In this document: positions 1 through 64,000 of the stretch, piece after piece
Numbering within the stretch: the first letter of the stretch is position 1
Layout: every line of letters starts with the position of its first letter
Assembly: GCA_018654745.1 (NCBI GenBank)
Contig: JABILA010000056.1
Location: 1 to 64,000, forward strand
From: Alphaproteobacteria bacterium
GTDB taxonomy: Bacteria; Pseudomonadota; Alphaproteobacteria; UBA2966
DNA length: 64,000 nt
Reading direction: 5' to 3'
Made by a program: the position numbers and the translations under genes
Notes under the pieces: generated by a model
Told to the model about the DNA's origin: nothing
Database searches by the model: none
What the model saw: the letters and a program-made list of their open reading frames with translations, nothing else

Positions 1-137
1 CGCTTCCCAAAAATGGACGATGCCACTGCAAAACTGGAATTTGACATTGTCCCAACTCTCAATCTATTTTGAAGGCAGATTAGACGACGTGTTGGATATT
101 TAAACTATGCCAGTGACACGGAATTCTGAACACCCTC
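1..137 (+). mobile_element. Right end of an IS256-family insertion sequence; outer end approx. 135-137 (ctatgccagtgacacggaattctgaacaccctc)
   Basis: Transposase C-terminus followed by a short tail ending GAACACCC(TC), exactly where the dctP homology stops. Exact IR/TSD not resolvable without the other end. Confidence 0.72.
2..103 (+). CDS. IS256-family (mutator-type) transposase, C-terminal end only (5' part outside window)
   Basis: Frame 2 from the window edge reads ASQKWTMPLQNWNLTLSQLSIYFEGRLDDVLDI*, which matches the typical IS256-family transposase C-terminus (KW..P..NWN..L.QL.I.FEGRL). Not in the supplied ORF track because it has no start in the window. Confidence 0.82.
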   Translation, partial: ASQKWTMPLQNWNLTLSQLSIYFEGRLDDVLDI

Positions 138-715
138 GAAATCCGTACAGGTGTTGCACCAAGATCCTTGAAGACCTTGCCGTACACACCGACACCACGC
201 ACTTTAATGCCTTTGATGTCAGCCATGTTTTTGACTGGCTTGCCTTTACAGATCAGCTGAATTTGCGTTGTCGTAAAGTTACTCACGTAGTGCAGGTTCA
301 GTTTGTCAAATTCGGCAATCAGGTCCTTGTTGGTCGTGGCCATTTCCCAGACAGCGCGCGTGCCAACCCAGGGATCGGAATATTGCGTTGGCAAATCCGT
401 CAGGGAATAAGCTGTATGGAATTTCGGATTGTAGACACCGATGATGGTACCCATATCAGCAGCACCAGCGCCGACGCCTTTGGCGGCAGCTTTGGCTTTC
501 AACAGGGCACCGCCCCAATGCATCTCGATTTTGAGCTCGCCATTGGTACGTCTTTCCAACTCAGCCGCCATCCAGTTCGTGACTTCTGCGCGGGTACCCC
601 GGTTCGGGCTGTTATCGGAAAAGGTCAGAACCCGGGCTGCCTGAACAGGCGCGGCCAGAGCCATTGACAGAACACCGGCCGCAAGAGCCATACTGCCAAA
701 GTTTAGTCGTTTCAT
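138..715 (-). pseudogene. TRAP transporter substrate-binding protein (DctP family), 3' part lost by IS insertion
   Basis: N-terminal signal peptide and DctP fold (MKRLNFGSMALAAGVLSMALAAPVQAARVLTFSDNSPNRGTRAEVTNW...KVRGVGVYGKVFKDLGATPVRIS), then 18 unrelated residues encoded by IS sequence. About 190 aa instead of the usual ~330-340. Confidence 0.85.
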
Positions 716-869
716 ACTTTCATCTCCCAGTTAATCGTCAATCGTAGGTAAACAGTTATTATTTAAGCCTCGATGGTGTGCCGACTTGATGCCGAACTTA
801 TTTTTGATTTTGAATCATTCTAGATTCGCAATTAGTTTAATGACAGGCATTATGGTTAAAGAAATCCAT

Positions 870-1673
870 TCAACCTGTTTCAGGTTTCTCCTTGTAGCCA
901 AATGTTCTGGACAGCGACTGTGCTGACTGAATTGCCGTTTCGCGGAATTTATCCTGCTGCTGTATGCCGCGGGATACGGGCATCGCAACCGCCAGGGCTG
1001 CAATCATTTCACCTTCCGAATTAAAAATCGGGGACGAAAAACCGGCGACATCAGGAGAGAAATCACCCAGTGTGACGGACAAGCCTTCATCCTGGATTTT
1101 GGCCAGCAAGTCTTCCAGCGCCGCGACACCTGTGACGGTTTTTTCTGTTACCGGCTTCATGTCCACATCGCTGAAGTACTTCTGCCGCCAGGCATCAGAC
1201 TGGTAAGCCAGAAACAGACGGCCACAGGATGTCGCATAGAGCGGTCGTCGTGTGCCGACAGCAACCGAATAACGAACAGACTTTGGTGATTCCACAAGAT
1301 CGATATACGTGAAATGGCGCTGATCAGCATCAAGCACCGCCAGCAATACGGTTTCACCGCTGGCTTCGACCGCTTGTTCGAGATGCGGGCGGGCGATTTG
1401 GCGAATAGACCGCCCCGCCAGGATGGTTGAGGCAAGGGCATAGGATTCCGGTCCCAGCGTATACAGCGATCCGGTCCGAATCAGAAAGCCCTGTTCCGTC
1501 AGCGCCTTCAGAGTAGCCGACAGGGAACTTTTTGGTGCATCCAGGTGGGCAGCGATGGCCGATAAGTTAAGACCTGACGGCTCCTCCGCAAGCAAACGAA
1601 GCAAGGAAAATGCACGAGGCAATACCATCGGTCCGTCAGTGCGTATTGCGGAAACTGCCAATCGAAACCCCAC
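870..1673 (-). CDS. IclR family transcriptional regulator
   Basis: N-terminal wHTH (RAFSLLRLLAEEPSGLNLSAIAAHLDAPKSSLSATLKALTEQGFL) and IclR effector domain (SVAVGTRRPLYATSCGRLFLAY). Confidence 0.93.
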   Translation of the reverse strand: MGFRLAVSAIRTDGPMVLPRAFSLLRLLAEEPSGLNLSAIAAHLDAPKSSLSATLKALTEQGFLIRTGSLYTLGPESYALASTILAGRSIRQIARPHLEQAVEASGETVLLAVLDADQRHFTYIDLVESPKSVRYSVAVGTRRPLYATSCGRLFLAYQSDAWRQKYFSDVDMKPVTEKTVTGVAALEDLLAKIQDEGLSVTLGDFSPDVAGFSSPIFNSEGEMIAALAVAMPVSRGIQQQDKFRETAIQSAQSLSRTFGYKEKPETG

Positions 1674-1801
1674 CCTTTTCGTTCGAATTTACGTACACAT
1701 TCCATTTATTCGTAACATTCTAGCTATGAAGTTTCGAATGTCAAACACCCAAATGCCCTGAAAACGCCCTTCTGGCCTACATTTTGGCCCGATTCGTAAT
1801 T

Positions 1802-2593
1802 TTATTGGGCAAGAACTTCATCCAGGCGCCTAGCATCCATATCCAGGCTGTTGCCGCCATCAACCGGAATCAATGCACCGGTCACATAAGTTGCCAGATC
1901 GGAGCCCAGATACATGCACATATTGCCGATATCTTCCCAGCTGCCGAGACGACCCAGGGGCACCGAGGCAATCTTCGCATCGAGCTGTTCTTTTGTTTTA
2001 TAAAGCCGGTCGATCCCGCCTGAATTCGCAATCGGTCCCGGCGATACCGAGTTCACACGAACGCCAACCCCACCCCATTCCAGTGCCAAAGTCCGCATGA
2101 CCTGGTCGACACCTGCCTTGGCAGCGCAGACGTGAACCTGGCCGACGAGTGGCACCCAGGATTGCGGGGCGGTGATATTGATCACTGAAGCACCCGGCTT
2201 TTTCAGATGAGGATAGGCGGCAGTCAACACGTGATGGGTGCCCAGCAAATCAATTTCCATAACGGCCCGAAAACCGTTCGAGGAAAGATCCTTGCCATAG
2301 GCTGGAAAATTTCCCGCCGCACCTGAGACAACAACATCGATTTCGCCGAACAAATCAGCACATTGCTGAAAGGCCGCCTTGACCTGATCATGGTCGCGCA
2401 CATCAACTGTGCAGCCTTCAACTTGTCCGCCTTCTTTCTTCAGAAGTTCAAGGGCGGTATCAACCTTCTTCTGATCCCTTGAAAAGACAAATACATTGGC
2501 ACCGGCCCGGGCGAAGCATTGTGCCACACCCAGATTGATGCCGTTGGTGCCACCCGAGACAAGCACGTTCTTGCCGGAAAAATCGAATTTCAT
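1802..2593 (-). CDS. SDR family oxidoreductase
   Basis: Rossmann TGxxxGIG-like motif (VSGGTNGINLG) and C-terminal PVDGG; the canonical YxxxK Tyr is replaced (VHVCAAKAG). Confidence 0.9.
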   Translation of the reverse strand: MKFDFSGKNVLVSGGTNGINLGVAQCFARAGANVFVFSRDQKKVDTALELLKKEGGQVEGCTVDVRDHDQVKAAFQQCADLFGEIDVVVSGAAGNFPAYGKDLSSNGFRAVMEIDLLGTHHVLTAAYPHLKKPGASVINITAPQSWVPLVGQVHVCAAKAGVDQVMRTLALEWGGVGVRVNSVSPGPIANSGGIDRLYKTKEQLDAKIASVPLGRLGSWEDIGNMCMYLGSDLATYVTGALIPVDGGNSLDMDARRLDEVLAQ

Positions 2594-2611
2594 AACCTGA
2601 CTTTCTGTTGC

Positions 2612-3409
2612 CTATTTGCCCTTGAAAACGGGTGTCCGTTTTTCAAGGAATGCGGTGACACCTTCGGCCCAGTCATCTGTTGCGGCACAAATGCCGAAAC
2701 CTTCGGCTTCCAGATTCAATTGCTGGGCATAGGAATTCGCGTGGGAGGCATACATCAGTCGTTTGATGCTGGCATATGATTGCGTTGGCCCGTTTGCAAG
2801 GCGCTGGGCCAGTTTGTTTGTTTCGGCTTCAATGTCTGCCTCTGGCACCATCCAGTTCAACAAGCCAAGACGATGGGCTTCTGCGGCATCAAAGGTATCG
2901 CCCAGCATGGCAATTTCCAGCGCCTTGCGGACACCAACGATGCGCGGCAAATGGTAGGAACCCGATCCATCCGGGCTGGCACCGATGCCGACATAGGAGA
3001 ACTTGTAATAGGAAGTGTCTGCGCCAATGGCGAGGTCGCAAGCCGTCATGAAGGAAATTCCGGCTCCGGCGGCCGCCCCTTCAACGCTGGCAATGACCGG
3101 CTTTTCCATGCGCTTGAGCGCAAACATCATGGCGTGCAGGCTGTGGACGCGGCGTTCGAACGACGTGCGTCGCTCAATCGGTTCCATCTCCAGATATTCG
3201 TTGAAGTTCTTGATATCGCCGCCTGCCATGAAGTGGCCCCCGGCACCGCGCAAAACAACACAGCGGATTGATTTGTCATGTTCGATATCGTCTACGGCGT
3301 CGAACATGGCCAGGCGCATATCCATGGACAATGCGTTTCGGGCCTTGGGCCGGTTCATGGTCATTGTGGCAACGCCATCTTCCTTGGTGACGAGCAGGTG
3401 ATCGGTCAT
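2612..3409 (-). CDS. Enoyl-CoA hydratase/isomerase family protein
   Basis: Crotonase fold: NRPKARNALSMDMR, GAGGHFMAGGDIKNF, GAAAGAGISFMTACDLAIG. Confidence 0.93.
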   Translation of the reverse strand: MTDHLLVTKEDGVATMTMNRPKARNALSMDMRLAMFDAVDDIEHDKSIRCVVLRGAGGHFMAGGDIKNFNEYLEMEPIERRTSFERRVHSLHAMMFALKRMEKPVIASVEGAAAGAGISFMTACDLAIGADTSYYKFSYVGIGASPDGSGSYHLPRIVGVRKALEIAMLGDTFDAAEAHRLGLLNWMVPEADIEAETNKLAQRLANGPTQSYASIKRLMYASHANSYAQQLNLEAEGFGICAATDDWAEGVTAFLEKRTPVFKGK

Positions 3410-3475
3410 GTAATTGTCTCCGGGTTGGGCAGGCGCAGTCGCGCGTTTCAGATTTCGAATTAAGTTCAGATGGCC

Positions 3476-3575
3476 TTAAGCGTATTCGGTTTATCCGAAT
3501 CGCCTCGTTTCATATTTGCATTGCTTTTCAATATGTTGCTTCAATCCTGTGTTTCAGAAAAAACTGAAACACCCT
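3476..3575. repeat. Copy B of a dispersed ~100-bp intergenic repeat
   Basis: Shares the core TCGCCTCGTyTCATATyTkCrTTGCTTTkCAAyrTGT and the overall layout with 46936-47039; ends in GTGTTTCAG-aaaaaa-CTGAAACAC. Confidence 0.7.
3549..3572. terminator. Perfect 9-bp stem hairpin GTGTTTCAG(aaaaaa)CTGAAACAC inside the repeat
   Basis: Exact inverted repeat read directly; located between two same-strand crotonase genes. Confidence 0.5.
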
Positions 3576-4356
3576 AGCGGCCTTTCCAGTCGGGTTTGCG
3601 TTTTTCATTAAAGGCCGCGAAGCCTTCTATGGCATCAAGTGTCTGGGCCATGTTCTGAACCATAAGCTGGGCATGAGCGTGGGCCGCTTCCTGGGTTTGG
3701 TCCTCAATGGTGCGGAACAGGGTTTTACCGAGCCGAATAGCCGTCAGGGATTTGTTGGTCGTGCGATCCAGAAGCCAGGCCAGTTTTTCATCCAGCTTGC
3801 CGGGTTCTGCCACATAATTGACGAGGTCCATTTCCAGAGCATCGACCGCGGAAAACATTTCACCCGTAATGCAAAGTTCCATCAATTTTCGCCGCGGCAA
3901 TACCCGCTGCAACAAAGGCATGATCATCATCGGATAAAGACCGATCTTGCTTTCCGGTGCACCAAACAAGGCATCTGGATCAGCAACGGCCATGTCGCAG
4001 GCGCAGGCCAGACCCAGTCCACCAGCCAGAGCATGTCCATTGATTCGGGCAATAGTCGGCAACGGGCAATCCCGCAAAACCTTGAACAACGCCACGATAA
4101 AGTTATCCGGATGTTCAACATCAATCTCAAAGGGGGAGCCATCAGCTGACGGTTTCAAATCACCCCCGGCACAAAAGGCCTTGTCTCCGGCACCTGTGAT
4201 CACGACGGCCCGGACGGCTTCGTTGGCAATAGCGGCTTCAATACCGGCAGCGATACCCGTCGCGACTTCCTGGTTCAGGGCATTGCGCCGATCGGGGCGG
4301 TTGATGGTAATCAACATCGCCTTGTCGCGAACTTCCTGTAATACAAGATCACTCAT
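3574..4356 (-). CDS. Enoyl-CoA hydratase-related protein
   Basis: Crotonase motifs NRPDRRNALNQEV, GAGDKAFCAGGDLKP, GHALAGGLGLACACDMAVA. Confidence 0.93.
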   Translation of the reverse strand: MSDLVLQEVRDKAMLITINRPDRRNALNQEVATGIAAGIEAAIANEAVRAVVITGAGDKAFCAGGDLKPSADGSPFEIDVEHPDNFIVALFKVLRDCPLPTIARINGHALAGGLGLACACDMAVADPDALFGAPESKIGLYPMMIMPLLQRVLPRRKLMELCITGEMFSAVDALEMDLVNYVAEPGKLDEKLAWLLDRTTNKSLTAIRLGKTLFRTIEDQTQEAAHAHAQLMVQNMAQTLDAIEGFAAFNEKRKPDWKGR

Positions 4357-5277
4357 CTAGACAGGTTCCCAGCTGAAATAGGAAGGCGAGGTTTCCAGCG
4401 GTGTCAGGTTCGACGACATGGCCGGAAAGGCTGTGTCCAGAATTGACGACGGTGTCCAGCCTTCGGCGGTGTGCATGGTGCGCGCGGGTCGTGACTGGTT
4501 AAAGAGGTATAATTCGTTGGCCCTTGCCCCCAGAATTTGACCGTTGACGGCTTCCGACTGATCGCTGAGCAAGGCGACTGCCAGAGGGGCCACACGATCA
4601 GCGCCCAGTTTTTTGATTTTGGCCATGCGTTCCTGATAGAGCGGATTGTCTTTGGGAATGCTGTCTGTCATCCGGGTAAAGGCCCAGGGTGCAATGCAGT
4701 TTGAGCGCACGCGATAGCGTTCCATGTCCAGTGCAATGGAGCGCGACAAGCCGACGATACCCAGTTTTGCCGCCGCATAATTAGCCTGGCCAACATTGCC
4801 GACAACACCGGAAGTCGATGTCATATGGACATATGTGCCGGACATTTCCTTGCGAAAAACATCGGCCGCCGCACGTGAGACATAGAAATATCCATTGAGA
4901 TGAACCTGAACCACAGATTCGAAATCATCTTTCGACATTTTGTGGAAAATCTTGTCGCGCAGGATACCGGCATTGTTCACAACGCCATGCAGTCCGCCAA
5001 AACTGTCCATGGCATTTTCGACAATACGGTGGGCATCATCCCAATCTGCAATGGAATGCGTGTCCGCCACAGCTTCACCACCGGCATCGCGGATTTCTGC
5101 TGCAACTTCTTCCGCCGGACCCGTGGCAACATCCTCCACTTCCAGGTCATGAACGCCAACGCCAAGGTCATTGACCACAACCTTCGCCCCCTCCTTTGCG
5201 GCCTCCAGCGCGATATATTTCCCTACACCACGCCCGGCACCTGTAACGATAACAACCTTGCCTTCAAGAACACCCAC
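4357..5277 (-). CDS. SDR family oxidoreductase, MFE-2-type (3R)-hydroxyacyl-CoA dehydrogenase-like
   Basis: EGKVVIVTGAGRGVGKYIALEAAKEGAKVVVNDLGV ... NNAGILRDKIFHKMSKDDFESVVQVHLNGYF ... NYAAAKLGIVGL. Confidence 0.9.
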   Translation of the reverse strand: MGVLEGKVVIVTGAGRGVGKYIALEAAKEGAKVVVNDLGVGVHDLEVEDVATGPAEEVAAEIRDAGGEAVADTHSIADWDDAHRIVENAMDSFGGLHGVVNNAGILRDKIFHKMSKDDFESVVQVHLNGYFYVSRAAADVFRKEMSGTYVHMTSTSGVVGNVGQANYAAAKLGIVGLSRSIALDMERYRVRSNCIAPWAFTRMTDSIPKDNPLYQERMAKIKKLGADRVAPLAVALLSDQSEAVNGQILGARANELYLFNQSRPARTMHTAEGWTPSSILDTAFPAMSSNLTPLETSPSYFSWEPV

Positions 5278-5312
5278 GATTTCCCCCTGTTCAATCCAAT
5301 TCTGACGTGTAA

Positions 5313-6170
5313 TCAGCTCGCCATAAGGCTGGCTGATCCCCGATCCAGGACAACTTCATCCCGGTCTTCCGCAATAACCCGGAAACTGGCACCACCATCC
5401 TTGTTCCAGATTTCAGTTCGCAAGGTATCGCCGGGAAAGACCGGACGACTGAAACGACAGGTATAACCACCAAACCTTGCCGGATCACCGCCCGCCATTT
5501 CCTGAAGCAACACGTGACCGGCAACACCCATGGTGCAAAGCCCGTGCAGGATCGGTCGATCATATCCGGCCTTGGCAGCAATCGACGGAGAAATATGGAT
5601 GGGGTTGTAGTCACCGCTCAGGCGATAAATCAGGGCCGCACGCTTGTCGACGACATTGCGCGAGACAATATCCGGATCGCCTTCTGGCACAGCGGCCAAT
5701 GGTTCAGGCACTTCACCATGATCCCCGCAGCCCCCATCGCCGCGACAGAACACGCCCGTCACGACACGGCAGATTTCGTCATTTGTTTCAACATCGCGCA
5801 GGGTTTTTTCGTAGTACAAAATCGCGCCGCGACCTTCACCTTTGTCCGTAATCCCCATCACCCGGTAACTGGCCCGGACCGTACCAGACGCTGCCAGCGG
5901 TCGTGACATGGTGACAAATTGTTCGGCATGTAAAACCTTGACCCAATCAATTTCCAGGCTCGGGTCCTGGAGCCAGAACCCCGGATGCGCCAACACATTC
6001 GAAAAACCTGGCAGAGCGGTTAATTCCTGTTCAAACAGAAATTTCAGCTCGTCTTCATTGGTCGGATCAAGGCCCAGATTGACGCCAAGTGCATAAAGAA
6101 TTGTATCGCGGTCAGTGTAGGAGCGATCAGCTTCGGCGATTTGGAAGCCAAGGGTTTCTTCAACTTTCAT
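5313..6170 (-). CDS. MaoC family (R)-specific enoyl-CoA hydratase 2 (double hot-dog)
   Basis: YRLSGDYNPIHISPSIAAKAGYDRPILHGLCTMGVAGHVLL is the hydratase-2 motif; 285 aa with a degenerate N-terminal hot-dog. Confidence 0.9.
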   Translation of the reverse strand: MKVEETLGFQIAEADRSYTDRDTILYALGVNLGLDPTNEDELKFLFEQELTALPGFSNVLAHPGFWLQDPSLEIDWVKVLHAEQFVTMSRPLAASGTVRASYRVMGITDKGEGRGAILYYEKTLRDVETNDEICRVVTGVFCRGDGGCGDHGEVPEPLAAVPEGDPDIVSRNVVDKRAALIYRLSGDYNPIHISPSIAAKAGYDRPILHGLCTMGVAGHVLLQEMAGGDPARFGGYTCRFSRPVFPGDTLRTEIWNKDGGASFRVIAEDRDEVVLDRGSASLMAS

Positions 6171-6207
6171 CTGATTTATTCCGTTCGCTTATCAATAAGA
6201 CTTCGAC

Positions 6208-7371
6208 TTAGTAGGATTTCGGTAGGCCAAGAACACGCTCGGCAATAAACGAAGAGATCAGTTGCTCTGATACGGGTGCGATGCGCGTGATCATGACTTC
6301 ACGCATCAGGCGCTCGACATGATATTCCTTGGCATAGCCCATGCCGCCGTGGGTCATCACCGCCTGCACCGCCGCATTGTAACCCGCCTTGGCCCCCAGA
6401 AATTTTGAGGCATTGGCTTCTGCACCACAGGGCTGTTCGGCATCAAACAATTCAGCGGCCTTCACGCACATCAGCCAGGCGGCTTCCAGTTCCATCCAGT
6501 TTTCAGCCAGTGGATGCTGAATGCCCTGGTTCATACCAATGGGCCGACCAAAGACCTCCCGCTCCAGCGCATATTTTGATGCCCGTCGCAAGGCGTCCTG
6601 CCCGATCCCGACGCCTTCTGCACCGACCAGAATACGTTCCGGGTTCATGGCGTGCAGGATATATCGAAAGCCCATACCTTCTTCGCCGATCAGGTCTTCG
6701 TCGGGGATGAACAGGTTGTCGAAAAAGATCATGTTTGAATCGACGGCCTTGCGACCCATCTTGTGGATCAGCTGGACTTCGATCTTCTTGCGGTCAAATT
6801 CCGTATAGAAAATCGTAATGCCCTTTGTCGGATCCTTGTTTTCTTCACGCTTTTGCGTGCGCGCCAGCAACAATATCCGGGTCGCTTGCTGCGCCGTTGA
6901 ATTCCAGATCTTGCGCCCGTTGACGATATATCCGCCATCAACTTTTTCAGCGAACGTTGTGATGTTGGTCGTGTCCAGTCCGACATTGGGCTCGGTCACG
7001 CCGAAGGATACTTTTTCTTCCCCGCGCACGAGGGGCGGTATGTGTTTCTGCTTTTGCTCTTCGGTTCCAAACACCAGAATGGGATGGGGGCCAAACATAT
7101 TGATATGGACTGACGACGCCGCCGTCATGGCACCGCAGGCGGCAACGGTATTCATCATCACCGCCGCTTCACCTACACCAAGACCGGACCCGCCATATTC
7201 TTCCGGCATGGTAATACCCAGCCAGCCAGCCTCAGCCATGGCACCGTGAAATTCATGGGGAAAAACACCGTCCGTATCACGCGCCAGCCAGTAATCATCG
7301 CCAAAATTATTACAAACCGATTGCACGCCTTCGCGTACCAGTCTGAAATTTTCGGTCAAGTCTCGTTCCAT
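6208..7371 (-). CDS. Acyl-CoA dehydrogenase
   Basis: FGVTEPNVGLDTTNITTFAEKVDGGYIVNGRKIWNSTAQQ; MTHGGMGYAKEYHVERLMREVMI; ends ERVLGLPKSY. Confidence 0.95.
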   Translation of the reverse strand: MERDLTENFRLVREGVQSVCNNFGDDYWLARDTDGVFPHEFHGAMAEAGWLGITMPEEYGGSGLGVGEAAVMMNTVAACGAMTAASSVHINMFGPHPILVFGTEEQKQKHIPPLVRGEEKVSFGVTEPNVGLDTTNITTFAEKVDGGYIVNGRKIWNSTAQQATRILLLARTQKREENKDPTKGITIFYTEFDRKKIEVQLIHKMGRKAVDSNMIFFDNLFIPDEDLIGEEGMGFRYILHAMNPERILVGAEGVGIGQDALRRASKYALEREVFGRPIGMNQGIQHPLAENWMELEAAWLMCVKAAELFDAEQPCGAEANASKFLGAKAGYNAAVQAVMTHGGMGYAKEYHVERLMREVMITRIAPVSEQLISSFIAERVLGLPKSY

Positions 7372-7397
7372 AGGTGTGTCCTGTTCGTGATACCGGT

Positions 7398-8528
7398 TTA
7401 ACGGGCGTCTGAAAAACGTTTGAGGTGGTAGTCAACATTGCCAAACAATTTGTCGATGGTTTGCAATCGTTTGTAATAATGACCAATGGGGTATTCGTCC
7501 GTCATGCCAATGCCACCGTGCAACTGGATGCCCTGTTCGCCGACAAATTTTGCCGCCTCGCCAATACGGGCCTTGGTGGCGGAGGCGGTCTGCACCCGGT
7601 CATCACCACCGATGTCAGCCCGCATAGCCGCCATATCGGCCATGGCTTTGGATTGTTCTTCTTCGATCAGCATATCTGCCAGGCGGTGCTTGATGACCTG
7701 GTTTGATCCGATAGGCGCGCCGAACTGCTGGCGTGTCTTGACATAATCGATGGTAATTTCGTTGACCTTGCGCATGGCCCCGACGGCTTCGGCGCTGGCA
7801 GCAGTGATAGCCAGATCAATAATCTTGTCGACGACATCAAAGGCCTCGCCTTCCTTGCCGAGCAAAGCATCCGGCCCGACTTCGACACCTTCCAGAACGA
7901 CTTCACTGGCGCGCTGACCATCCAGGGTGCGATAGGTCTTGAGGCTTAAACCCTTTGTATTTGCATCAATCACAAAAAGTGAAATGCCATCCTTGTCCCG
8001 CTGATCTCCGGAAGTGCGGGCTGTAACGATGATCTTGTCGGCACTCGCCGCATGATAAACCAGAGCCTTGTGCCCGTTGATCACATACCCTTTACCAGAG
8101 GCACTGGCGGTCGTCGTCACGTCGAACAAATCGAAGCGGGATGTTGGCTCGGAATAACCAAATGCCAATTTCATTTTGCCTTCGATAATCGCGGGAATAA
8201 TGGCGGCCTTTTGATCAGCATTTCCGGCCACATCAATCAGACGACCAGCCAACAACACCGTTGCCATATAGGGTTCTACCACCAGACCTTCGCCAAAACT
8301 TTCCATCATGACAGAGACGTCAACGTTGGAGCCACCGTAACCACCACTTTCTTCCGAAAATGGCAAACCCAGCCAGCCCATTTCTGCGAACAAGGCCCAA
8401 TGATCCTTGGAATAGCCAAGATCGCTGGCGACCAGCACCCGTCGCGCTGTGAGGTCATAGTTGTCCTGAACAAATCGGTCGACAGAGTCCTTCAGGAGCG
8501 TTTGTTCACTTGAGAGTTCAAAATCCAT
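7398..8528 (-). CDS. Acyl-CoA dehydrogenase, pimeloyl-CoA dehydrogenase small-subunit type (PimD-like)
   Basis: ACAD fold, 376 aa, QLHGGIGMTDEYPIGHYYKRLQTIDKLFGN; adjacent to a PimC-like large subunit. Confidence 0.9.
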   Translation of the reverse strand: MDFELSSEQTLLKDSVDRFVQDNYDLTARRVLVASDLGYSKDHWALFAEMGWLGLPFSEESGGYGGSNVDVSVMMESFGEGLVVEPYMATVLLAGRLIDVAGNADQKAAIIPAIIEGKMKLAFGYSEPTSRFDLFDVTTTASASGKGYVINGHKALVYHAASADKIIVTARTSGDQRDKDGISLFVIDANTKGLSLKTYRTLDGQRASEVVLEGVEVGPDALLGKEGEAFDVVDKIIDLAITAASAEAVGAMRKVNEITIDYVKTRQQFGAPIGSNQVIKHRLADMLIEEEQSKAMADMAAMRADIGGDDRVQTASATKARIGEAAKFVGEQGIQLHGGIGMTDEYPIGHYYKRLQTIDKLFGNVDYHLKRFSDAR

Positions 8529-8537
8529 TATCCGGCT

Positions 8538-8642
8538 CCTAGAGCAATTTCAGAGAAAACAGGTTTTCTGTTTTCGGCAAAAATTGCGTGAAATCAAAAA
8601 GTAGGACGTCTTCAATGACTCGATTGTCATTGGAGACGCACT
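8538..8642. repeat. Hairpin-rich intergenic element with tagagc start (possible divergent relative of the 3476/46936 repeats)
   Basis: Begins ctagagcaatttc, as the 46936 copy begins ctagagcgatatc; contains GAAAACAG-gtttt-CTGTTTTC and a second stem CGTCTTCAATGAC-tcgatt-GTCATTGGAGACG (12/13). Confidence 0.5.
8608..8639. terminator. Stem-loop CGTCTTCAATGAC / GTCATTGGAGACG between two ACAD genes
   Basis: 12 of 13 arm positions pair; sits just downstream (in transcription sense) of the 8641-9837 gene. Confidence 0.5.
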
Positions 8643-9837
8643 AAAGCCCCAGCATCATTTTGGCGACGATATTGCGTTGAACCTCGTTCGAGCCACCGTA
8701 AATAGTCGCGGCACGCTGATAGAGATTGTCGGCCTGATTGCCATGAGCATGGTCCGGTCCAATGGGCCCGTCGTTGCGAGCCCCCGTTTCCTCGTCGGTC
8801 TCGTACGGCGTGCCGTAAACACCCAACGCTTCAACCAGCAGGCCCTTCAGCGTCTGGGCAATTTCCGCACCCTTGATTTTCAGCATTGACGGTTCAGCTG
8901 TCAGTTTGCGACCAGCCATGTCCTGGGATAAATATCTGAGCTCTGAATATTCCAGCGCCATCAGATCGACTTCCAGTTTGGCGATCTTGCGTTTGAAATC
9001 CGGGTCATCGAGCAAGCGCCCACCGTAAGCCACTTCCTTGCCGGCAATTTCGATCAATCGCGTGAGCTGATATTTTGAGCGTGCGACCCGGGCCACCAGG
9101 TTGCGCTCGTTGCCCAACAGGAATTTGGCGTAGGTCCAGCCCTTGTCTTCTTCCCCGACACGGTTGGCAATCGGCACCCGGACGTCATCAAAGAAGACTT
9201 CGTTCAGGCTGTGTTCGAGATCGATACCAATAATTGGACGCACCGTAATACCAGGGCTGTCCATTGGGATCAGGACAAAGGAAATGCCTTCCTGGTTTTT
9301 CACTTCTGTGTTCGTGCGCACAAGGCAGAACATCATGTCGGCAAGGTGGGCCCAGCTGGTCCAGATTTTTTGCCCATTGATCACATAATCATCGCCATCC
9401 CGCACGGCGCGGGTCTTGAGGGACGCGAGGTCCGACCCCGACCCCGGTTCGGAATAGCCCTGACACCACAAGGCGTCGGTATTCAGAATGTCCGGCAGGT
9501 ATTTGGCTTTTTGCTCGTCGCTGCCGAAGGTATAAATTACCGGCCCGACCATGCTGACACCGAAGGGGCTGACGCCCGGTGCACCGGACAAGGCATATTC
9601 AGAGTTATAGATAAACTTCTTCGTCAGGGACCAGCCGGGACCGCCGTGTTCTTCTGGCCAGTTCGGTGCAATCCAGCCTTTGGCGGCCAGCTTTTTTTGC
9701 CACAGGATCATGTGCTCGCGGGTGATATGCAATCCCCGGTCAGAGCGATCCTTGACGTCAGCGGGCAGGTTTTCCACCAGGAATGTTCGAACCTCGTGCT
9801 GAAATTCCAGGTCTTCTGCGCTGAAAGATAAATCCAT
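8641..9837 (-). CDS. Acyl-CoA dehydrogenase, pimeloyl-CoA dehydrogenase large-subunit type (PimC-like)
   Basis: MDLSFSAEDLEFQHEVRTFLVENLPADV...WCQGYSEPGSGSDLASLKTRAV...IYGGSNEVQRNIVAKMMLGL. Start moved to internal MDLSF. Confidence 0.93.
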   Translation of the reverse strand: MDLSFSAEDLEFQHEVRTFLVENLPADVKDRSDRGLHITREHMILWQKKLAAKGWIAPNWPEEHGGPGWSLTKKFIYNSEYALSGAPGVSPFGVSMVGPVIYTFGSDEQKAKYLPDILNTDALWCQGYSEPGSGSDLASLKTRAVRDGDDYVINGQKIWTSWAHLADMMFCLVRTNTEVKNQEGISFVLIPMDSPGITVRPIIGIDLEHSLNEVFFDDVRVPIANRVGEEDKGWTYAKFLLGNERNLVARVARSKYQLTRLIEIAGKEVAYGGRLLDDPDFKRKIAKLEVDLMALEYSELRYLSQDMAGRKLTAEPSMLKIKGAEIAQTLKGLLVEALGVYGTPYETDEETGARNDGPIGPDHAHGNQADNLYQRAATIYGGSNEVQRNIVAKMMLGL

Positions 9838-9884
9838 TTTTGCCACCATTATTCGTTGTCGTTGCAAGCCCCGTGTTCGGGCGT

Positions 9885-10568
9885 TCAGGCCGGATCGTCA
9901 AACCCTGCAAATGTCGTAAAATCATCAATGTCCTGTCGCGTCGTGCGCCAGTTATTGATCGGATGATCCGTGTCCATATAGCCAAGACCCATGCCGCAAA
10001 AGATCATGCGGTCGTCGGGAACTTTCAGATATTCAGAAACAGTTTTTGGCCACATCGCCCAGACCTGTTGTGGACAGGTGTGCAGGCCTTCCGCACGGGC
10101 CGTCAACATGACCGATTGCAACAGCATACCCATATCCGCCCAGTGCCCCTGCCCCATAGACCGATGGATCGTGTACATGAAGCCCACTGGCGCACCAAAA
10201 AACCTGAGATTCTGGCTGTACTGATGAATACGCCCGGCCCGGTCATCCCGGGCGATGTTTACGGACCCATACATGTCTTCAGCACATTCCCAGCGCCGTG
10301 CGTTATAGGGATCAATCAGGTTTTCAGGATGAATCGGGTATTCGGCTCCTTCACCTTTGGGGAACAAATGATCCTGAGCCATAACCCGATCAACCAGTCC
10401 CTGCAGAACGTCTCCCGTCATGACATCAATATGCCAGGGTTGCACATTGCTGCCCGAAGGCGACCAGCGTGCAGTCTCCAGAATTTTCCGCACCAATACT
10501 TGTGGCACAGGCTTGTCTGAGAACTGGCGACAGCTTTGCCGGGTTCGAATAGCTTCCTGAACATCCAT
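9885..10568 (-). CDS. Nitroreductase family protein
   Basis: IRTRQSCRQFSDKPVPQVLVRKILETARWSPSGSNVQPWHIDV is the FMN nitroreductase N-terminus. Confidence 0.93.
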   Translation of the reverse strand: MDVQEAIRTRQSCRQFSDKPVPQVLVRKILETARWSPSGSNVQPWHIDVMTGDVLQGLVDRVMAQDHLFPKGEGAEYPIHPENLIDPYNARRWECAEDMYGSVNIARDDRAGRIHQYSQNLRFFGAPVGFMYTIHRSMGQGHWADMGMLLQSVMLTARAEGLHTCPQQVWAMWPKTVSEYLKVPDDRMIFCGMGLGYMDTDHPINNWRTTRQDIDDFTTFAGFDDPA

Positions 10569-10583
10569 GATGATCTGAAGCCC

Positions 10584-11039
10584 TTAAACCGGACGCTTTT
10601 TCATCAAGCCAGTGCGTTTGCAGTTGGCGACCAGTTCGTTGTTCTGATTAAAGCCTTCATGCTGGAAAACGACGATGCCGTTTGTGGGACGGGATTTGCT
10701 TTCACGTGTTTCCAGAATCGTTGTCCGGGCATGAATTGAATCGCCATGGTAAACCGGCTTGGGGAAGTTCATGTCCGTCATCGCCAGATTGCCAACCGTG
10801 GTACCCAGCGTCGTATCCGTAACCGAAACACCGATCACCAGCCCTATTGTAAAGAGGCTGTTGACCAGTGGTTTGCCAAATTCTGAATTTTCAGCAGCCC
10901 AGTGAAAATCGATATGCAGGGGCTGCGTATTATATGTGGCGTTGCAGAACCACATATTGTCCGCCTCGGTAATTGTGCGGGTAATCGCGTGGTCAAAAAC
11001 CATGCCTTCTTCGAATTCTTCAAACCAGAGACCGGCCAT
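10584..11039 (-). CDS. MaoC family dehydratase
   Basis: GMVFDHAITRTITEADNMWFCNATYNTQPLHIDFHWAAENSEFGKPLVNSLFTIGLVIGVSV. Confidence 0.92.
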   Translation of the reverse strand: MAGLWFEEFEEGMVFDHAITRTITEADNMWFCNATYNTQPLHIDFHWAAENSEFGKPLVNSLFTIGLVIGVSVTDTTLGTTVGNLAMTDMNFPKPVYHGDSIHARTTILETRESKSRPTNGIVVFQHEGFNQNNELVANCKRTGLMKKRPV

Positions 11040-11099
11040 TTTGTTCCCTTTTCCATGTCTTTTCGATACAGATGTTTGCGTATTTCCGTATAAAGTTCT

Positions 11100-11113
11100 A
11101 TTATTCGAATAAT
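11100..11113. promoter_or_regulatory. 14-bp perfect palindrome ATTATTCGAATAAT in a divergent promoter region
   Basis: Read directly; lies between the divergent MaoC (ends 11039, -) and CaiB (starts 11180, +) genes. Confidence 0.5.
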
Positions 11114-11179
11114 ATCCAACGCTAACCAGCCCGTCAATGTACTGATTGGCATGACCGGGAAGAAAGCGAAAATTACCAC

Positions 11180-12352
11180 GTGAACACTGATCAATCTGAC
11201 GGATGGCAACCGCTTAAAGGCTTGAAAGTTATAGATTTTTCCATGCTGCTGCCCGGTCCACTGGCGACCCTGATCATGGCAGATCTGGGCGCGGAAGTTA
11301 TCAAGGTTGAACCGCCGGGCGGTGATTATGCCCGCCATATGAAAAGTTTCCTGTTCGAAGGGGCCAACCGTAACAAATCCAGCATCGTCGTCGATCTGAA
11401 GGCACCCCAGGCCAGTGATATCATCAAAAGACTGGCCGAATATGGCGATGTCGCTATCGAGGGTTTTCGCCCTGGTGTCGCCAGTCGCCTTGGCATTGGT
11501 CCCGAACAATTGCAGGCCATTAATCCGGCCCTGATCTATTGTTCCCTGTCAGGATTTGGCCAGACCGGCCCGATCAGCACCAAGGCCGGACATGATCTGG
11601 CCTATATCGCCATGGGCGGCGGCCTGGCCCAGCGCGGACAATTGCGCCAGGCACCCAGCCGGTCATCCCTGCCCGTCGCTGATATTGCAGGGGGCTCCTT
11701 TGCCGCGGTGGCTATCCTTGCCGCCATGCACGACCGCAAGGAAGGTGAAACAGGTGCCGTGCTTGATCTCAGCCTCTATGAATCAGTGCTCTATTCCAGT
11801 GCCATCCGGTTCGGGTTTGAAACATCTGTGGACGAAAACAATCATCTTTATCCGGCCAATGACTTGTTCACCTGTGGAGATGGTCGCCAGATCGCCCTGA
11901 CCATTGTTGAAACCAAGTTCTGGGATAGTTTTGTCGAGGTCACCCGGGAAATCCAGCCCGCGTTCGGACAGAACGCATTCGCCACCGAGGAAGGTCGGCT
12001 GGAAAATTCAGACAAGTTGATGGCGTTGCTGGATGAACTTTTTGCCTCTCAGCCCGCCGCTCACTGGATTGCGTTCCTCGATCCGGCAGATGTACCGGCA
12101 ACAATTTGCGTCAGCAATCAGGAAACCATCACCAGCGACCATGCCAAAGCCAGAGCCATGCACATGAAAAGCGGTGAGACAACCGTGATGCCCTTTCCGG
12201 TCATCGCCAGCGGTCAACATGTCACTTCAAATCAGCGAACAGCCCCGGCCCGAAGTATTGACGCGACAAAAATCATGGGCAAACTTGGATATTCAGCAAG
12301 TGAAATATCCGACCTGGCCGCGCAGTCCATCATCGAGGTACCGGACAAATGA
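11180..12352 (+). CDS. CaiB/BaiF CoA-transferase family protein (GTG start)
   Basis: LKVIDFSMLLPGPLATLIMADLGAEVIKVEPPGGDYAR; NRNKSSIVVDLKAP; typical class III CoA-transferase. Confidence 0.94.
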   Translation: MNTDQSDGWQPLKGLKVIDFSMLLPGPLATLIMADLGAEVIKVEPPGGDYARHMKSFLFEGANRNKSSIVVDLKAPQASDIIKRLAEYGDVAIEGFRPGVASRLGIGPEQLQAINPALIYCSLSGFGQTGPISTKAGHDLAYIAMGGGLAQRGQLRQAPSRSSLPVADIAGGSFAAVAILAAMHDRKEGETGAVLDLSLYESVLYSSAIRFGFETSVDENNHLYPANDLFTCGDGRQIALTIVETKFWDSFVEVTREIQPAFGQNAFATEEGRLENSDKLMALLDELFASQPAAHWIAFLDPADVPATICVSNQETITSDHAKARAMHMKSGETTVMPFPVIASGQHVTSNQRTAPARSIDATKIMGKLGYSASEISDLAAQSIIEVPDK

Positions 12353-13605
12353 TCAAGACCGTCAATGCTGGCGATTTGAACCTGGCGGACCACATCCGGC
12401 CCGGCGACATGATCGTCTGGGGCCAGGCTTCATCGGAACCTGTCGCCTTGATTGAGTTGCTGATTGAACAGCGCGCGACCATTGGCAAGATCAAGGCCTT
12501 CATCGGTCTTTCCCTGACCCGGACCTTACAGCCGGAACATACCGACTTCATTTCCCTGACAAGCTATGGCGCGCTGGGCACAAGTTCAAAGCTGGCGGCA
12601 GCCGGTGTGCTGAGCCTTCTGCCCTGCCATTATTCTTCGATCCCGAACCTGATGGACAGTGGGCGCTTGCCCGTGGATGTTGTTTTTGTCCAGATCAGTG
12701 AACCCGGACCGGATGGCACGCACAGCCTTGGTTTTTGTAACGACTATATGAAAAATGCCATAAAAAAGGCGCGCTTGGTGATTGCTGAAATCAATCCGAA
12801 TGTGCCGTGGTCGCGCATGGATGGGCCACTGGATGAAGAGAAAATCGATATTGCCATTTTTGCTGACTATGTGCCGGCTTCCCTGCAGACACCGGAACCA
12901 GGAGAGGTCGAACTGAAAATTGCGGCCCACGTGGCCAGCGTGATCGAAGATGGTGCGACCCTGCAATATGGCATTGGCGCGATCCCATCGGCTATTCTGA
13001 ATGCTCTGGGTGGGCACAGGGACCTGGGTCTGCATTCCGGTTTGATATCAGACGAAGTCATTGACCTGATTGAAGGCGGTGTGATCACAAATTCTCGCAA
13101 GGCGGTGCATACCGGCATCAGCATTGGTGCCATCGCCATTGCAGGCCCCAGGCTGAAAGACTTTTTGCACGACAACGCAGCATTTGAAATGCACCCGTCA
13201 TCTGTGACGCACGGCCCTGCCACGCTGGCCCGGATTGATAACCTGGTCGCCATGAATTCAGCACTGGAAGTCGATCTCTATGGCCAGATCAATGCGGAAC
13301 AGGTTGGGGACAGATATCTGGGCGGCATTGGCGGACAGGTGGATTACATGCACGCCGCAACCACAGCGGCAAACGGTATCTCGCTGATTGCCATGCCGGC
13401 ATCATTAGGTCGTTCCGGCGGCAGCAGGATCACGACAAAACTTGGCGGCCCCTTTGTGACGACCTGCCGCACGGATGTCGACATGGTGGTCACCGAATTT
13501 GGCATTGCTGATTTGCGCGGGAAAACCCTTGAACAGCGCGCCGCCAGCATCATCGACATCGCTTTGCCTGAATACAGGGATGAGTTGAAGCGTTTCCGGA
13601 TTTGA
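12349..13605 (+). CDS. Acetyl-CoA hydrolase/transferase family protein (class I CoA-transferase, Cat1-like)
   Basis: GATLQYGIGAIPSAILNALGGHRDLGLHSGLISDEVIDLIEGG; ATG overlaps the CaiB stop (ATGA). Confidence 0.92.
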   Translation: MIKTVNAGDLNLADHIRPGDMIVWGQASSEPVALIELLIEQRATIGKIKAFIGLSLTRTLQPEHTDFISLTSYGALGTSSKLAAAGVLSLLPCHYSSIPNLMDSGRLPVDVVFVQISEPGPDGTHSLGFCNDYMKNAIKKARLVIAEINPNVPWSRMDGPLDEEKIDIAIFADYVPASLQTPEPGEVELKIAAHVASVIEDGATLQYGIGAIPSAILNALGGHRDLGLHSGLISDEVIDLIEGGVITNSRKAVHTGISIGAIAIAGPRLKDFLHDNAAFEMHPSSVTHGPATLARIDNLVAMNSALEVDLYGQINAEQVGDRYLGGIGGQVDYMHAATTAANGISLIAMPASLGRSGGSRITTKLGGPFVTTCRTDVDMVVTEFGIADLRGKTLEQRAASIIDIALPEYRDELKRFRI

Positions 13606-13745
13606 GAGGCACGTGGCAGAAAATTATCCAATCTCAAGTATCGATACTATTTCTGATGTGCTATTCCAAGCGCATCAGGGTGCTGTTGCCCTGGATGCCC
13701 TGATCAACCCTTGCGGCATATGACTTTCTACATTTTCAGGTCCGG

Positions 13746-15149
13746 ATGAAATCCCCTTCACGGCTGCGCCGTACGTCATCTTCCTTGCTGGTGATCATAT
13801 TTCTGGCCGCCGTCTGTCGTGAAATCGGAGCTGGTAGCTGGTCTATCGTTATTTCAGGCACCGGCTTGCTCATCTTCATTGGCCTTGAATGGCGGCAAAT
13901 GGCAGGTGTCGCCAAGGCCACTTTCATGGTTGCAATCGCTATTTTTGCCGTGCTTGCAAGTCAGGGGCAAATTTCCCTGGACCTGATTGAAAAAGCCTTT
14001 GTCAGAGCTACTTTCTTTTCCTTCTTCGTGACTTCACTGGATATCCTGAGGTCTGCGGCCCAAACCTCCCCCATGATCCGGCATTGCGGCAAACTGATTA
14101 TCGATCAGCCACCGGGCCGCCGATATGCGGTGCTGACCTATGGCGGTCATATGTTTGGCATATTGTTGAATATGGGTGCTCTTAACCTGTTGGGCACCAT
14201 GGTTCGCCGTTCAATAGACAGCGACCAGGTTGATGTGGAAGACCGCATCCGGGAAATGCGTCTGCAACGCATGACCATGGCCCTGATGCGAGGATTTTGC
14301 GCCCTTCCCTTATGGGCACCAACATCCGTAGCAGTCGTGCTTGTTTTGACCGGGCTGCCTGACACAACATGGTTTGATGTTGCCCCCTATGCCATGACAA
14401 CTGCCTTTATCTATATTTCCTTTGGCTGGTTTATCGACAGACTGTCCTTTCCACGACCACGAATAATTCAGAAAGCCGGCAGCCTGCGAGGTGTTCTTTA
14501 TTCGCTGCTGCCGTTACTGGCCTTGAACGTTGTTGTTCTTGGCACCGCATTTCTGCTTTCGTGGCTGTCGCCGCTGAGGTTGATCGGTGCCCTGCTGATC
14601 TGTGTGCCGATATTTGGCATCGGCTGGCTGATTATACAAAGGAGCAGTGCCGGATTACCCCTGGCCTTTCGAATGACGGGGCGACGTCTGGCCTACAAGG
14701 TTGTTCCGGGATTAAGCGACCTGCGGACGGAAATCTGTGTTCTTGCCAGCTCGGCTTTCATCAGTATTGTCCTGTTGCCGCAAATTGATGTAACCGCGCT
14801 AAGCGATCTGATTATGCAAAATGGCCTTGGCGCCGGTGCTGTGTTGGTCATGACACTGTGGTTTATCAGCATTGCGGGTCCTCTGGGCTTTAACCCGATC
14901 ATTTCGGTTTCACTGGCTGTGGAAACACTGGCGAGCTTGCCAGGGCTACACATCTCACCTGTCCTGATCCTGATGACCTGCACCCTCGCCTGGGCCCTGG
15001 TCACCGGTGTTTCCCCGTTTTCAGCAGCCGAAAGACTGACCAGCCGCTGTATCCGGAAATCTCCATTTGTGATCGGGCCACGCTGGAACATGGTTTTCAC
15101 CCTGAGCGTGTTGATTAGCGCAAGTATTTTCCTGCTGATCGCCGCCTGA
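13746..15149 (+). CDS. Polytopic membrane protein of uncharacterised family (candidate transporter)
   Basis: 467 aa with many hydrophobic segments; FGILLNMGALNLLG, MALMRGFCALPLWAPTSVAVVLVL, GPLGFNPIISVSLAVETL, ALVTGVSPFSAAERLTSR resemble discontinuous-helix motifs of ion-transporter (IT) superfamily carriers. Confidence 0.75.
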   Translation: MKSPSRLRRTSSSLLVIIFLAAVCREIGAGSWSIVISGTGLLIFIGLEWRQMAGVAKATFMVAIAIFAVLASQGQISLDLIEKAFVRATFFSFFVTSLDILRSAAQTSPMIRHCGKLIIDQPPGRRYAVLTYGGHMFGILLNMGALNLLGTMVRRSIDSDQVDVEDRIREMRLQRMTMALMRGFCALPLWAPTSVAVVLVLTGLPDTTWFDVAPYAMTTAFIYISFGWFIDRLSFPRPRIIQKAGSLRGVLYSLLPLLALNVVVLGTAFLLSWLSPLRLIGALLICVPIFGIGWLIIQRSSAGLPLAFRMTGRRLAYKVVPGLSDLRTEICVLASSAFISIVLLPQIDVTALSDLIMQNGLGAGAVLVMTLWFISIAGPLGFNPIISVSLAVETLASLPGLHISPVLILMTCTLAWALVTGVSPFSAAERLTSRCIRKSPFVIGPRWNMVFTLSVLISASIFLLIAA

Positions 15150-15258
15150 ACATAGATCAGACACGTTCCAGTTTGCGAATTTCTTCTCGACATTTGGTTC
15201 GCTAGCTAACTATATTCATAGCTGGACAAATGTAGTGTGTGAGCAGGAAATTCAGCAA

Positions 15259-17082
15259 ATGACGACAAACACCATTTCCATCGGGGGCGCGTGCGGCTAT
15301 TGGGGCGAAAGCGCCATGGCAACACCGCAGTTATTAAAGGCCGCTGCAGACGAAAACCGGCCCCTGGATTATCTGGTTTATGACTATCTGGCAGAAGTTT
15401 CCATGTCGATTATGGCCCGGGCCCGGGCCAAAGATCCCGACGCCGGATATGCCGCAGACTTTGTTGCTGTCGTTCTGAAAAAGAACCTTGCACAAATTGC
15501 CAAACAAGGCGTCAAAGTCATTTCCAATGCGGGTGGGGTTAATCCCCGGGCCTGTGGCGCGGCGATCCGCGCCCTGGTTTCGGACCTTGGCCTTGATCTG
15601 AAAGTTGCTGTCGTGCTCGGCGATGATCTGATCGACAAGGGTGATGAGCTGACAAAGCTGGCACCGTCCGAAATGTATTCCGGCATTGCCTTGCCGGAGA
15701 TTTCCAAACTGGCCAGTGCCAACGCCTATCTGGGTGCTTTCCCTATTGCCGAAGCTTTGGCACAAGGTGCAGACATCGTCATTACCGGACGCTGTGTCGA
15801 CAGTGCCGTCACCCTGGGGGCCTGCATCCACGAATTTGGCTGGTCGGCTGATGACTGGGACAAGCTGGCCTGCGGCACTCTGGCCGGACATATTCTGGAA
15901 TGTGGTCCGCAAACCACGGGCGGTAACTTCACAGACTGGGAACAAATCATTGCCGATGGCATCGATGGCATCGTCGATATTGGCTACCCCATAGCAGACC
16001 TGTCTGCGGACGGAAGTTTCGTTGTTGGCAAGCCCAAAGCAACAGGCGGACTTGTCAGCATCGGCACCGTATCTGAACAAATGTTGTACGAGATCGGCGA
16101 TCCCCAGGCCTATATCGTGCCGGATGTGGTTTGTGATTTCTCGACTGTCAAAATTGTCCAGGAAGGGCCGGACCGGGTTCATGTTTCGGGCGCAACCGGT
16201 TACCCGGCCACCGATACCTACAAAGTCAGCGTTACCTATGCAGATGGCTTTCGGGGCGGTGTTTTGCGCACGCTGTATGGCATTGATGCAGACAAAAAAG
16301 CGCAAGTATATGTCGACGCGGTGCTGGCCCGGGCCCGCAATACCTTGCGCGGATCAAACCTTGGCGATTTCAGTGAAACCAGTGTCGAAATCCTGGGGGC
16401 AGAAAGTCAGTATGGCGATCACAGCCAGGGGGCCGGGTCACGTGAAGTCGTGGTCAAGCTGGCCGCCAAACATGAAGATCAAAAAGCGATTGGAATCTTG
16501 TTGAAAGAAGCCAGCGGTATTGGCCTCGCAACACCCCCCAGTGGCTCGGGCTTCCAGGGTGGGCGATCAAAACCATCACCTGTGATCCGGCTTTTTTCTT
16601 TCCTGATTGCCAAGAATTCCTTGCCGGTCACGATCGAGATTGATGGCCGGAAGATCGCCTTCGAAGCTGCTTCGACAGCCGTCTTTAACGCCGACAGCAT
16701 CACCCGACCGCAGCCACCTGCAGCACCGGATCTCAGCGGAGACACAACAACCGTGCCGCTGGTCAAACTGGTTTGGGGGCGCAGTGGCGACAAGGGAGAC
16801 AAGGCCAACATCGGCCTGATTGCGCGCAAGCCGGAATATCTGCCGCTGGTCTGGGCCTCTCTGACGGAAGAAGTTGTCGCCAGTCGCTTCGCCCATTTTC
16901 TGGAAGGCAAAACCGAACGCTTTTTGATGCCAGCGCCAAATGCGATCAACTTCCTGCTGCATGATGCATTGGGAGGCGGTGGTGTTGCCAGCTTGCGCAA
17001 TGATGCCCAGGGCAAGGGCTTTGCGTCCTTGTTGCTGGATCAGCCTGTCGAAGTTCCGATCGAGCTTGCCAGGAACCTGTAA
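15259..17082 (+). CDS. Acyclic terpene utilisation AtuA family protein (DUF1446) with C-terminal AtuA-like domain
   Basis: ISIGGACGYWGESAMATPQLLKAAADENRPLDYLVYDYLAEVSMSIMARARAKDPDAGYAADFV; NAGGVNPRACGAAI; C-terminal LVWGRSGDKGDKANIGLIARKPEY. Confidence 0.93.
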   Translation: MTTNTISIGGACGYWGESAMATPQLLKAAADENRPLDYLVYDYLAEVSMSIMARARAKDPDAGYAADFVAVVLKKNLAQIAKQGVKVISNAGGVNPRACGAAIRALVSDLGLDLKVAVVLGDDLIDKGDELTKLAPSEMYSGIALPEISKLASANAYLGAFPIAEALAQGADIVITGRCVDSAVTLGACIHEFGWSADDWDKLACGTLAGHILECGPQTTGGNFTDWEQIIADGIDGIVDIGYPIADLSADGSFVVGKPKATGGLVSIGTVSEQMLYEIGDPQAYIVPDVVCDFSTVKIVQEGPDRVHVSGATGYPATDTYKVSVTYADGFRGGVLRTLYGIDADKKAQVYVDAVLARARNTLRGSNLGDFSETSVEILGAESQYGDHSQGAGSREVVVKLAAKHEDQKAIGILLKEASGIGLATPPSGSGFQGGRSKPSPVIRLFSFLIAKNSLPVTIEIDGRKIAFEAASTAVFNADSITRPQPPAAPDLSGDTTTVPLVKLVWGRSGDKGDKANIGLIARKPEYLPLVWASLTEEVVASRFAHFLEGKTERFLMPAPNAINFLLHDALGGGGVASLRNDAQGKGFASLLLDQPVEVPIELARNL

Positions 17083-18704
17083 TGACCATTTTTGTTTCCA
17101 AAACGAATACGTCCTCCGACGCGTATCTGACAAACCGCGCCGATATGTTGGTGCTGGTCGACGAACTGCATGCGCTGAAAGACCGGGCCCGGCAATTGTC
17201 GGAACGCCGCCGCCCTCGTTTTGAGGAACGCGGCCAGTTAACCCCGCGTGAGCGTGTCGCCCGTGTCCTTGATCCCGGCCTGCCCTTTCTGGAGCTTTAT
17301 GGCCTCGCCAATTACACCGTCGACACAGAAGATCGTGAAAAAAGTATTCCGGGGGCCAACACCATTGCTGGTATCGGTTTTGTCAGCGGCGTTCGCTGTA
17401 TGATTTACGCCAGTGACAGCGGCATCAATGCCGGTGCCATGACCCAGAAGTCCGGCGAAAAAATGCGCAGCTGCCTGGATATGGCCCTGTTGCACAAATT
17501 ACCCTTTGTTCATTTGGTCGAAAGCGCCGGTGCAAACCTTATGCAATATCAGGTGGAAGCCTGGGCCCATGGTGGCGGTGCCTTTGCGCGTCTGGCAAAA
17601 TTAAGTGCTGCGGGTATTCCAACCTTTGTTGTCCTGCACGGGCCATCGACCGCCGGTGGTGCCTATTTCCCGGGCATGAGCGACTATGTCATTGGCATCA
17701 AGGGCCGTGGCCGCATGTCCCTGGGGGGAGCAGCCCTGGTCAAGGCTGCAACCGGCGAAGAAGCAGATGACGAAGAACTGGCCGGATCAGAGATGCATTC
17801 GTCCGTCACAGGTACCGTTGAATATCTGGCGGAAGATGATGCGCACGGCCTGATCATCGCGCGGGAAACAATCGGACGGCTGGGCTGGAACGAACGCTGC
17901 CCCAAACCAGATCGCCCCGCCTTTGATGAACCCCTTTATGATCCCGATGAAATCGCTGGCGTTGTGCCCATCGATTACCGCAAGCCCTATGATGTACGCG
18001 AGGTTGCCGCACGCCTGGTAGACGGATCAGACTTCGAGGATTTCAAACCCCGCTATGGCGTCAACATTGTTTGCCTGCAGGCAAAAATCTTTGGTCACGC
18101 CGTTGGTGTAGTCGGCAACAACGGCCCGATGGATCCAAAAGAAGCCACCAAGGCAGCACAGTTCTTTCAGTTATGTGACGCGGCTGACATGCCGTTGATC
18201 ATGTTGAACAACATTACCGGCTTTATGGTAGGCAAGAATTACGAACAAGGCGGCATGATCAAACATGGCTCGAAAATGATCCAGGCCATTACCAATGTGC
18301 GTGTGCCCAAGATAACGTTCTATATCGGTGCCAGTTTTGGGGCCGGGAATTATGGCATGGCGGGTTATGCCTATGATCCGGACTTTTTGTTTGCCTGGCC
18401 CAATGCCTCGACCGGTGTCATGGGCGGTGAACAAGCGGCCACCACCATGGATCAGGTCACCCGTGCCGGTGCACTGCGCAAAGGCGAAGCGATTGATGAA
18501 GAAGCACTGGCGCGCCAGAAGCAAAAACTGATCGATCATTTCGACAGCCAGGCCGACGCTTTTTATACCTCGGGCCACATGCTGGATCAGGGCGTGATTG
18601 ACCCCCGTGATACCCGCAAGGTCATTGGCTTTGCGCTGGAAACAATTCAGGAAGGTCGGACAAGACCGCTGCAACCCAACGCTTTTGGCGTGGCGCGGAT
18701 GTGA
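17082..18704 (+). CDS. Acyl-CoA carboxylase, carboxyltransferase (beta) subunit
   Basis: RERVARVLDPGLPFLELYGLANY; GPSTAGGAYFPGMSDYVIGIKGRGRMSLGGAALVKAATGEEADDEELAGSEMHS; MCC/AtuC-like. Confidence 0.94.
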   Translation: MTIFVSKTNTSSDAYLTNRADMLVLVDELHALKDRARQLSERRRPRFEERGQLTPRERVARVLDPGLPFLELYGLANYTVDTEDREKSIPGANTIAGIGFVSGVRCMIYASDSGINAGAMTQKSGEKMRSCLDMALLHKLPFVHLVESAGANLMQYQVEAWAHGGGAFARLAKLSAAGIPTFVVLHGPSTAGGAYFPGMSDYVIGIKGRGRMSLGGAALVKAATGEEADDEELAGSEMHSSVTGTVEYLAEDDAHGLIIARETIGRLGWNERCPKPDRPAFDEPLYDPDEIAGVVPIDYRKPYDVREVAARLVDGSDFEDFKPRYGVNIVCLQAKIFGHAVGVVGNNGPMDPKEATKAAQFFQLCDAADMPLIMLNNITGFMVGKNYEQGGMIKHGSKMIQAITNVRVPKITFYIGASFGAGNYGMAGYAYDPDFLFAWPNASTGVMGGEQAATTMDQVTRAGALRKGEAIDEEALARQKQKLIDHFDSQADAFYTSGHMLDQGVIDPRDTRKVIGFALETIQEGRTRPLQPNAFGVARM

Positions 18705-18714
18705 GGGCCGGATC

Positions 18715-20706
18715 ATGAGAACATTCAAAAGCATACTGGTCGCCAACCGTGGCGAAATCGCCGTCCGTATCATGCGCACCGCACAGGCCCTGGGGTACCG
18801 TACCATCGCAGTCTATTCCGAAGCCGATGCCAGCGCTCCGCATGTGCAGATGGCTGATGACGCCGTATTACTGGGGCCAGCCCCGGTCGGGCAATCCTAC
18901 CTGGATATGGAACGTGTACTGGCCGCCGCAAAAGAGTCCGGTGCCGAGGCCCTGCATCCGGGTTATGGCTTTCTGTCAGAGAACGCAGACTTCGCCCGAG
19001 CCGTCGAAGCCGCCGGTCTGGTCTTTATCGGACCTTCTGCTGACTCCATCGATTTGATGGGCAACAAAGCCGCCGCCAAGCGCCACATGATCGCGGCCAA
19101 AGTTCCTTGTGTACCCGGCTACGAAGAGACCGATCAGTCCGACGCAACCCTGATTTCTGCCGCCAACGACATCGGGTTCCCCGTCATGGTCAAGGCTGCT
19201 GCCGGTGGTGGGGGTCGCGGCATGCGCCTGGTCCATGATGCCGACGATTTGCCCGATGCCCTGGCCGCGGCACGATCCGAAGCCCTGAACGCATTTGCAT
19301 CGGATGAATTAATTCTGGAAAAAGCCGTCCTTCGTCCACGCCATGTCGAAGTTCAGGTCTTTGCCGACACGCTCGGCAACGTCATTCACCTGGGTGAGCG
19401 CGATTGTTCGGTTCAACGCCGCCACCAGAAAGTTGTCGAGGAAGCACCTTGTCCCGTCATGACAGAAGAATTGCGGACGCGCATGGGGGCCGCTGCGGTA
19501 GAGGCCGCACGCAGCATCGGTTATCGCGGGGCCGGGACGGTTGAGTTTCTGCTGGACGCTGATGAAAACTTCTATTTCCTCGAGATGAATACGCGGTTGC
19601 AGGTCGAGCATCCGGTTACTGAAATGATTACGGGTCTGGACCTGGTCGGATTACAAATTCAGGTCGCCGAAGGGCATGCCCTGGGCCTGACCCAGGACGA
19701 CATAAAACTGTCCGGCCATGCCATTGAAGTGCGATTGTATGCCGAGGATACCAGCCGGGATTTTCTGCCCTGCACGGGCACCATGGATCTTTGGCAACCA
19801 CCAACCGGGGAAGGCCTGCGCTTTGATAGCGGTGTTGAAACCGGTCAGGAGATTTCACCCTTTTACGATCCAATGATCGCCAAGGCCATTGCCTGGGGCG
19901 AAACCCGCGAGGTTGCGCGCCACCGCCTGATAGAGGCCCTGAAAGATACCGTGATGTTTGGTCTGACGACCAATCGTGGTTTCCTGATTGATGTTCTGGG
20001 TCGCGATACTTTTGCCAGAGGCGAAGCCACCACAGCCTTTATCGCCGAGGAATTCAGTGACGATGATCTGGTGGCGACGACACCTGATTTGATGCAGGCC
20101 GCCATGGCCGCAGTGCTGCAATATCATGACGAACGCCAACGCGCCCTGGCCTGTTGCGTTAATGTATCGCCTCAGTTGTTGAACTGGTCCAATGGCGCAA
20201 ACCTGGTCTCGCGTTATGTTTATGCGTGGGACGACACCGAATTTGATCTGACTGTAACCCCGGACAATGCCCATTGTTACCAGGTTCAGTCAGGCGATGC
20301 AGCATTTACGATAGACTTGCTGGAAGCCGGGGACAGTACCGCCCGGTTGCGGGTCGATGGTCGGCGTTATCTGGTTCACTTCCACGTGCCTGACCCTGGG
20401 CTTGTCTGGCTGTCTATTGGCGGCAAAACCGCCAGCTTCAGAAATCACATTGCCTTTGCAGGCCTGGCAGAGGACGTAGGCGGCAGTGGCCGCGTAATTG
20501 CCCCCATGCACGGCACCTTGCTGGAAGTCCTTGTAAATCCAGGCGACACTGTAAAATCCGGAGACCGCCTCGCGGTGTTGGAGGCGATGAAGATGCAGCA
20601 TGATATTCTGTCCGAAGTCGACGGAACTGTGCTGGAAGTTCATGCCGTTGCCGGAAACCAGACAGCTGCCGATACGGTATTGATTGAAATTGAAGAAACC
20701 GAATAG
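18715..20706 (+). CDS. Acyl-CoA carboxylase biotin carboxylase/BCCP (alpha) subunit
   Basis: FKSILVANRGEIAVRIMRTAQALGYRTIAVYSEADASAPHV...; C-terminal biotin motif VLEAMKMQHDI. Start corrected to MRTFKS. Confidence 0.95.
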   Translation: MRTFKSILVANRGEIAVRIMRTAQALGYRTIAVYSEADASAPHVQMADDAVLLGPAPVGQSYLDMERVLAAAKESGAEALHPGYGFLSENADFARAVEAAGLVFIGPSADSIDLMGNKAAAKRHMIAAKVPCVPGYEETDQSDATLISAANDIGFPVMVKAAAGGGGRGMRLVHDADDLPDALAAARSEALNAFASDELILEKAVLRPRHVEVQVFADTLGNVIHLGERDCSVQRRHQKVVEEAPCPVMTEELRTRMGAAAVEAARSIGYRGAGTVEFLLDADENFYFLEMNTRLQVEHPVTEMITGLDLVGLQIQVAEGHALGLTQDDIKLSGHAIEVRLYAEDTSRDFLPCTGTMDLWQPPTGEGLRFDSGVETGQEISPFYDPMIAKAIAWGETREVARHRLIEALKDTVMFGLTTNRGFLIDVLGRDTFARGEATTAFIAEEFSDDDLVATTPDLMQAAMAAVLQYHDERQRALACCVNVSPQLLNWSNGANLVSRYVYAWDDTEFDLTVTPDNAHCYQVQSGDAAFTIDLLEAGDSTARLRVDGRRYLVHFHVPDPGLVWLSIGGKTASFRNHIAFAGLAEDVGGSGRVIAPMHGTLLEVLVNPGDTVKSGDRLAVLEAMKMQHDILSEVDGTVLEVHAVAGNQTAADTVLIEIEETE

Positions 20707-20724
20707 CGACCAGGAAAGAACAAC

Positions 20725-23584
<2,860 letters not shown>

Positions 23585-23626
23585 AAATATTCTGACCTGT
23601 CAAAATACTGATCTGGAGAAATACAT

Positions 23627-24037
23627 ATGGTTGACGTGAGTGATATGCTTGGCACCTGGACCCTGGTCAGTTGGACCTCGATGAAAAACGGGGTACCGGC
23701 CGGGTATCCTATGGGTGAAGATGCCCATGGCCAGATTATCTATTCAGCCGAAGGCCGTATGGCGGCCTCCCTGATGCGCCAGGACTTCAAGGATAATCCC
23801 TCGACCACAAACCCGACGCCGGATGTGTGTCTGGCTTATGGCGGCACCTTCCATATCGAAGGTGACGAGGTCGTGCATGACGTTATATTCGCGACACTGC
23901 CGCACTGGATTGGCAAGCCACTGAAACGCACCATGGTCTGGGACAACGGACAGTTGTTGTTGAATACCGCCCCTGAAACCAGCAAGTCCGGCAGTACCTA
24001 TGTGCATGAACTGCGCTGGCAGAAGTTGCAGGCGTAA
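23627..24037 (+). CDS. Lipocalin-like domain protein
   Basis: LGTWTLVSWTSMKNGVPAGYPMGEDAHGQIIYSAEGRMAASLMR is characteristic of the lipocalin_5-like family. Confidence 0.85.
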   Translation: MVDVSDMLGTWTLVSWTSMKNGVPAGYPMGEDAHGQIIYSAEGRMAASLMRQDFKDNPSTTNPTPDVCLAYGGTFHIEGDEVVHDVIFATLPHWIGKPLKRTMVWDNGQLLLNTAPETSKSGSTYVHELRWQKLQA

Positions 24038-24394
24038 TCAGCCAATCAGGTATTCAGCCAGGCAGACCCTGCATTCTTGCCGCTTCCGCCCGTAATGTTG
24101 CGGGCCCACCCAGGCAGGCCCGGTTAAAACCGATCCGCTTGAACCAGAAATGCAAGCCCTGCAGGTCTGTATAGCCCATGCCGCCATGTACTTCGGTTGA
24201 GGTTCGCGCGACCATGCGGTTTGTCTGCCGCAAAAAACTCGTCTGCAATGATACGGGACTTCAGGGCTGTAGGGTTTCGGCAATAATCGATAGGAGATGG
24301 TTGTATCTGTCGGTGCTTCAGACCCATGTTTGACCAGAAAGGCACGCACCTCTTCACGAAACGCCAGATGTTCAGCGCTGTCATTCAGGTCCAC
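24038..24394 (-). pseudogene. Decayed acyl-CoA dehydrogenase (internal deletion plus frameshifts)
   Basis: N-terminus MDLNDSAEHLAFREEVRAFLVKHG in one frame; C-terminal VARTSTEVHGGMGYTDLQGLHFWFKRIGFNRACLGGPATLRAEAARMQGL in another (24054-24248); most of the ACAD body is missing. Confidence 0.87.
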
Positions 24395-24398
24395 GAGA

Positions 24399-25553
24399 TC
24401 AGGCCCGGGTCGACGGCGAGATGTTCATCAGTTTGGAGATGACCTGCAACATGATCTCGTCCGCACCTCCACCGATGGAAGTGATGCGGAAATCACGGAA
24501 ACGACGGGCAATCGGCGCTTCCCAGACATAACCATGGCCACCCCAATATTGCAGGCAGCTGTCGGCGACTTCACGCTGCAGGCGTCCGGTTTTCAACTTG
24601 GCCATGGAGGCCAACATGGTGACATCTTCACCGGCCATGTATTTTTCAATGGCCGCCCATGTCAGGGCTCTCAGGGCTTCGACTTCGGTTTGCAGTTCGG
24701 CCAGACGAAAATGCACGACCTGATTATCCAGAATGGATTTGCCAAATGCCTTGCGCTCGCGTGTGTAATCAATGGTCATATTGATGACCTCTTCCATCAT
24801 CGCCGGGCCACGTGCGGCAATAAACAATCGTTCTTCCTGGAACTGCTGCATCTGATAGATAAAGCCCTGCCCTTCTTCGCCAATGAGATTGCGCTGTGGC
24901 ACCCGTACATCGTCAAAAAAGATCTGCGCCGTATCAGACGACATCAAACCTATTTTCCTGATTTTGTGTCGGGTGATACCAGGTGTATCCATGGGGATAA
25001 TGATCAAGGACTTGTTTTTGTGAATTGAATCGTCGCTGGTATTACACAGGCAACACATCCAGTCCGCCTGCAAGCCATTGGTAATAAACATTTTTGAGCC
25101 GTTGATGACATAATCATCGCCATCTTTTCGCGCCGTTGTTTTCAGGCTGGCGACATCAGATCCGGCCCCGGATTCGGTGACCCCGACGCAGCCAACAACG
25201 TCGCCTGCGATGGTGGGAACCAGAATTTCCTTACGTAATTCATCTGATCCATGCCGCGTCAATGCAGGCGTGCACATGTTTGTCTGAACACCAATCGCTG
25301 CTGCAACGCCGAGGCTGGTAATCCGGCCAGATGCAAAAGCACCCATGGCTTCATAGGAATAATCCAGGCCGCTGCCACCATATTCAACAGGTTTGCCAAT
25401 GCCCAAAAACCCGAGGTCGCCCATCTTTTTGAATAGCTCATGGGCAGGGTACATTTCTTGTTCCTCCCATGCATCGATATGCGGATTGATTTCCGCATCG
25501 ATGAATTTTTCAAGACTGTTCTGAAGCTCGATATGTTCCGGGGTTAAATGCAT
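24399..25553 (-). CDS. Acyl-CoA dehydrogenase
   Basis: [78 protein letters not shown]. Confidence 0.95.
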   Translation of the reverse strand: MHLTPEHIELQNSLEKFIDAEINPHIDAWEEQEMYPAHELFKKMGDLGFLGIGKPVEYGGSGLDYSYEAMGAFASGRITSLGVAAAIGVQTNMCTPALTRHGSDELRKEILVPTIAGDVVGCVGVTESGAGSDVASLKTTARKDGDDYVINGSKMFITNGLQADWMCCLCNTSDDSIHKNKSLIIIPMDTPGITRHKIRKIGLMSSDTAQIFFDDVRVPQRNLIGEEGQGFIYQMQQFQEERLFIAARGPAMMEEVINMTIDYTRERKAFGKSILDNQVVHFRLAELQTEVEALRALTWAAIEKYMAGEDVTMLASMAKLKTGRLQREVADSCLQYWGGHGYVWEAPIARRFRDFRITSIGGGADEIMLQVISKLMNISPSTRA

Positions 25554-25633
25554 TTGCCATCCGATGCTGAATTGAAAAACCTGCCACTAAAAGGAATTTC
25601 GATTGCGTTTCAAATATTATTGTCATAAAACTA

Positions 25634-25651
25634 ACATTCATGAATGAATGT
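25634..25651. promoter_or_regulatory. Candidate TetR-family operator ACATTCAT-ga-ATGAATGT
   Basis: 8-bp inverted arms with 2-bp spacer in the divergent ACAD/TetR promoter region; resembles TGAATGA/TCATTCA half-sites described for TetR-type FadR regulators. Confidence 0.6.
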
Positions 25652-25756
25652 ATCAAACAGATAATTGTGATGTTTATGGCGCGTTTGGCAATCCAGACGA
25701 GCAGCTCACTCATGCGGCAGTCCCCACTGATCACCACCCCCGGCGGGACACGGTAA

Positions 25757-26401
25757 ATGAACCTTTCAGAAACTGACAACCACTCGCCAACAGGCTCTGG
25801 ACAACGGCGCACCCAGGTGGCGCGACGGGCTGAAACGCGTGCCAGGCTTATTGATGCGACTATATTGTTGCTGCACAAAAAAGGTGCCGCAAAGATGACA
25901 ACGGAGGAAGTGGCCAAGGCAGCCGGTGTCACGCGGGGTGCTATCCAGTACCACTTCGCCTCCCCTCAGGAGTTGCTCAAAGCAACCGTGAAGGAGATTT
26001 CCAACCGGCTCAGCAAGCACATGGATGTCGGCAAGCTCAGGAAACTACCGCTGTCGGACCGTATTGACCGGGTTGTCGATCAGTACTGGAAAGGCTGGGG
26101 CAGCAACGTTTATACGGCGTTTGTTGAAATGGCCGTCGGCAATCGCCTCGACCCAGTACTGGGTCAGGCGATCCGGGAAGTCCTTGTGGAACTGGAAGAC
26201 AAGCGCCGTTCCAGTTGGCTGGAAATATTTTCAGACAGCGTCCGCAGTACAGAAGAAATTCTGGTTTGGCGCACCACTTTGCTGGCGGCCTTGCGTGGGC
26301 TGGCCTTAAGCAGGATGTTGTCAGGCGGCAAAGACACGGGCGATGCACAGATTAACCAATTCAAGGAAATGTTCAGGCTGTACCTGGACCCTTCCGCATA
26401 A
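25757..26401 (+). CDS. TetR/AcrR family transcriptional regulator
   Basis: TRARLIDATILLLHKKGAAKMTTEEVAKAAGVTRGAIQYHFASPQELLKATV HTH. Confidence 0.95.
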   Translation: MNLSETDNHSPTGSGQRRTQVARRAETRARLIDATILLLHKKGAAKMTTEEVAKAAGVTRGAIQYHFASPQELLKATVKEISNRLSKHMDVGKLRKLPLSDRIDRVVDQYWKGWGSNVYTAFVEMAVGNRLDPVLGQAIREVLVELEDKRRSSWLEIFSDSVRSTEEILVWRTTLLAALRGLALSRMLSGGKDTGDAQINQFKEMFRLYLDPSA

Positions 26402-26422
26402 TTTATTAACCGGAGAAAATTT

Positions 26423-27232
26423 ATGTCGACGATGCCAAAATGTGAGTTTTTGTTGCTGGAACAAATCGGTGGCCGCTTGAATATGAGCTTCAATCGCCCC
26501 GAAAGCCGCAACGCCATCAATAACCAGATGGGTGAAGAACTCGCTGCTGTTGTCAGCTGGCTGCAGGACAATGACGATGTCAGGGTCGTTGTCGTACGCG
26601 GTGTCGGCGGGCACTTTTGTGCAGGCGGCGACATCAAGGAACGCCGTAATATGGCAGACGAAGACACCAGCAGCGGCAAAGACCCGATCATGGAACGCAA
26701 TCGTACAGCCGGTCTGGCCTTCATGAAGTTCGAAAATCTGCCGCAAACAACGATTTCAATGGTTGAAGGGTCCGCTTTCGGTGGCGGCATGGGCTACGCC
26801 TGCCTGACGGATATCACCATTGTCACAAAAGGGGCCCGGATGGGCATGCCTGAAACAACACTAGGCGTGGCCCCGGCCCAGATCGCGCCCTATGTCGTCA
26901 AACGCATCGGCCTGACCCGTGCCCGGCAACTGGCTCTGACAGCTGAAAGGTTTGACGGTGCCAAAGCTTTTGAATACGGCGTTGCCCAATATCTGTGCGA
27001 TGACGCCGATGCTGACAAGGTATTGGATGAAGTCGTCGCCAAGGTTCTGAATTGCGGCCCCAAAGCCAATGCCGCGACCAAGGCGATCATGTTGCGTGTT
27101 GGTACGGTTGCCGCAGAAGATGTCATCAGCTTTTCGGCCCAGACGTTTTCCGAACTGAACCGGTCTGCCGAAGGTCTGGAAGGTCAAACAGCATTTGCAG
27201 AAAAACGCAAACCGGCCTGGCAGGAATCCTGA
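26423..27232 (+). CDS. Enoyl-CoA hydratase/isomerase family protein
   Basis: NRPESRNAINNQMGEEL; GVGGHFCAGGDIKERR; GSAFGGGMGYACLTDITI. Confidence 0.94.
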   Translation: MSTMPKCEFLLLEQIGGRLNMSFNRPESRNAINNQMGEELAAVVSWLQDNDDVRVVVVRGVGGHFCAGGDIKERRNMADEDTSSGKDPIMERNRTAGLAFMKFENLPQTTISMVEGSAFGGGMGYACLTDITIVTKGARMGMPETTLGVAPAQIAPYVVKRIGLTRARQLALTAERFDGAKAFEYGVAQYLCDDADADKVLDEVVAKVLNCGPKANAATKAIMLRVGTVAAEDVISFSAQTFSELNRSAEGLEGQTAFAEKRKPAWQES

Positions 27233-27368
27233 CGCAATCGAGGAAGACATAGTCAATATCTACCCTTGAATCCTGTCTGCCTGATTTAATTCGCTTGCTC
27301 ATCATTCTCTAATTATCCATTATTCCCTTACTGGCACATCCGGGTGGATACGACGAATAAGGGTTAAT

Positions 27369-27833
27369 ATGAAAATCAGGGAACGCAAGCTGGGACTGCT
27401 GTTCAGCGATATTGCACGATTTCGCGGCATCATGTTTGACCAGATGCTGGCGGAAGACGGCCTGACACATGTTCAGGCTTTTGCGCTTAACCATCTGCAC
27501 AACAGAAACGGCCTCACCCAGACCGAGCTTGCAGAGCGTATGGATGTTGGCACCGTAACGGTCAGCGGACTGGTTGACCGGCTGGAGGCAAAAGGCTGGG
27601 TCGAACGCCGGATTGATGAAAAGGATCAACGCGCCAAACGTATCTGGCTCACCTCCAAAGTTGGCGGCATTCGCCAAAAAATGTTTGATGGTATCGATCA
27701 GGTCAATGACGTGGCTTTTGAGGGCTTGTCAGATGACGAGGTCGATCAGTTCATTGACATGCTAAAAAATGCCAAGGTCAAACTGTCAGATAAACTGGAG
27801 GACATGGGCCGGAAAACCCTGCCTCCCGACTAA
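27369..27833 (+). CDS. MarR family transcriptional regulator
   Basis: LTQTELAERMDVGTVTVSGLVDRLEAKGWVERRIDEKDQRAKRIWLTSK wHTH/DxR motif. Confidence 0.95.
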   Translation: MKIRERKLGLLFSDIARFRGIMFDQMLAEDGLTHVQAFALNHLHNRNGLTQTELAERMDVGTVTVSGLVDRLEAKGWVERRIDEKDQRAKRIWLTSKVGGIRQKMFDGIDQVNDVAFEGLSDDEVDQFIDMLKNAKVKLSDKLEDMGRKTLPPD

Positions 27834-27839
27834 TCCCAC

Positions 27840-28622
27840 CTATTCGCCGCGAAAGGCTGCGGGTCGTTTCTCAAGAAATGCGTTCACGCCTTCCTTGCCA
27901 TCAAACGACACCCGCATTTCCGAATTGACCTCCAGCTCTCGTCTGAATTGCTGTGCAAATGTATTTGCGTTGCCTTCGTCAACCATGTTGCGCGTAGACA
28001 TCAGGGCCAGGGTTGGCCCCTTCGCAAGCTTTGCCGCCAGTTCCCTGGCCCGTGGTATCAACTGATCATCATCCACACAATCCGTAATCATACCCCATTC
28101 AAGGGCCATATCTGCAGTGACCGTTTCGTTGGTCATCATGATTTTCAATGCCTTTGTACGACCAATGGCGCGGGGTAATAACCATGTGGAACCAAGATCC
28201 GGGATCAAGCCAATGCGGCTGAAAACCTGGATAAATTTGGCGGATCGTGCGGCCATAACAATGTCGCCATTGAGGGCCAGCGAAAAACCGCCACCAGCTG
28301 CAATACCGTTTACCGCCACGATTACCGGCACGCGGCAAGTGCGAATACCCTCGAACACCCCCAGATAGACGTCGCAATAAAGCTCGACGATATCGGTCCC
28401 TTCAGCGGGGCGGTTTTTCAAATCCTGGCCGGAGCAAAAACCCCGCCCGGCCGAGGTAAATATCAGGGCGCGGATATCCTTGTCGGCTTCAACTTCTGCC
28501 ATTGCAAGGCGCACCTCTGCCATCATTTCAACGGTCAGGGCATTCAGGGCATCGGGTCGGTTCAGGGTCAGGGTCGCGACCTGATCTTCGACTTCAAAAA
28601 GAATAAACGCGTAATCACTCAT
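27840..28622 (-). CDS. Enoyl-CoA hydratase-related protein
   Basis: NRPDALNALTVEMMAEV; SAGRGFCSGQDLKNR; GIAAGGGFSLALNGDIVMA. Confidence 0.94.
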   Translation of the reverse strand: MSDYAFILFEVEDQVATLTLNRPDALNALTVEMMAEVRLAMAEVEADKDIRALIFTSAGRGFCSGQDLKNRPAEGTDIVELYCDVYLGVFEGIRTCRVPVIVAVNGIAAGGGFSLALNGDIVMAARSAKFIQVFSRIGLIPDLGSTWLLPRAIGRTKALKIMMTNETVTADMALEWGMITDCVDDDQLIPRARELAAKLAKGPTLALMSTRNMVDEGNANTFAQQFRRELEVNSEMRVSFDGKEGVNAFLEKRPAAFRGE

Positions 28623-28637
28623 GAACTTTTCGCTCCT

Positions 28638-29834
28638 TCAACCAAACTGTTTTGTAACACCTGATGCCAGCAAGGCATCAATTTCTGCATCCGAATACCC
28701 GGCTTCCGCCAATATTTCACGACTATGCTCCCCCAGACGAGGCTGCAATCGTCGCACTGATGACGGTGATTTCGAGAACTGTACCGGGGGTGAGGGAACC
28801 CGCAGGGTCCCTTCTGTCGGATGTTCTTTTGTTTGCCAGAAACCGGTTGCCGTTAGTTGTTCATGCTCCAGCAATTCTTCTTTCTTGACCACGACCTGCA
28901 CCGGCACATGACGCGCGTCGAGATCACGCTGCCATTCTTCTGATGTTCTGGTGGCAACGATATCGCCGAGAATGTCATATATTTCCTGGCTGTGCTTTAT
29001 CCTCATGGCGATACCGGCAAACCGGGGGTCATCTTTCAGATCATCACGACCGGCAATATCAAAAAGGTCCTGCCAGTTCTGATCTGTATACGGCAATACT
29101 GCCAGATATCCGTTTTTGGTCTTGTAGGGTCGACGCGCAGTGTTCAACAGTCGGGTATAGCCCATGTCTCCTTCCGGCGGGATGAAGCTCTCGCCGAAAA
29201 GATGTTCGACCATGACAAAATCAACAAGGCCCTCAAACATCGGGATTTCAATCGCCTGACCAGTGCCACCGCGCTCGCGGTGCAACAACCCGGCCATAAT
29301 CGCGGAAACGACATGAAATGAAGAGGTCTTGTCGGCCATGATAGTTGGCACAAAGCGTGGCTCGCCTGAGATCACAGACTGTATATCCGTCAGTCCACTC
29401 GCGGCCTGGATAATATCGTCATAGGCAGGACGGTCCGCCATGGGGCCGTCACTTCGAAAACCAAACGTCGCGCAATAGACCAGGTCGGGATAAGCTTCGG
29501 CAAATTTTTCATATTCCAGTCCCAGTTTTTTGCACACCTTGGGGCGGAAATTGTGCAAAAACACATCCGCCGTGCCCACCAGTTTGAACAGAACCTCCCG
29601 TCCCTCTTCCGTCGTCAGATCGATAACAACACTGCGCTTGTTGCGGTTGGCCCCCATATAAAAGGCGCCCATATCTTCGCTGCGGCGGGGGCCATTGTAA
29701 CGGGTCATATCACCCATGGGTGTTTCGACCTTGATCACGTCGGCCCCCATATCACCCAGCATTTGCGTGGCCCAGGGACCAAGAATAACAGTGGTCAGAT
29801 CAATGATCCGGATACCGTCCAGTGCACCAGCCAT
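28638..29834 (-). CDS. CaiB/BaiF CoA-transferase family protein
   Basis: GIRIIDLTTVILGPWATQMLGDMGADVIKVETPMGDMTR; GANRNKRSVVIDLTTEEGR. Confidence 0.95.
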   Translation of the reverse strand: MAGALDGIRIIDLTTVILGPWATQMLGDMGADVIKVETPMGDMTRYNGPRRSEDMGAFYMGANRNKRSVVIDLTTEEGREVLFKLVGTADVFLHNFRPKVCKKLGLEYEKFAEAYPDLVYCATFGFRSDGPMADRPAYDDIIQAASGLTDIQSVISGEPRFVPTIMADKTSSFHVVSAIMAGLLHRERGGTGQAIEIPMFEGLVDFVMVEHLFGESFIPPEGDMGYTRLLNTARRPYKTKNGYLAVLPYTDQNWQDLFDIAGRDDLKDDPRFAGIAMRIKHSQEIYDILGDIVATRTSEEWQRDLDARHVPVQVVVKKEELLEHEQLTATGFWQTKEHPTEGTLRVPSPPVQFSKSPSSVRRLQPRLGEHSREILAEAGYSDAEIDALLASGVTKQFG

Positions 29835-30731
29835 CTACGTCAACTCCCCGATCTGCGCCATCATTTCCAGGACATTCCGTGCCTGTTTCAAGTGGGGCAT
29901 GTCATACATCTTGCCATCAAGTCCAACTGTGCCAAGGCCGGGGTTTTGTTCAAAAACCTCGACAATGCGTTTGGCATGCTCGACCTCATCCGCTGAGGGC
30001 GTAAAGGCGCGGTTGATGACTTCTGACTGGGCGGGGTGAATGGCAATCTTGCCGATGAAACCGGCTTTGCGATCCCGCAGGCAATCTGCTTCCAGTCCAT
30101 CCAGGTCCTTGTAATTGACATAGACCACACCGACGGGCTGTGCCTCAATGGCGCGCGATGTCGCCAGACACATGGTACGGGCAAATTCATAAGGCGCGTC
30201 ATATTCGCCGGTGACCGGATGTTTATTGTCACTGGCACCCAGCGCTGCGGCCAGGTCTTCACCGCCCCAGGTCATGGCGACCAGGCGATCACTGACACCA
30301 TCCAGATAGGTATGGAAAGTCAGCAGTGATGCCGCCGTTTCCGTCGCCACACAATGAATTTTGGTGGAGCCCTTTTCAAGGCCGTGACTGACTTCCAGAA
30401 TATCCAGATAATCAGATAACAGGTTTACCTCGTCCGACGAATAGACCTTGGGCAGCACAATACCGTTTGGCGCGCCCGGCATCACCGCAGCCAGGTCAGG
30501 CAAGGACAATGGATTGTCCAATGGATTAATCCGCACCCACAATTGTTGTTTTGATCGATCGCTACGTTCTTTCAGGCAGGCGCAGGTCATTTCACGGGCG
30601 ATAACCTGGCGCTCGTCCGCGACGCTGTCTTCCAGATCAAGGATCAGGGCGTCTGCCGGATTTTCGCGCGACTTTTCAAGTTTACGCTCGCTGTCGCCGG
30701 GTACAAATAACCAGGATCGGATAATCGTCAT
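29835..30731 (-). CDS. CoA ester lyase (HpcH/HpaI aldolase / CitE-like)
   Basis: RSWLFVPGDSERKLEKSRENPADALILDLEDSVADERQVIAREM is the CitE/Mcl N-terminal signature. Confidence 0.94.
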   Translation of the reverse strand: MTIIRSWLFVPGDSERKLEKSRENPADALILDLEDSVADERQVIAREMTCACLKERSDRSKQQLWVRINPLDNPLSLPDLAAVMPGAPNGIVLPKVYSSDEVNLLSDYLDILEVSHGLEKGSTKIHCVATETAASLLTFHTYLDGVSDRLVAMTWGGEDLAAALGASDNKHPVTGEYDAPYEFARTMCLATSRAIEAQPVGVVYVNYKDLDGLEADCLRDRKAGFIGKIAIHPAQSEVINRAFTPSADEVEHAKRIVEVFEQNPGLGTVGLDGKMYDMPHLKQARNVLEMMAQIGELT

Positions 30732-30749
30732 GTCATTTTCCTTGCAGGA

Positions 30750-31967
30750 TTATTTTGAATTCTGTTCAGGTGGTGCTGCCGTCGCGCCGCTTTCCATCAT
30801 GGCCTCAATCCGGTCATCGCTATAGCCCGCTTCGCGTAATATTTCCGCGCTGTGCTGCCCCAACAACGGCACAGGCCGGGTCGGCGCAGGTTGGGTTTCG
30901 GACCAGGAACTGGGCGATGCCATTTCCCTGATGCGGCCTTCGGTCGGATGATCACTGAAGGTAAAAAAGTCAGTTGCCTGCAGGTGTGGATCCGCAATTA
31001 GACTTTCAGGCGTATGCAATGGCATGGCCGGAATATCCGTTTCATCAAAAAATGTCAGCCATTCCGCGGTTGTCCGTGATGTCAGCAAGTCAGCCAGATC
31101 ACTGTAGATGGAATTGATGTTTTCAGTGCGCGTCGACATGCTGGCATATCGCGGGTCTGCGTCGAATTCGGCTTCGCGATCCAACGCCCGGAAAAATGAT
31201 CGCCAGTGCGTGTCGGTATAGGCCAGTACACAGACATAACCATCACTGGTGGGATAGGGTTTGCGATCCGGTGTCAGCATTCGTTTATAGCCCGGAGGCC
31301 CCAGAGGCGGATCGAACGTATATCCTGCCATGTGATCGCCAAGGACAAACCCGGCCATCATCTCAAACATGGGCGTATCGACGATCTGCCCCTGACCGGT
31401 GCGAGCCTGATGATAGAGCGCCGCATTGATTTGCCCGACCGCGTACAAGGCAACCCCCCTGTCGACCAGAGCAGTGGGCGTATAGACCGGATCCAGCCCA
31501 TTTGCCATTTGTCCCAGAGCCGGAATGGCAACCGCGCCCTGGATCAGATCATCAAAGGCAGGCTTCCCCGCATAAGGACCGTCTTCGCCATATCCGTAAA
31601 GCCCGGCATAGATCAGGCGCGGGTTAAGGGCCGACAGTTTTTCATAGGACAAATCCAGCCGATCCATAACCTTGGGGCGGCGGTTGTAAATCAAAACATC
31701 CGCATCCTTCAGCAATTCCAGTATGGCGGCATGACCATCGGGTTTCTTCAGATCAAGAACGATACTGCGTTTGCTGCGATTGATATTCATGAAAATCGCC
31801 CCCATACCGGGGTTGCGATAAGGACCAATGCCCCTGATAGGATCGCCAACGGGCGGTTCCACCTTGATGATATCGGCCCCCATGTCCCCCAGAATCTGGG
31901 TCGCATAGGGTGCCATCAACATGTTCGACAGATCGATGATCCGGACGCCATCAAGGGGTTTGGTCAT
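30750..31967 (-). CDS. CaiB/BaiF CoA-transferase family protein
   Basis: GVRIIDLSNMLMAPYATQILGDMGADIIKVEPPVGDPIRGIGP; NINRSKRSIVLDLKKPDG. Confidence 0.95.
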   Translation of the reverse strand: MTKPLDGVRIIDLSNMLMAPYATQILGDMGADIIKVEPPVGDPIRGIGPYRNPGMGAIFMNINRSKRSIVLDLKKPDGHAAILELLKDADVLIYNRRPKVMDRLDLSYEKLSALNPRLIYAGLYGYGEDGPYAGKPAFDDLIQGAVAIPALGQMANGLDPVYTPTALVDRGVALYAVGQINAALYHQARTGQGQIVDTPMFEMMAGFVLGDHMAGYTFDPPLGPPGYKRMLTPDRKPYPTSDGYVCVLAYTDTHWRSFFRALDREAEFDADPRYASMSTRTENINSIYSDLADLLTSRTTAEWLTFFDETDIPAMPLHTPESLIADPHLQATDFFTFSDHPTEGRIREMASPSSWSETQPAPTRPVPLLGQHSAEILREAGYSDDRIEAMMESGATAAPPEQNSK

Positions 31968-31970
31968 GTT

Positions 31971-32387
31971 TTAGTCCTGACTTGTGGGACGGAACAAGGG
32001 CAAGGCCTGATCGCCTTCGGTGGCGCGGAAGACCACTTCAACATCCTGATCAATTTCCAGAGTTTCGAAGTCACATTCAACAATGTTGGTCAGGATTGTC
32101 ACCCCTTCGGCAAGCGTGACATAGGCCATGACATAGGGGATTTCGGCCCGGCGCATGACGGAGAACGAATAGATTTTACCCTTGCCCGAGGCTTCAAACC
32201 AAACCGTGTTGCTGCTGGAGCAATGCGGACATATCGCCCGTGGATACCAGTGCGTTTCGCCGCAGTCCTCACAGGACTTTAACAGCAGTTTGTCCTGTTT
32301 GGTTGCGTCCCAATAGGCTTCGGTTTCCATGTTGATGGATGGTTCGGCATAGGCCCGTTCCGGGTTTTGTTTTTGCGGCTGGCTCAT
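31971..32387 (-). CDS. Zn-ribbon OB-fold protein (DUF35), thiolase partner
   Basis: CEDCGETHWYPRAICPHCSS zinc ribbon then OB fold GKGKIYSFSVMRRAEIPYVMAYVTLAEGV. Start corrected to MSQPQ. Confidence 0.92.
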   Translation of the reverse strand: MSQPQKQNPERAYAEPSINMETEAYWDATKQDKLLLKSCEDCGETHWYPRAICPHCSSSNTVWFEASGKGKIYSFSVMRRAEIPYVMAYVTLAEGVTILTNIVECDFETLEIDQDVEVVFRATEGDQALPLFRPTSQD

Positions 32388-33556
32388 GCGTCGTTCCTTC
32401 CCATAATAAGTGTCGCGGCACCCGTTCGCTGGGCAATGGAGCCTCCGGTGCCGTGGGCCAGGGCCAGGGTGCAATCCGGCACTTGTACTTTCGCGTGGGC
32501 TTCGCCTCGCAACTGACGGACAGCTTCGATCACCTTGGTCATGCCACCGCGGTTACCAGGATGGTTGTTGCAAAGCCCACCACCGTCGGTGTTAAACGGT
32601 AATTTGCCGGTGCCTGAAATCAGATTGCCATCCGAGACAAATTTGCCGCCTTCGCCCTTGGCGCAAAAGCCAAGGTCTTCAATGGTTTCCAGCACCGTGA
32701 TCGTAAAGCTGTCATAGATCGAGGCATAATCAATATCAGCAGGCGTTACCCCGGCTTCAGCAAAGGCAATGGGACCGGACTTGACCGCAGCGGTGTGGGT
32801 CAGATCAAAACGGCCGCTGTTCAGATGTTTGATCGCCTCGCCCTGCCCCAAAAGTTTCACGCAACGATCACCCAGCGATTTGGCGATTTCAGGGCTGACC
32901 ACAACCAGCGCCCCGCCGCCGTCACTGATCACACAGCAATCCAGACGATGCAGGGGGTCGGAAATAACAGGTGAATTGACCACGTCTTCAACGGTCACCA
33001 CATTGCGCAACATGGCATTTTCATTGTGTTGCGCGTGATGGGATGCTGCGACCTTGATCCACGCAAGCTGTTCACTGGTGGTGCCGAATTCATGCATATG
33101 ACGCTTGGCCGCCATGCCATACATATTGGTGATGACCGGTGCATAAGGCATTTCAAAGCCGCGCTCAGGCAGGTCGTTACCATAGTCCCTGGCGGCCAGG
33201 GATTTGACGCCTTCTGATCTGGGACGACCGGCCAGGGTGATCAGCGCGACCTTGCATTTTCCCGCCGCGATCGCTGCCATGGCGTGCCCGACATGCACCA
33301 GATAGGACGAACCACCGGTTTCGGTGCTGTCCGTATAGGTCAGGTCCAGGCCCATATATTCCGCCATGGACATGCCACCCAGACCGGGTGCCACGCCATC
33401 GCAGAAATAGCCATCGACATCGCTCTTCGTCAGGCCTGCGTCTTTCAGGGCACCAATGGCAACTTCGGCATGCAACTGGGCAATGGTTTTATCGACGGCC
33501 TTGCGGGTCGGATGTTCAAAGACACCCGCGATATAGACTTTGCAACTTCGGCTCAT
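32384..33556 (-). CDS. Thiolase family protein (SCP-x/non-condensing type)
   Basis: MSRSCKVYIAGVFEHPTRK; YCFCDGVAP-like region GYFCDGVAPGLGGMSMAEYMGLDLTY; LCNNHPGNRGGMTKVIEAVRQLRGEA; 4-bp overlap with the DUF35 gene. Confidence 0.92.
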   Translation of the reverse strand: MSRSCKVYIAGVFEHPTRKAVDKTIAQLHAEVAIGALKDAGLTKSDVDGYFCDGVAPGLGGMSMAEYMGLDLTYTDSTETGGSSYLVHVGHAMAAIAAGKCKVALITLAGRPRSEGVKSLAARDYGNDLPERGFEMPYAPVITNMYGMAAKRHMHEFGTTSEQLAWIKVAASHHAQHNENAMLRNVVTVEDVVNSPVISDPLHRLDCCVISDGGGALVVVSPEIAKSLGDRCVKLLGQGEAIKHLNSGRFDLTHTAAVKSGPIAFAEAGVTPADIDYASIYDSFTITVLETIEDLGFCAKGEGGKFVSDGNLISGTGKLPFNTDGGGLCNNHPGNRGGMTKVIEAVRQLRGEAHAKVQVPDCTLALAHGTGGSIAQRTGAATLIMGRNDA

Positions 33557-33571
33557 TTATTCCACCTGTAT

Positions 33572-34732
33572 CTAATAGGATTTGGGAAGGCCGAGGGCGC
33601 GTTCGGCGATATAGCTCAGCATCAATTGCGGACTGATCGGTGCCAGACGATGGATCATGCATTCACGCATATATCGCTCAACATGAAATTCCTTGGCATA
33701 ACCCATGCCGCCATGTGTCATGACAGCGGTTGTACAGGCCTTGAAGGTTGCTTCGCCAGCCAGGTATTTGGCAGCATTTGCTTCCCGTCCGCATTCATCA
33801 CCGCGGTCATAAAGTTCGGCGGCGCGGAAGGCCATCAGGTTAACGGCTTCCAGTTCAGCCCAGGATTCCGCCAGAGGATGCTGGATGCCCTGGTTCATGC
33901 CGATGGGTCGATCAAAGACGATACGCTCACGGGCGTAATTGGCGGCTTTGCCCAGGGCCAGACGGCCAATACCGACAAGGGATGCCGAGATCAAAATCCG
34001 TTCAGCGTTGAGGCCATGTAGCAAATAGCGAAAGCCCATGCCCTCTTCACCGATCAAATCTTCTTTGGGGATCTTCAGGCCGTCAATAATCACGGTGTTG
34101 GAATCGACGCATTTGCGTCCCATCTTGTCGATGGGTCGAATATCACAATAGTTACGATCGAGATCCGTATAGAAGAGTGACAAGCCATCGATGGGCTTTT
34201 CTGTGTTCTCGTTGGTACGGGCAATCAACAAAATCTTGTTGGATTGCTGCGCCGTTGAGGTCCACATCTTTTCGCCGGTGACAACGTAGTTTTCACCGTC
34301 CCAGACAGCGCGCGTTTTCAGGCGAGTAGTATCGAGGCCGGTGTTGGCTTCCGTGACACCAAAACAGGCAACGTCTTCACGCTTGATAATCGGGGGCAAC
34401 CAGCGGCGCTTTTGTTCATCTGTGCCGAAGACAACAACCGGGTTCAGGCCGAATATGTTGATAGCAATGGCTGCAAAACCTGCGTTTGCTGCACCGGATT
34501 CCGTTATTGCCTGAACCATTGTGGCAGCTTCGGTGATGCCGAGACCACTGCCGCCATATTCTTCCGGCATGGCAATCCCCATAAAACCTTCATCAACGAT
34601 GGCTTTGCAAAAGTCGTTGGGAAAGACACCATCATTGTCCCGGTCCAGCCAGTATTGATCGTCAAAGGGTTCACACAGTTTCAGAATACTGTCGCGAATC
34701 AATTGTTGTTCGGGGGAAAAATCGACGCTCAT
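33572..34732 (-). CDS. Acyl-CoA dehydrogenase, close paralog of 6208-7371
   Basis: ACAD motifs and C-terminus MTHGGMGYAKEFHVERYMRECMIHRLAPISPQLMLSYIAERALGLPKSY. Start corrected to MSVDF. Confidence 0.95.
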   Translation of the reverse strand: MSVDFSPEQQLIRDSILKLCEPFDDQYWLDRDNDGVFPNDFCKAIVDEGFMGIAMPEEYGGSGLGITEAATMVQAITESGAANAGFAAIAINIFGLNPVVVFGTDEQKRRWLPPIIKREDVACFGVTEANTGLDTTRLKTRAVWDGENYVVTGEKMWTSTAQQSNKILLIARTNENTEKPIDGLSLFYTDLDRNYCDIRPIDKMGRKCVDSNTVIIDGLKIPKEDLIGEEGMGFRYLLHGLNAERILISASLVGIGRLALGKAANYARERIVFDRPIGMNQGIQHPLAESWAELEAVNLMAFRAAELYDRGDECGREANAAKYLAGEATFKACTTAVMTHGGMGYAKEFHVERYMRECMIHRLAPISPQLMLSYIAERALGLPKSY

Positions 34733-34736
34733 ATCT

Positions 34737-35534
34737 TCAAGTCTCCTCGGATGGGGTGCCGCCAGCCAGGCGTGTGCATTCATCGGCAGCTTTTCTTAAA
34801 GCTGCTTCATGGGCATCAATATTGGTTTTCATACGCTCGGTCGGACCGGCAACCAACAAAGTTGCAACTACGGATCCGTCGGCTGAAAAAATCGGAGCCG
34901 CGATGGCGCAGGCACCGGCCACACGTTCGTCAAAAGAACGCGCAACACCGTCACTTCGAATTTTCGCCAGTTCGGCCAGCAATTCACGCTTGCCGGTTAT
35001 GGTGCCATCCGTGAATTGTATGCGCGATGTTGATTTCAGATACGCGTCAAGACGCGTCTCATCAAACCAGGCCAGCAGGGATTTGCCCACGGCTGTGCAA
35101 TAAAGCTCCCGGCGTTCACCCACTGCGACGGTGTATCGGATCGGGTTGCTGCTTTCGACTTTATCAAGATAGGTCGCTTCTTCGGCGTCAGGTGCCAGTG
35201 CACCAAGGACGGCGGTCTCACCCGTTGCAGCCACAAGGTCGACCAGAACCGGGCGGACAAGACTGCTGAATTCACGTCCGGCGATGGCGCGCATGGCAAG
35301 TGACAGGAACCGGGCCCCCAGGAAATAGCGCCCGCCTTCGTCCCGCACCAGACAACCTTCTTCTGTCAGGCCAGCCAACAATCCGACGAGGCTGGTTTTT
35401 GGCGCACCGGTGCTTTCCGACAATTCCGTCAAGGTCGCACCGTGACTGACCCGCGTCAGCGAATCCAGAATTGTTAGAATTCGCCCGACCGATTGCGGCC
35501 CGCCACGGGAAGAAGGCGTTGTGGATTTTGACAT
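34737..35534 (-). CDS. IclR family transcriptional regulator
   Basis: SVGRILTILDSLTRVSHGATLTELSESTGAPKTSLVGLLAGLTEEGCL wHTH; effector domain RYTVAVGERRELYCTAVGKSLLAWF. Start corrected to MSKST. Confidence 0.94.
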   Translation of the reverse strand: MSKSTTPSSRGGPQSVGRILTILDSLTRVSHGATLTELSESTGAPKTSLVGLLAGLTEEGCLVRDEGGRYFLGARFLSLAMRAIAGREFSSLVRPVLVDLVAATGETAVLGALAPDAEEATYLDKVESSNPIRYTVAVGERRELYCTAVGKSLLAWFDETRLDAYLKSTSRIQFTDGTITGKRELLAELAKIRSDGVARSFDERVAGACAIAAPIFSADGSVVATLLVAGPTERMKTNIDAHEAALRKAADECTRLAGGTPSEET

Positions 35535-35542
35535 CTGTTTGT

Positions 35543-36316
35543 CTATACGCCGATTGTATAACCGCCGTTGACCGACAGGTGCTGCCCGGTGATATAGCTG
35601 GCCGCCTGTGAGAGCAGGAAGCACACAGGCTGTGACACTTCTTCCGGATCAGAAAAACGACCCATCGGGACCTGGGCCATAACGCCATCCCGGAATTTGT
35701 CTGAACGAATGGTTTCCGTCATTTCGGTTTCCACCACGCCAAAACAAATCGTGTTAATGCGAATGCCCTTGCCAGACCATTCCCTTGCAGCACTCATGGT
35801 CAGGCCCATGACGCCTGACTTGGCTGCACCATAGTTGATCTGGCCGATAGTGCCGCGACGGCCAGCGTCTGAAGAAATATTAACAATGGAAGCCGGGCTG
35901 TTGTCGCCTTCCTTGTTGCGGTCCAGCATGTGGCGGCCAACGGCCTGCAGACAATAAAACACGCCGGAAAGATTGACGTCGATGACTTGCTGCCAGGTAT
36001 CTATCGGCATCTTGTGGGCCATGGCAGCGCGCACGATCCCGGCATTATTGACCAGACCATGAACGGCGCCGTTTTTGGCAACGGCTTTGTTAACCATATC
36101 CTGTACAAAACCAGGCTCAGCCACTGAACCGACATAGACGTCGGCATTGTCTGCCCCCAGATCATCCGCCAGGGCATTGACCTTGTCCCCCTGCAAGTCG
36201 ACCAATATGGCCCGTCCCCCCAGATCGACGACCAGCCGTGAGACGGCTTCACCAATGCCCTGTCCTGCACCTGTGACAATAATGTTGTGGCCTTCAAGAT
36301 TCATGGGGTTTTTCAT
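35543..36316 (-). CDS. SDR family oxidoreductase
   Basis: GHNIIVTGAGQGIGEAVSRLVVDLGGRAILVDLQ; NNAGIVRAAM; NYGAAKSGVMG; SVNGGYTIGV. Confidence 0.94.
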   Translation of the reverse strand: MKNPMNLEGHNIIVTGAGQGIGEAVSRLVVDLGGRAILVDLQGDKVNALADDLGADNADVYVGSVAEPGFVQDMVNKAVAKNGAVHGLVNNAGIVRAAMAHKMPIDTWQQVIDVNLSGVFYCLQAVGRHMLDRNKEGDNSPASIVNISSDAGRRGTIGQINYGAAKSGVMGLTMSAAREWSGKGIRINTICFGVVETEMTETIRSDKFRDGVMAQVPMGRFSDPEEVSQPVCFLLSQAASYITGQHLSVNGGYTIGV

Positions 36317-36567
36317 TACTTCGAGTCCTTGATAATGTAACGACGCAGACGTTCTGGCCTGAATATCGTTATTGAATGATTATACGGATATACGAATACT
36401 GTTCGTTTATTTATACAATTCGTTCAAAACCGGGTCAACCGGTGTTGCATATATTCAGTCGCCACACTGCATAGAACCGCCACACAATTTGCATTTTTTT
36501 GGGTACAGGCTTTGGTCTGGCACGGAACTGTGGGTTATCCTTGTCGGATCAAACAGGAGAATTTCCA

Positions 36568-37797
36568 GTGACATTTGAAATAACGGCGCAGGCCGCAGAA
36601 CTGCGCGACAGGGTCAAAGTCTTTATGGCCAGCCATGTTTACCCGATGGAAGATCAATGGGAGGCGTTGCTGGAAGCCCGGTCTGATCGCTGGCAGCCCG
36701 TACCCATGATGGAAGAGCTGAAATCACTGGCCCGTGAGGAAGGATTATGGAATCTTTTTTTCCCGGATGACCAACATGGGGCAGGTCTGAGCAATGTCGA
36801 TTATGCCTATATCTGTGAGGAAATGGGTCGGTCCTTTATTGGCCCCGAAGTTTTCAATTGCTCTGCCCCGGATACCGGCAATATGGAAGTACTGGCGCAA
36901 TATGGCACGGACGCGCAGAAGGACAGATGGCTGACACCTCTGTTGGCCGGAGAAATCCGGTCTGCCTTTTCGATGACAGAACCTGACGTCGCCTCGTCAG
37001 ACGCCACAAACATCGCCGCTGAAATCAAAAAGGATGGCGATGACTATGTCATCAATGGCCGCAAGTGGTGGACATCAGGCGTCGCCGATGAGCGTTGCAA
37101 GATCATCATTCTGATGGGGCGAAGCTTCGATACATCTCAAGCCTCACGACATCAACAGCATTCCATGATCCTGGTGCCCAAAGACACACCCGGCCTGGAA
37201 ATTGTGCGCAACCTGACCGTATTCGGATATGACCACGCCCCCAACGGGCATTCCGAGGTGATCCTGAAAGATGTCAGGGTGCCAAAGGAAAATATGTTGT
37301 TGGGCGAAGGCCGTGGATTTGAGATCGCGCAAGGTCGCCTCGGACCTGGACGTATTCATCACTGTATGCGCGCCATTGGTGCCTCGGAGCGCGCCCTGGA
37401 AATGATGTGTGCCCGTGCCGCAAACCGCGTGGCATTTGGCAAACCGCTTCATCAGCACGGTACTGTTCGCCAGGACATTTCCCTGTCCCGGATCGAAATC
37501 GACCAGGCCCGCCTGTTGACCTTGCATGCCGCCCACAAGATGGACACGGTTGGTAATCAGGCTGCACGCAAGGAAATTTCCATGATCAAGGTTGCCGCCA
37601 TGAGCATGGCTTGCAAAGTCATCGACCGGTCCATTCAGATTCATGGTGGCGGTGGCGTCAGCCAGGATACCTTCCTTGCCCATGCCTGGTCCTGGAACCG
37701 GGCCATTCGTATGGGCGATGGCCCCGACGAAGTACATCTCGACTCAATTGCCCGTCAGGAAATGAAATCCTGGCTTAATGACAGGAAAACACAGTGA
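36568..37797 (+). CDS. Acyl-CoA dehydrogenase, ACAD10/11- and LvaC-like (GTG start)
   Basis: [81 protein letters not shown]. Confidence 0.93.
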
Positions 37798-38594
37798 CAG
37801 ATTTCAGTAACAAGGTTGTATGCATCACCGGCGCTGGCAGTGGTATTGGTCGACAAACCGCCCTCAGGTTTGCCGAAGCCGGAGCCAAAATTATGGCCGC
37901 TGATATGAACAATGATGGCCTGCAGGAAACGGCAGACCTGATTTCTGCAACTGGTGCCACGGTGCAAACCATGTCAGCGGATGTCAGTGACCCGGACCAG
38001 GTTGAAGCGCTGGTTAATCAGTGTGTCTCAACGCTGGGAGCCCCGGATGTATTCTTTGCCAATGCCGGAATCACCGGAGCGCTCAAGCCTCTCAACAAAA
38101 CTTCAAACGAGGACATTGCACGGGTTATTGAAGTCAACATATTGGGGCCGATGTATGCCGTTAAGTTCGCAGGCCCCGTCATGGCGGCAAACGGTGGCGG
38201 TGCCATCATATTGACTGCGTCCGTCGCCGGAATCGCTGCCAATGCGGGCCCCCTTCCTTATTCTGCCTCAAAAGCAGCCGTGATCAGTCTGGCAAAAACG
38301 TCGGCCCAGGAACTGTCGGGATCGGGTGTCAGGGTCAATGCGATTTGCCCGGGCCTTGTTGAAACCTCGATGACCAAATTCATCTTTGATCAGGCCCGAA
38401 AAAACAACACCACCCCGAAGTTGGGTCAACTGAATCCAAGCCGACGGGCGGGACGCACCGACGATATCGCCGGTGCCGTCATGTATCTGGCCAGTGATGC
38501 AGCTTCCTATGTCAATGGTCATGCCCTGGTCGTCGACGGCGGGTTGTCTTCGTCCATGCCCTTTGTGCCATCCCATAGCCTTGTCATGACCTGA
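37794..38594 (+). CDS. SDR family oxidoreductase
   Basis: [53 protein letters not shown] overlap with the upstream ACAD. Confidence 0.94.
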
Positions 38595-38596
38595 CC

Positions 38597-39628
38597 ATGG
38601 GGTCGCAGGAATTCACAGACCTGTTGACCGCTGCCCTCCGGAAACGGTGCGGCAACAACGCGCGCGTATCGGACCTTACACGCCTGACCGCTGGTGCAAG
38701 CTGTGAATCCTGGCGCTTTGATTTATCAGATGAAAACCCGGCGATTTCATCACCCATGATTCTGCGGCGTTTCCCGGCAAAAAGTGAGGCTGGCAAGGAC
38801 GGTTACTTTGCAGATCGTCTTGCACCCGGCCGTTCGCACGAAGTGGCTATCCTGAAAGCCGTAGGGGCTGCGGGGCTGCCGGTTCCGGTTGTCCAGCTTG
38901 AACTAACCCCCGACGATGGTTTGGGTGATGGCTATGTAATGAACTGTCTGGAGGGTGCTGCCTATCCTCCCGGCATTCTGAAGGATGATAATTTCGCCGC
39001 TGCAAGGGAACAATTGCCGTCCGATATTGCGACCTTCCGGCATCAGTTGAGTTCGGTTGATATATCCAACATCGGCTTTGCACGGGATGAAACCGCCAGC
39101 CAACAAATCAACTTTTTCCGGGAGATGCTGGACTGGCTGGACCTGAAACATGCCGGTCTGGAACTCGGGTTATCGTGGTTACGGGATCACTTGCCGGAAC
39201 CTGGCCCCACCAGGCTGGTGCATGGTGACTATCGTCTTTCCAACTTCATGATTACGCCAAAGGGTCTGAACGCTGTTATCGACTGGGAACTTGCCCATCC
39301 AGGGGACCCGGTTGAAGACCTGGGCTGGCTTTGTGTCCGGTCCTGGCGCTTTTCGAATCCACAGCTTGCGGTCGCGGGTCTGACCGACAGACGATCGTTG
39401 CTCACTGCCTGGGAACGTGCCGGGGGTGAACCTGTCAAGCTACGAGACCTGATCTTCTGGGAAGTTCTCGGCAACGTGAAATGGGCGATACTGTGTTTGT
39501 TACAAGGCCACAGATATCTAAGCGGCACGGACAAAAGCATTGAAATGGCAGTTGTTGGCCGTCGCGTAGAGGAACCCGTTTACGATCTGATCAGATTGAT
39601 CGACGGCAAGGATGGAGAACTGTCATGA
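38597..39628 (+). CDS. APH-fold phosphotransferase family protein (LvaA/ACAD10-kinase-like)
   Basis: TRLVHGDYRLSNFMITPKGLNAVIDWELAHPGDPVEDLGWLC is the APH catalytic/Mg motif typical of ACAD-associated kinases. Confidence 0.93.
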   Translation: MGSQEFTDLLTAALRKRCGNNARVSDLTRLTAGASCESWRFDLSDENPAISSPMILRRFPAKSEAGKDGYFADRLAPGRSHEVAILKAVGAAGLPVPVVQLELTPDDGLGDGYVMNCLEGAAYPPGILKDDNFAAAREQLPSDIATFRHQLSSVDISNIGFARDETASQQINFFREMLDWLDLKHAGLELGLSWLRDHLPEPGPTRLVHGDYRLSNFMITPKGLNAVIDWELAHPGDPVEDLGWLCVRSWRFSNPQLAVAGLTDRRSLLTAWERAGGEPVKLRDLIFWEVLGNVKWAILCLLQGHRYLSGTDKSIEMAVVGRRVEEPVYDLIRLIDGKDGELS

Positions 39629-39936
39629 GCCATGATCCCCTGCCCGTCACCACTGATGATTTGCTGGAAGCGCTCGAAATCTTTTTGCGCGAAGAGGTCA
39701 CACCGCAAATGCAGGGCTATGGTGAATTCCGCACCCGTGTCGCCCTGAATATCCTGGGCATGCTGAGGCGTGAGCAACAACACGGCGGCGATCACAGCAA
39801 GGATATATCTGATCTGGCGAGAAGTTTGCGCGACGGTGATACAAGCTGGAAGGATCAACAGGCTTTGCAGGAGATCAAGGCGGCAAATCTGGACCGCTTG
39901 CGCATCAACAATCCCAAATGGATTCTGGAAGACTAA
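39625..39936 (+). CDS. Small protein of the DUF6285/LvaB-like type
   Basis: 103 aa, LLEALEIFLREEVTPQMQGYGEFRTRVALNILGMLRREQ; ATGA overlap with the kinase gene. Confidence 0.8.
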   Translation: MSHDPLPVTTDDLLEALEIFLREEVTPQMQGYGEFRTRVALNILGMLRREQQHGGDHSKDISDLARSLRDGDTSWKDQQALQEIKAANLDRLRINNPKWILED

Positions 39937-39959
39937 CCGGAAACATTCCCGAAACTCTT

Positions 39960-40613
39960 CTAGTGAACAAACATCCCGTCCCGCAGGAAATTGCCGGTCT
40001 GGGAAATAACGTCCTTGTCGTCGCATATGAATGTATGATGGGCATCGATCACTAAACTGTCCTTGGCCCCGTCGAGACGTGTGTTTTCCAGTTCGACCGT
40101 GCCGTCATGTTCGTGACCGGCACGGTGAAACAGGTTGACCCACGAAATCGGATTGATCAGGTGGAAATGCTGGACACCGGCAATGATCCCGATCTCCGCA
40201 TCCGGCACCCCGAGGGCTTTCAGGGCGGGTGAATCTTCGGCCAGGTCTTCCAGCGGCAAGCCAAAAACCAGGCGCGATAACGGCCAGTTTCCAAAGTTCG
40301 ACACCACTCCAGCCCCCTGGTTCGGCGTGGCGATCATGACGATACGACCGACCTGAACAGGTGGGCTGGTTGCCAGAGCACCGCGAATGATGATGCCCCC
40401 CAGGGAATGGCCGACAAAATGAACCGGACCTTCAAACACCTGCTTGCCAAGCCAGTCGCGAAAATCAGAAATATGCCCCGCCAACCGGCGGCGGCGGCTG
40501 GGGTAAGACCAGCATTGGACGTCGAAGCCCTGCCCTTCGAGACCACGCTTCAGGCTGGCCATACTGGCGCAAGTCCGCCCCAGACCGTGAAGCAAAACCA
40601 CACTTTCTCTCAC
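39960..40613 (-). CDS. Alpha/beta fold hydrolase (lipase-like)
   Basis: ESVVLLHGLGRTCASM; HFVGHSLGGIIIRGAL nucleophile elbow. Confidence 0.92.
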   Translation of the reverse strand: MRESVVLLHGLGRTCASMASLKRGLEGQGFDVQCWSYPSRRRRLAGHISDFRDWLGKQVFEGPVHFVGHSLGGIIIRGALATSPPVQVGRIVMIATPNQGAGVVSNFGNWPLSRLVFGLPLEDLAEDSPALKALGVPDAEIGIIAGVQHFHLINPISWVNLFHRAGHEHDGTVELENTRLDGAKDSLVIDAHHTFICDDKDVISQTGNFLRDGMFVH

Positions 40614-42085
40614 ACGTCGTCCTTCCGGGATATCTCAGTGGGCTTTTGCAAGGTTCCCGGTTCTCTTTCGAAGTAATGCGCGATGGCATTGGCATAATAT
40701 TGCAGCATCGGGTGCTCTCCTTCAGCCACAGAAAATAGCCCGTCCTTTTCCACGACCAGATGCCGCAAGGTCAACATTCGCAATCCGACGGACAAGGCAT
40801 AATCAGCATCTGCGTGCGGAACATAAACCTGCGCGCCTTCTGTTTCCAGTCGGGTTTTGATGGCGTGAGCTGCAACTTTCAAATCCAGTTCGCTGATCCG
40901 GTCATCGGGACGATTGGCAAATACGGTCGCGATCAGGGATACCGGCAGCACTGGCACGACCTGTCCCACCTGGCCCATCAGATGCTGACCCAGGGCTTCA
41001 ATGCTTTCCCGCTGGGCGTCTTCATCCACGGCTTCATGACTTTCAATCCAGGCACGCGCCGATACGGGTGCACCAAAATTTACGCAGGCATAACCAAAGC
41101 GATACCATTTTCCGGTCGCCATCAAGGCAAAGTTATGGCCGATAAAGCCGAATGTTTTTTTCAGGGCAAAACCTGTGGTGCGGCGTTCTGCATCTTCATC
41201 CAGGGAGCGCACAAGCGAGCGGTCTTCAAAAACCCGGTCGTAGTTAATGCCCACCGGCACAAAAACAACGTCTTTGGCCCCGTCTGTCTCAAGGGATTTC
41301 AGCATATAGTTCAACAAACCCAACCGGGGTGGTCGCAAGCGTCCGTCACGACTGAGTCCGCCTTCAGGATACACGGCCTGGACAACGCCAGCCGCTGTCG
41401 CCATGGCCACATAACGTTCCAACACCCGGCGATAGAGTGCATCACCGGAATTTCGCCGGACAAAATAGGCCCCCAAAGATCGGATCAGGGTTTGCAGTGG
41501 CCAGATCCGCGCCCATTCCCCCACCGCGTAACTAAGCGCCGTGCGTGATGCCGCAAGATACGCCACCAGCACATAGTCCATGTTGGAACGGTGGTTCATG
41601 ACAAAAACTACACTGGCTTCGGGATCAACCGATGTCAGGCCATCTTCATTGGCATACCCAAGGCGCACACGATACAGCCACTCCGCCACCCGCCGCGCCG
41701 CCCAGGCACCAACCCGGAAATAAACATAAGCGTTGAAGGCCGGAACAATCTCGCGGGCATAGCGCGCAACGTCCGCCATCAAAACCTCGCGCGGAATATT
41801 ATCTGCGTCTGCTTTTTCCGTGACTGCTGCCATGACTTCGGCGTCATAGGTCAGGCGATCAATTAGAACTTCCCGCCGGGTTAGTTTGAAAGATTGTATT
41901 TTGAGATCAAGCCGGGTGTTGATTTCCTCAACAACCTGGGTCACACGACGCCGCAGGAACCAGCGCACCCCAGGCAACAAAAACCGGTCGAGCACAGACA
42001 GAGCCGCCAGCACAACGACCAGCGCCGCCAGCCAAATCGGTATGGAAACCATCTCCGCCAATATCGCCTCCCCGGAATGAGGCAA
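40610..42085 (-). CDS. PlsB-like 1-acyltransferase (glycerol-3-phosphate acyltransferase family)
   Basis: VFVMNHRSNMDYVLVAYL (HX4D), AVYPEGGLSRDGRLRPPRLGLLNYML, FVPVGINYDRVFEDRSL. Confidence 0.88.
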   Translation of the reverse strand: MPHSGEAILAEMVSIPIWLAALVVVLAALSVLDRFLLPGVRWFLRRRVTQVVEEINTRLDLKIQSFKLTRREVLIDRLTYDAEVMAAVTEKADADNIPREVLMADVARYAREIVPAFNAYVYFRVGAWAARRVAEWLYRVRLGYANEDGLTSVDPEASVVFVMNHRSNMDYVLVAYLAASRTALSYAVGEWARIWPLQTLIRSLGAYFVRRNSGDALYRRVLERYVAMATAAGVVQAVYPEGGLSRDGRLRPPRLGLLNYMLKSLETDGAKDVVFVPVGINYDRVFEDRSLVRSLDEDAERRTTGFALKKTFGFIGHNFALMATGKWYRFGYACVNFGAPVSARAWIESHEAVDEDAQRESIEALGQHLMGQVGQVVPVLPVSLIATVFANRPDDRISELDLKVAAHAIKTRLETEGAQVYVPHADADYALSVGLRMLTLRHLVVEKDGLFSVAEGEHPMLQYYANAIAHYFEREPGTLQKPTEISRKDDV

Positions 42086-42229
42086 AGCGTAGCGACAACC
42101 ACCCGGAGTTACAACATTGATCTGGCGGTGTTGCGAAGTGAAGTAGCCGTTCTGGAATCATCATCAAAACAGATTTCAAATTTGGTTTCTTTCATCTAGT
42201 CTTCGGGAAACTGTTGCTGGAGTAATAAA

Positions 42230-43009
42230 GTGGAACTGAACCAGATTATAGACCTTGAGGCCTACCCTATTGCGGACCCGGACTTTCGGGCGAAATGCCG
42301 TGCCGGGTTCGAAGCCAATGGTGTGTTGATCATGCCGGAATTTGTTACCCGATCGGCGATCGACGCCATTCGGACAGAAGGTGAAGCCAACCGCGACGCC
42401 GTCTACGCCAAAAGGGAAACCCACACAGTTTATCTCAGTGCGACAGATCCGGAATTTGCGCCCGATCATGCACGCAACCGACTGGTGGTTTCCTCCAAAG
42501 GCTGTCTGACAGATGACCAGGTGCCTGCGGAGTCAGCCCTCAGGAGCCTCTATGATTCTCCTTTGTTCAGGGAATTTCTCTGTGATGTTCTGAGTGAAAA
42601 AACATTGTACGAATATGCTGATCCGCTGTCGTCGATCAATCTGCATTTTGCCAAAACCGGCGAGGAACTGGGCTGGCATTTTGACAACTCGTCCTTTTCC
42701 ATCACCCTGATGGTCCAGCCACCGGAACGTGGCGGACAGTTTGAATATATAGGTGGCGTGCGCGACGCAGATGCCGGCGACATGAATTTTGAAGCGGTGG
42801 ACGATATCCTTGATGGCAAGGTCGAGGTCAAGGAACTGATCGCTGACGCAGGTACGCTGGTTTTTTTCAGGGGACGCAACGCCATCCACAGGGTCACCCC
42901 CAACGAAGGTGATCGCACTCGCATGCTGGCGGTACTGGCCTACAATTCCGAACCAGGTGTTGCCCTGTCAGAAGAAGCTCGCATGACGTTCTACGGCCGG
43001 ACGGGCTGA
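42230..43009 (+). CDS. Fe(II)/2-oxoglutarate-dependent enzyme of the HalD/BesD-like family with HxD facial triad
   Basis: GEELGWHFDNSSFSITLMVQPPERGGQFEYI (HFD), distal GRNAIHRVTPNEGDRTRMLAVLAY (H...R). Confidence 0.8.
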   Translation: MELNQIIDLEAYPIADPDFRAKCRAGFEANGVLIMPEFVTRSAIDAIRTEGEANRDAVYAKRETHTVYLSATDPEFAPDHARNRLVVSSKGCLTDDQVPAESALRSLYDSPLFREFLCDVLSEKTLYEYADPLSSINLHFAKTGEELGWHFDNSSFSITLMVQPPERGGQFEYIGGVRDADAGDMNFEAVDDILDGKVEVKELIADAGTLVFFRGRNAIHRVTPNEGDRTRMLAVLAYNSEPGVALSEEARMTFYGRTG

Positions 43010-43017
43010 TGGCCAGA

Positions 43018-44193
43018 TTATTCGTCTGGATCGCCCAGTAAGTTGTTGTCATGCCCCAGCGCCGGTGGGCCACGACGGATCGGCAAGGCCTTGTTGCCAA
43101 GTCGAATGGTTGGGCCAACAGTTTGTGTTTTCTGGCCATTCCCCAATGTCAGGGGCTGGACCAGGTTCATGGCCACGGTCTGTTCATCTTCCAGGGCTTC
43201 CTGGTAATTATTGATCAGGACAGCTGGCACCCCTTCTGCACTGAACGCAGCGACCCAATGTTCGGCAGGCCGGGTCACAAAAACAGCCTCCAGGCGTTCC
43301 AGCAATGCTGCCTGATTGCTCGCCCGGTCGCTGTTGGTTTTGAACAATGGATCCTGCAACAGTTCGGGTAGATCAACGACTGCACAGACCTTTTGCCAAA
43401 GGTTATCGTTGCCCGCAGCCATCACGAAGGGCCGATCCGCAGACCTGAAACCCTGGTAGGGTGCATTTCGGGGATGGGCGGACCCAAGCGCCCTGGGCAG
43501 TTTGCCGGACCCGAACCATTCACTGGTTTGCAAGGCGGCAACCCCCAGCGATGACGCCAGCATGGAAATATCAACCACACTGCCCTTGCCTGTCACCCGG
43601 GCCTTCATCAGAGCCGCGAGGCAAGCCGTCGTTGCATAAAGACCCGAGGCCATATCCGACATCGGCACCCCGGCCTTGACCGGCGCGCCATCCGGCTCAC
43701 CCGTGACACTCATAATCCCGGATACAGCCTGAATGGTAACATCAAATCCACCTTGCGTGGCGCGGGGTCCACTTTGGCCGAAGGCAGAAATCGAGCAATA
43801 AACAAGTGCCGGATTACGGGTCATGGCTTCTTCCGGCCCCAGACCCAGACGGGCCATAACGCCAGGCCGGTTATTTTCCAGCAGAATGTCCGCGCCTTCG
43901 ATCAACGTCAGTACCTTGTCGCGCTCAACCGGATCTTTCAGGTTTGCCGATATCGAATATTTGTTGCGATTGAGCGAGGCAAAGTTTTCACTGTATCCCT
44001 CATTGATTGGCGGCCACTGACGCATACCGTCACCGGCAGGGCTTTCAATCTTGATGACCTCGGCCCCGAGATCAGCCAGGGTCATGGCCGCAAAGGGACC
44101 TGCCGCAATATGGCAAAATTCCAACACCCGCACACCTTTGAGGGGGAGTTCGTCTTCCGGCAGGAAATCTGTCGCCAGGTTGTCGTCGGTCAT
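43018..44193 (-). CDS. CaiB/BaiF CoA-transferase family protein
   Basis: GVRVLEFCHIAAGPFAAMTLADLGAEVIKIESPAGDGMRQWPP; LNRNKYSISANLKDP. Confidence 0.95.
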   Translation of the reverse strand: MTDDNLATDFLPEDELPLKGVRVLEFCHIAAGPFAAMTLADLGAEVIKIESPAGDGMRQWPPINEGYSENFASLNRNKYSISANLKDPVERDKVLTLIEGADILLENNRPGVMARLGLGPEEAMTRNPALVYCSISAFGQSGPRATQGGFDVTIQAVSGIMSVTGEPDGAPVKAGVPMSDMASGLYATTACLAALMKARVTGKGSVVDISMLASSLGVAALQTSEWFGSGKLPRALGSAHPRNAPYQGFRSADRPFVMAAGNDNLWQKVCAVVDLPELLQDPLFKTNSDRASNQAALLERLEAVFVTRPAEHWVAAFSAEGVPAVLINNYQEALEDEQTVAMNLVQPLTLGNGQKTQTVGPTIRLGNKALPIRRGPPALGHDNNLLGDPDE

Positions 44194-44265
44194 GTCACCT
44201 ACAGCCTCTTCAATATCATCTGTTGCCAGGATAAGGCAGACCGCAGGGCAAGGGTATCCCGCTGT

Positions 44266-44844
44266 CTAAATTCTCTCGGTTGGCTCCTGCAACTGTGATA
44301 TGGCCTCAATCTCGGCAAGCGTAAATCTGGGCGTGATATGTTGAGGGCAATTCCAGTCCGCAGCTTCAACGGTCAGGATCACCGCCCGTTCAACCCGGGC
44401 ACGATAGTCTGGCAATTCCAACTGAGCCAATAATTCAGGCTCCTCTTCCGCATGCACAATACGAGCCCTGGCCCAGATCTTGAGCCGACGACGATTGGCG
44501 TAATCCATCAGGATCAACGCAACCTTGTCATTTGCCGACATATTGCCGACGCTGAGATACTGGATATTTCCGCGAAAATCCGCATAGCCGATTGTCCGGG
44601 CATCCAGAACTTTCAGGAACCCGGCTGGCCCGCCGCGAAACTGGACATAGGGCCAACCTTCTTCATTGACAGTTGCCTGATAAAAACCATCCCGCGCCTG
44701 AATGAACTGTGCCTCGGCTTCTCCCAGTGGATCACCTTCTTCGGCAATGCCTTCAAAGCGTTGGTTTGACGCACGGCTGCCGTATCGTTCCTGGGCTGCA
44801 ACAACAGAGGGCGTAAAAGTTATTTCGGCAAATTTTCGAGGCAT
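44266..44844 (-). CDS. Pyridoxamine 5'-phosphate oxidase family (FMN-binding split barrel) protein
   Basis: FIQARDGFYQATVNEEGWPYVQFRGGPAGFLKVLDARTIGYADFRGNIQYLSVGN. Start corrected to MPRKF. Confidence 0.92.
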   Translation of the reverse strand: MPRKFAEITFTPSVVAAQERYGSRASNQRFEGIAEEGDPLGEAEAQFIQARDGFYQATVNEEGWPYVQFRGGPAGFLKVLDARTIGYADFRGNIQYLSVGNMSANDKVALILMDYANRRRLKIWARARIVHAEEEPELLAQLELPDYRARVERAVILTVEAADWNCPQHITPRFTLAEIEAISQLQEPTERI

Positions 44845-44910
44845 GATCAGGACTTTCCAGCAATATTTCAACGGAACCGGTTCATTTTGAAGCCGGAGAA
44901 ACATATCTAG

Positions 44911-44974
44911 ATTATTTCAATATTTTTGATAATATCGTAACTTATCAACTTACTATTTCATATATTGGAATAAT
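44911..44974. promoter_or_regulatory. Spaced inverted repeat ATTATTTCAATA ... TATTGGAATAAT in a divergent LysR promoter
   Basis: 11 of 12 arm bases pair (44911-44922 with 44963-44974); AT-rich divergent region between the PPOX-family and LysR genes. Confidence 0.5.
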
Positions 44975-44977
44975 TAA

Positions 44978-45886
44978 ATGGATCGCTTTCAAGCCCTTCA
45001 GGTCTTTATCAAGGTTGCCGACCACGGTGGATTTGCGGCGGCGGCACGTGAGCTGGGTCTCTCACCACCGGGGGTGACACGGGCCATCGCCGGGCTGGAG
45101 GCGCGTCTTGCCAGTCCGCTGTTTGTGCGCACAACACGGTCGGTGCGCCTGACCGGAACAGGAGAGCGTTTTCTGGATGATGCCCGCCGTATCCTGACTG
45201 ACCTGATCGAAGCCGAGGAAGGTGCCGTTGGATCACACGCCGCACCTCGTGGAGACTTGCGCCTGACTGCCCCCGTCCTGTTCGGACGATTGTATGTGGC
45301 CCCTTTGCTAGGTGAATTTCTCGATCAATATGACGGCGTAAATGCCGAGACAATATTTGTCGACCGTGTCGTCAACATCATGGAAGAAGGCATGGATGTT
45401 GCCGTCCGTATCGGGGAATTACCGGATTCTTCCTTGTCAGCGATCCGGGTCGGTACTGTTCGGCGGGTAATGTTTGCCTCACCTGATTATTTGCAGGAAT
45501 ACGGCACACCTGAGCACCCGACAGACCTGACGCAACATCGCCTGATCCACTCCCTGGCCATCGCCACAAGCGGCAACTGGGTCTTTCAGGAAAATGGCAA
45601 ACAGATATCAGTAAAAGTGCCGCAGCGGCTGCGCATGAATACAAATGATGCGGTTATCGAACTGGCGGCAGGTGGCTGGGGTCTGTCGCGCCTGATGTCT
45701 TATCAGGTCGCACCTTACCTGCCCGATAAACAATTACAGCTGGTGTTGGAAGATTTTGAAACAGCGCCCCTGCCCATTCACATTGTGCACGGACAAGGCC
45801 GCAGGGCCTCTGCAAAAGTCAGGTCATTTGTGGATTTCATGGTCGAGCGGCTTCGCGCCAACAAAGCCCTGAACCCAGAGAGTTGA
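44978..45886 (+). CDS. LysR family transcriptional regulator
   Basis: MDRFQALQVFIKVADHGGFAAAARELGLSPPGVTRAIAGLEARLASPLFVRTTRSVRLT. Confidence 0.95.
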   Translation: MDRFQALQVFIKVADHGGFAAAARELGLSPPGVTRAIAGLEARLASPLFVRTTRSVRLTGTGERFLDDARRILTDLIEAEEGAVGSHAAPRGDLRLTAPVLFGRLYVAPLLGEFLDQYDGVNAETIFVDRVVNIMEEGMDVAVRIGELPDSSLSAIRVGTVRRVMFASPDYLQEYGTPEHPTDLTQHRLIHSLAIATSGNWVFQENGKQISVKVPQRLRMNTNDAVIELAAGGWGLSRLMSYQVAPYLPDKQLQLVLEDFETAPLPIHIVHGQGRRASAKVRSFVDFMVERLRANKALNPES

Positions 45887-45893
45887 AGACCCT

Positions 45894-46919
45894 TTAGTAA
45901 ATCATCTCGTCTTCGCCCTTGGCGTCGGCGATGACGATTTCGCCACTGGTGGCCAGTTCCTTGGCTTTTGTGACCATGCCCATCTGGGCTTCGTCGACTT
46001 CCGAAAGGCGAACCGGACCCATATTCTCCATATCTTCACGCAGGATCTTGCCCTGACGTTCGGACATATTGCTGAAGAACATGTCCTTGATATCGTCTGA
46101 CGCACCTTTCAGGGCGATTGCCAGCTTGGCTTTTTCGATATGACGCAACAGGGTCTGAATACCGTTGGCATCCAGTTTGCTCAGATCGTCGAAGGTAAAC
46201 ATCAGTGAGCGAATTTTTTCAGCTGAATCGCGACTGCGTTCTTCCAGCGAATTCATGAAGCGCTCTTCCGAGGCACGATCAAGATTGTTGAAGATATCCG
46301 CCATGACTTCATGACTGTCGCGCTGGTTGGTGCGGGCCAGGTTGCTCATGAATTCCTGACGCAGGGTTTGCTCAACCCCTTCGAGGATTTCCTTGCGCAC
46401 AACTTCCATGCTCAGCATCCGCATGATGACTTCGGCGGAGAATTCATCGGGCAAGGCGACCAATACAGAAGCAGCCTGTTCGGCTTTCAACTTGCCCAGC
46501 ACCACGGCAACGGTTTGTGGATATTCGTTTTTGAGATAACTGGCCAGAACGTCTTCGTTCACGTTGCCAAGTTTATCCCACATCGTACGACCGGCAGGAC
46601 CACGAATATCTTCCATGATGGAAGAAACCTGATCCTTGGTCAGTGTCTTGCTCAGCAGGCGTTCCGTACTTTGCAGGGAGCCCACCAGCGAGCCGGTACC
46701 GGAAAGCTGGGCCGCAAAATCCTGAAACAGACGTTCAACAACATTGGCATCAATAGCACCCAGATTGGCCATGGCCTGGGAGAGTTCCTTGATCTCTTCC
46801 TCGTCCATCATGCCAAACATGCGCGCTGAACGATCTTCGCCAATGGCCAACATCATAATCGCGGCCTTTTGCGGGCCACTAATATTTTTCAGGGCGTCTT
46901 TACCAGGCGCTTTTGCCAT
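45894..46919 (-). CDS. fliG: Flagellar motor switch protein FliG
   Basis: [135 protein letters not shown]. Confidence 0.96.
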
Positions 46920-46935
46920 GCTTTTTATTCCTGCC

Positions 46936-47039
46936 TAGAGCGATATCGGTTTTAACCGTTTCGCCTCGTCTCATATCTTCGTTGCTTTGCAACGTGTCAC
47001 AGTCCTCAGGTGTTTCAACTAAAGTTGATAACACTCTAA
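46936..47039. repeat. Copy A of a dispersed ~100-bp intergenic repeat
   Basis: Shares the core TCGCCTCGTCTCATATCTTCGTTGCTTTGCAACGTGT with 3476-3575; distal near-palindrome GTGTTTCAACTAAAGTTGATAACAC. Confidence 0.7.
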
Positions 47040-47281
47040 TCGGGCCAGCCAACCCGGATCGCAACAACCAGGTTGTTCCCGTGACATCACATAAAAGCCT
47101 TAACGGCGCGACGTCACGGAGAAAATTGACCAATTATAGTACCCGGATCGGGCCACCATAAAGAATAATCTGACAAATATGAGGCCAACAGGGTTAACAA
47201 ATCACTTATTTCAGGTGATTAGCGCATTTCCGGGTTTCACGGAAACCAATTGCCTCAAACTCGCAATCGCCCTGATGTTGA

Positions 47282-48631
47282 TCAGGCAGCCATGCCGGTT
47301 GTCCGCCGTGAGCGATTAGGCCGACGACGACGCTGGCCAGCGGGGCGTTCACTTGACGGACGCTGACCGCCATTTTGACCCGATTTTTGACCAGGCTTGG
47401 GCGCGGTCCGTTTTTTCTGTTGCCCTCTGCCAGAGCCACGACCACCAGGTGCCGGAGGTTTTGCCGTGGACGTCTCGACATCAGCGGCGTGATAAGGATG
47501 ATCTTCCATGACGGTCACAGTTTGACGAATGGTTTTTTCGATATCGCGCAAGTAACCGCGTTCCTCATGATCACAGAAGGAGATGGCGATACCATCGGCA
47601 CCTGCACGGGCTGTGCGACCAATGCGGTGAACATAACTTTCAGGCTCGTTCGGCAATTCGAAATTGATCACGTGCGTTACGCCATCAACATCAATGCCGC
47701 GCGCGGCAATATCGGTTGCAACCAACACCCGGATGCTGCCCTTTTTGAAACCGTCCAAAGCTCTTTGGCGTGCGTTCTGGGCTTTGTTGCCATGGATCGC
47801 ATCAGCAGTGATGCCCATATCAACAAGGTGCTTTGCGACCCGATTAGCCCGGTGTTTGGTGCGGGTGAAAACCAGCACGCGTTCAATTGAGCTGTCTTTC
47901 AACAGATTGCCAAGCAGGTTTCGTTTGTTGTCTTTGGAGACGTACAAAACCTGCTGTTCAACTTTTTCAGCGGTTGTTGCAGCTGGTGCCGCTTCGACCC
48001 GCACTGGATCGTTCAGCAAACTGCTGGCGAGGCCCTGAACGGATTTTGGCATTGTCGCCGAAAACAACATGGTCTGGCGTTTGGCTGGAACCTTGGCAGC
48101 AATTTTCTTGACGTCGTGCTGGAAACCCATGTCGAGCATCCGGTCGGCTTCATCAAGGATGAAAAATTCAACCTTGTCCAATTGCACAAAACCCTGGTTC
48201 ATCAAATCGAGCAGACGGCCCGGTGTTGCCACCAGGATATGTACGCCGGAATTCATGGTCTTGATCTGCGGCTTGATCGATACACCGCCAAAAACAACGG
48301 CGGTACGAATGTGCATATGACGGCTGTAGCTTTTCAGGCTGTCGACGATCTGGCCTGCAAGCTCACGCGTCGGGGCCAGGATCAAGGCTCTGGGCTGGCG
48401 CGAATGCGGCCGACCTGCTGTACCTTCGTCGCCACCGTCAAGACGATGCAACAGCGGCAGAGAGAAAGCGGCAGTTTTGCCCGTACCCGTCTGGGCAACG
48501 CCCAACAGATCACGGCCTTCCATCAAAGGTGGAATGGCTTTGCCCTGGATCGGGCTGGGGGTCGTATAGCCTTCGTCGGCAATTGCGCGAAGGAGTGGTT
48601 GGGCAAGTTCAAGGCCCGTAAAATCAGTCAT
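47282..48631 (-). CDS. DEAD/DEAH-box RNA helicase with basic C-terminal tail (RhlE-like)
   Basis: [93 protein letters not shown]. Confidence 0.96.
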
Positions 48632-48985
48632 TTAGTCTTTATTCTTTCAATTCATTATGTCCAGCGCATGGATTCGCGCGTCAGTGCGGAATCCTCTTCG
48701 TGAGCGGCCAGTTCGGCATCACGGTGCGCAATAATCGACTCGATCAAGCTGGCAGAGCCAGCAGTTATTAAACCGGTCTGTCGATACACCCATATATGTC
48801 AAAGAGAAACGGAGTCAGGCTCTGAATTATGCCCAAAGTTCGGGGCGCTCAGGCCGACAAGCGATCAGTCATTTAAGCTGAAGGGAGTGTCGCTGGCCGC
48901 AATAAGCCTGTCCAGCCAACATAAGTCAAGAGAATTCGAACGGTGTCAAAGTCGGACGCTTTTCATCTTCCCGACGTCGTGCACC

Positions 48986-49636
48986 CTATTCCGCGGCCAT
49001 GGGCTCGTCGAATTCCAGGAATATGCCTGGCATTTCGACAAAGTCCGGCATCCGCTTGATCCGTGCCAGCCAGCGCCGGATGCCGTGATAGTTGCCAAGG
49101 TTAATGCCGCCATCAGGCGCCAGGGCCACATAGGGGAAACAGGCAATATCAGCAATTGAGGCGCGATCACCTGCCAACCAGTATTCACCCACAAACTCCT
49201 GCTCGATCAAATGATCATCGAGAATACGGAACGCCGCGTGCGCGCCCTTGCGGGCTGCATCCACATCAAGATCAAATCCCAGCACATCATGTAACCGGGC
49301 CGCAGACGATGTCGCCGTAATTTGATCGGCAAAGGCGAGCCACATCATGGTCTTGCCAAGGGCGACCGGATCGTCACGATCAAACCAGGTGCCTGCGGCG
49401 TCATATTTGCTTGCCAGATACGCAAGGATGGCTTGGGCATCCCGGATGACAAAGCCGTCATCATCCAGAACCGGCAACTGGCCCAATGGATTAATCGCTT
49501 TGAAGTCAGCATTGCGGTGTTCGAGGCCCGGATAGAAATCAACCGGAACAGTTTCATAAGCCACACCCAGAATGTTCAGGAACAAACGGATTTTGTAGCA
49601 GTTTCCCGACGCCGGATAGTCATACAGTTTGATCAT
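48986..49636 (-). CDS. Glutathione S-transferase family protein
   Basis: MIKLYDYPASGNCYKIRLFLNILGVAYETVPVDF; FKAINPLGQLPVLDDDGFVIRDAQAILAYLASKY. Confidence 0.94.
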   Translation of the reverse strand: MIKLYDYPASGNCYKIRLFLNILGVAYETVPVDFYPGLEHRNADFKAINPLGQLPVLDDDGFVIRDAQAILAYLASKYDAAGTWFDRDDPVALGKTMMWLAFADQITATSSAARLHDVLGFDLDVDAARKGAHAAFRILDDHLIEQEFVGEYWLAGDRASIADIACFPYVALAPDGGINLGNYHGIRRWLARIKRMPDFVEMPGIFLEFDEPMAAE

Positions 49637-49650
49637 GTCTCTATATTCCT

Positions 49651-50544
49651 TCAGGCCGCACGACTGTTGGTACTGGCTGCATCTTTCTGGACACCAAACG
49701 TAATGTTCTTTTTCTTGAGCCAGCGACGATAGGTCATGGATGTGGCATCGGCGCGCGCCGGCATTTCGGTGCCTGGTGTCAGCGGCAACAAGGCCGGCAA
49801 CTGGTTTTCCAGGATCGGCCTGTCTTGCAAAAATATGGTTTGCTGGAAATGCCTGAGCTCAACGTCCGTGTTTTCTTCATCAAAGGGCAGCACGAAGGAA
49901 TGGGCCTCACAAAGATCTTCATCAAGGGGCTGCACAAATAAGCCAACCAGATCCCAGGCACCGGGTTTGATCGGGCAGGTCTTATACAGCACCGTTATAA
50001 AAGGTGACGTCACACGATATTCATATTCGGACTGCTGGCCATCGGTTGCCGACTTCGCCGCCTTTTGCTGAAAAAACGAACAGTCTGTTGCCCAGACTTC
50101 ATCCACATCTTCGCGGATTTCTGCCTTGTAGTTGGCAACTTCCGTTTGAGGTTCGGCCCCCAGATAGTTGGTATGTACATAGGGGAAATGCCCAAGGTCG
50201 AGAAAATTTTCAACGACCCTCAAGGGCGATGTTTTTACCCGGACATAACCAATGGTCACCAGCCTGCGCCCCTCTTCTTCAAACTCCGGCATCTCAAGCA
50301 GATCACGTGGCGTGTCGCCCAGCGTCACAAAAATGTGGCCATAACGTTCCTGAACAGGAAGCGCGCGACCTTTGTTTCCCGCCAGATCAGTCTCCCAAAC
50401 CCCGATAGCACCATCAGCCGTTCGTTCGGCCCGGATATCCTGTCCCAGCAAACGCGTTACCCTGGGTTTGTCATGGGTCGCATCTTCCAGGCGGCCAATG
50501 ACCAGCCATTCGTTCAAAGCAAAGGCATCTGTTGTTTTTGCCAT
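49651..50544 (-). CDS. Rieske-type oxygenase catalytic subunit lacking [2Fe-2S] Cys/His ligands (VanA/NdmC-like)
   Basis: Mononuclear iron motif VVENFLDLGHFPYVHTNYLG (D-x2-H-x4-H) and carboxylate region IFLQDRPILENQLPALLP; no CxH...CxxH anywhere, while a residual Rieske-fold frame is present (LNEWLVIGRLED...LPVQERYGHIFVTLGD). Confidence 0.88.
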   Translation of the reverse strand: MAKTTDAFALNEWLVIGRLEDATHDKPRVTRLLGQDIRAERTADGAIGVWETDLAGNKGRALPVQERYGHIFVTLGDTPRDLLEMPEFEEEGRRLVTIGYVRVKTSPLRVVENFLDLGHFPYVHTNYLGAEPQTEVANYKAEIREDVDEVWATDCSFFQQKAAKSATDGQQSEYEYRVTSPFITVLYKTCPIKPGAWDLVGLFVQPLDEDLCEAHSFVLPFDEENTDVELRHFQQTIFLQDRPILENQLPALLPLTPGTEMPARADATSMTYRRWLKKKNITFGVQKDAASTNSRAA

Positions 50545-50553
50545 CAGTTTTCC

Positions 50554-51327
50554 TTAGGCCGAAATTTTGAGTTTGTTGATCTGACTCTGGTCATTGCTTT
50601 CAAGGCGAAGGCGCAAATCTGCCAGCCAGCGCGCGACATGCCGCTGAACGGCTGGCATTTCCTCTTTCGACCCCATATCGCTGACCTGGACATGCACACC
50701 CGTTCTGTCGTCATCAAGGGCTTGCAGGGCCAGAATCAATTCTTCCGTCGTTGCCCCGACCTGGGCCGAGATCCGCACAAGGTTATCATTGAGGTTGCCA
50801 TATATATATGTGACCGGCGTACCGGTCCCGTCCTGCCCCGCGGCAAAGGTCGGGAAGACGGCTTGCATCAGCCAGTCGCGAACAGTCGAAATTGATGCGT
50901 CCAGATAAACAGATCGCACCGGCACCATGTTTTCGCCTTCAAGTTCTGAATATTCGGCAGGCATTGCGGCACCGTCATCACCGACATTGACCACGATAAA
51001 ACCGTTTACTTCCTGACAGACAAAGGTTTTGGCGCAAATGGTTTTTGGGGGTTGCAGGGTTGGGTGGGCCGGGATGTTTTTACAAACGCCAGCGCCATCG
51101 AATTCCCAGCCATGATAGCGGCATGCCAGCTGGTCGCCGCGCACGAAGCCCATGCTGAAACGCATGCCACGGTGGGGACAGCGATCTTCAACCGCATTGG
51201 CCTGGCCACTGCGCTGGCGCCAAACGGCAAGATCCTTGCCGGGGGTCTTCACGGGCATCACGCTGCCTTCAAAGAGACCTGCACTGAGCCCTGCGACGAT
51301 CCAGGAAGTCTGTTCCATCCAATTCAC
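50554..51327 (-). CDS. Stand-alone Rieske [2Fe-2S] protein with non-catalytic C-terminal domain
   Basis: CPHRGMRFSMGFVRGDQLACRYHGWEFDGAGVCKNIP = CxH-x16-CxxH; the C-terminal region lacks a D-x2-H-x4-H iron site. Confidence 0.9.
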   Translation of the reverse strand: MNWMEQTSWIVAGLSAGLFEGSVMPVKTPGKDLAVWRQRSGQANAVEDRCPHRGMRFSMGFVRGDQLACRYHGWEFDGAGVCKNIPAHPTLQPPKTICAKTFVCQEVNGFIVVNVGDDGAAMPAEYSELEGENMVPVRSVYLDASISTVRDWLMQAVFPTFAAGQDGTGTPVTYIYGNLNDNLVRISAQVGATTEELILALQALDDDRTGVHVQVSDMGSKEEMPAVQRHVARWLADLRLRLESNDQSQINKLKISA

Positions 51328-51409
51328 CTTCGGCCTGATTTTTTGTAACTGGAATAAATATATTTCACAGAACCGCCATACAAAAAAGATGTCAATTTTG
51401 GTAACAAGG

Positions 51410-51425
51410 GTCTAATATATTAGAC
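51410..51425. promoter_or_regulatory. Perfect 16-bp palindrome GTCTAATATATTAGAC, candidate LysR operator
   Basis: Read directly; ends 2 bp before the LysR ATG (51428) in the 100-bp divergent region with the Rieske operon. Confidence 0.7.
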
Positions 51426-51427
51426 TC

Positions 51428-52384
51428 ATGAAAAATACTGGTGGATATGAACTCAAGGATCTGGCCTGCTTCGTTCTGGTAGCGCGAGAGGGCAGTATTT
51501 CTGCGGCCTCACGCCAGTCCGGCCAACCCAAGGCGACGGTTAGCTATCAGATCAGACGTCTGGAAGATGCCCTGGGCGTGGATTTATTTGTGCGCTTGCC
51601 AAGACGGCTGGAACTGACGGATTCAGGAGAACGATTTCTCAGCCATGCCCGCTCGATCCTGGCGGCAGTTGAAGATGCCGGTGAAGACATTCGACATTCC
51701 GGAGAACAGCTTGAGGGTCGCCTGAGTATCGGCGTGGCAACAGAGTTTGGCACGTCATTGGTCGGCCCCATCATTCAGGAATTTGCCCACTCGCACGCGG
51801 CGCTTGAATTCGAAGTGCAAATTCTGTCGCAAAGTCATCACTACTTTAATCATCCGGACATCGACTGCCTGATCCATGTCGGCAATCCACCGGACAGCCA
51901 GTTGATCAGCCGAAAAATCTGGGATTTTCGCTTCAGTCTTTATGCCGGAACGGAATATCTCAAGGCGAACAATCCGCCATCAACCCTGGAACACCTTAAA
52001 GACCATCAGTGCATCCAGTATCTTCACGCCCAGCCGTGGCAACTGCGCAAAGGCAGCAAGGACATCAGCCTGTCGCCGGTCAGCCGGATGCATTCAAGTG
52101 ATTTCTGGATGATCAAATATTTTGCCGTTGCAAATCTGGGCATCGCCTATTTGCCGGACTTTTTTGTTGAAACCGAATGCCGCATGAATGCCGTGGCCAG
52201 GGTGCTGCCGGAATGGACATCTGATCCGGTCCCGGTCTTTGCCTTGTACCCGAAGCACAGGCACGGAAGCCGGAAGGTCAACGCTTTCATTGATCTGTGG
52301 TCACAAAAAATTGATCACATCGAAGAGATCACGCCTTACACATTGATTCAAACCGGCACACCTGGCGAAGCTTCAAAAACCTGA
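51428..52384 (+). CDS. LysR family transcriptional regulator
   Basis: YELKDLACFVLVAREGSISAASRQSGQPKATVSYQIRRLEDALGVDLFVRLPRRLELTDSGERF. Confidence 0.95.
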   Translation: MKNTGGYELKDLACFVLVAREGSISAASRQSGQPKATVSYQIRRLEDALGVDLFVRLPRRLELTDSGERFLSHARSILAAVEDAGEDIRHSGEQLEGRLSIGVATEFGTSLVGPIIQEFAHSHAALEFEVQILSQSHHYFNHPDIDCLIHVGNPPDSQLISRKIWDFRFSLYAGTEYLKANNPPSTLEHLKDHQCIQYLHAQPWQLRKGSKDISLSPVSRMHSSDFWMIKYFAVANLGIAYLPDFFVETECRMNAVARVLPEWTSDPVPVFALYPKHRHGSRKVNAFIDLWSQKIDHIEEITPYTLIQTGTPGEASKT

Positions 52385-52801
52385 GACATTCAGAATTTCA
52401 ACAGGCTGCCTGTTTAGCGGAATTCACCTGAAACAGCACGGATACGACTGTTCTTCGATTTACCGGTGCAAGCCGTCATCACCTTCAGCAATATAATTTC
52501 GCATCGCTCGATCGACGTTAAGTCCTTATTCAGGAAGGGATTTTTGAGCCAATCAATGATTAACTCTCATTCCTTTTTACCTGGACAACTTCGGTTCGGC
52601 ATGCATATTACAGGAACGGTCACCCATCTAACGGAACCGTCTGTACCTTGGTATTTGTCACCGGCTTACGGGTTCGCAGCAAGCTGTGCATCTACCCAAG
52701 CCGGTAACACTCTGGTCGCCGCATCGCATTCAAGCGAACAAACGGCATTTGGTCCTTTCAGTATATATCTTTGAATTCTGGTTTTGGCTGGGAAATATAT
52801 T

Positions 52802-53575
52802 TTGAAATCCTCGATAGCAATGCTGTGTCTTTTCAGCGCACTAATAATAGCTGGTCCTGCCAAAGCAGCGACGGACGATGTCCTGACCCTTGTTGGCAGC
52901 GAAGCCCCCCCCTTTATTGTCAAGGAAGGCGACAAGATTTCGGGATTTATTCCTGATTTGCTGCGAGAAGCCGCATCCCGAGCCCGAGTAAAATATGAGC
53001 TGAAACTGGTCCCCTGGGCCCGGGCTTACAAGATGGCGAAAAAGGGTCCCGGTGTGGCACTGATGATGATTGCCAGAACCGAACACAGGGAAAATGAGAT
53101 GCAGTGGGTGTATCCGCTGTTTCGTGCCGAAACCACGTTTATTCGTTTGAAATCCGGAAGTACCAAACGGGACATCGACAAGAACGAAACCAGTATTTGT
53201 GCCCTGGCACGTTCAGCCATGGTTGGGCATCTGAAGCGCAATGGTTACCGACGTATCATCAAGGCCCCTGACATCCAGTCCTGTGCCGAGCTGCTGGGCA
53301 ACAAGAAAGTTGACGTCATTTTTGGCGGATGGTTCACCACTGTTCACGCCTTCAGGACACTGAAATTGCCGGTAGATGATTTGGCAAAGGGCGAGACGGT
53401 CTTGTCGATCGACATCTATCTCACGGCCTCCAAAGATGTGCCAGCCCAGCGCATCAAGAACCTGCAACGGATCATCCATCAAATGACAACAGATGGCACC
53501 TATGGAGTCTTTCTTTCCCAATATAAATTGCAGGGCCTGCCCCGACCCAAGGTCAAGGCGGCTTCAACCAACTGA
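52802..53575 (+). CDS. Periplasmic amino-acid-type solute-binding protein (SBP_bac_3-like), probable TTG start
   Basis: Signal peptide KSSIAMLCLFSALIIAGPAKA; TLVGSEAPPFIVKEGDKISGFIPDLLREAASRARVKYELKLVPWARAYKMAKKG. Confidence 0.85.
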   Translation: MKSSIAMLCLFSALIIAGPAKAATDDVLTLVGSEAPPFIVKEGDKISGFIPDLLREAASRARVKYELKLVPWARAYKMAKKGPGVALMMIARTEHRENEMQWVYPLFRAETTFIRLKSGSTKRDIDKNETSICALARSAMVGHLKRNGYRRIIKAPDIQSCAELLGNKKVDVIFGGWFTTVHAFRTLKLPVDDLAKGETVLSIDIYLTASKDVPAQRIKNLQRIIHQMTTDGTYGVFLSQYKLQGLPRPKVKAASTN

Positions 53576-53586
53576 GTTTTTTCAAG

Positions 53587-54345
53587 CTATCCCCGCCCGA
53601 CAAAAGGCATCTTGGTCGCCATAACAGTCAGTGTCTGAATATTGGCTTCCAGCGGCAAACCGGCCATATGCACAACAGCATCGGCGACATGATCAAGATG
53701 CATCAGGGGCTCCGCCTTGATGGAGCCATCAGCCTGCGGCACACCATCCGCCATGCGCATGGCCATCTCGGTTTCGGCGTTACCGATATCAATTTGGCAG
53801 CAGACAATGTCATGAATTCGACCATCCAGTATGGTGGTTTTGGTCAGACCCGAAATGGCGTGCTTGGTGGCGGTATAAGGCGCTGACATGGGCCTTGGCG
53901 CATGGGCGGAAATCGAGCCGTTATTGATAATACGCCCACCCTTTGGCGATTGGGCCTTCATGATACGGAAGGCTTCCTGGGTGCACAGGAACGGCCCTGT
54001 CAGATTGATATCGACAACCGATTGCCACTGATCATAGGTTAGCTCGTCCATGGGAACACCCGGCGCATTCACCCCGGCATTGTTGAACAATACATCCAGG
54101 CGCCCATAGGCCTCTTTTGTTTTGGCAAACAGGGCAGCCACATCATCCGGCTTGCTGACATCGGTAGGTACCACAAGCGCACGGCTTGCCGCATCTCCGG
54201 CCATGTCTGCCGTTTCCTTCAACGGCTCTTCCCGCCGACCGGCCAGCACCACAGAATAACCTTTTTGCAACAAGGCAACAGCACAAGCCCTGCCCACACC
54301 TGAGCCTGCACCTGTAACGATGGCAATTTTCCCCTGAACCGACAT
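53587..54345 (-). CDS. SDR family oxidoreductase
   Basis: [59 protein letters not shown]. Confidence 0.94.
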
Positions 54346-54482
54346 AATTTTCCCCCGAATGGCTTGAATCTATTTATTGTGATTTCAAGCATAGTAAAAA
54401 TGCCAATACGTGAACAGAGCAGCACAAGAATGGCTGAACGCGGGAGACCAGATCTATTATCAGATAGCGGGAAGGCGGCGTT

Positions 54483-54902
54483 ATGCGACTGTTTGTTCTG
54501 ATTACCGTCACGCTGGCAATATTTGTCGGACCGATGCAGGTATCTGCACAACAGCCGGTTTCGGTCGCAGTCCTGCCGCCAGTCGTTGTTGAAACCCGTC
54601 CCCGCGCGGGGCAGACGGATGTTGATCCTTTATTGACCGAAATAAGCGTCACTTTCAGCAAGAATATGATCACTGAAAAAATGTGGTCCTGGGTTATTCA
54701 CACACCGGAAAGCTTTCCGGCCATTGCGGGAGAAGTCCGATATATAAACGCCCGGACAAATGTTCTGCCTGTCAGACTGCAACCTGGCAAGACCTATGCC
54801 ATCTGGATTAATTCACCCAATGGGAAGCACAACGCCTTTCGCGACACAGATAATATTCCGGCACTGCCCTATTTGCTGGTTTTCAGAACACGTGGCAACT
54901 GA
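54483..54902 (+). CDS. Secreted Ig-like (Big_5-type) domain protein
   Basis: Signal peptide MRLFVLITVTLAIFVGPMQVSA then VVVETRPRAGQTDVDPLLTEISVTFSKNM...LQPGKTYAIWINS. Confidence 0.8.
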   Translation: MRLFVLITVTLAIFVGPMQVSAQQPVSVAVLPPVVVETRPRAGQTDVDPLLTEISVTFSKNMITEKMWSWVIHTPESFPAIAGEVRYINARTNVLPVRLQPGKTYAIWINSPNGKHNAFRDTDNIPALPYLLVFRTRGN

Positions 54903-55012
54903 TTTTCTTGCGAGACCCAGGCTATGCGGAAAATTGCTTGCAGAAATTGTGACCTGACATAACTTCTCTATACTCGGTACAAATCAACCGTAGAACCAGG
55001 GAAGTAATAATT

Positions 55013-55717
55013 ATGGATATCGCAGGCAAGAAAGCTGTCGTCTTCGGCGGCACCTCAGGTATTGGTCTGGCAACTGCCAAACAACTAGCGGCACAGGGCG
55101 CAGAAGTCATCGCCATCAGTCGCAATCCGGACAAGGCCGGAGATGTGCCAGACGGCATCACCCTGAAGGCGTGTGATGTGCGCGACCAGCAAGCCCTGGA
55201 GCAATTGTTCAAAGAGTGTGCACCTTTTGACATTCTGGTCAGTTCGGCCACAGGCGGGTCCCGCTCAGCCGGACCATTTCTTGCCATGGACATGGACGGC
55301 TTCCAGTCTTCGTTCGACAAATTATGGGGTTATGCCAACATCATCCGCTATGGCGCCGGACACCTGAGCGAAAACGGGGCCATCGTCATCGTCAGCGGCA
55401 CCCCGGCCCGAAACCCGAAACCTGGTCAGATTTCCCTGGCTGCTGTTGGCTCTGCGGTCGAAGCCCTGGCCCGTGGCATTGCCAACGAAATTGCACCTCG
55501 TCGGATCAACGTTGTCTCGCCGGGTTTCATCGACACGCCTATTGTTGATTTGCAGGGCAAGGAACGCGAAGACCTGTACAAAAACATCACCGCAGATCAC
55601 GCCGTCAAACGGGCAGGCACCCCGGATGAAGTGGCGCAGGCAATCCTGTTCGCCATTCAGAACGATTTTGTCACTGGTACAACGATTGATGTGGATGGTG
55701 GCTGGCTACTTGCCTGA
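55013..55717 (+). CDS. SDR family oxidoreductase
   Basis: GKKAVVFGGTSGIGLATAKQLAAQGAEVIAISRN; ATTIDVDGGWLLA-type C-terminus; YxxxK replaced by SLAAVGSAVEAL. Confidence 0.92.
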   Translation: MDIAGKKAVVFGGTSGIGLATAKQLAAQGAEVIAISRNPDKAGDVPDGITLKACDVRDQQALEQLFKECAPFDILVSSATGGSRSAGPFLAMDMDGFQSSFDKLWGYANIIRYGAGHLSENGAIVIVSGTPARNPKPGQISLAAVGSAVEALARGIANEIAPRRINVVSPGFIDTPIVDLQGKEREDLYKNITADHAVKRAGTPDEVAQAILFAIQNDFVTGTTIDVDGGWLLA

Positions 55718-55724
55718 CGGATTT

Positions 55725-55758
55725 GTGGAGACGGTTGTCAGCTGTCAGCCGTTTCCAC
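55725..55758. terminator. Bidirectional terminator-like hairpin GTGGAGACGGTTGTCAG / CTGTCAGCCGTTTCCAC between convergent genes
   Basis: 14 of 17 arm positions pair; located at the convergent 3' ends of 55013-55717 (+) and 55738-56148 (-). Confidence 0.6.
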
Positions 55759-56148
55759 ACCATCTTCTTCCTGATCACCAACGACAAATCGTTTGGTGGT
55801 TTCCTTCAGGTTGTTGATCAGAATGCGGATCAGGGCCTGCACAAAAAGATCAGCGGACTTCATGCGCTCCTTGATCTCGTAATCCGAGACCGTCAGACAA
55901 ACCGTATATTCCTGCGCAATTGCGGTCGCCGACCTTGGCTCATTCGTCAGCACAGACAGCTCGCCAAAAATCTCATTTTCGCCAAGGGTTCCGAGGATTC
56001 GTTTTTCGCCGCCGATTGTTTTGGAAAGTTCAACACGGCCTTTCTCGACAACAAAAACGCGTCCCCCCTGGTCGCCATCTTCAAAGATTACCTTGTCTTT
56101 TTGAAATTCTTCGCGCCGAACTTGCGTTGGACGATCATTGCCTGACAT
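55738..56148 (-). CDS. Cyclic nucleotide-binding domain protein
   Basis: IFEDGDQGGRVFVVEKGRVELSKTIGGEKRILGTLGENEIFGELSVLTNEPRSATAIAQE; stand-alone CNB domain. Confidence 0.92.
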   Translation of the reverse strand: MSGNDRPTQVRREEFQKDKVIFEDGDQGGRVFVVEKGRVELSKTIGGEKRILGTLGENEIFGELSVLTNEPRSATAIAQEYTVCLTVSDYEIKERMKSADLFVQALIRILINNLKETTKRFVVGDQEEDGVETADS

Positions 56149-56372
56149 CCCTGTATTCCCTCTGACTATATTGCCCTGGCTGGCTTTTACCTCTCGAAAT
56201 TTTCACCTAATGAAATTGTCGCATATTTGTGGTGATGACGTAATGTTTTTATCCGGCTTCTGTCCGGGCCGACTTGATTTCAGCTCCCTGATCAGGGAAC
56301 GTTGTACGTATCAGATACGACACCCGGAATCTGATATTATTCCAGTGCCAATGTGCAATTCAGGGAAACAGC

Positions 56373-57563
56373 ATGCCAGCAGATTTTGACGGCGGAGACA
56401 GCCCCTTTGATTTTGATCATCGCTATCAGGGCCCCGGCTATACCGAAGACCATCATGCCTGGCGGGCAACCCTGCGGGCCTTCGTAGACAAGGAAATTAT
56501 GCCCTTTGTAGACGAATGGGACGAAGCCGGTGAGTTCCCGCGCGAGCTCTACAAGAAAGCTGCAGAAGTTGGTTTACTGGGCATCGGTTACCCCGAAGAA
56601 TATGGTGGCACGCCCGTAGATGATCCCTGGTTCCTGCTGGTCACTGCAGAAGAAATGGCGCGCACAAGTTCGGGCGGCGTCAACGCCAGCCTGATGGTGC
56701 ACAGTATCGGTTTGCCTCCGGTGCTGGCGGTTGGGTCTGCGGAAATGAAACAACGTGTGGCACCACAGGTCCTGTCAGGCGACAAAATCCACGCCCTGGC
56801 CATTACCGAACCTTCCGGCGGATCAGATGTGGCCAACCTGAAAACCCGCGCTGTGCGCGATGGTGATCATTACGTGGTCAACGGATCAAAGATGTTTATC
56901 ACCGGCGGTATGCGGGCGGACTTTTATTCCGTCGCTGTGCGCACGGGCGACGAAGGCAATGCAGGTATCTCGCTGCTGTTAATCGAACGCGACCGCGAAG
57001 GCTTTACGCGGACGTCGCTGAAAAAACAGGGCTGGTGGGCATCGGATACGGCAGCGCTTTATTTTGATGATGTGCGGGTGCCCGTTGAAAACCTGATCGG
57101 TGAAGAGAACAAGGGCTTCGCCGGTATCATGTTAAACTTCAACAATGAACGTTTGTGGATGTCAGCCAGCGCCAACGCCCTGGCGCGTGTGTGCCTGGAA
57201 GATTCGCTTGCCTGGGCGCGCGACCGCCAGACTTTTGGCCAGCGTCTCGCCGATCACCAGGTTATCCGCCACAAAATCGCCGAGATGGCGCGCAAGATAA
57301 ACGCGACCCAGGCTTATCTTGAGCAATGCGCCCAGCGTGTATCTGATGGTGAGCGGCCGGTCGCTGATCTTTCCATGCTGAAAGTCCAGTCGACCTTGAC
57401 CATGGAATTCTGCGCCCGTGAGGCCATGCAAATTCTGGGCGGTGCCGGTTATATGCGTGGCTGCAGGGTTGAGCGTATTTACAGGGAAGTCCGGGTCATG
57501 GCCATCGGCGGTGGCTCGGAGGAAATCATGCGCGACCTGGTCGCTCGTCAAATGGGGATCTGA
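56373..57563 (+). CDS. Acyl-CoA dehydrogenase
   Basis: ALAITEPSGGSDVANLKTRAVRDGDHYVVNGSKMFITGG; MQILGGAGYMRGCRVERIYREVRVMAIGGGSEEIMRDLVARQMGI. Confidence 0.95.
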   Translation: MPADFDGGDSPFDFDHRYQGPGYTEDHHAWRATLRAFVDKEIMPFVDEWDEAGEFPRELYKKAAEVGLLGIGYPEEYGGTPVDDPWFLLVTAEEMARTSSGGVNASLMVHSIGLPPVLAVGSAEMKQRVAPQVLSGDKIHALAITEPSGGSDVANLKTRAVRDGDHYVVNGSKMFITGGMRADFYSVAVRTGDEGNAGISLLLIERDREGFTRTSLKKQGWWASDTAALYFDDVRVPVENLIGEENKGFAGIMLNFNNERLWMSASANALARVCLEDSLAWARDRQTFGQRLADHQVIRHKIAEMARKINATQAYLEQCAQRVSDGERPVADLSMLKVQSTLTMEFCAREAMQILGGAGYMRGCRVERIYREVRVMAIGGGSEEIMRDLVARQMGI

Positions 57564-57615
57564 CCAGCTTTGATGTCGGGTTAATAATCACACAAAAAAG
57601 ATTGCGGAGGAATTC

Positions 57616-59139
57616 ATGACTGTTCGCCACTATGACTGGCTGGCCCACCACGCCAACTTCACACCTGATCGTACGGTTTGGACAGACCTGCACTCAGGCC
57701 GCAGTTTCACCTACATCGAGGCTGAGGATCGCTGCAATCGCCTCGCCTGGCATCTGCAGAATAATTGTGACATTGCCAAAGGCGAGCGCATTGGTGTGCT
57801 GGCCATGAATTCCACCGACATGATGGAAATCCAGAGTGCCTGTGCCAAAATCGGTGCGATCTTTCTGCCCCTGAACTGGCGTCTGACCGTGCCGGAACTG
57901 GACTTCATCATCAAGGATGCAGATCCGAAAGTGCTGATCCATGATCTGGCCTTTGCTGATGAAGCTGCGGCTTTGAAGGAAAGCACAGACGTCGCATATT
58001 TTATCGAAACAACGGGCGGTGGGGGTGACACGCCCTATGAGGCAGCCATATCAGCCGCCCAGACAAACCCTGTCCTGGCGGACCTGACCCATGATGATGT
58101 CTGGACCATCATGTATACATCGGGCACAACGGGTCTGCCCAAGGGTGCCATGAATACCTATGGCATGGCTTTTTATAATGCCGTCAATCTGGGCATCCCG
58201 TTCCGGATTACGCCGGACAGCGTCGCCCTGACAATCCTGCCCCTGTTCCATACCGGTGGCCTGAATTGTTATACCTCCGTCTGTCTGCACACAGGCGGTA
58301 CGTCCCTGATCATGCGTGCGTTTGAACCTGGCGAAGTGCTGCGCCTGATTGGTGATCCTGACCAGGCCGTGACGCATTTCTTTGGTGTCCCCGCCAACTA
58401 TCTGTTTATGAGCCAGCATCCGGAATTTGCGACCACGGATTTTTCTCGTCTGGTTTGCGCCGGTATTGGCGGCGCGCCCACGCCCATTCCCTTGCTGGAG
58501 ACTTACGGCAAAATCGGTATCGCCCTGCAACAGGGTTACGGCATGACAGAGACCAGCCCTGCTGTCCTCGCGCAAAATGCAGAGATGGCCATCAACCATC
58601 CAGGTTCTACCGGCAAACCGGTCCTGCACAACCAGATCCGCGTCGTCGGTGAAGACGGCGAGGATGTTGGTCCAGGCGTCAATGGCGAACTCTGGGTCAA
58701 AGGACCGAATATCACGCCGGGATACTGGAACCGACCGGAAGCCACAGCCGAAGCAATTACGGATGGCTGGCTGCATACAGGTGATGCCTGCCGATTTAAT
58801 GAAGACGGACACTATTTTATCGTTGACCGCTGGAAAGATATGTACATCAGCGGCGGTGAAAATGTTTACCCGGCCGAAGTGGAAAGCGCCTTGTTCAAAA
58901 TGGAAGGCATCGCCGATGTCGCCGTCATTGGCTTACCCGACGAACGTTGGGGAGAAGCCGGCTGCGCCGTCGTTGTCACTGCCCCCGGCCAGACCCTGGA
59001 ACCAGACGATGTCATTGATTTCTGTCGCGACAAACTGGCCAGGTTCAAAATCCCCTCAGACGTCAAGTTCATCGACGAATTACCACGGAACGCCACCGGC
59101 AAGGTCCTGAAACGGGTGTTACGGGAGCAGTTTGAGTGA
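57616..59139 (+). CDS. Long-chain-fatty-acid-type acyl-CoA synthetase (AMP-dependent ligase)
   Basis: IMYTSGTTGLPKGAMNT; QQGYGMTETSPAVL; DRWKDMYISGGENVYPAEVE; LPRNATGKVLKRVLRE. Confidence 0.96.
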   Translation: MTVRHYDWLAHHANFTPDRTVWTDLHSGRSFTYIEAEDRCNRLAWHLQNNCDIAKGERIGVLAMNSTDMMEIQSACAKIGAIFLPLNWRLTVPELDFIIKDADPKVLIHDLAFADEAAALKESTDVAYFIETTGGGGDTPYEAAISAAQTNPVLADLTHDDVWTIMYTSGTTGLPKGAMNTYGMAFYNAVNLGIPFRITPDSVALTILPLFHTGGLNCYTSVCLHTGGTSLIMRAFEPGEVLRLIGDPDQAVTHFFGVPANYLFMSQHPEFATTDFSRLVCAGIGGAPTPIPLLETYGKIGIALQQGYGMTETSPAVLAQNAEMAINHPGSTGKPVLHNQIRVVGEDGEDVGPGVNGELWVKGPNITPGYWNRPEATAEAITDGWLHTGDACRFNEDGHYFIVDRWKDMYISGGENVYPAEVESALFKMEGIADVAVIGLPDERWGEAGCAVVVTAPGQTLEPDDVIDFCRDKLARFKIPSDVKFIDELPRNATGKVLKRVLREQFE

Positions 59140-59142
59140 ATG

Positions 59143-62100
59143 TCAGCGCACGGTGATTTTTTGCACCCATTGATTAAATAGTCTGATTTGATCTGCACCG
59201 GGCAGCCAACTTCTTATCTTCTCGCTGTTTTTTATTATGTCTTTGATCAAGTCAGCGGTGACTTTCTCGCCAAGATTGCTCGCATGTTTCTGCCCAAAGA
59301 TAAATTCGAGTTGTCCGGCAGGGTCGCTGGGCCAATCCTGAGGATCTGGCACCTCACCTCGACAATGATGGATTGCCGCAGCTGCAATCAGATTTTCCTC
59401 TGAGACGCTGGCAGAATTTTCGTCGAATCGTCGGCGCATTGCGAGGTAGCGCACGCGATTTACAAATCTTTTTACAGAACGCGGCGTGAGATCCCTGGCC
59501 AGAACATACGCCCCCCAAACATTCATTGCTGCATTGAATTCATGGGTATCACCGCTGGTCAGATCGTCATCCAAAGAATCCCGGTGTCGCCTGGCCAGAA
59601 AAAGAAAAATGCCAAGCAAAATAAACGACATGCCTGAAATCCATAATTCATATTGCGCTAATTTGTTGCCCGGCAGAAGTTGACCGGGCTTCGACACAGA
59701 CGTTGCCCCGCCCGATGAGACAGGTGGATTGACGTTCGTTTGTGATTTCGGAACAACTTCACCAACAAGCTTTTTCTTATCCTGCAAGTCTTTAGAGGTT
59801 TCTTTAGTGGTGAGAGCGTCGGACACAACCTGGTCTTTCCAGCCATACCAGCCTGATACGAGCCACGACGTACCCATCGAAACCGCCACGCCAAAACAAA
59901 TCCAGCAAGCCACAAAAAGCCAATGTCGCTGGCGTTTCCTGCGCTTTTGCTCAGCCATCTCCTTTTTGATCTTGTCAATTTTCTCTGAATTCAGAGGTTG
60001 GTCGGACGTCAGCATTGTGCCTTGATCTATATCGGGCTCCGGAACCGGAACGTCTATGTTAACCAACTTTTGCAAATATTTGCGGGCAAAAATTTCTGTC
60101 TTGTCAGACCGCGTATCGTCGTTCAGCGTTGCCGGGCCTGAAGCAAGATTGGCGTAGCTTGGTGCCGGATCAGTTGAACGATCTTGTCCTGATGACGGTT
60201 CAGATTCATCAAATGATACAGCCTCGGCAATTTCCTTGTAGGCCTGGGCGATACACATTTCGACCCACGCCATATCCATTCCCAGGATGATGTACAGTTT
60301 CCCACTGGATACGAGGAAATTGACAGCCTCCAAAATTTCGACAACATGTTCCGGCTGGCAGCGGTCCAGATCATCAATTACCAAAACTATCCGCCTTGGT
60401 GCCAAGGCCTCTGTTGCATCAGCAAACTCTCGGGCAAAATTATGCCGAAAACTGACGAGAGCTCGCAATTCTGAAGAGCGAAGTTTCCCGCGAAAGGGTT
60501 TCAACAATCTGGACGGATCAAGACCGAATGCCCCCAGACGGCTGCGCGCATTTGTCATGACTACGAACAAGGCACCAATCAGGGAAAGTAGTGCGCCAAC
60601 ACCTTTAAATAAAGCATCCGTTTCTGAGGACCCCAACATTGATCCATTTGCGTCCTGCAAATCCCTGGTCCGCTCGGTCTGCCTTATCAGTGTTTTTGTA
60701 TCTCCTGACTGGGTTTCACTTTCACTGACTTCTTCCTTGATTACCTCTTTTGGTCTCTCCGGAGATTTCACTATTACCTGTGGCTCAATCAGTTTGACGA
60801 CGCCTTCTGCCAATTTGCCATATGTGTCAACAGGAACGGAAAAGGAAAAAGTCGCTGGAATAACCGTCAAGAAGATCAAAAAACCGATCGTCCAGGGCTG
60901 GCGCTGAAATCGAATCCAGAACAGGCGCGCCCGAAAGCGAATGCCGACGGGCTTCCACCACGGGGATATGGCTTCACTGCGCATGACTTCAAGCAAGGCA
61001 GCCAGCAAATGATTTTCCTTTTGGTGGTGCCAGGCATTAAACCAGACGGTGCTGTATCCGTTTTCCCTTAAGTGACGGCAGATCAGTCCCATAAGAGAAC
61101 TTTTCCCCGTCCCCCATTTGCCACTCACCGCCATGGTCAAAGGTGGCTCCGTCTGGGGATTCAACAAAAACGCAGCCAGTCCTTTGGCCAGATCACCGAA
61201 ATTCAAACCATCTTTTTCCGGCGATGTAATTGGTTGGTCAGAGGCATAAATCTCACTGATGGAAGGTTCAGGCGGAGGAGGTGACGGCGGACGTCGTGTG
61301 GCTTGAAGGAAGAAGAAAGCAGGTAATATCAGGCCAATAAAAAACCAGGGGGCGGGATAACCTTCATGTATGGCCCTGGTTCCCAGATCGACCCCGGCCT
61401 TCTGTGCGACGCTGTTATCGGCAGCGACTATGCTCCAATTGTCACCACCATCGCTGGATCGAATAATCGTCCCGCTGTTGCCGACAGCAAGACCTGTGCG
61501 GTTGTCGTTGGCAAAAGCAATATCCCGAAGTTCATCGATAAAGGGTACGGTGTGCACTGTCCATTTTTTGCCGCCATCCTGAGACTGGATAACTGTTCCG
61601 GCTGTGCCAGCGGCCCAGATTGCACCGTCCGGATTGCCTGCGACCCCGAGAAGATTTGCTTTAGTAATTCGTATTTCCTGTGATGATGTTCCAGAAAATC
61701 TTGTCTGCCCGTCAGTGTAGAGGATCGACATTATTTGCCCACTGTTCCCAACAGCGAGCGCGCTGGTAAAGTTGTGGTTTACGACGAAGTCGTTCAAACT
61801 TTCATCGGTATGAATAAGTCGGTTTTGTCTTTTCAACATGATCCTGAAAGAGTCAGTTGCGGCTTCAAGCATATGCCAGTCACTCCCAACTCCGAATGGG
61901 CCACCTTCTTCATCATATTTCCGCCCAGACGGACTAACTAATATCTTGTTCAATTCTCTGAGGTCTACGGCACCATCAATAGTATCTGTTCGCCAAATAC
62001 TTCCCTTCACAGAATGGATATAGGAAGAATTTGTCCCTCTGACCGATGCCAGAATGTGATCAGTGGGTTTGTTTTCGCTATTGGAAGATTTGGGTGCCAA

Positions 62101-63231
62101 AACAGTGTTTTCTGCTGACAACAGGCTGAACCCGGTAATGACGCTGTTGGTCAAACCGTCTCCGGTGCCCAGCTTCCAGGACATACCGGCATCATCCGAC
62201 ATCAGGATCGTGCCATTGTTGCCACCAATCAAAACCCGGTTGCCCGACAGACTGGATAGCGGATCGTCTGGCAGTATTGAAACGGCCTGAAAATCGATTT
62301 GCTCCAGGGCTTCGACAGACGTCAGTATTGGTGAAGGTGGTGCGGGTGCTGCGGCCCTTTGCTGAACAGCATCCCGGGTTTCCCGGAATTCACCTGAAAC
62401 GTTGATCACCACACGCCGATTAAGGGCCATTGTCTTTTCGTCCGTGCCCTTAAAGGCCTGCCGTTCCTCGCCATAAGAAATCGTTCTCACCCGTCTAGTG
62501 TCGACACCCAGGGAGTCCAGCCAAGTCATCACCTGATCAACCATGCGCTGGCCTAAAGCCAGGTTATATTCACGTGATCCGGTGGAATCCGTGTGGCCAG
62601 CCAGCGTAACCATTTTGTCCGGGTTTTTTGTCATCCAGACAGCCCAGTCCTGTACGATTTTTCGTGCTGTTGGCGTCAGACCGCTGCTGTCAGGTGCAAA
62701 TAAAATCCGGTCGCCATATCTGTTGGCAATTTCCGCCGTCAGTTTTTCTGCGAGACCAGGTTCAAGTCTGATCTCCTCCCGACGGAGACGGGTCTCAGGC
62801 GTAGGTGCAACGGGTGCCGGTGGTGCCAGACGGGCAGACAAGACTGCAAGATCAGCGTCCGAAAGCTTTGGTGTTTTCTGCTTCCAGCTGTAGCCACCAT
62901 CAAATGTTTCCAGGATCAAACCACCGTTGCCAACGGCAAAGGCCTGGCGACCATCTGACGCCATGGCGAGGGCATTGAAATCGCCCTCCACCTGGCGCAA
63001 CCTGAGATGAGCATTGACTTCAATCGGATGGGTCAGCCAGTCAAATGACATGACTTTGGGGCTGGACAAGGTGTCAATTCTGTAAGGTTGTAGCCACGCC
63101 GAAATGATCAGCAAGCCGAGGACCAATAGGCCAGCACCTAAATACCGAAGCCTTAAATCCCGGGGCGCAGGCGGCGATGGCCCCTCAGCGGGTTCAACTT
63201 TTACTTCAGGTGCATATCCTGTAGCTGTCAC
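59143..63231 (-). CDS. Membrane KAP family P-loop NTPase with periplasmic Ycf48-like propeller and OmpA-like domain
   Basis: Walker A MAVSGKWGTGKSSLMGL, KAP Walker B RRIVLVIDDLDRCQPEHVVEILEAVNFLV, OmpA core ILFAPDSSGLTPTARKIV...VTLAGHTDSTGSREYNLALGQRM...ALNRRVVI, repeated AVGNGGLILETFDGGYSWK / AVGNSGTIIRSSDGGDNWS blades; about six TM segments. Confidence 0.93.
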   Translation of the reverse strand: MTATGYAPEVKVEPAEGPSPPAPRDLRLRYLGAGLLVLGLLIISAWLQPYRIDTLSSPKVMSFDWLTHPIEVNAHLRLRQVEGDFNALAMASDGRQAFAVGNGGLILETFDGGYSWKQKTPKLSDADLAVLSARLAPPAPVAPTPETRLRREEIRLEPGLAEKLTAEIANRYGDRILFAPDSSGLTPTARKIVQDWAVWMTKNPDKMVTLAGHTDSTGSREYNLALGQRMVDQVMTWLDSLGVDTRRVRTISYGEERQAFKGTDEKTMALNRRVVINVSGEFRETRDAVQQRAAAPAPPSPILTSVEALEQIDFQAVSILPDDPLSSLSGNRVLIGGNNGTILMSDDAGMSWKLGTGDGLTNSVITGFSLLSAENTVLAPKSSNSENKPTDHILASVRGTNSSYIHSVKGSIWRTDTIDGAVDLRELNKILVSPSGRKYDEEGGPFGVGSDWHMLEAATDSFRIMLKRQNRLIHTDESLNDFVVNHNFTSALAVGNSGQIMSILYTDGQTRFSGTSSQEIRITKANLLGVAGNPDGAIWAAGTAGTVIQSQDGGKKWTVHTVPFIDELRDIAFANDNRTGLAVGNSGTIIRSSDGGDNWSIVAADNSVAQKAGVDLGTRAIHEGYPAPWFFIGLILPAFFFLQATRRPPSPPPPEPSISEIYASDQPITSPEKDGLNFGDLAKGLAAFLLNPQTEPPLTMAVSGKWGTGKSSLMGLICRHLRENGYSTVWFNAWHHQKENHLLAALLEVMRSEAISPWWKPVGIRFRARLFWIRFQRQPWTIGFLIFLTVIPATFSFSVPVDTYGKLAEGVVKLIEPQVIVKSPERPKEVIKEEVSESETQSGDTKTLIRQTERTRDLQDANGSMLGSSETDALFKGVGALLSLIGALFVVMTNARSRLGAFGLDPSRLLKPFRGKLRSSELRALVSFRHNFAREFADATEALAPRRIVLVIDDLDRCQPEHVVEILEAVNFLVSSGKLYIILGMDMAWVEMCIAQAYKEIAEAVSFDESEPSSGQDRSTDPAPSYANLASGPATLNDDTRSDKTEIFARKYLQKLVNIDVPVPEPDIDQGTMLTSDQPLNSEKIDKIKKEMAEQKRRKRQRHWLFVACWICFGVAVSMGTSWLVSGWYGWKDQVVSDALTTKETSKDLQDKKKLVGEVVPKSQTNVNPPVSSGGATSVSKPGQLLPGNKLAQYELWISGMSFILLGIFLFLARRHRDSLDDDLTSGDTHEFNAAMNVWGAYVLARDLTPRSVKRFVNRVRYLAMRRRFDENSASVSEENLIAAAAIHHCRGEVPDPQDWPSDPAGQLEFIFGQKHASNLGEKVTADLIKDIIKNSEKIRSWLPGADQIRLFNQWVQKITVR

Positions 63232-63471
63232 GGTTTCCCCCTCCTGATAACAACCTCGTCCAAGATGATCGGTTGAGGTCCCCCTTTGTCAGACCATCAC
63301 TCTGATTGATCCACGTCAGCATGTCTACTATTGATTGTTTAGGCAGGAGTGTTTCGATCTAAATGATACGTTTTCACACTGATCGGCCAGGCCGGTTATT
63401 TGCAGGCAGTTGAGATTTTCAGGATATTTGTCATTGTCTATGATCAGGCACAGTCATCAGGGGTAAATCTA

Positions 63472-64000
63472 ATGAGAATAATTGGAGCAGCAAACTTAAT
63501 TGGTTTAGCTCTGTTCTTTCTAACCCCTGGTCTGGTTCTGGCCGCTGGCCCGGAAATTGGGACAATTGTTACGGCGCGACAGGCGGCGGCATCGCCGGGC
63601 GCGGGTGTGGCGCTGGATGTTATGAAGAACGTTCCGGTCCGCAAGGGAGAAAAGCTGATTACCGGCCCTTTTGGCCGCATGAACATCACCTTTATTGATG
63701 ACAGCGAAATCTCCATCGGGCCGGAAGCGAATATCACGCTGGATGATCTGGTCTATTCACCGCATAGGTCCATGGCAAATCAATTCCAGGTCAGTGTGGT
63801 AAGTGGGGCGTTTCGTTATCTGTCCGGCAAGATCGCCAAACTGAACGGGCCCATGGTGTCCCTGAAAACGCCATTGGCGACAATCGGTATTCGAGGCACC
63901 CATGTGCTGGCGATTGTTGATGAGAATTATGCAGGCTGTATTGTCTTGCTGCCCACGCCAGGGGCTGAGGATAAACCCAGCTCTATAACTGTGACGGCCA
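63472..64000 (+). CDS. FecR domain-containing secreted protein (partial; runs off window end)
   Basis: Signal peptide MRIIGAANLIGLALFFLTPGLVLA; KGEKLITGPFGRMNITFIDDSEISIGPEANITLDDLVYSP...VSGAFRYLSGKIAKLNGPMVSLKTPLATIGIRGTHVL is a FecR domain. Absent from the ORF track because no stop is in the window. Confidence 0.88.
   Translation, partial: MRIIGAANLIGLALFFLTPGLVLAAGPEIGTIVTARQAAASPGAGVALDVMKNVPVRKGEKLITGPFGRMNITFIDDSEISIGPEANITLDDLVYSPHRSMANQFQVSVVSGAFRYLSGKIAKLNGPMVSLKTPLATIGIRGTHVLAIVDENYAGCIVLLPTPGAEDKPSSITVTA

Follow-up and report, generated by a model that had tools for sequence, protein, structure and literature searches.

A probable split Rieske oxygenase operon of the NdmCDE kind in an alphaproteobacterium

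The Rieske oxygenase structures collected in a 2025 review are all C3-symmetric, with both metal centres in one chain and about 12 angstroms between the Rieske cluster of one subunit and the mononuclear iron of its neighbour (PMC12445004). The one described exception is the NdmCDE complex, for which there is no structure (PMC13237722). In Pseudomonas putida CBB5, NdmCDE strips the N7-methyl group from 7-methylxanthine, and NdmE is needed for solubility and activity (PMC4408171). A full-text search for a described split form returned NdmCDE papers only, subscription journals being outside its coverage.

Here we analyse a three-gene operon within a 64,000-nucleotide stretch of alphaproteobacterial DNA (hereafter the window). 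Like NdmCDE, it combines a Rieske-less catalytic subunit, a separate Rieske donor and a GST-like third protein. Its features are as follows.

48986-51327, minus strand: whole triad (Rieske-only protein, Rieske-less catalytic protein, GST)
50554..51327, minus strand: Rieske-only donor, 257 aa (Pfam Rieske E 7.6e-21; best PDB match SxtT residues 14-132)
51112..51180, minus strand: cluster ligands C50, H52, C69, H72 of the donor (CPH-x16-CRYH in the sequence)
50557..50928, minus strand: putative degenerate catalytic (helix-grip) domain of the donor, iron ligands lost (hhalign, Foldseek, alignment)
49651..50544, minus strand: Rieske-less catalytic subunit, 297 aa (Pfam VanA_C 2.6e-19; SxtT E 1.3e-22)
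50320..50544, minus strand: remnant Rieske-domain frame without cluster ligands, residues 1-75 (seven predicted strands; alignment)
50173..50199, minus strand: bridging Asp D116 and iron ligands H119 and H124 (D-x2-H-x4-H motif)
49822..49824, minus strand: third iron ligand D241 (QDRPILENQ)
48986..49636, minus strand: GST-fold protein, NdmE-like, 216 aa (Pfam GST_N/GST_C)
51410..51425, no strand: perfect 16-bp palindrome GTCTAATATATTAGAC, between regulator and operon, just upstream of the LysR gene
51428..52384, plus strand: divergent LysR-type regulator (Pfam LysR_substrate 7.7e-33)

Operon layout and architecture of the two oxygenase proteins

The three genes, all intact, are separated by 9 and 14 bp, as an earlier sequence-only reading of this DNA had it. 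For the Rieske protein, the true start is more likely the ATG at 51318, with GAAGGTG upstream, than the GTG at 51327; the product would then have 254 rather than 257 residues. The LysR-type protein is, from its divergent position, a probable regulator of the operon. The palindrome GTCTAATATATTAGAC, found once in the window, is a possible operator. A search for a sigma-70-like promoter found none.

The only Pfam domain in the donor is the Rieske domain. As the sequence-only reading had claimed, its cluster site is complete and the D-x2-H-x4-H iron motif is absent from its sequence. Such a protein could be a freely diffusing Rieske ferredoxin, serving the catalytic subunit in the style of three-component systems with no stable heteromer. 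The donor indeed has no fused reductase and matches the Rieske ferredoxin families NirD, AndAb and MocE weakly (22-27 bits), but its score to an oxygenase model is far higher (78 bits) and, among solved structures, alpha subunits come nearest to it. Moreover, a single-domain ferredoxin has about 100 residues, whereas the donor, at 254-257, has a second folded domain. Its single-chain AF2 model, of moderate confidence (pLDDT 72.6, pTM 0.73), matches GxtA/SxtT over the whole donor chain in Foldseek (TMq about 0.72). Profile comparison with hhalign relates donor C-termini to the partner catalytic domains (87% probability, E 4e-6), a kinship detectable solely with the 40-member catalytic profile: against just six full-length oxygenases the result is 0.2-0.5%, with no score. 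When full-length relatives, catalytic subunits and donors are aligned three ways, the donor is seen to have an intact Rieske domain and, after it, a catalytic domain that is shortened and has its iron-ligand helix replaced. The moderate profile score and the fold together point to a dead catalytic domain. Faster evolution of the C-terminal half (46-65% identity vs 78-88% for the Rieske half) is expected of a domain without an active site. A ferredoxin would have no need of such a remnant and, in a rooted tree, the donor Rieske domain nests among oxygenase domains. Fold and phylogeny disfavour a simple ferredoxin, which we regard as improbable, and the donor is better read as a degenerate alpha-type subunit.

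The catalytic subunit shows the reverse loss. Pfam detects no Rieske domain in its 297 residues, and the D116-x2-H119-x4-H124 motif and the distal carboxylate D241 are present, as expected from the earlier reading. Residues 1-62 align to SxtT 3-62 and the alignment picks up again only at SxtT 104; hence, the stretch carrying the second pair of Rieske ligands is deleted and the first pair is replaced. This agrees with the suggestion that the ligand stretch is gone from a Rieske-fold frame, as does the alignment with full-length relatives, in which the ligand loops are deleted or replaced and the strands of the Rieske domain are kept. The single-chain AF2 model is again of moderate confidence (pTM 0.79, pLDDT 75.5) and matches GxtA with a TMq of 0.81. 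In these moderate-confidence models, both window proteins match whole GxtA/SxtT chains (TMq 0.72 and 0.81), that is, the two-domain alpha fold. A canonical alpha subunit holds both the cluster and the mononuclear iron in a single chain; the window proteins have one site each. Each thus appears to retain the full alpha-subunit outline, one with a dead catalytic domain and the other with a cluster-less Rieske domain.

Conservation and distribution of the split pair

The proposal that the two proteins are complementary, each having lost the site that the other keeps, extends to their relatives. The Rieske motif is found in 0/82 relatives of the catalytic subunit, and D-x2-H-x4-H is kept in 81/82. 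Column by column, D116, H119 and D241 are present in 44/44 relatives and H124 in 43/44. Conversely, 66/67 partner donors have the cluster motif CxH...CxxH and 0/67 the iron-site motif. The sole donor without the cluster motif, which has lost the second cysteine, belongs to the first of the Komagataeibacter sets (L019:4897-7923), made up of a catalytic subunit, this donor, a GST and a separate VanB reductase, with a full-length oxygenase adjoining. This set may have decayed or may borrow another Rieske domain.

Donor and GST genes accompany the catalytic subunit at 63 of 73 loci (45 split, 18 fused), and the three-gene synteny on which the sequence-only reading placed weight is thus strongly conserved. 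At two other loci the donor is fused but no GST was detected, and at eight no donor is in view; these eight include a contig end (L004), an orphan (L020) and loci in genomes with another donor-bearing copy (for example L058 with L060, L157 with L136). Most loci short of the full triad are contig ends or second catalytic copies. Since some loci are near-copies of one another, the locus counts are partly non-independent. The orphan, on plasmid pRA01 of Roseicitreum, is a lone Rieske-less catalytic subunit adjoined by rhamnose genes (L020:8971-9837), with no donor or GST nearby. At a further locus (L021:8968-13249; also L063, L064 and L005), one fused donor and one GST accompany two different Rieske-less catalytic subunits, which suggests that a donor is shared between substrates or positions.

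The GST gene is present at 64/73 loci, and its product is probably an assembly scaffold. In an Acinetobacter GST (L007:6868-7500), the usual E/D-S/A glutathione-site motif is gone, as would suit a protein with a structural and not an enzymatic role.

Because half of the normal active machinery is absent from each protein, the two genes might be decay products of one ordinary oxygenase that make no working enzyme. The sequence-only reading had singled out an intact Rieske motif in close homologues of the 49651-50544 protein as the sign of such decay, and none of the 82 has one. The same complementary loss is common to all relatives in many families, the reading frames are intact, and dN/dS in related copies is about 0.04 for the catalytic subunit, 0.07 for the GST and 0.15-0.20 for the donor, indicating purifying selection. 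The window genome, moreover, has two independent triads. A pseudogene origin is accordingly rejected and given almost no credence.

The second triad of this 5.07-Mb genome lies on contig C53 (L010:12146-15673), directly after a PnrA-like binding protein; the two catalytic subunits are 53% identical. The one other genome examined from the genus has a single triad (L056), orthologous to the C53 set, which places a gain or loss of the window triad inside the genus. A further 13 genomes from the order gave no match. In even draws, matches occur in 7/385 genomes of the class and in 22/398 of the phylum, 7 of the latter being full-length relatives; one alphaproteobacterial order gives matches in 46/297 genomes. 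Plasmid records give 297 tblastn matches, mainly in Rhizobium and Sinorhizobium, with at least 80% query coverage in 224; the weaker matches include ordinary oxygenases. The split pair and its GST-like third gene are kept in dozens of bacteria.

Electron path, assembly and substrate

These features make it likely, in our judgement, that the operon encodes a heteromeric Rieske oxygenase in which two complementary degenerate alpha-type subunits are joined by a GST-fold scaffold, as in NdmCDE but with an unfused donor. Divergence of donor and catalytic subunit is correlated (r = 0.88, 0/5000 permutations; GST r = 0.71-0.74), part of which shared species history can account for. In the proposed mechanism, the donor cluster would be reduced by a VanB-type NAD(P)H:flavin/[2Fe-2S] reductase encoded by a separate gene. 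Donor and catalytic subunit would pack head-to-tail like neighbouring alpha subunits of the C3 oxygenases, recreating their cluster-to-neighbour-iron contact, and the electron would pass from a cluster histidine of the donor through the conserved D116 to the catalytic iron. The activated iron would then hydroxylate an N-methyl group, which would leave as formaldehyde, and the complex would be held together by the GST protein, as proposed for NdmE. Since a three-membered head-to-tail ring cannot alternate two types of subunit, a hexamer or stacked trimers would be the likelier assembly.

No reductase gene lies within the window, as the earlier reading had noted; the genome encodes its nearest VanB-type reductases on other contigs. 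Two VanB-type candidates in the genome (C47:58112-59059 and C80:16351-17244) were considered and left unassigned to the triad, one lying next to a BoxB-like gene, the other next to a Rieske oxygenase of its own. Reduction of the donor in trans is supported by four split loci at which a separate VanB-type reductase adjoins the triad (L019, L077, L140 and L161).

As for the substrate, the evidence comes from the relatives. A purine-type transporter (BMP or NCS2) lies within the fetched stretch at 43/73 loci, amidohydrolase neighbours at 21/73 and formaldehyde-oxidation genes at 7/73. With near-copies removed, formaldehyde genes were observed six times in 56 loci vs 0.2 by chance, a rough estimate assuming 33 loci, two gene copies per 5-Mb genome and 16 kb viewed. 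Those amidohydrolases that were examined resemble 8-oxoguanine/guanine deaminases: one scores above the 8-oxoguanine deaminase cut-off, another near that of guanine deaminase, and the rhizobial one is of the same type but below cut-off. The rhizobial binding protein closely resembles AtzT, a guanine binder (about 110 nM; PMC6834077).

However, no transporter, deaminase or reductase gene lies beside the window triad, and a heteromeric split oxygenase acting on a non-purine, for instance another N-heterocycle, has to be weighed, the purine context then concerning the relatives only. AtzT itself also binds 2-hydroxyatrazine (PMC6834077), and the best solved relatives, SxtT and GxtA, work on saxitoxin-type guanidinium alkaloids. 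We nevertheless regard this alternative as rather unlikely: 52/73 loci have a gene for a purine-type transporter, a deaminase, urate/xanthine or formaldehyde metabolism nearby, a PnrA-like binding protein adjoins the C53 paralogue, and the substrate demethylated by NdmCDE is 7-methylxanthine (PMC4408171). From the relatives, including the C53 paralogue, the window triad likely acts on a methylated purine or purine-like heterocycle. Purine N-demethylation is our best guess for the reaction, based on the neighbouring transporters, amidohydrolases and formaldehyde genes, and 7-methylguanine is a candidate substrate. For many operons whose only annotation is ring-hydroxylating dioxygenase, the conserved purine and formaldehyde genes hint at a function.

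Relation to NdmCDE and to other Rieske oxygenases

The parallel with NdmCDE drawn by the sequence-only reading is borne out by homology: donors, catalytic subunits and GSTs are homologous between fused NdmD-type and split forms. The 297-aa protein has the iron site and, like 82/82 of its relatives, no Rieske motif, and the GST-like subunit is encoded alongside (48986-49636). In both trees, with full-length Rieske oxygenases as outgroup, the donors form one clade (100/88) and the catalytic subunits another (100/98). The comparison is with sets of the NdmCDE layout from plasmids of P. putida (L016) and K. pneumoniae (L018), which share the clades of the window proteins. Near these NdmCDE-like genes, two others turn up repeatedly, for a TIM-barrel protein and for a 2-oxoglutarate/iron oxygenase (L016:7851-8936 and 12394-13383; also L018). 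In P. putida plasmid pPp1290 (L017:9859-11614), the NdmD-like gene is fragmented into three ORFs; it is intact in plasmid p420352-strA.

NdmD carries its donor module in fusion with a flavin/[2Fe-2S] reductase. The window donor stops after its degenerate catalytic domain and lacks the flavin/NAD and plant-type ferredoxin reductase domains. In this respect, the contrast that had been drawn with NdmD stands, but the idea that an alpha-like donor is itself unlike NdmD does not. The N-terminus of NdmD-like fusions is the same alpha-like module, including the degenerate catalytic domain, and the domains following the cluster in split and fused donors are related (hhalign 97.5%, E 7e-12; the fused ones being NdmD-like proteins, not CBB5 NdmD). 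Judged from sequence, the window system is of the NdmCDE kind, the difference being limited to the attachment of the reductase. NdmD is thereby recast: what separates its Rieske and reductase domains resembles a dead catalytic domain, which could serve packing.

In the rooted donor tree, built on 116 columns, the reductase fusion lies within a single clade, in which an unfused lineage splits off first, and further unfused lineages diverge before that clade. With the fusion nested among split forms, the split state looks older; parsimony suggests that the NdmD-type fusion is derived, perhaps with one reversal, and the split operon appears to be the older form of the bacterial caffeine-type purine demethylating enzyme. 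We would extend this, at somewhat less than even confidence, to a widespread older class in which a duplicated alpha subunit subfunctionalised into two half-dead subunits on a GST-fold scaffold, NdmD being a later reductase fusion, and of which many members, notably rhizobial operons with guanine-deaminase-like and guanine-type-transporter genes, salvage methylated nucleobases such as 7-methylguanine. The split form is also a simpler system, two small proteins and a scaffold, in which interchain electron transfer can be tested by mixing or mutating the subunits separately.

The nearest outgroup of both clades consists of full-length oxygenases beside BMP transporters (L078-L084, L162-L164). 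They share the transporter type and a frequent amidohydrolase neighbour, but have Rieske and iron sites intact in one protein, and no GST was found adjoining them. SxtT/GxtA and NdmA/NdmB resemble the window pair in the fold of both halves, the iron-site residues, the bridging Asp and a presumed inter-subunit electron transfer, but a single chain bears both metal sites. In three-component dioxygenases a separate small Rieske protein likewise participates; there, however, the alpha subunit retains a Rieske domain of its own, and no catalytic-domain remnant is present in the ferredoxin.
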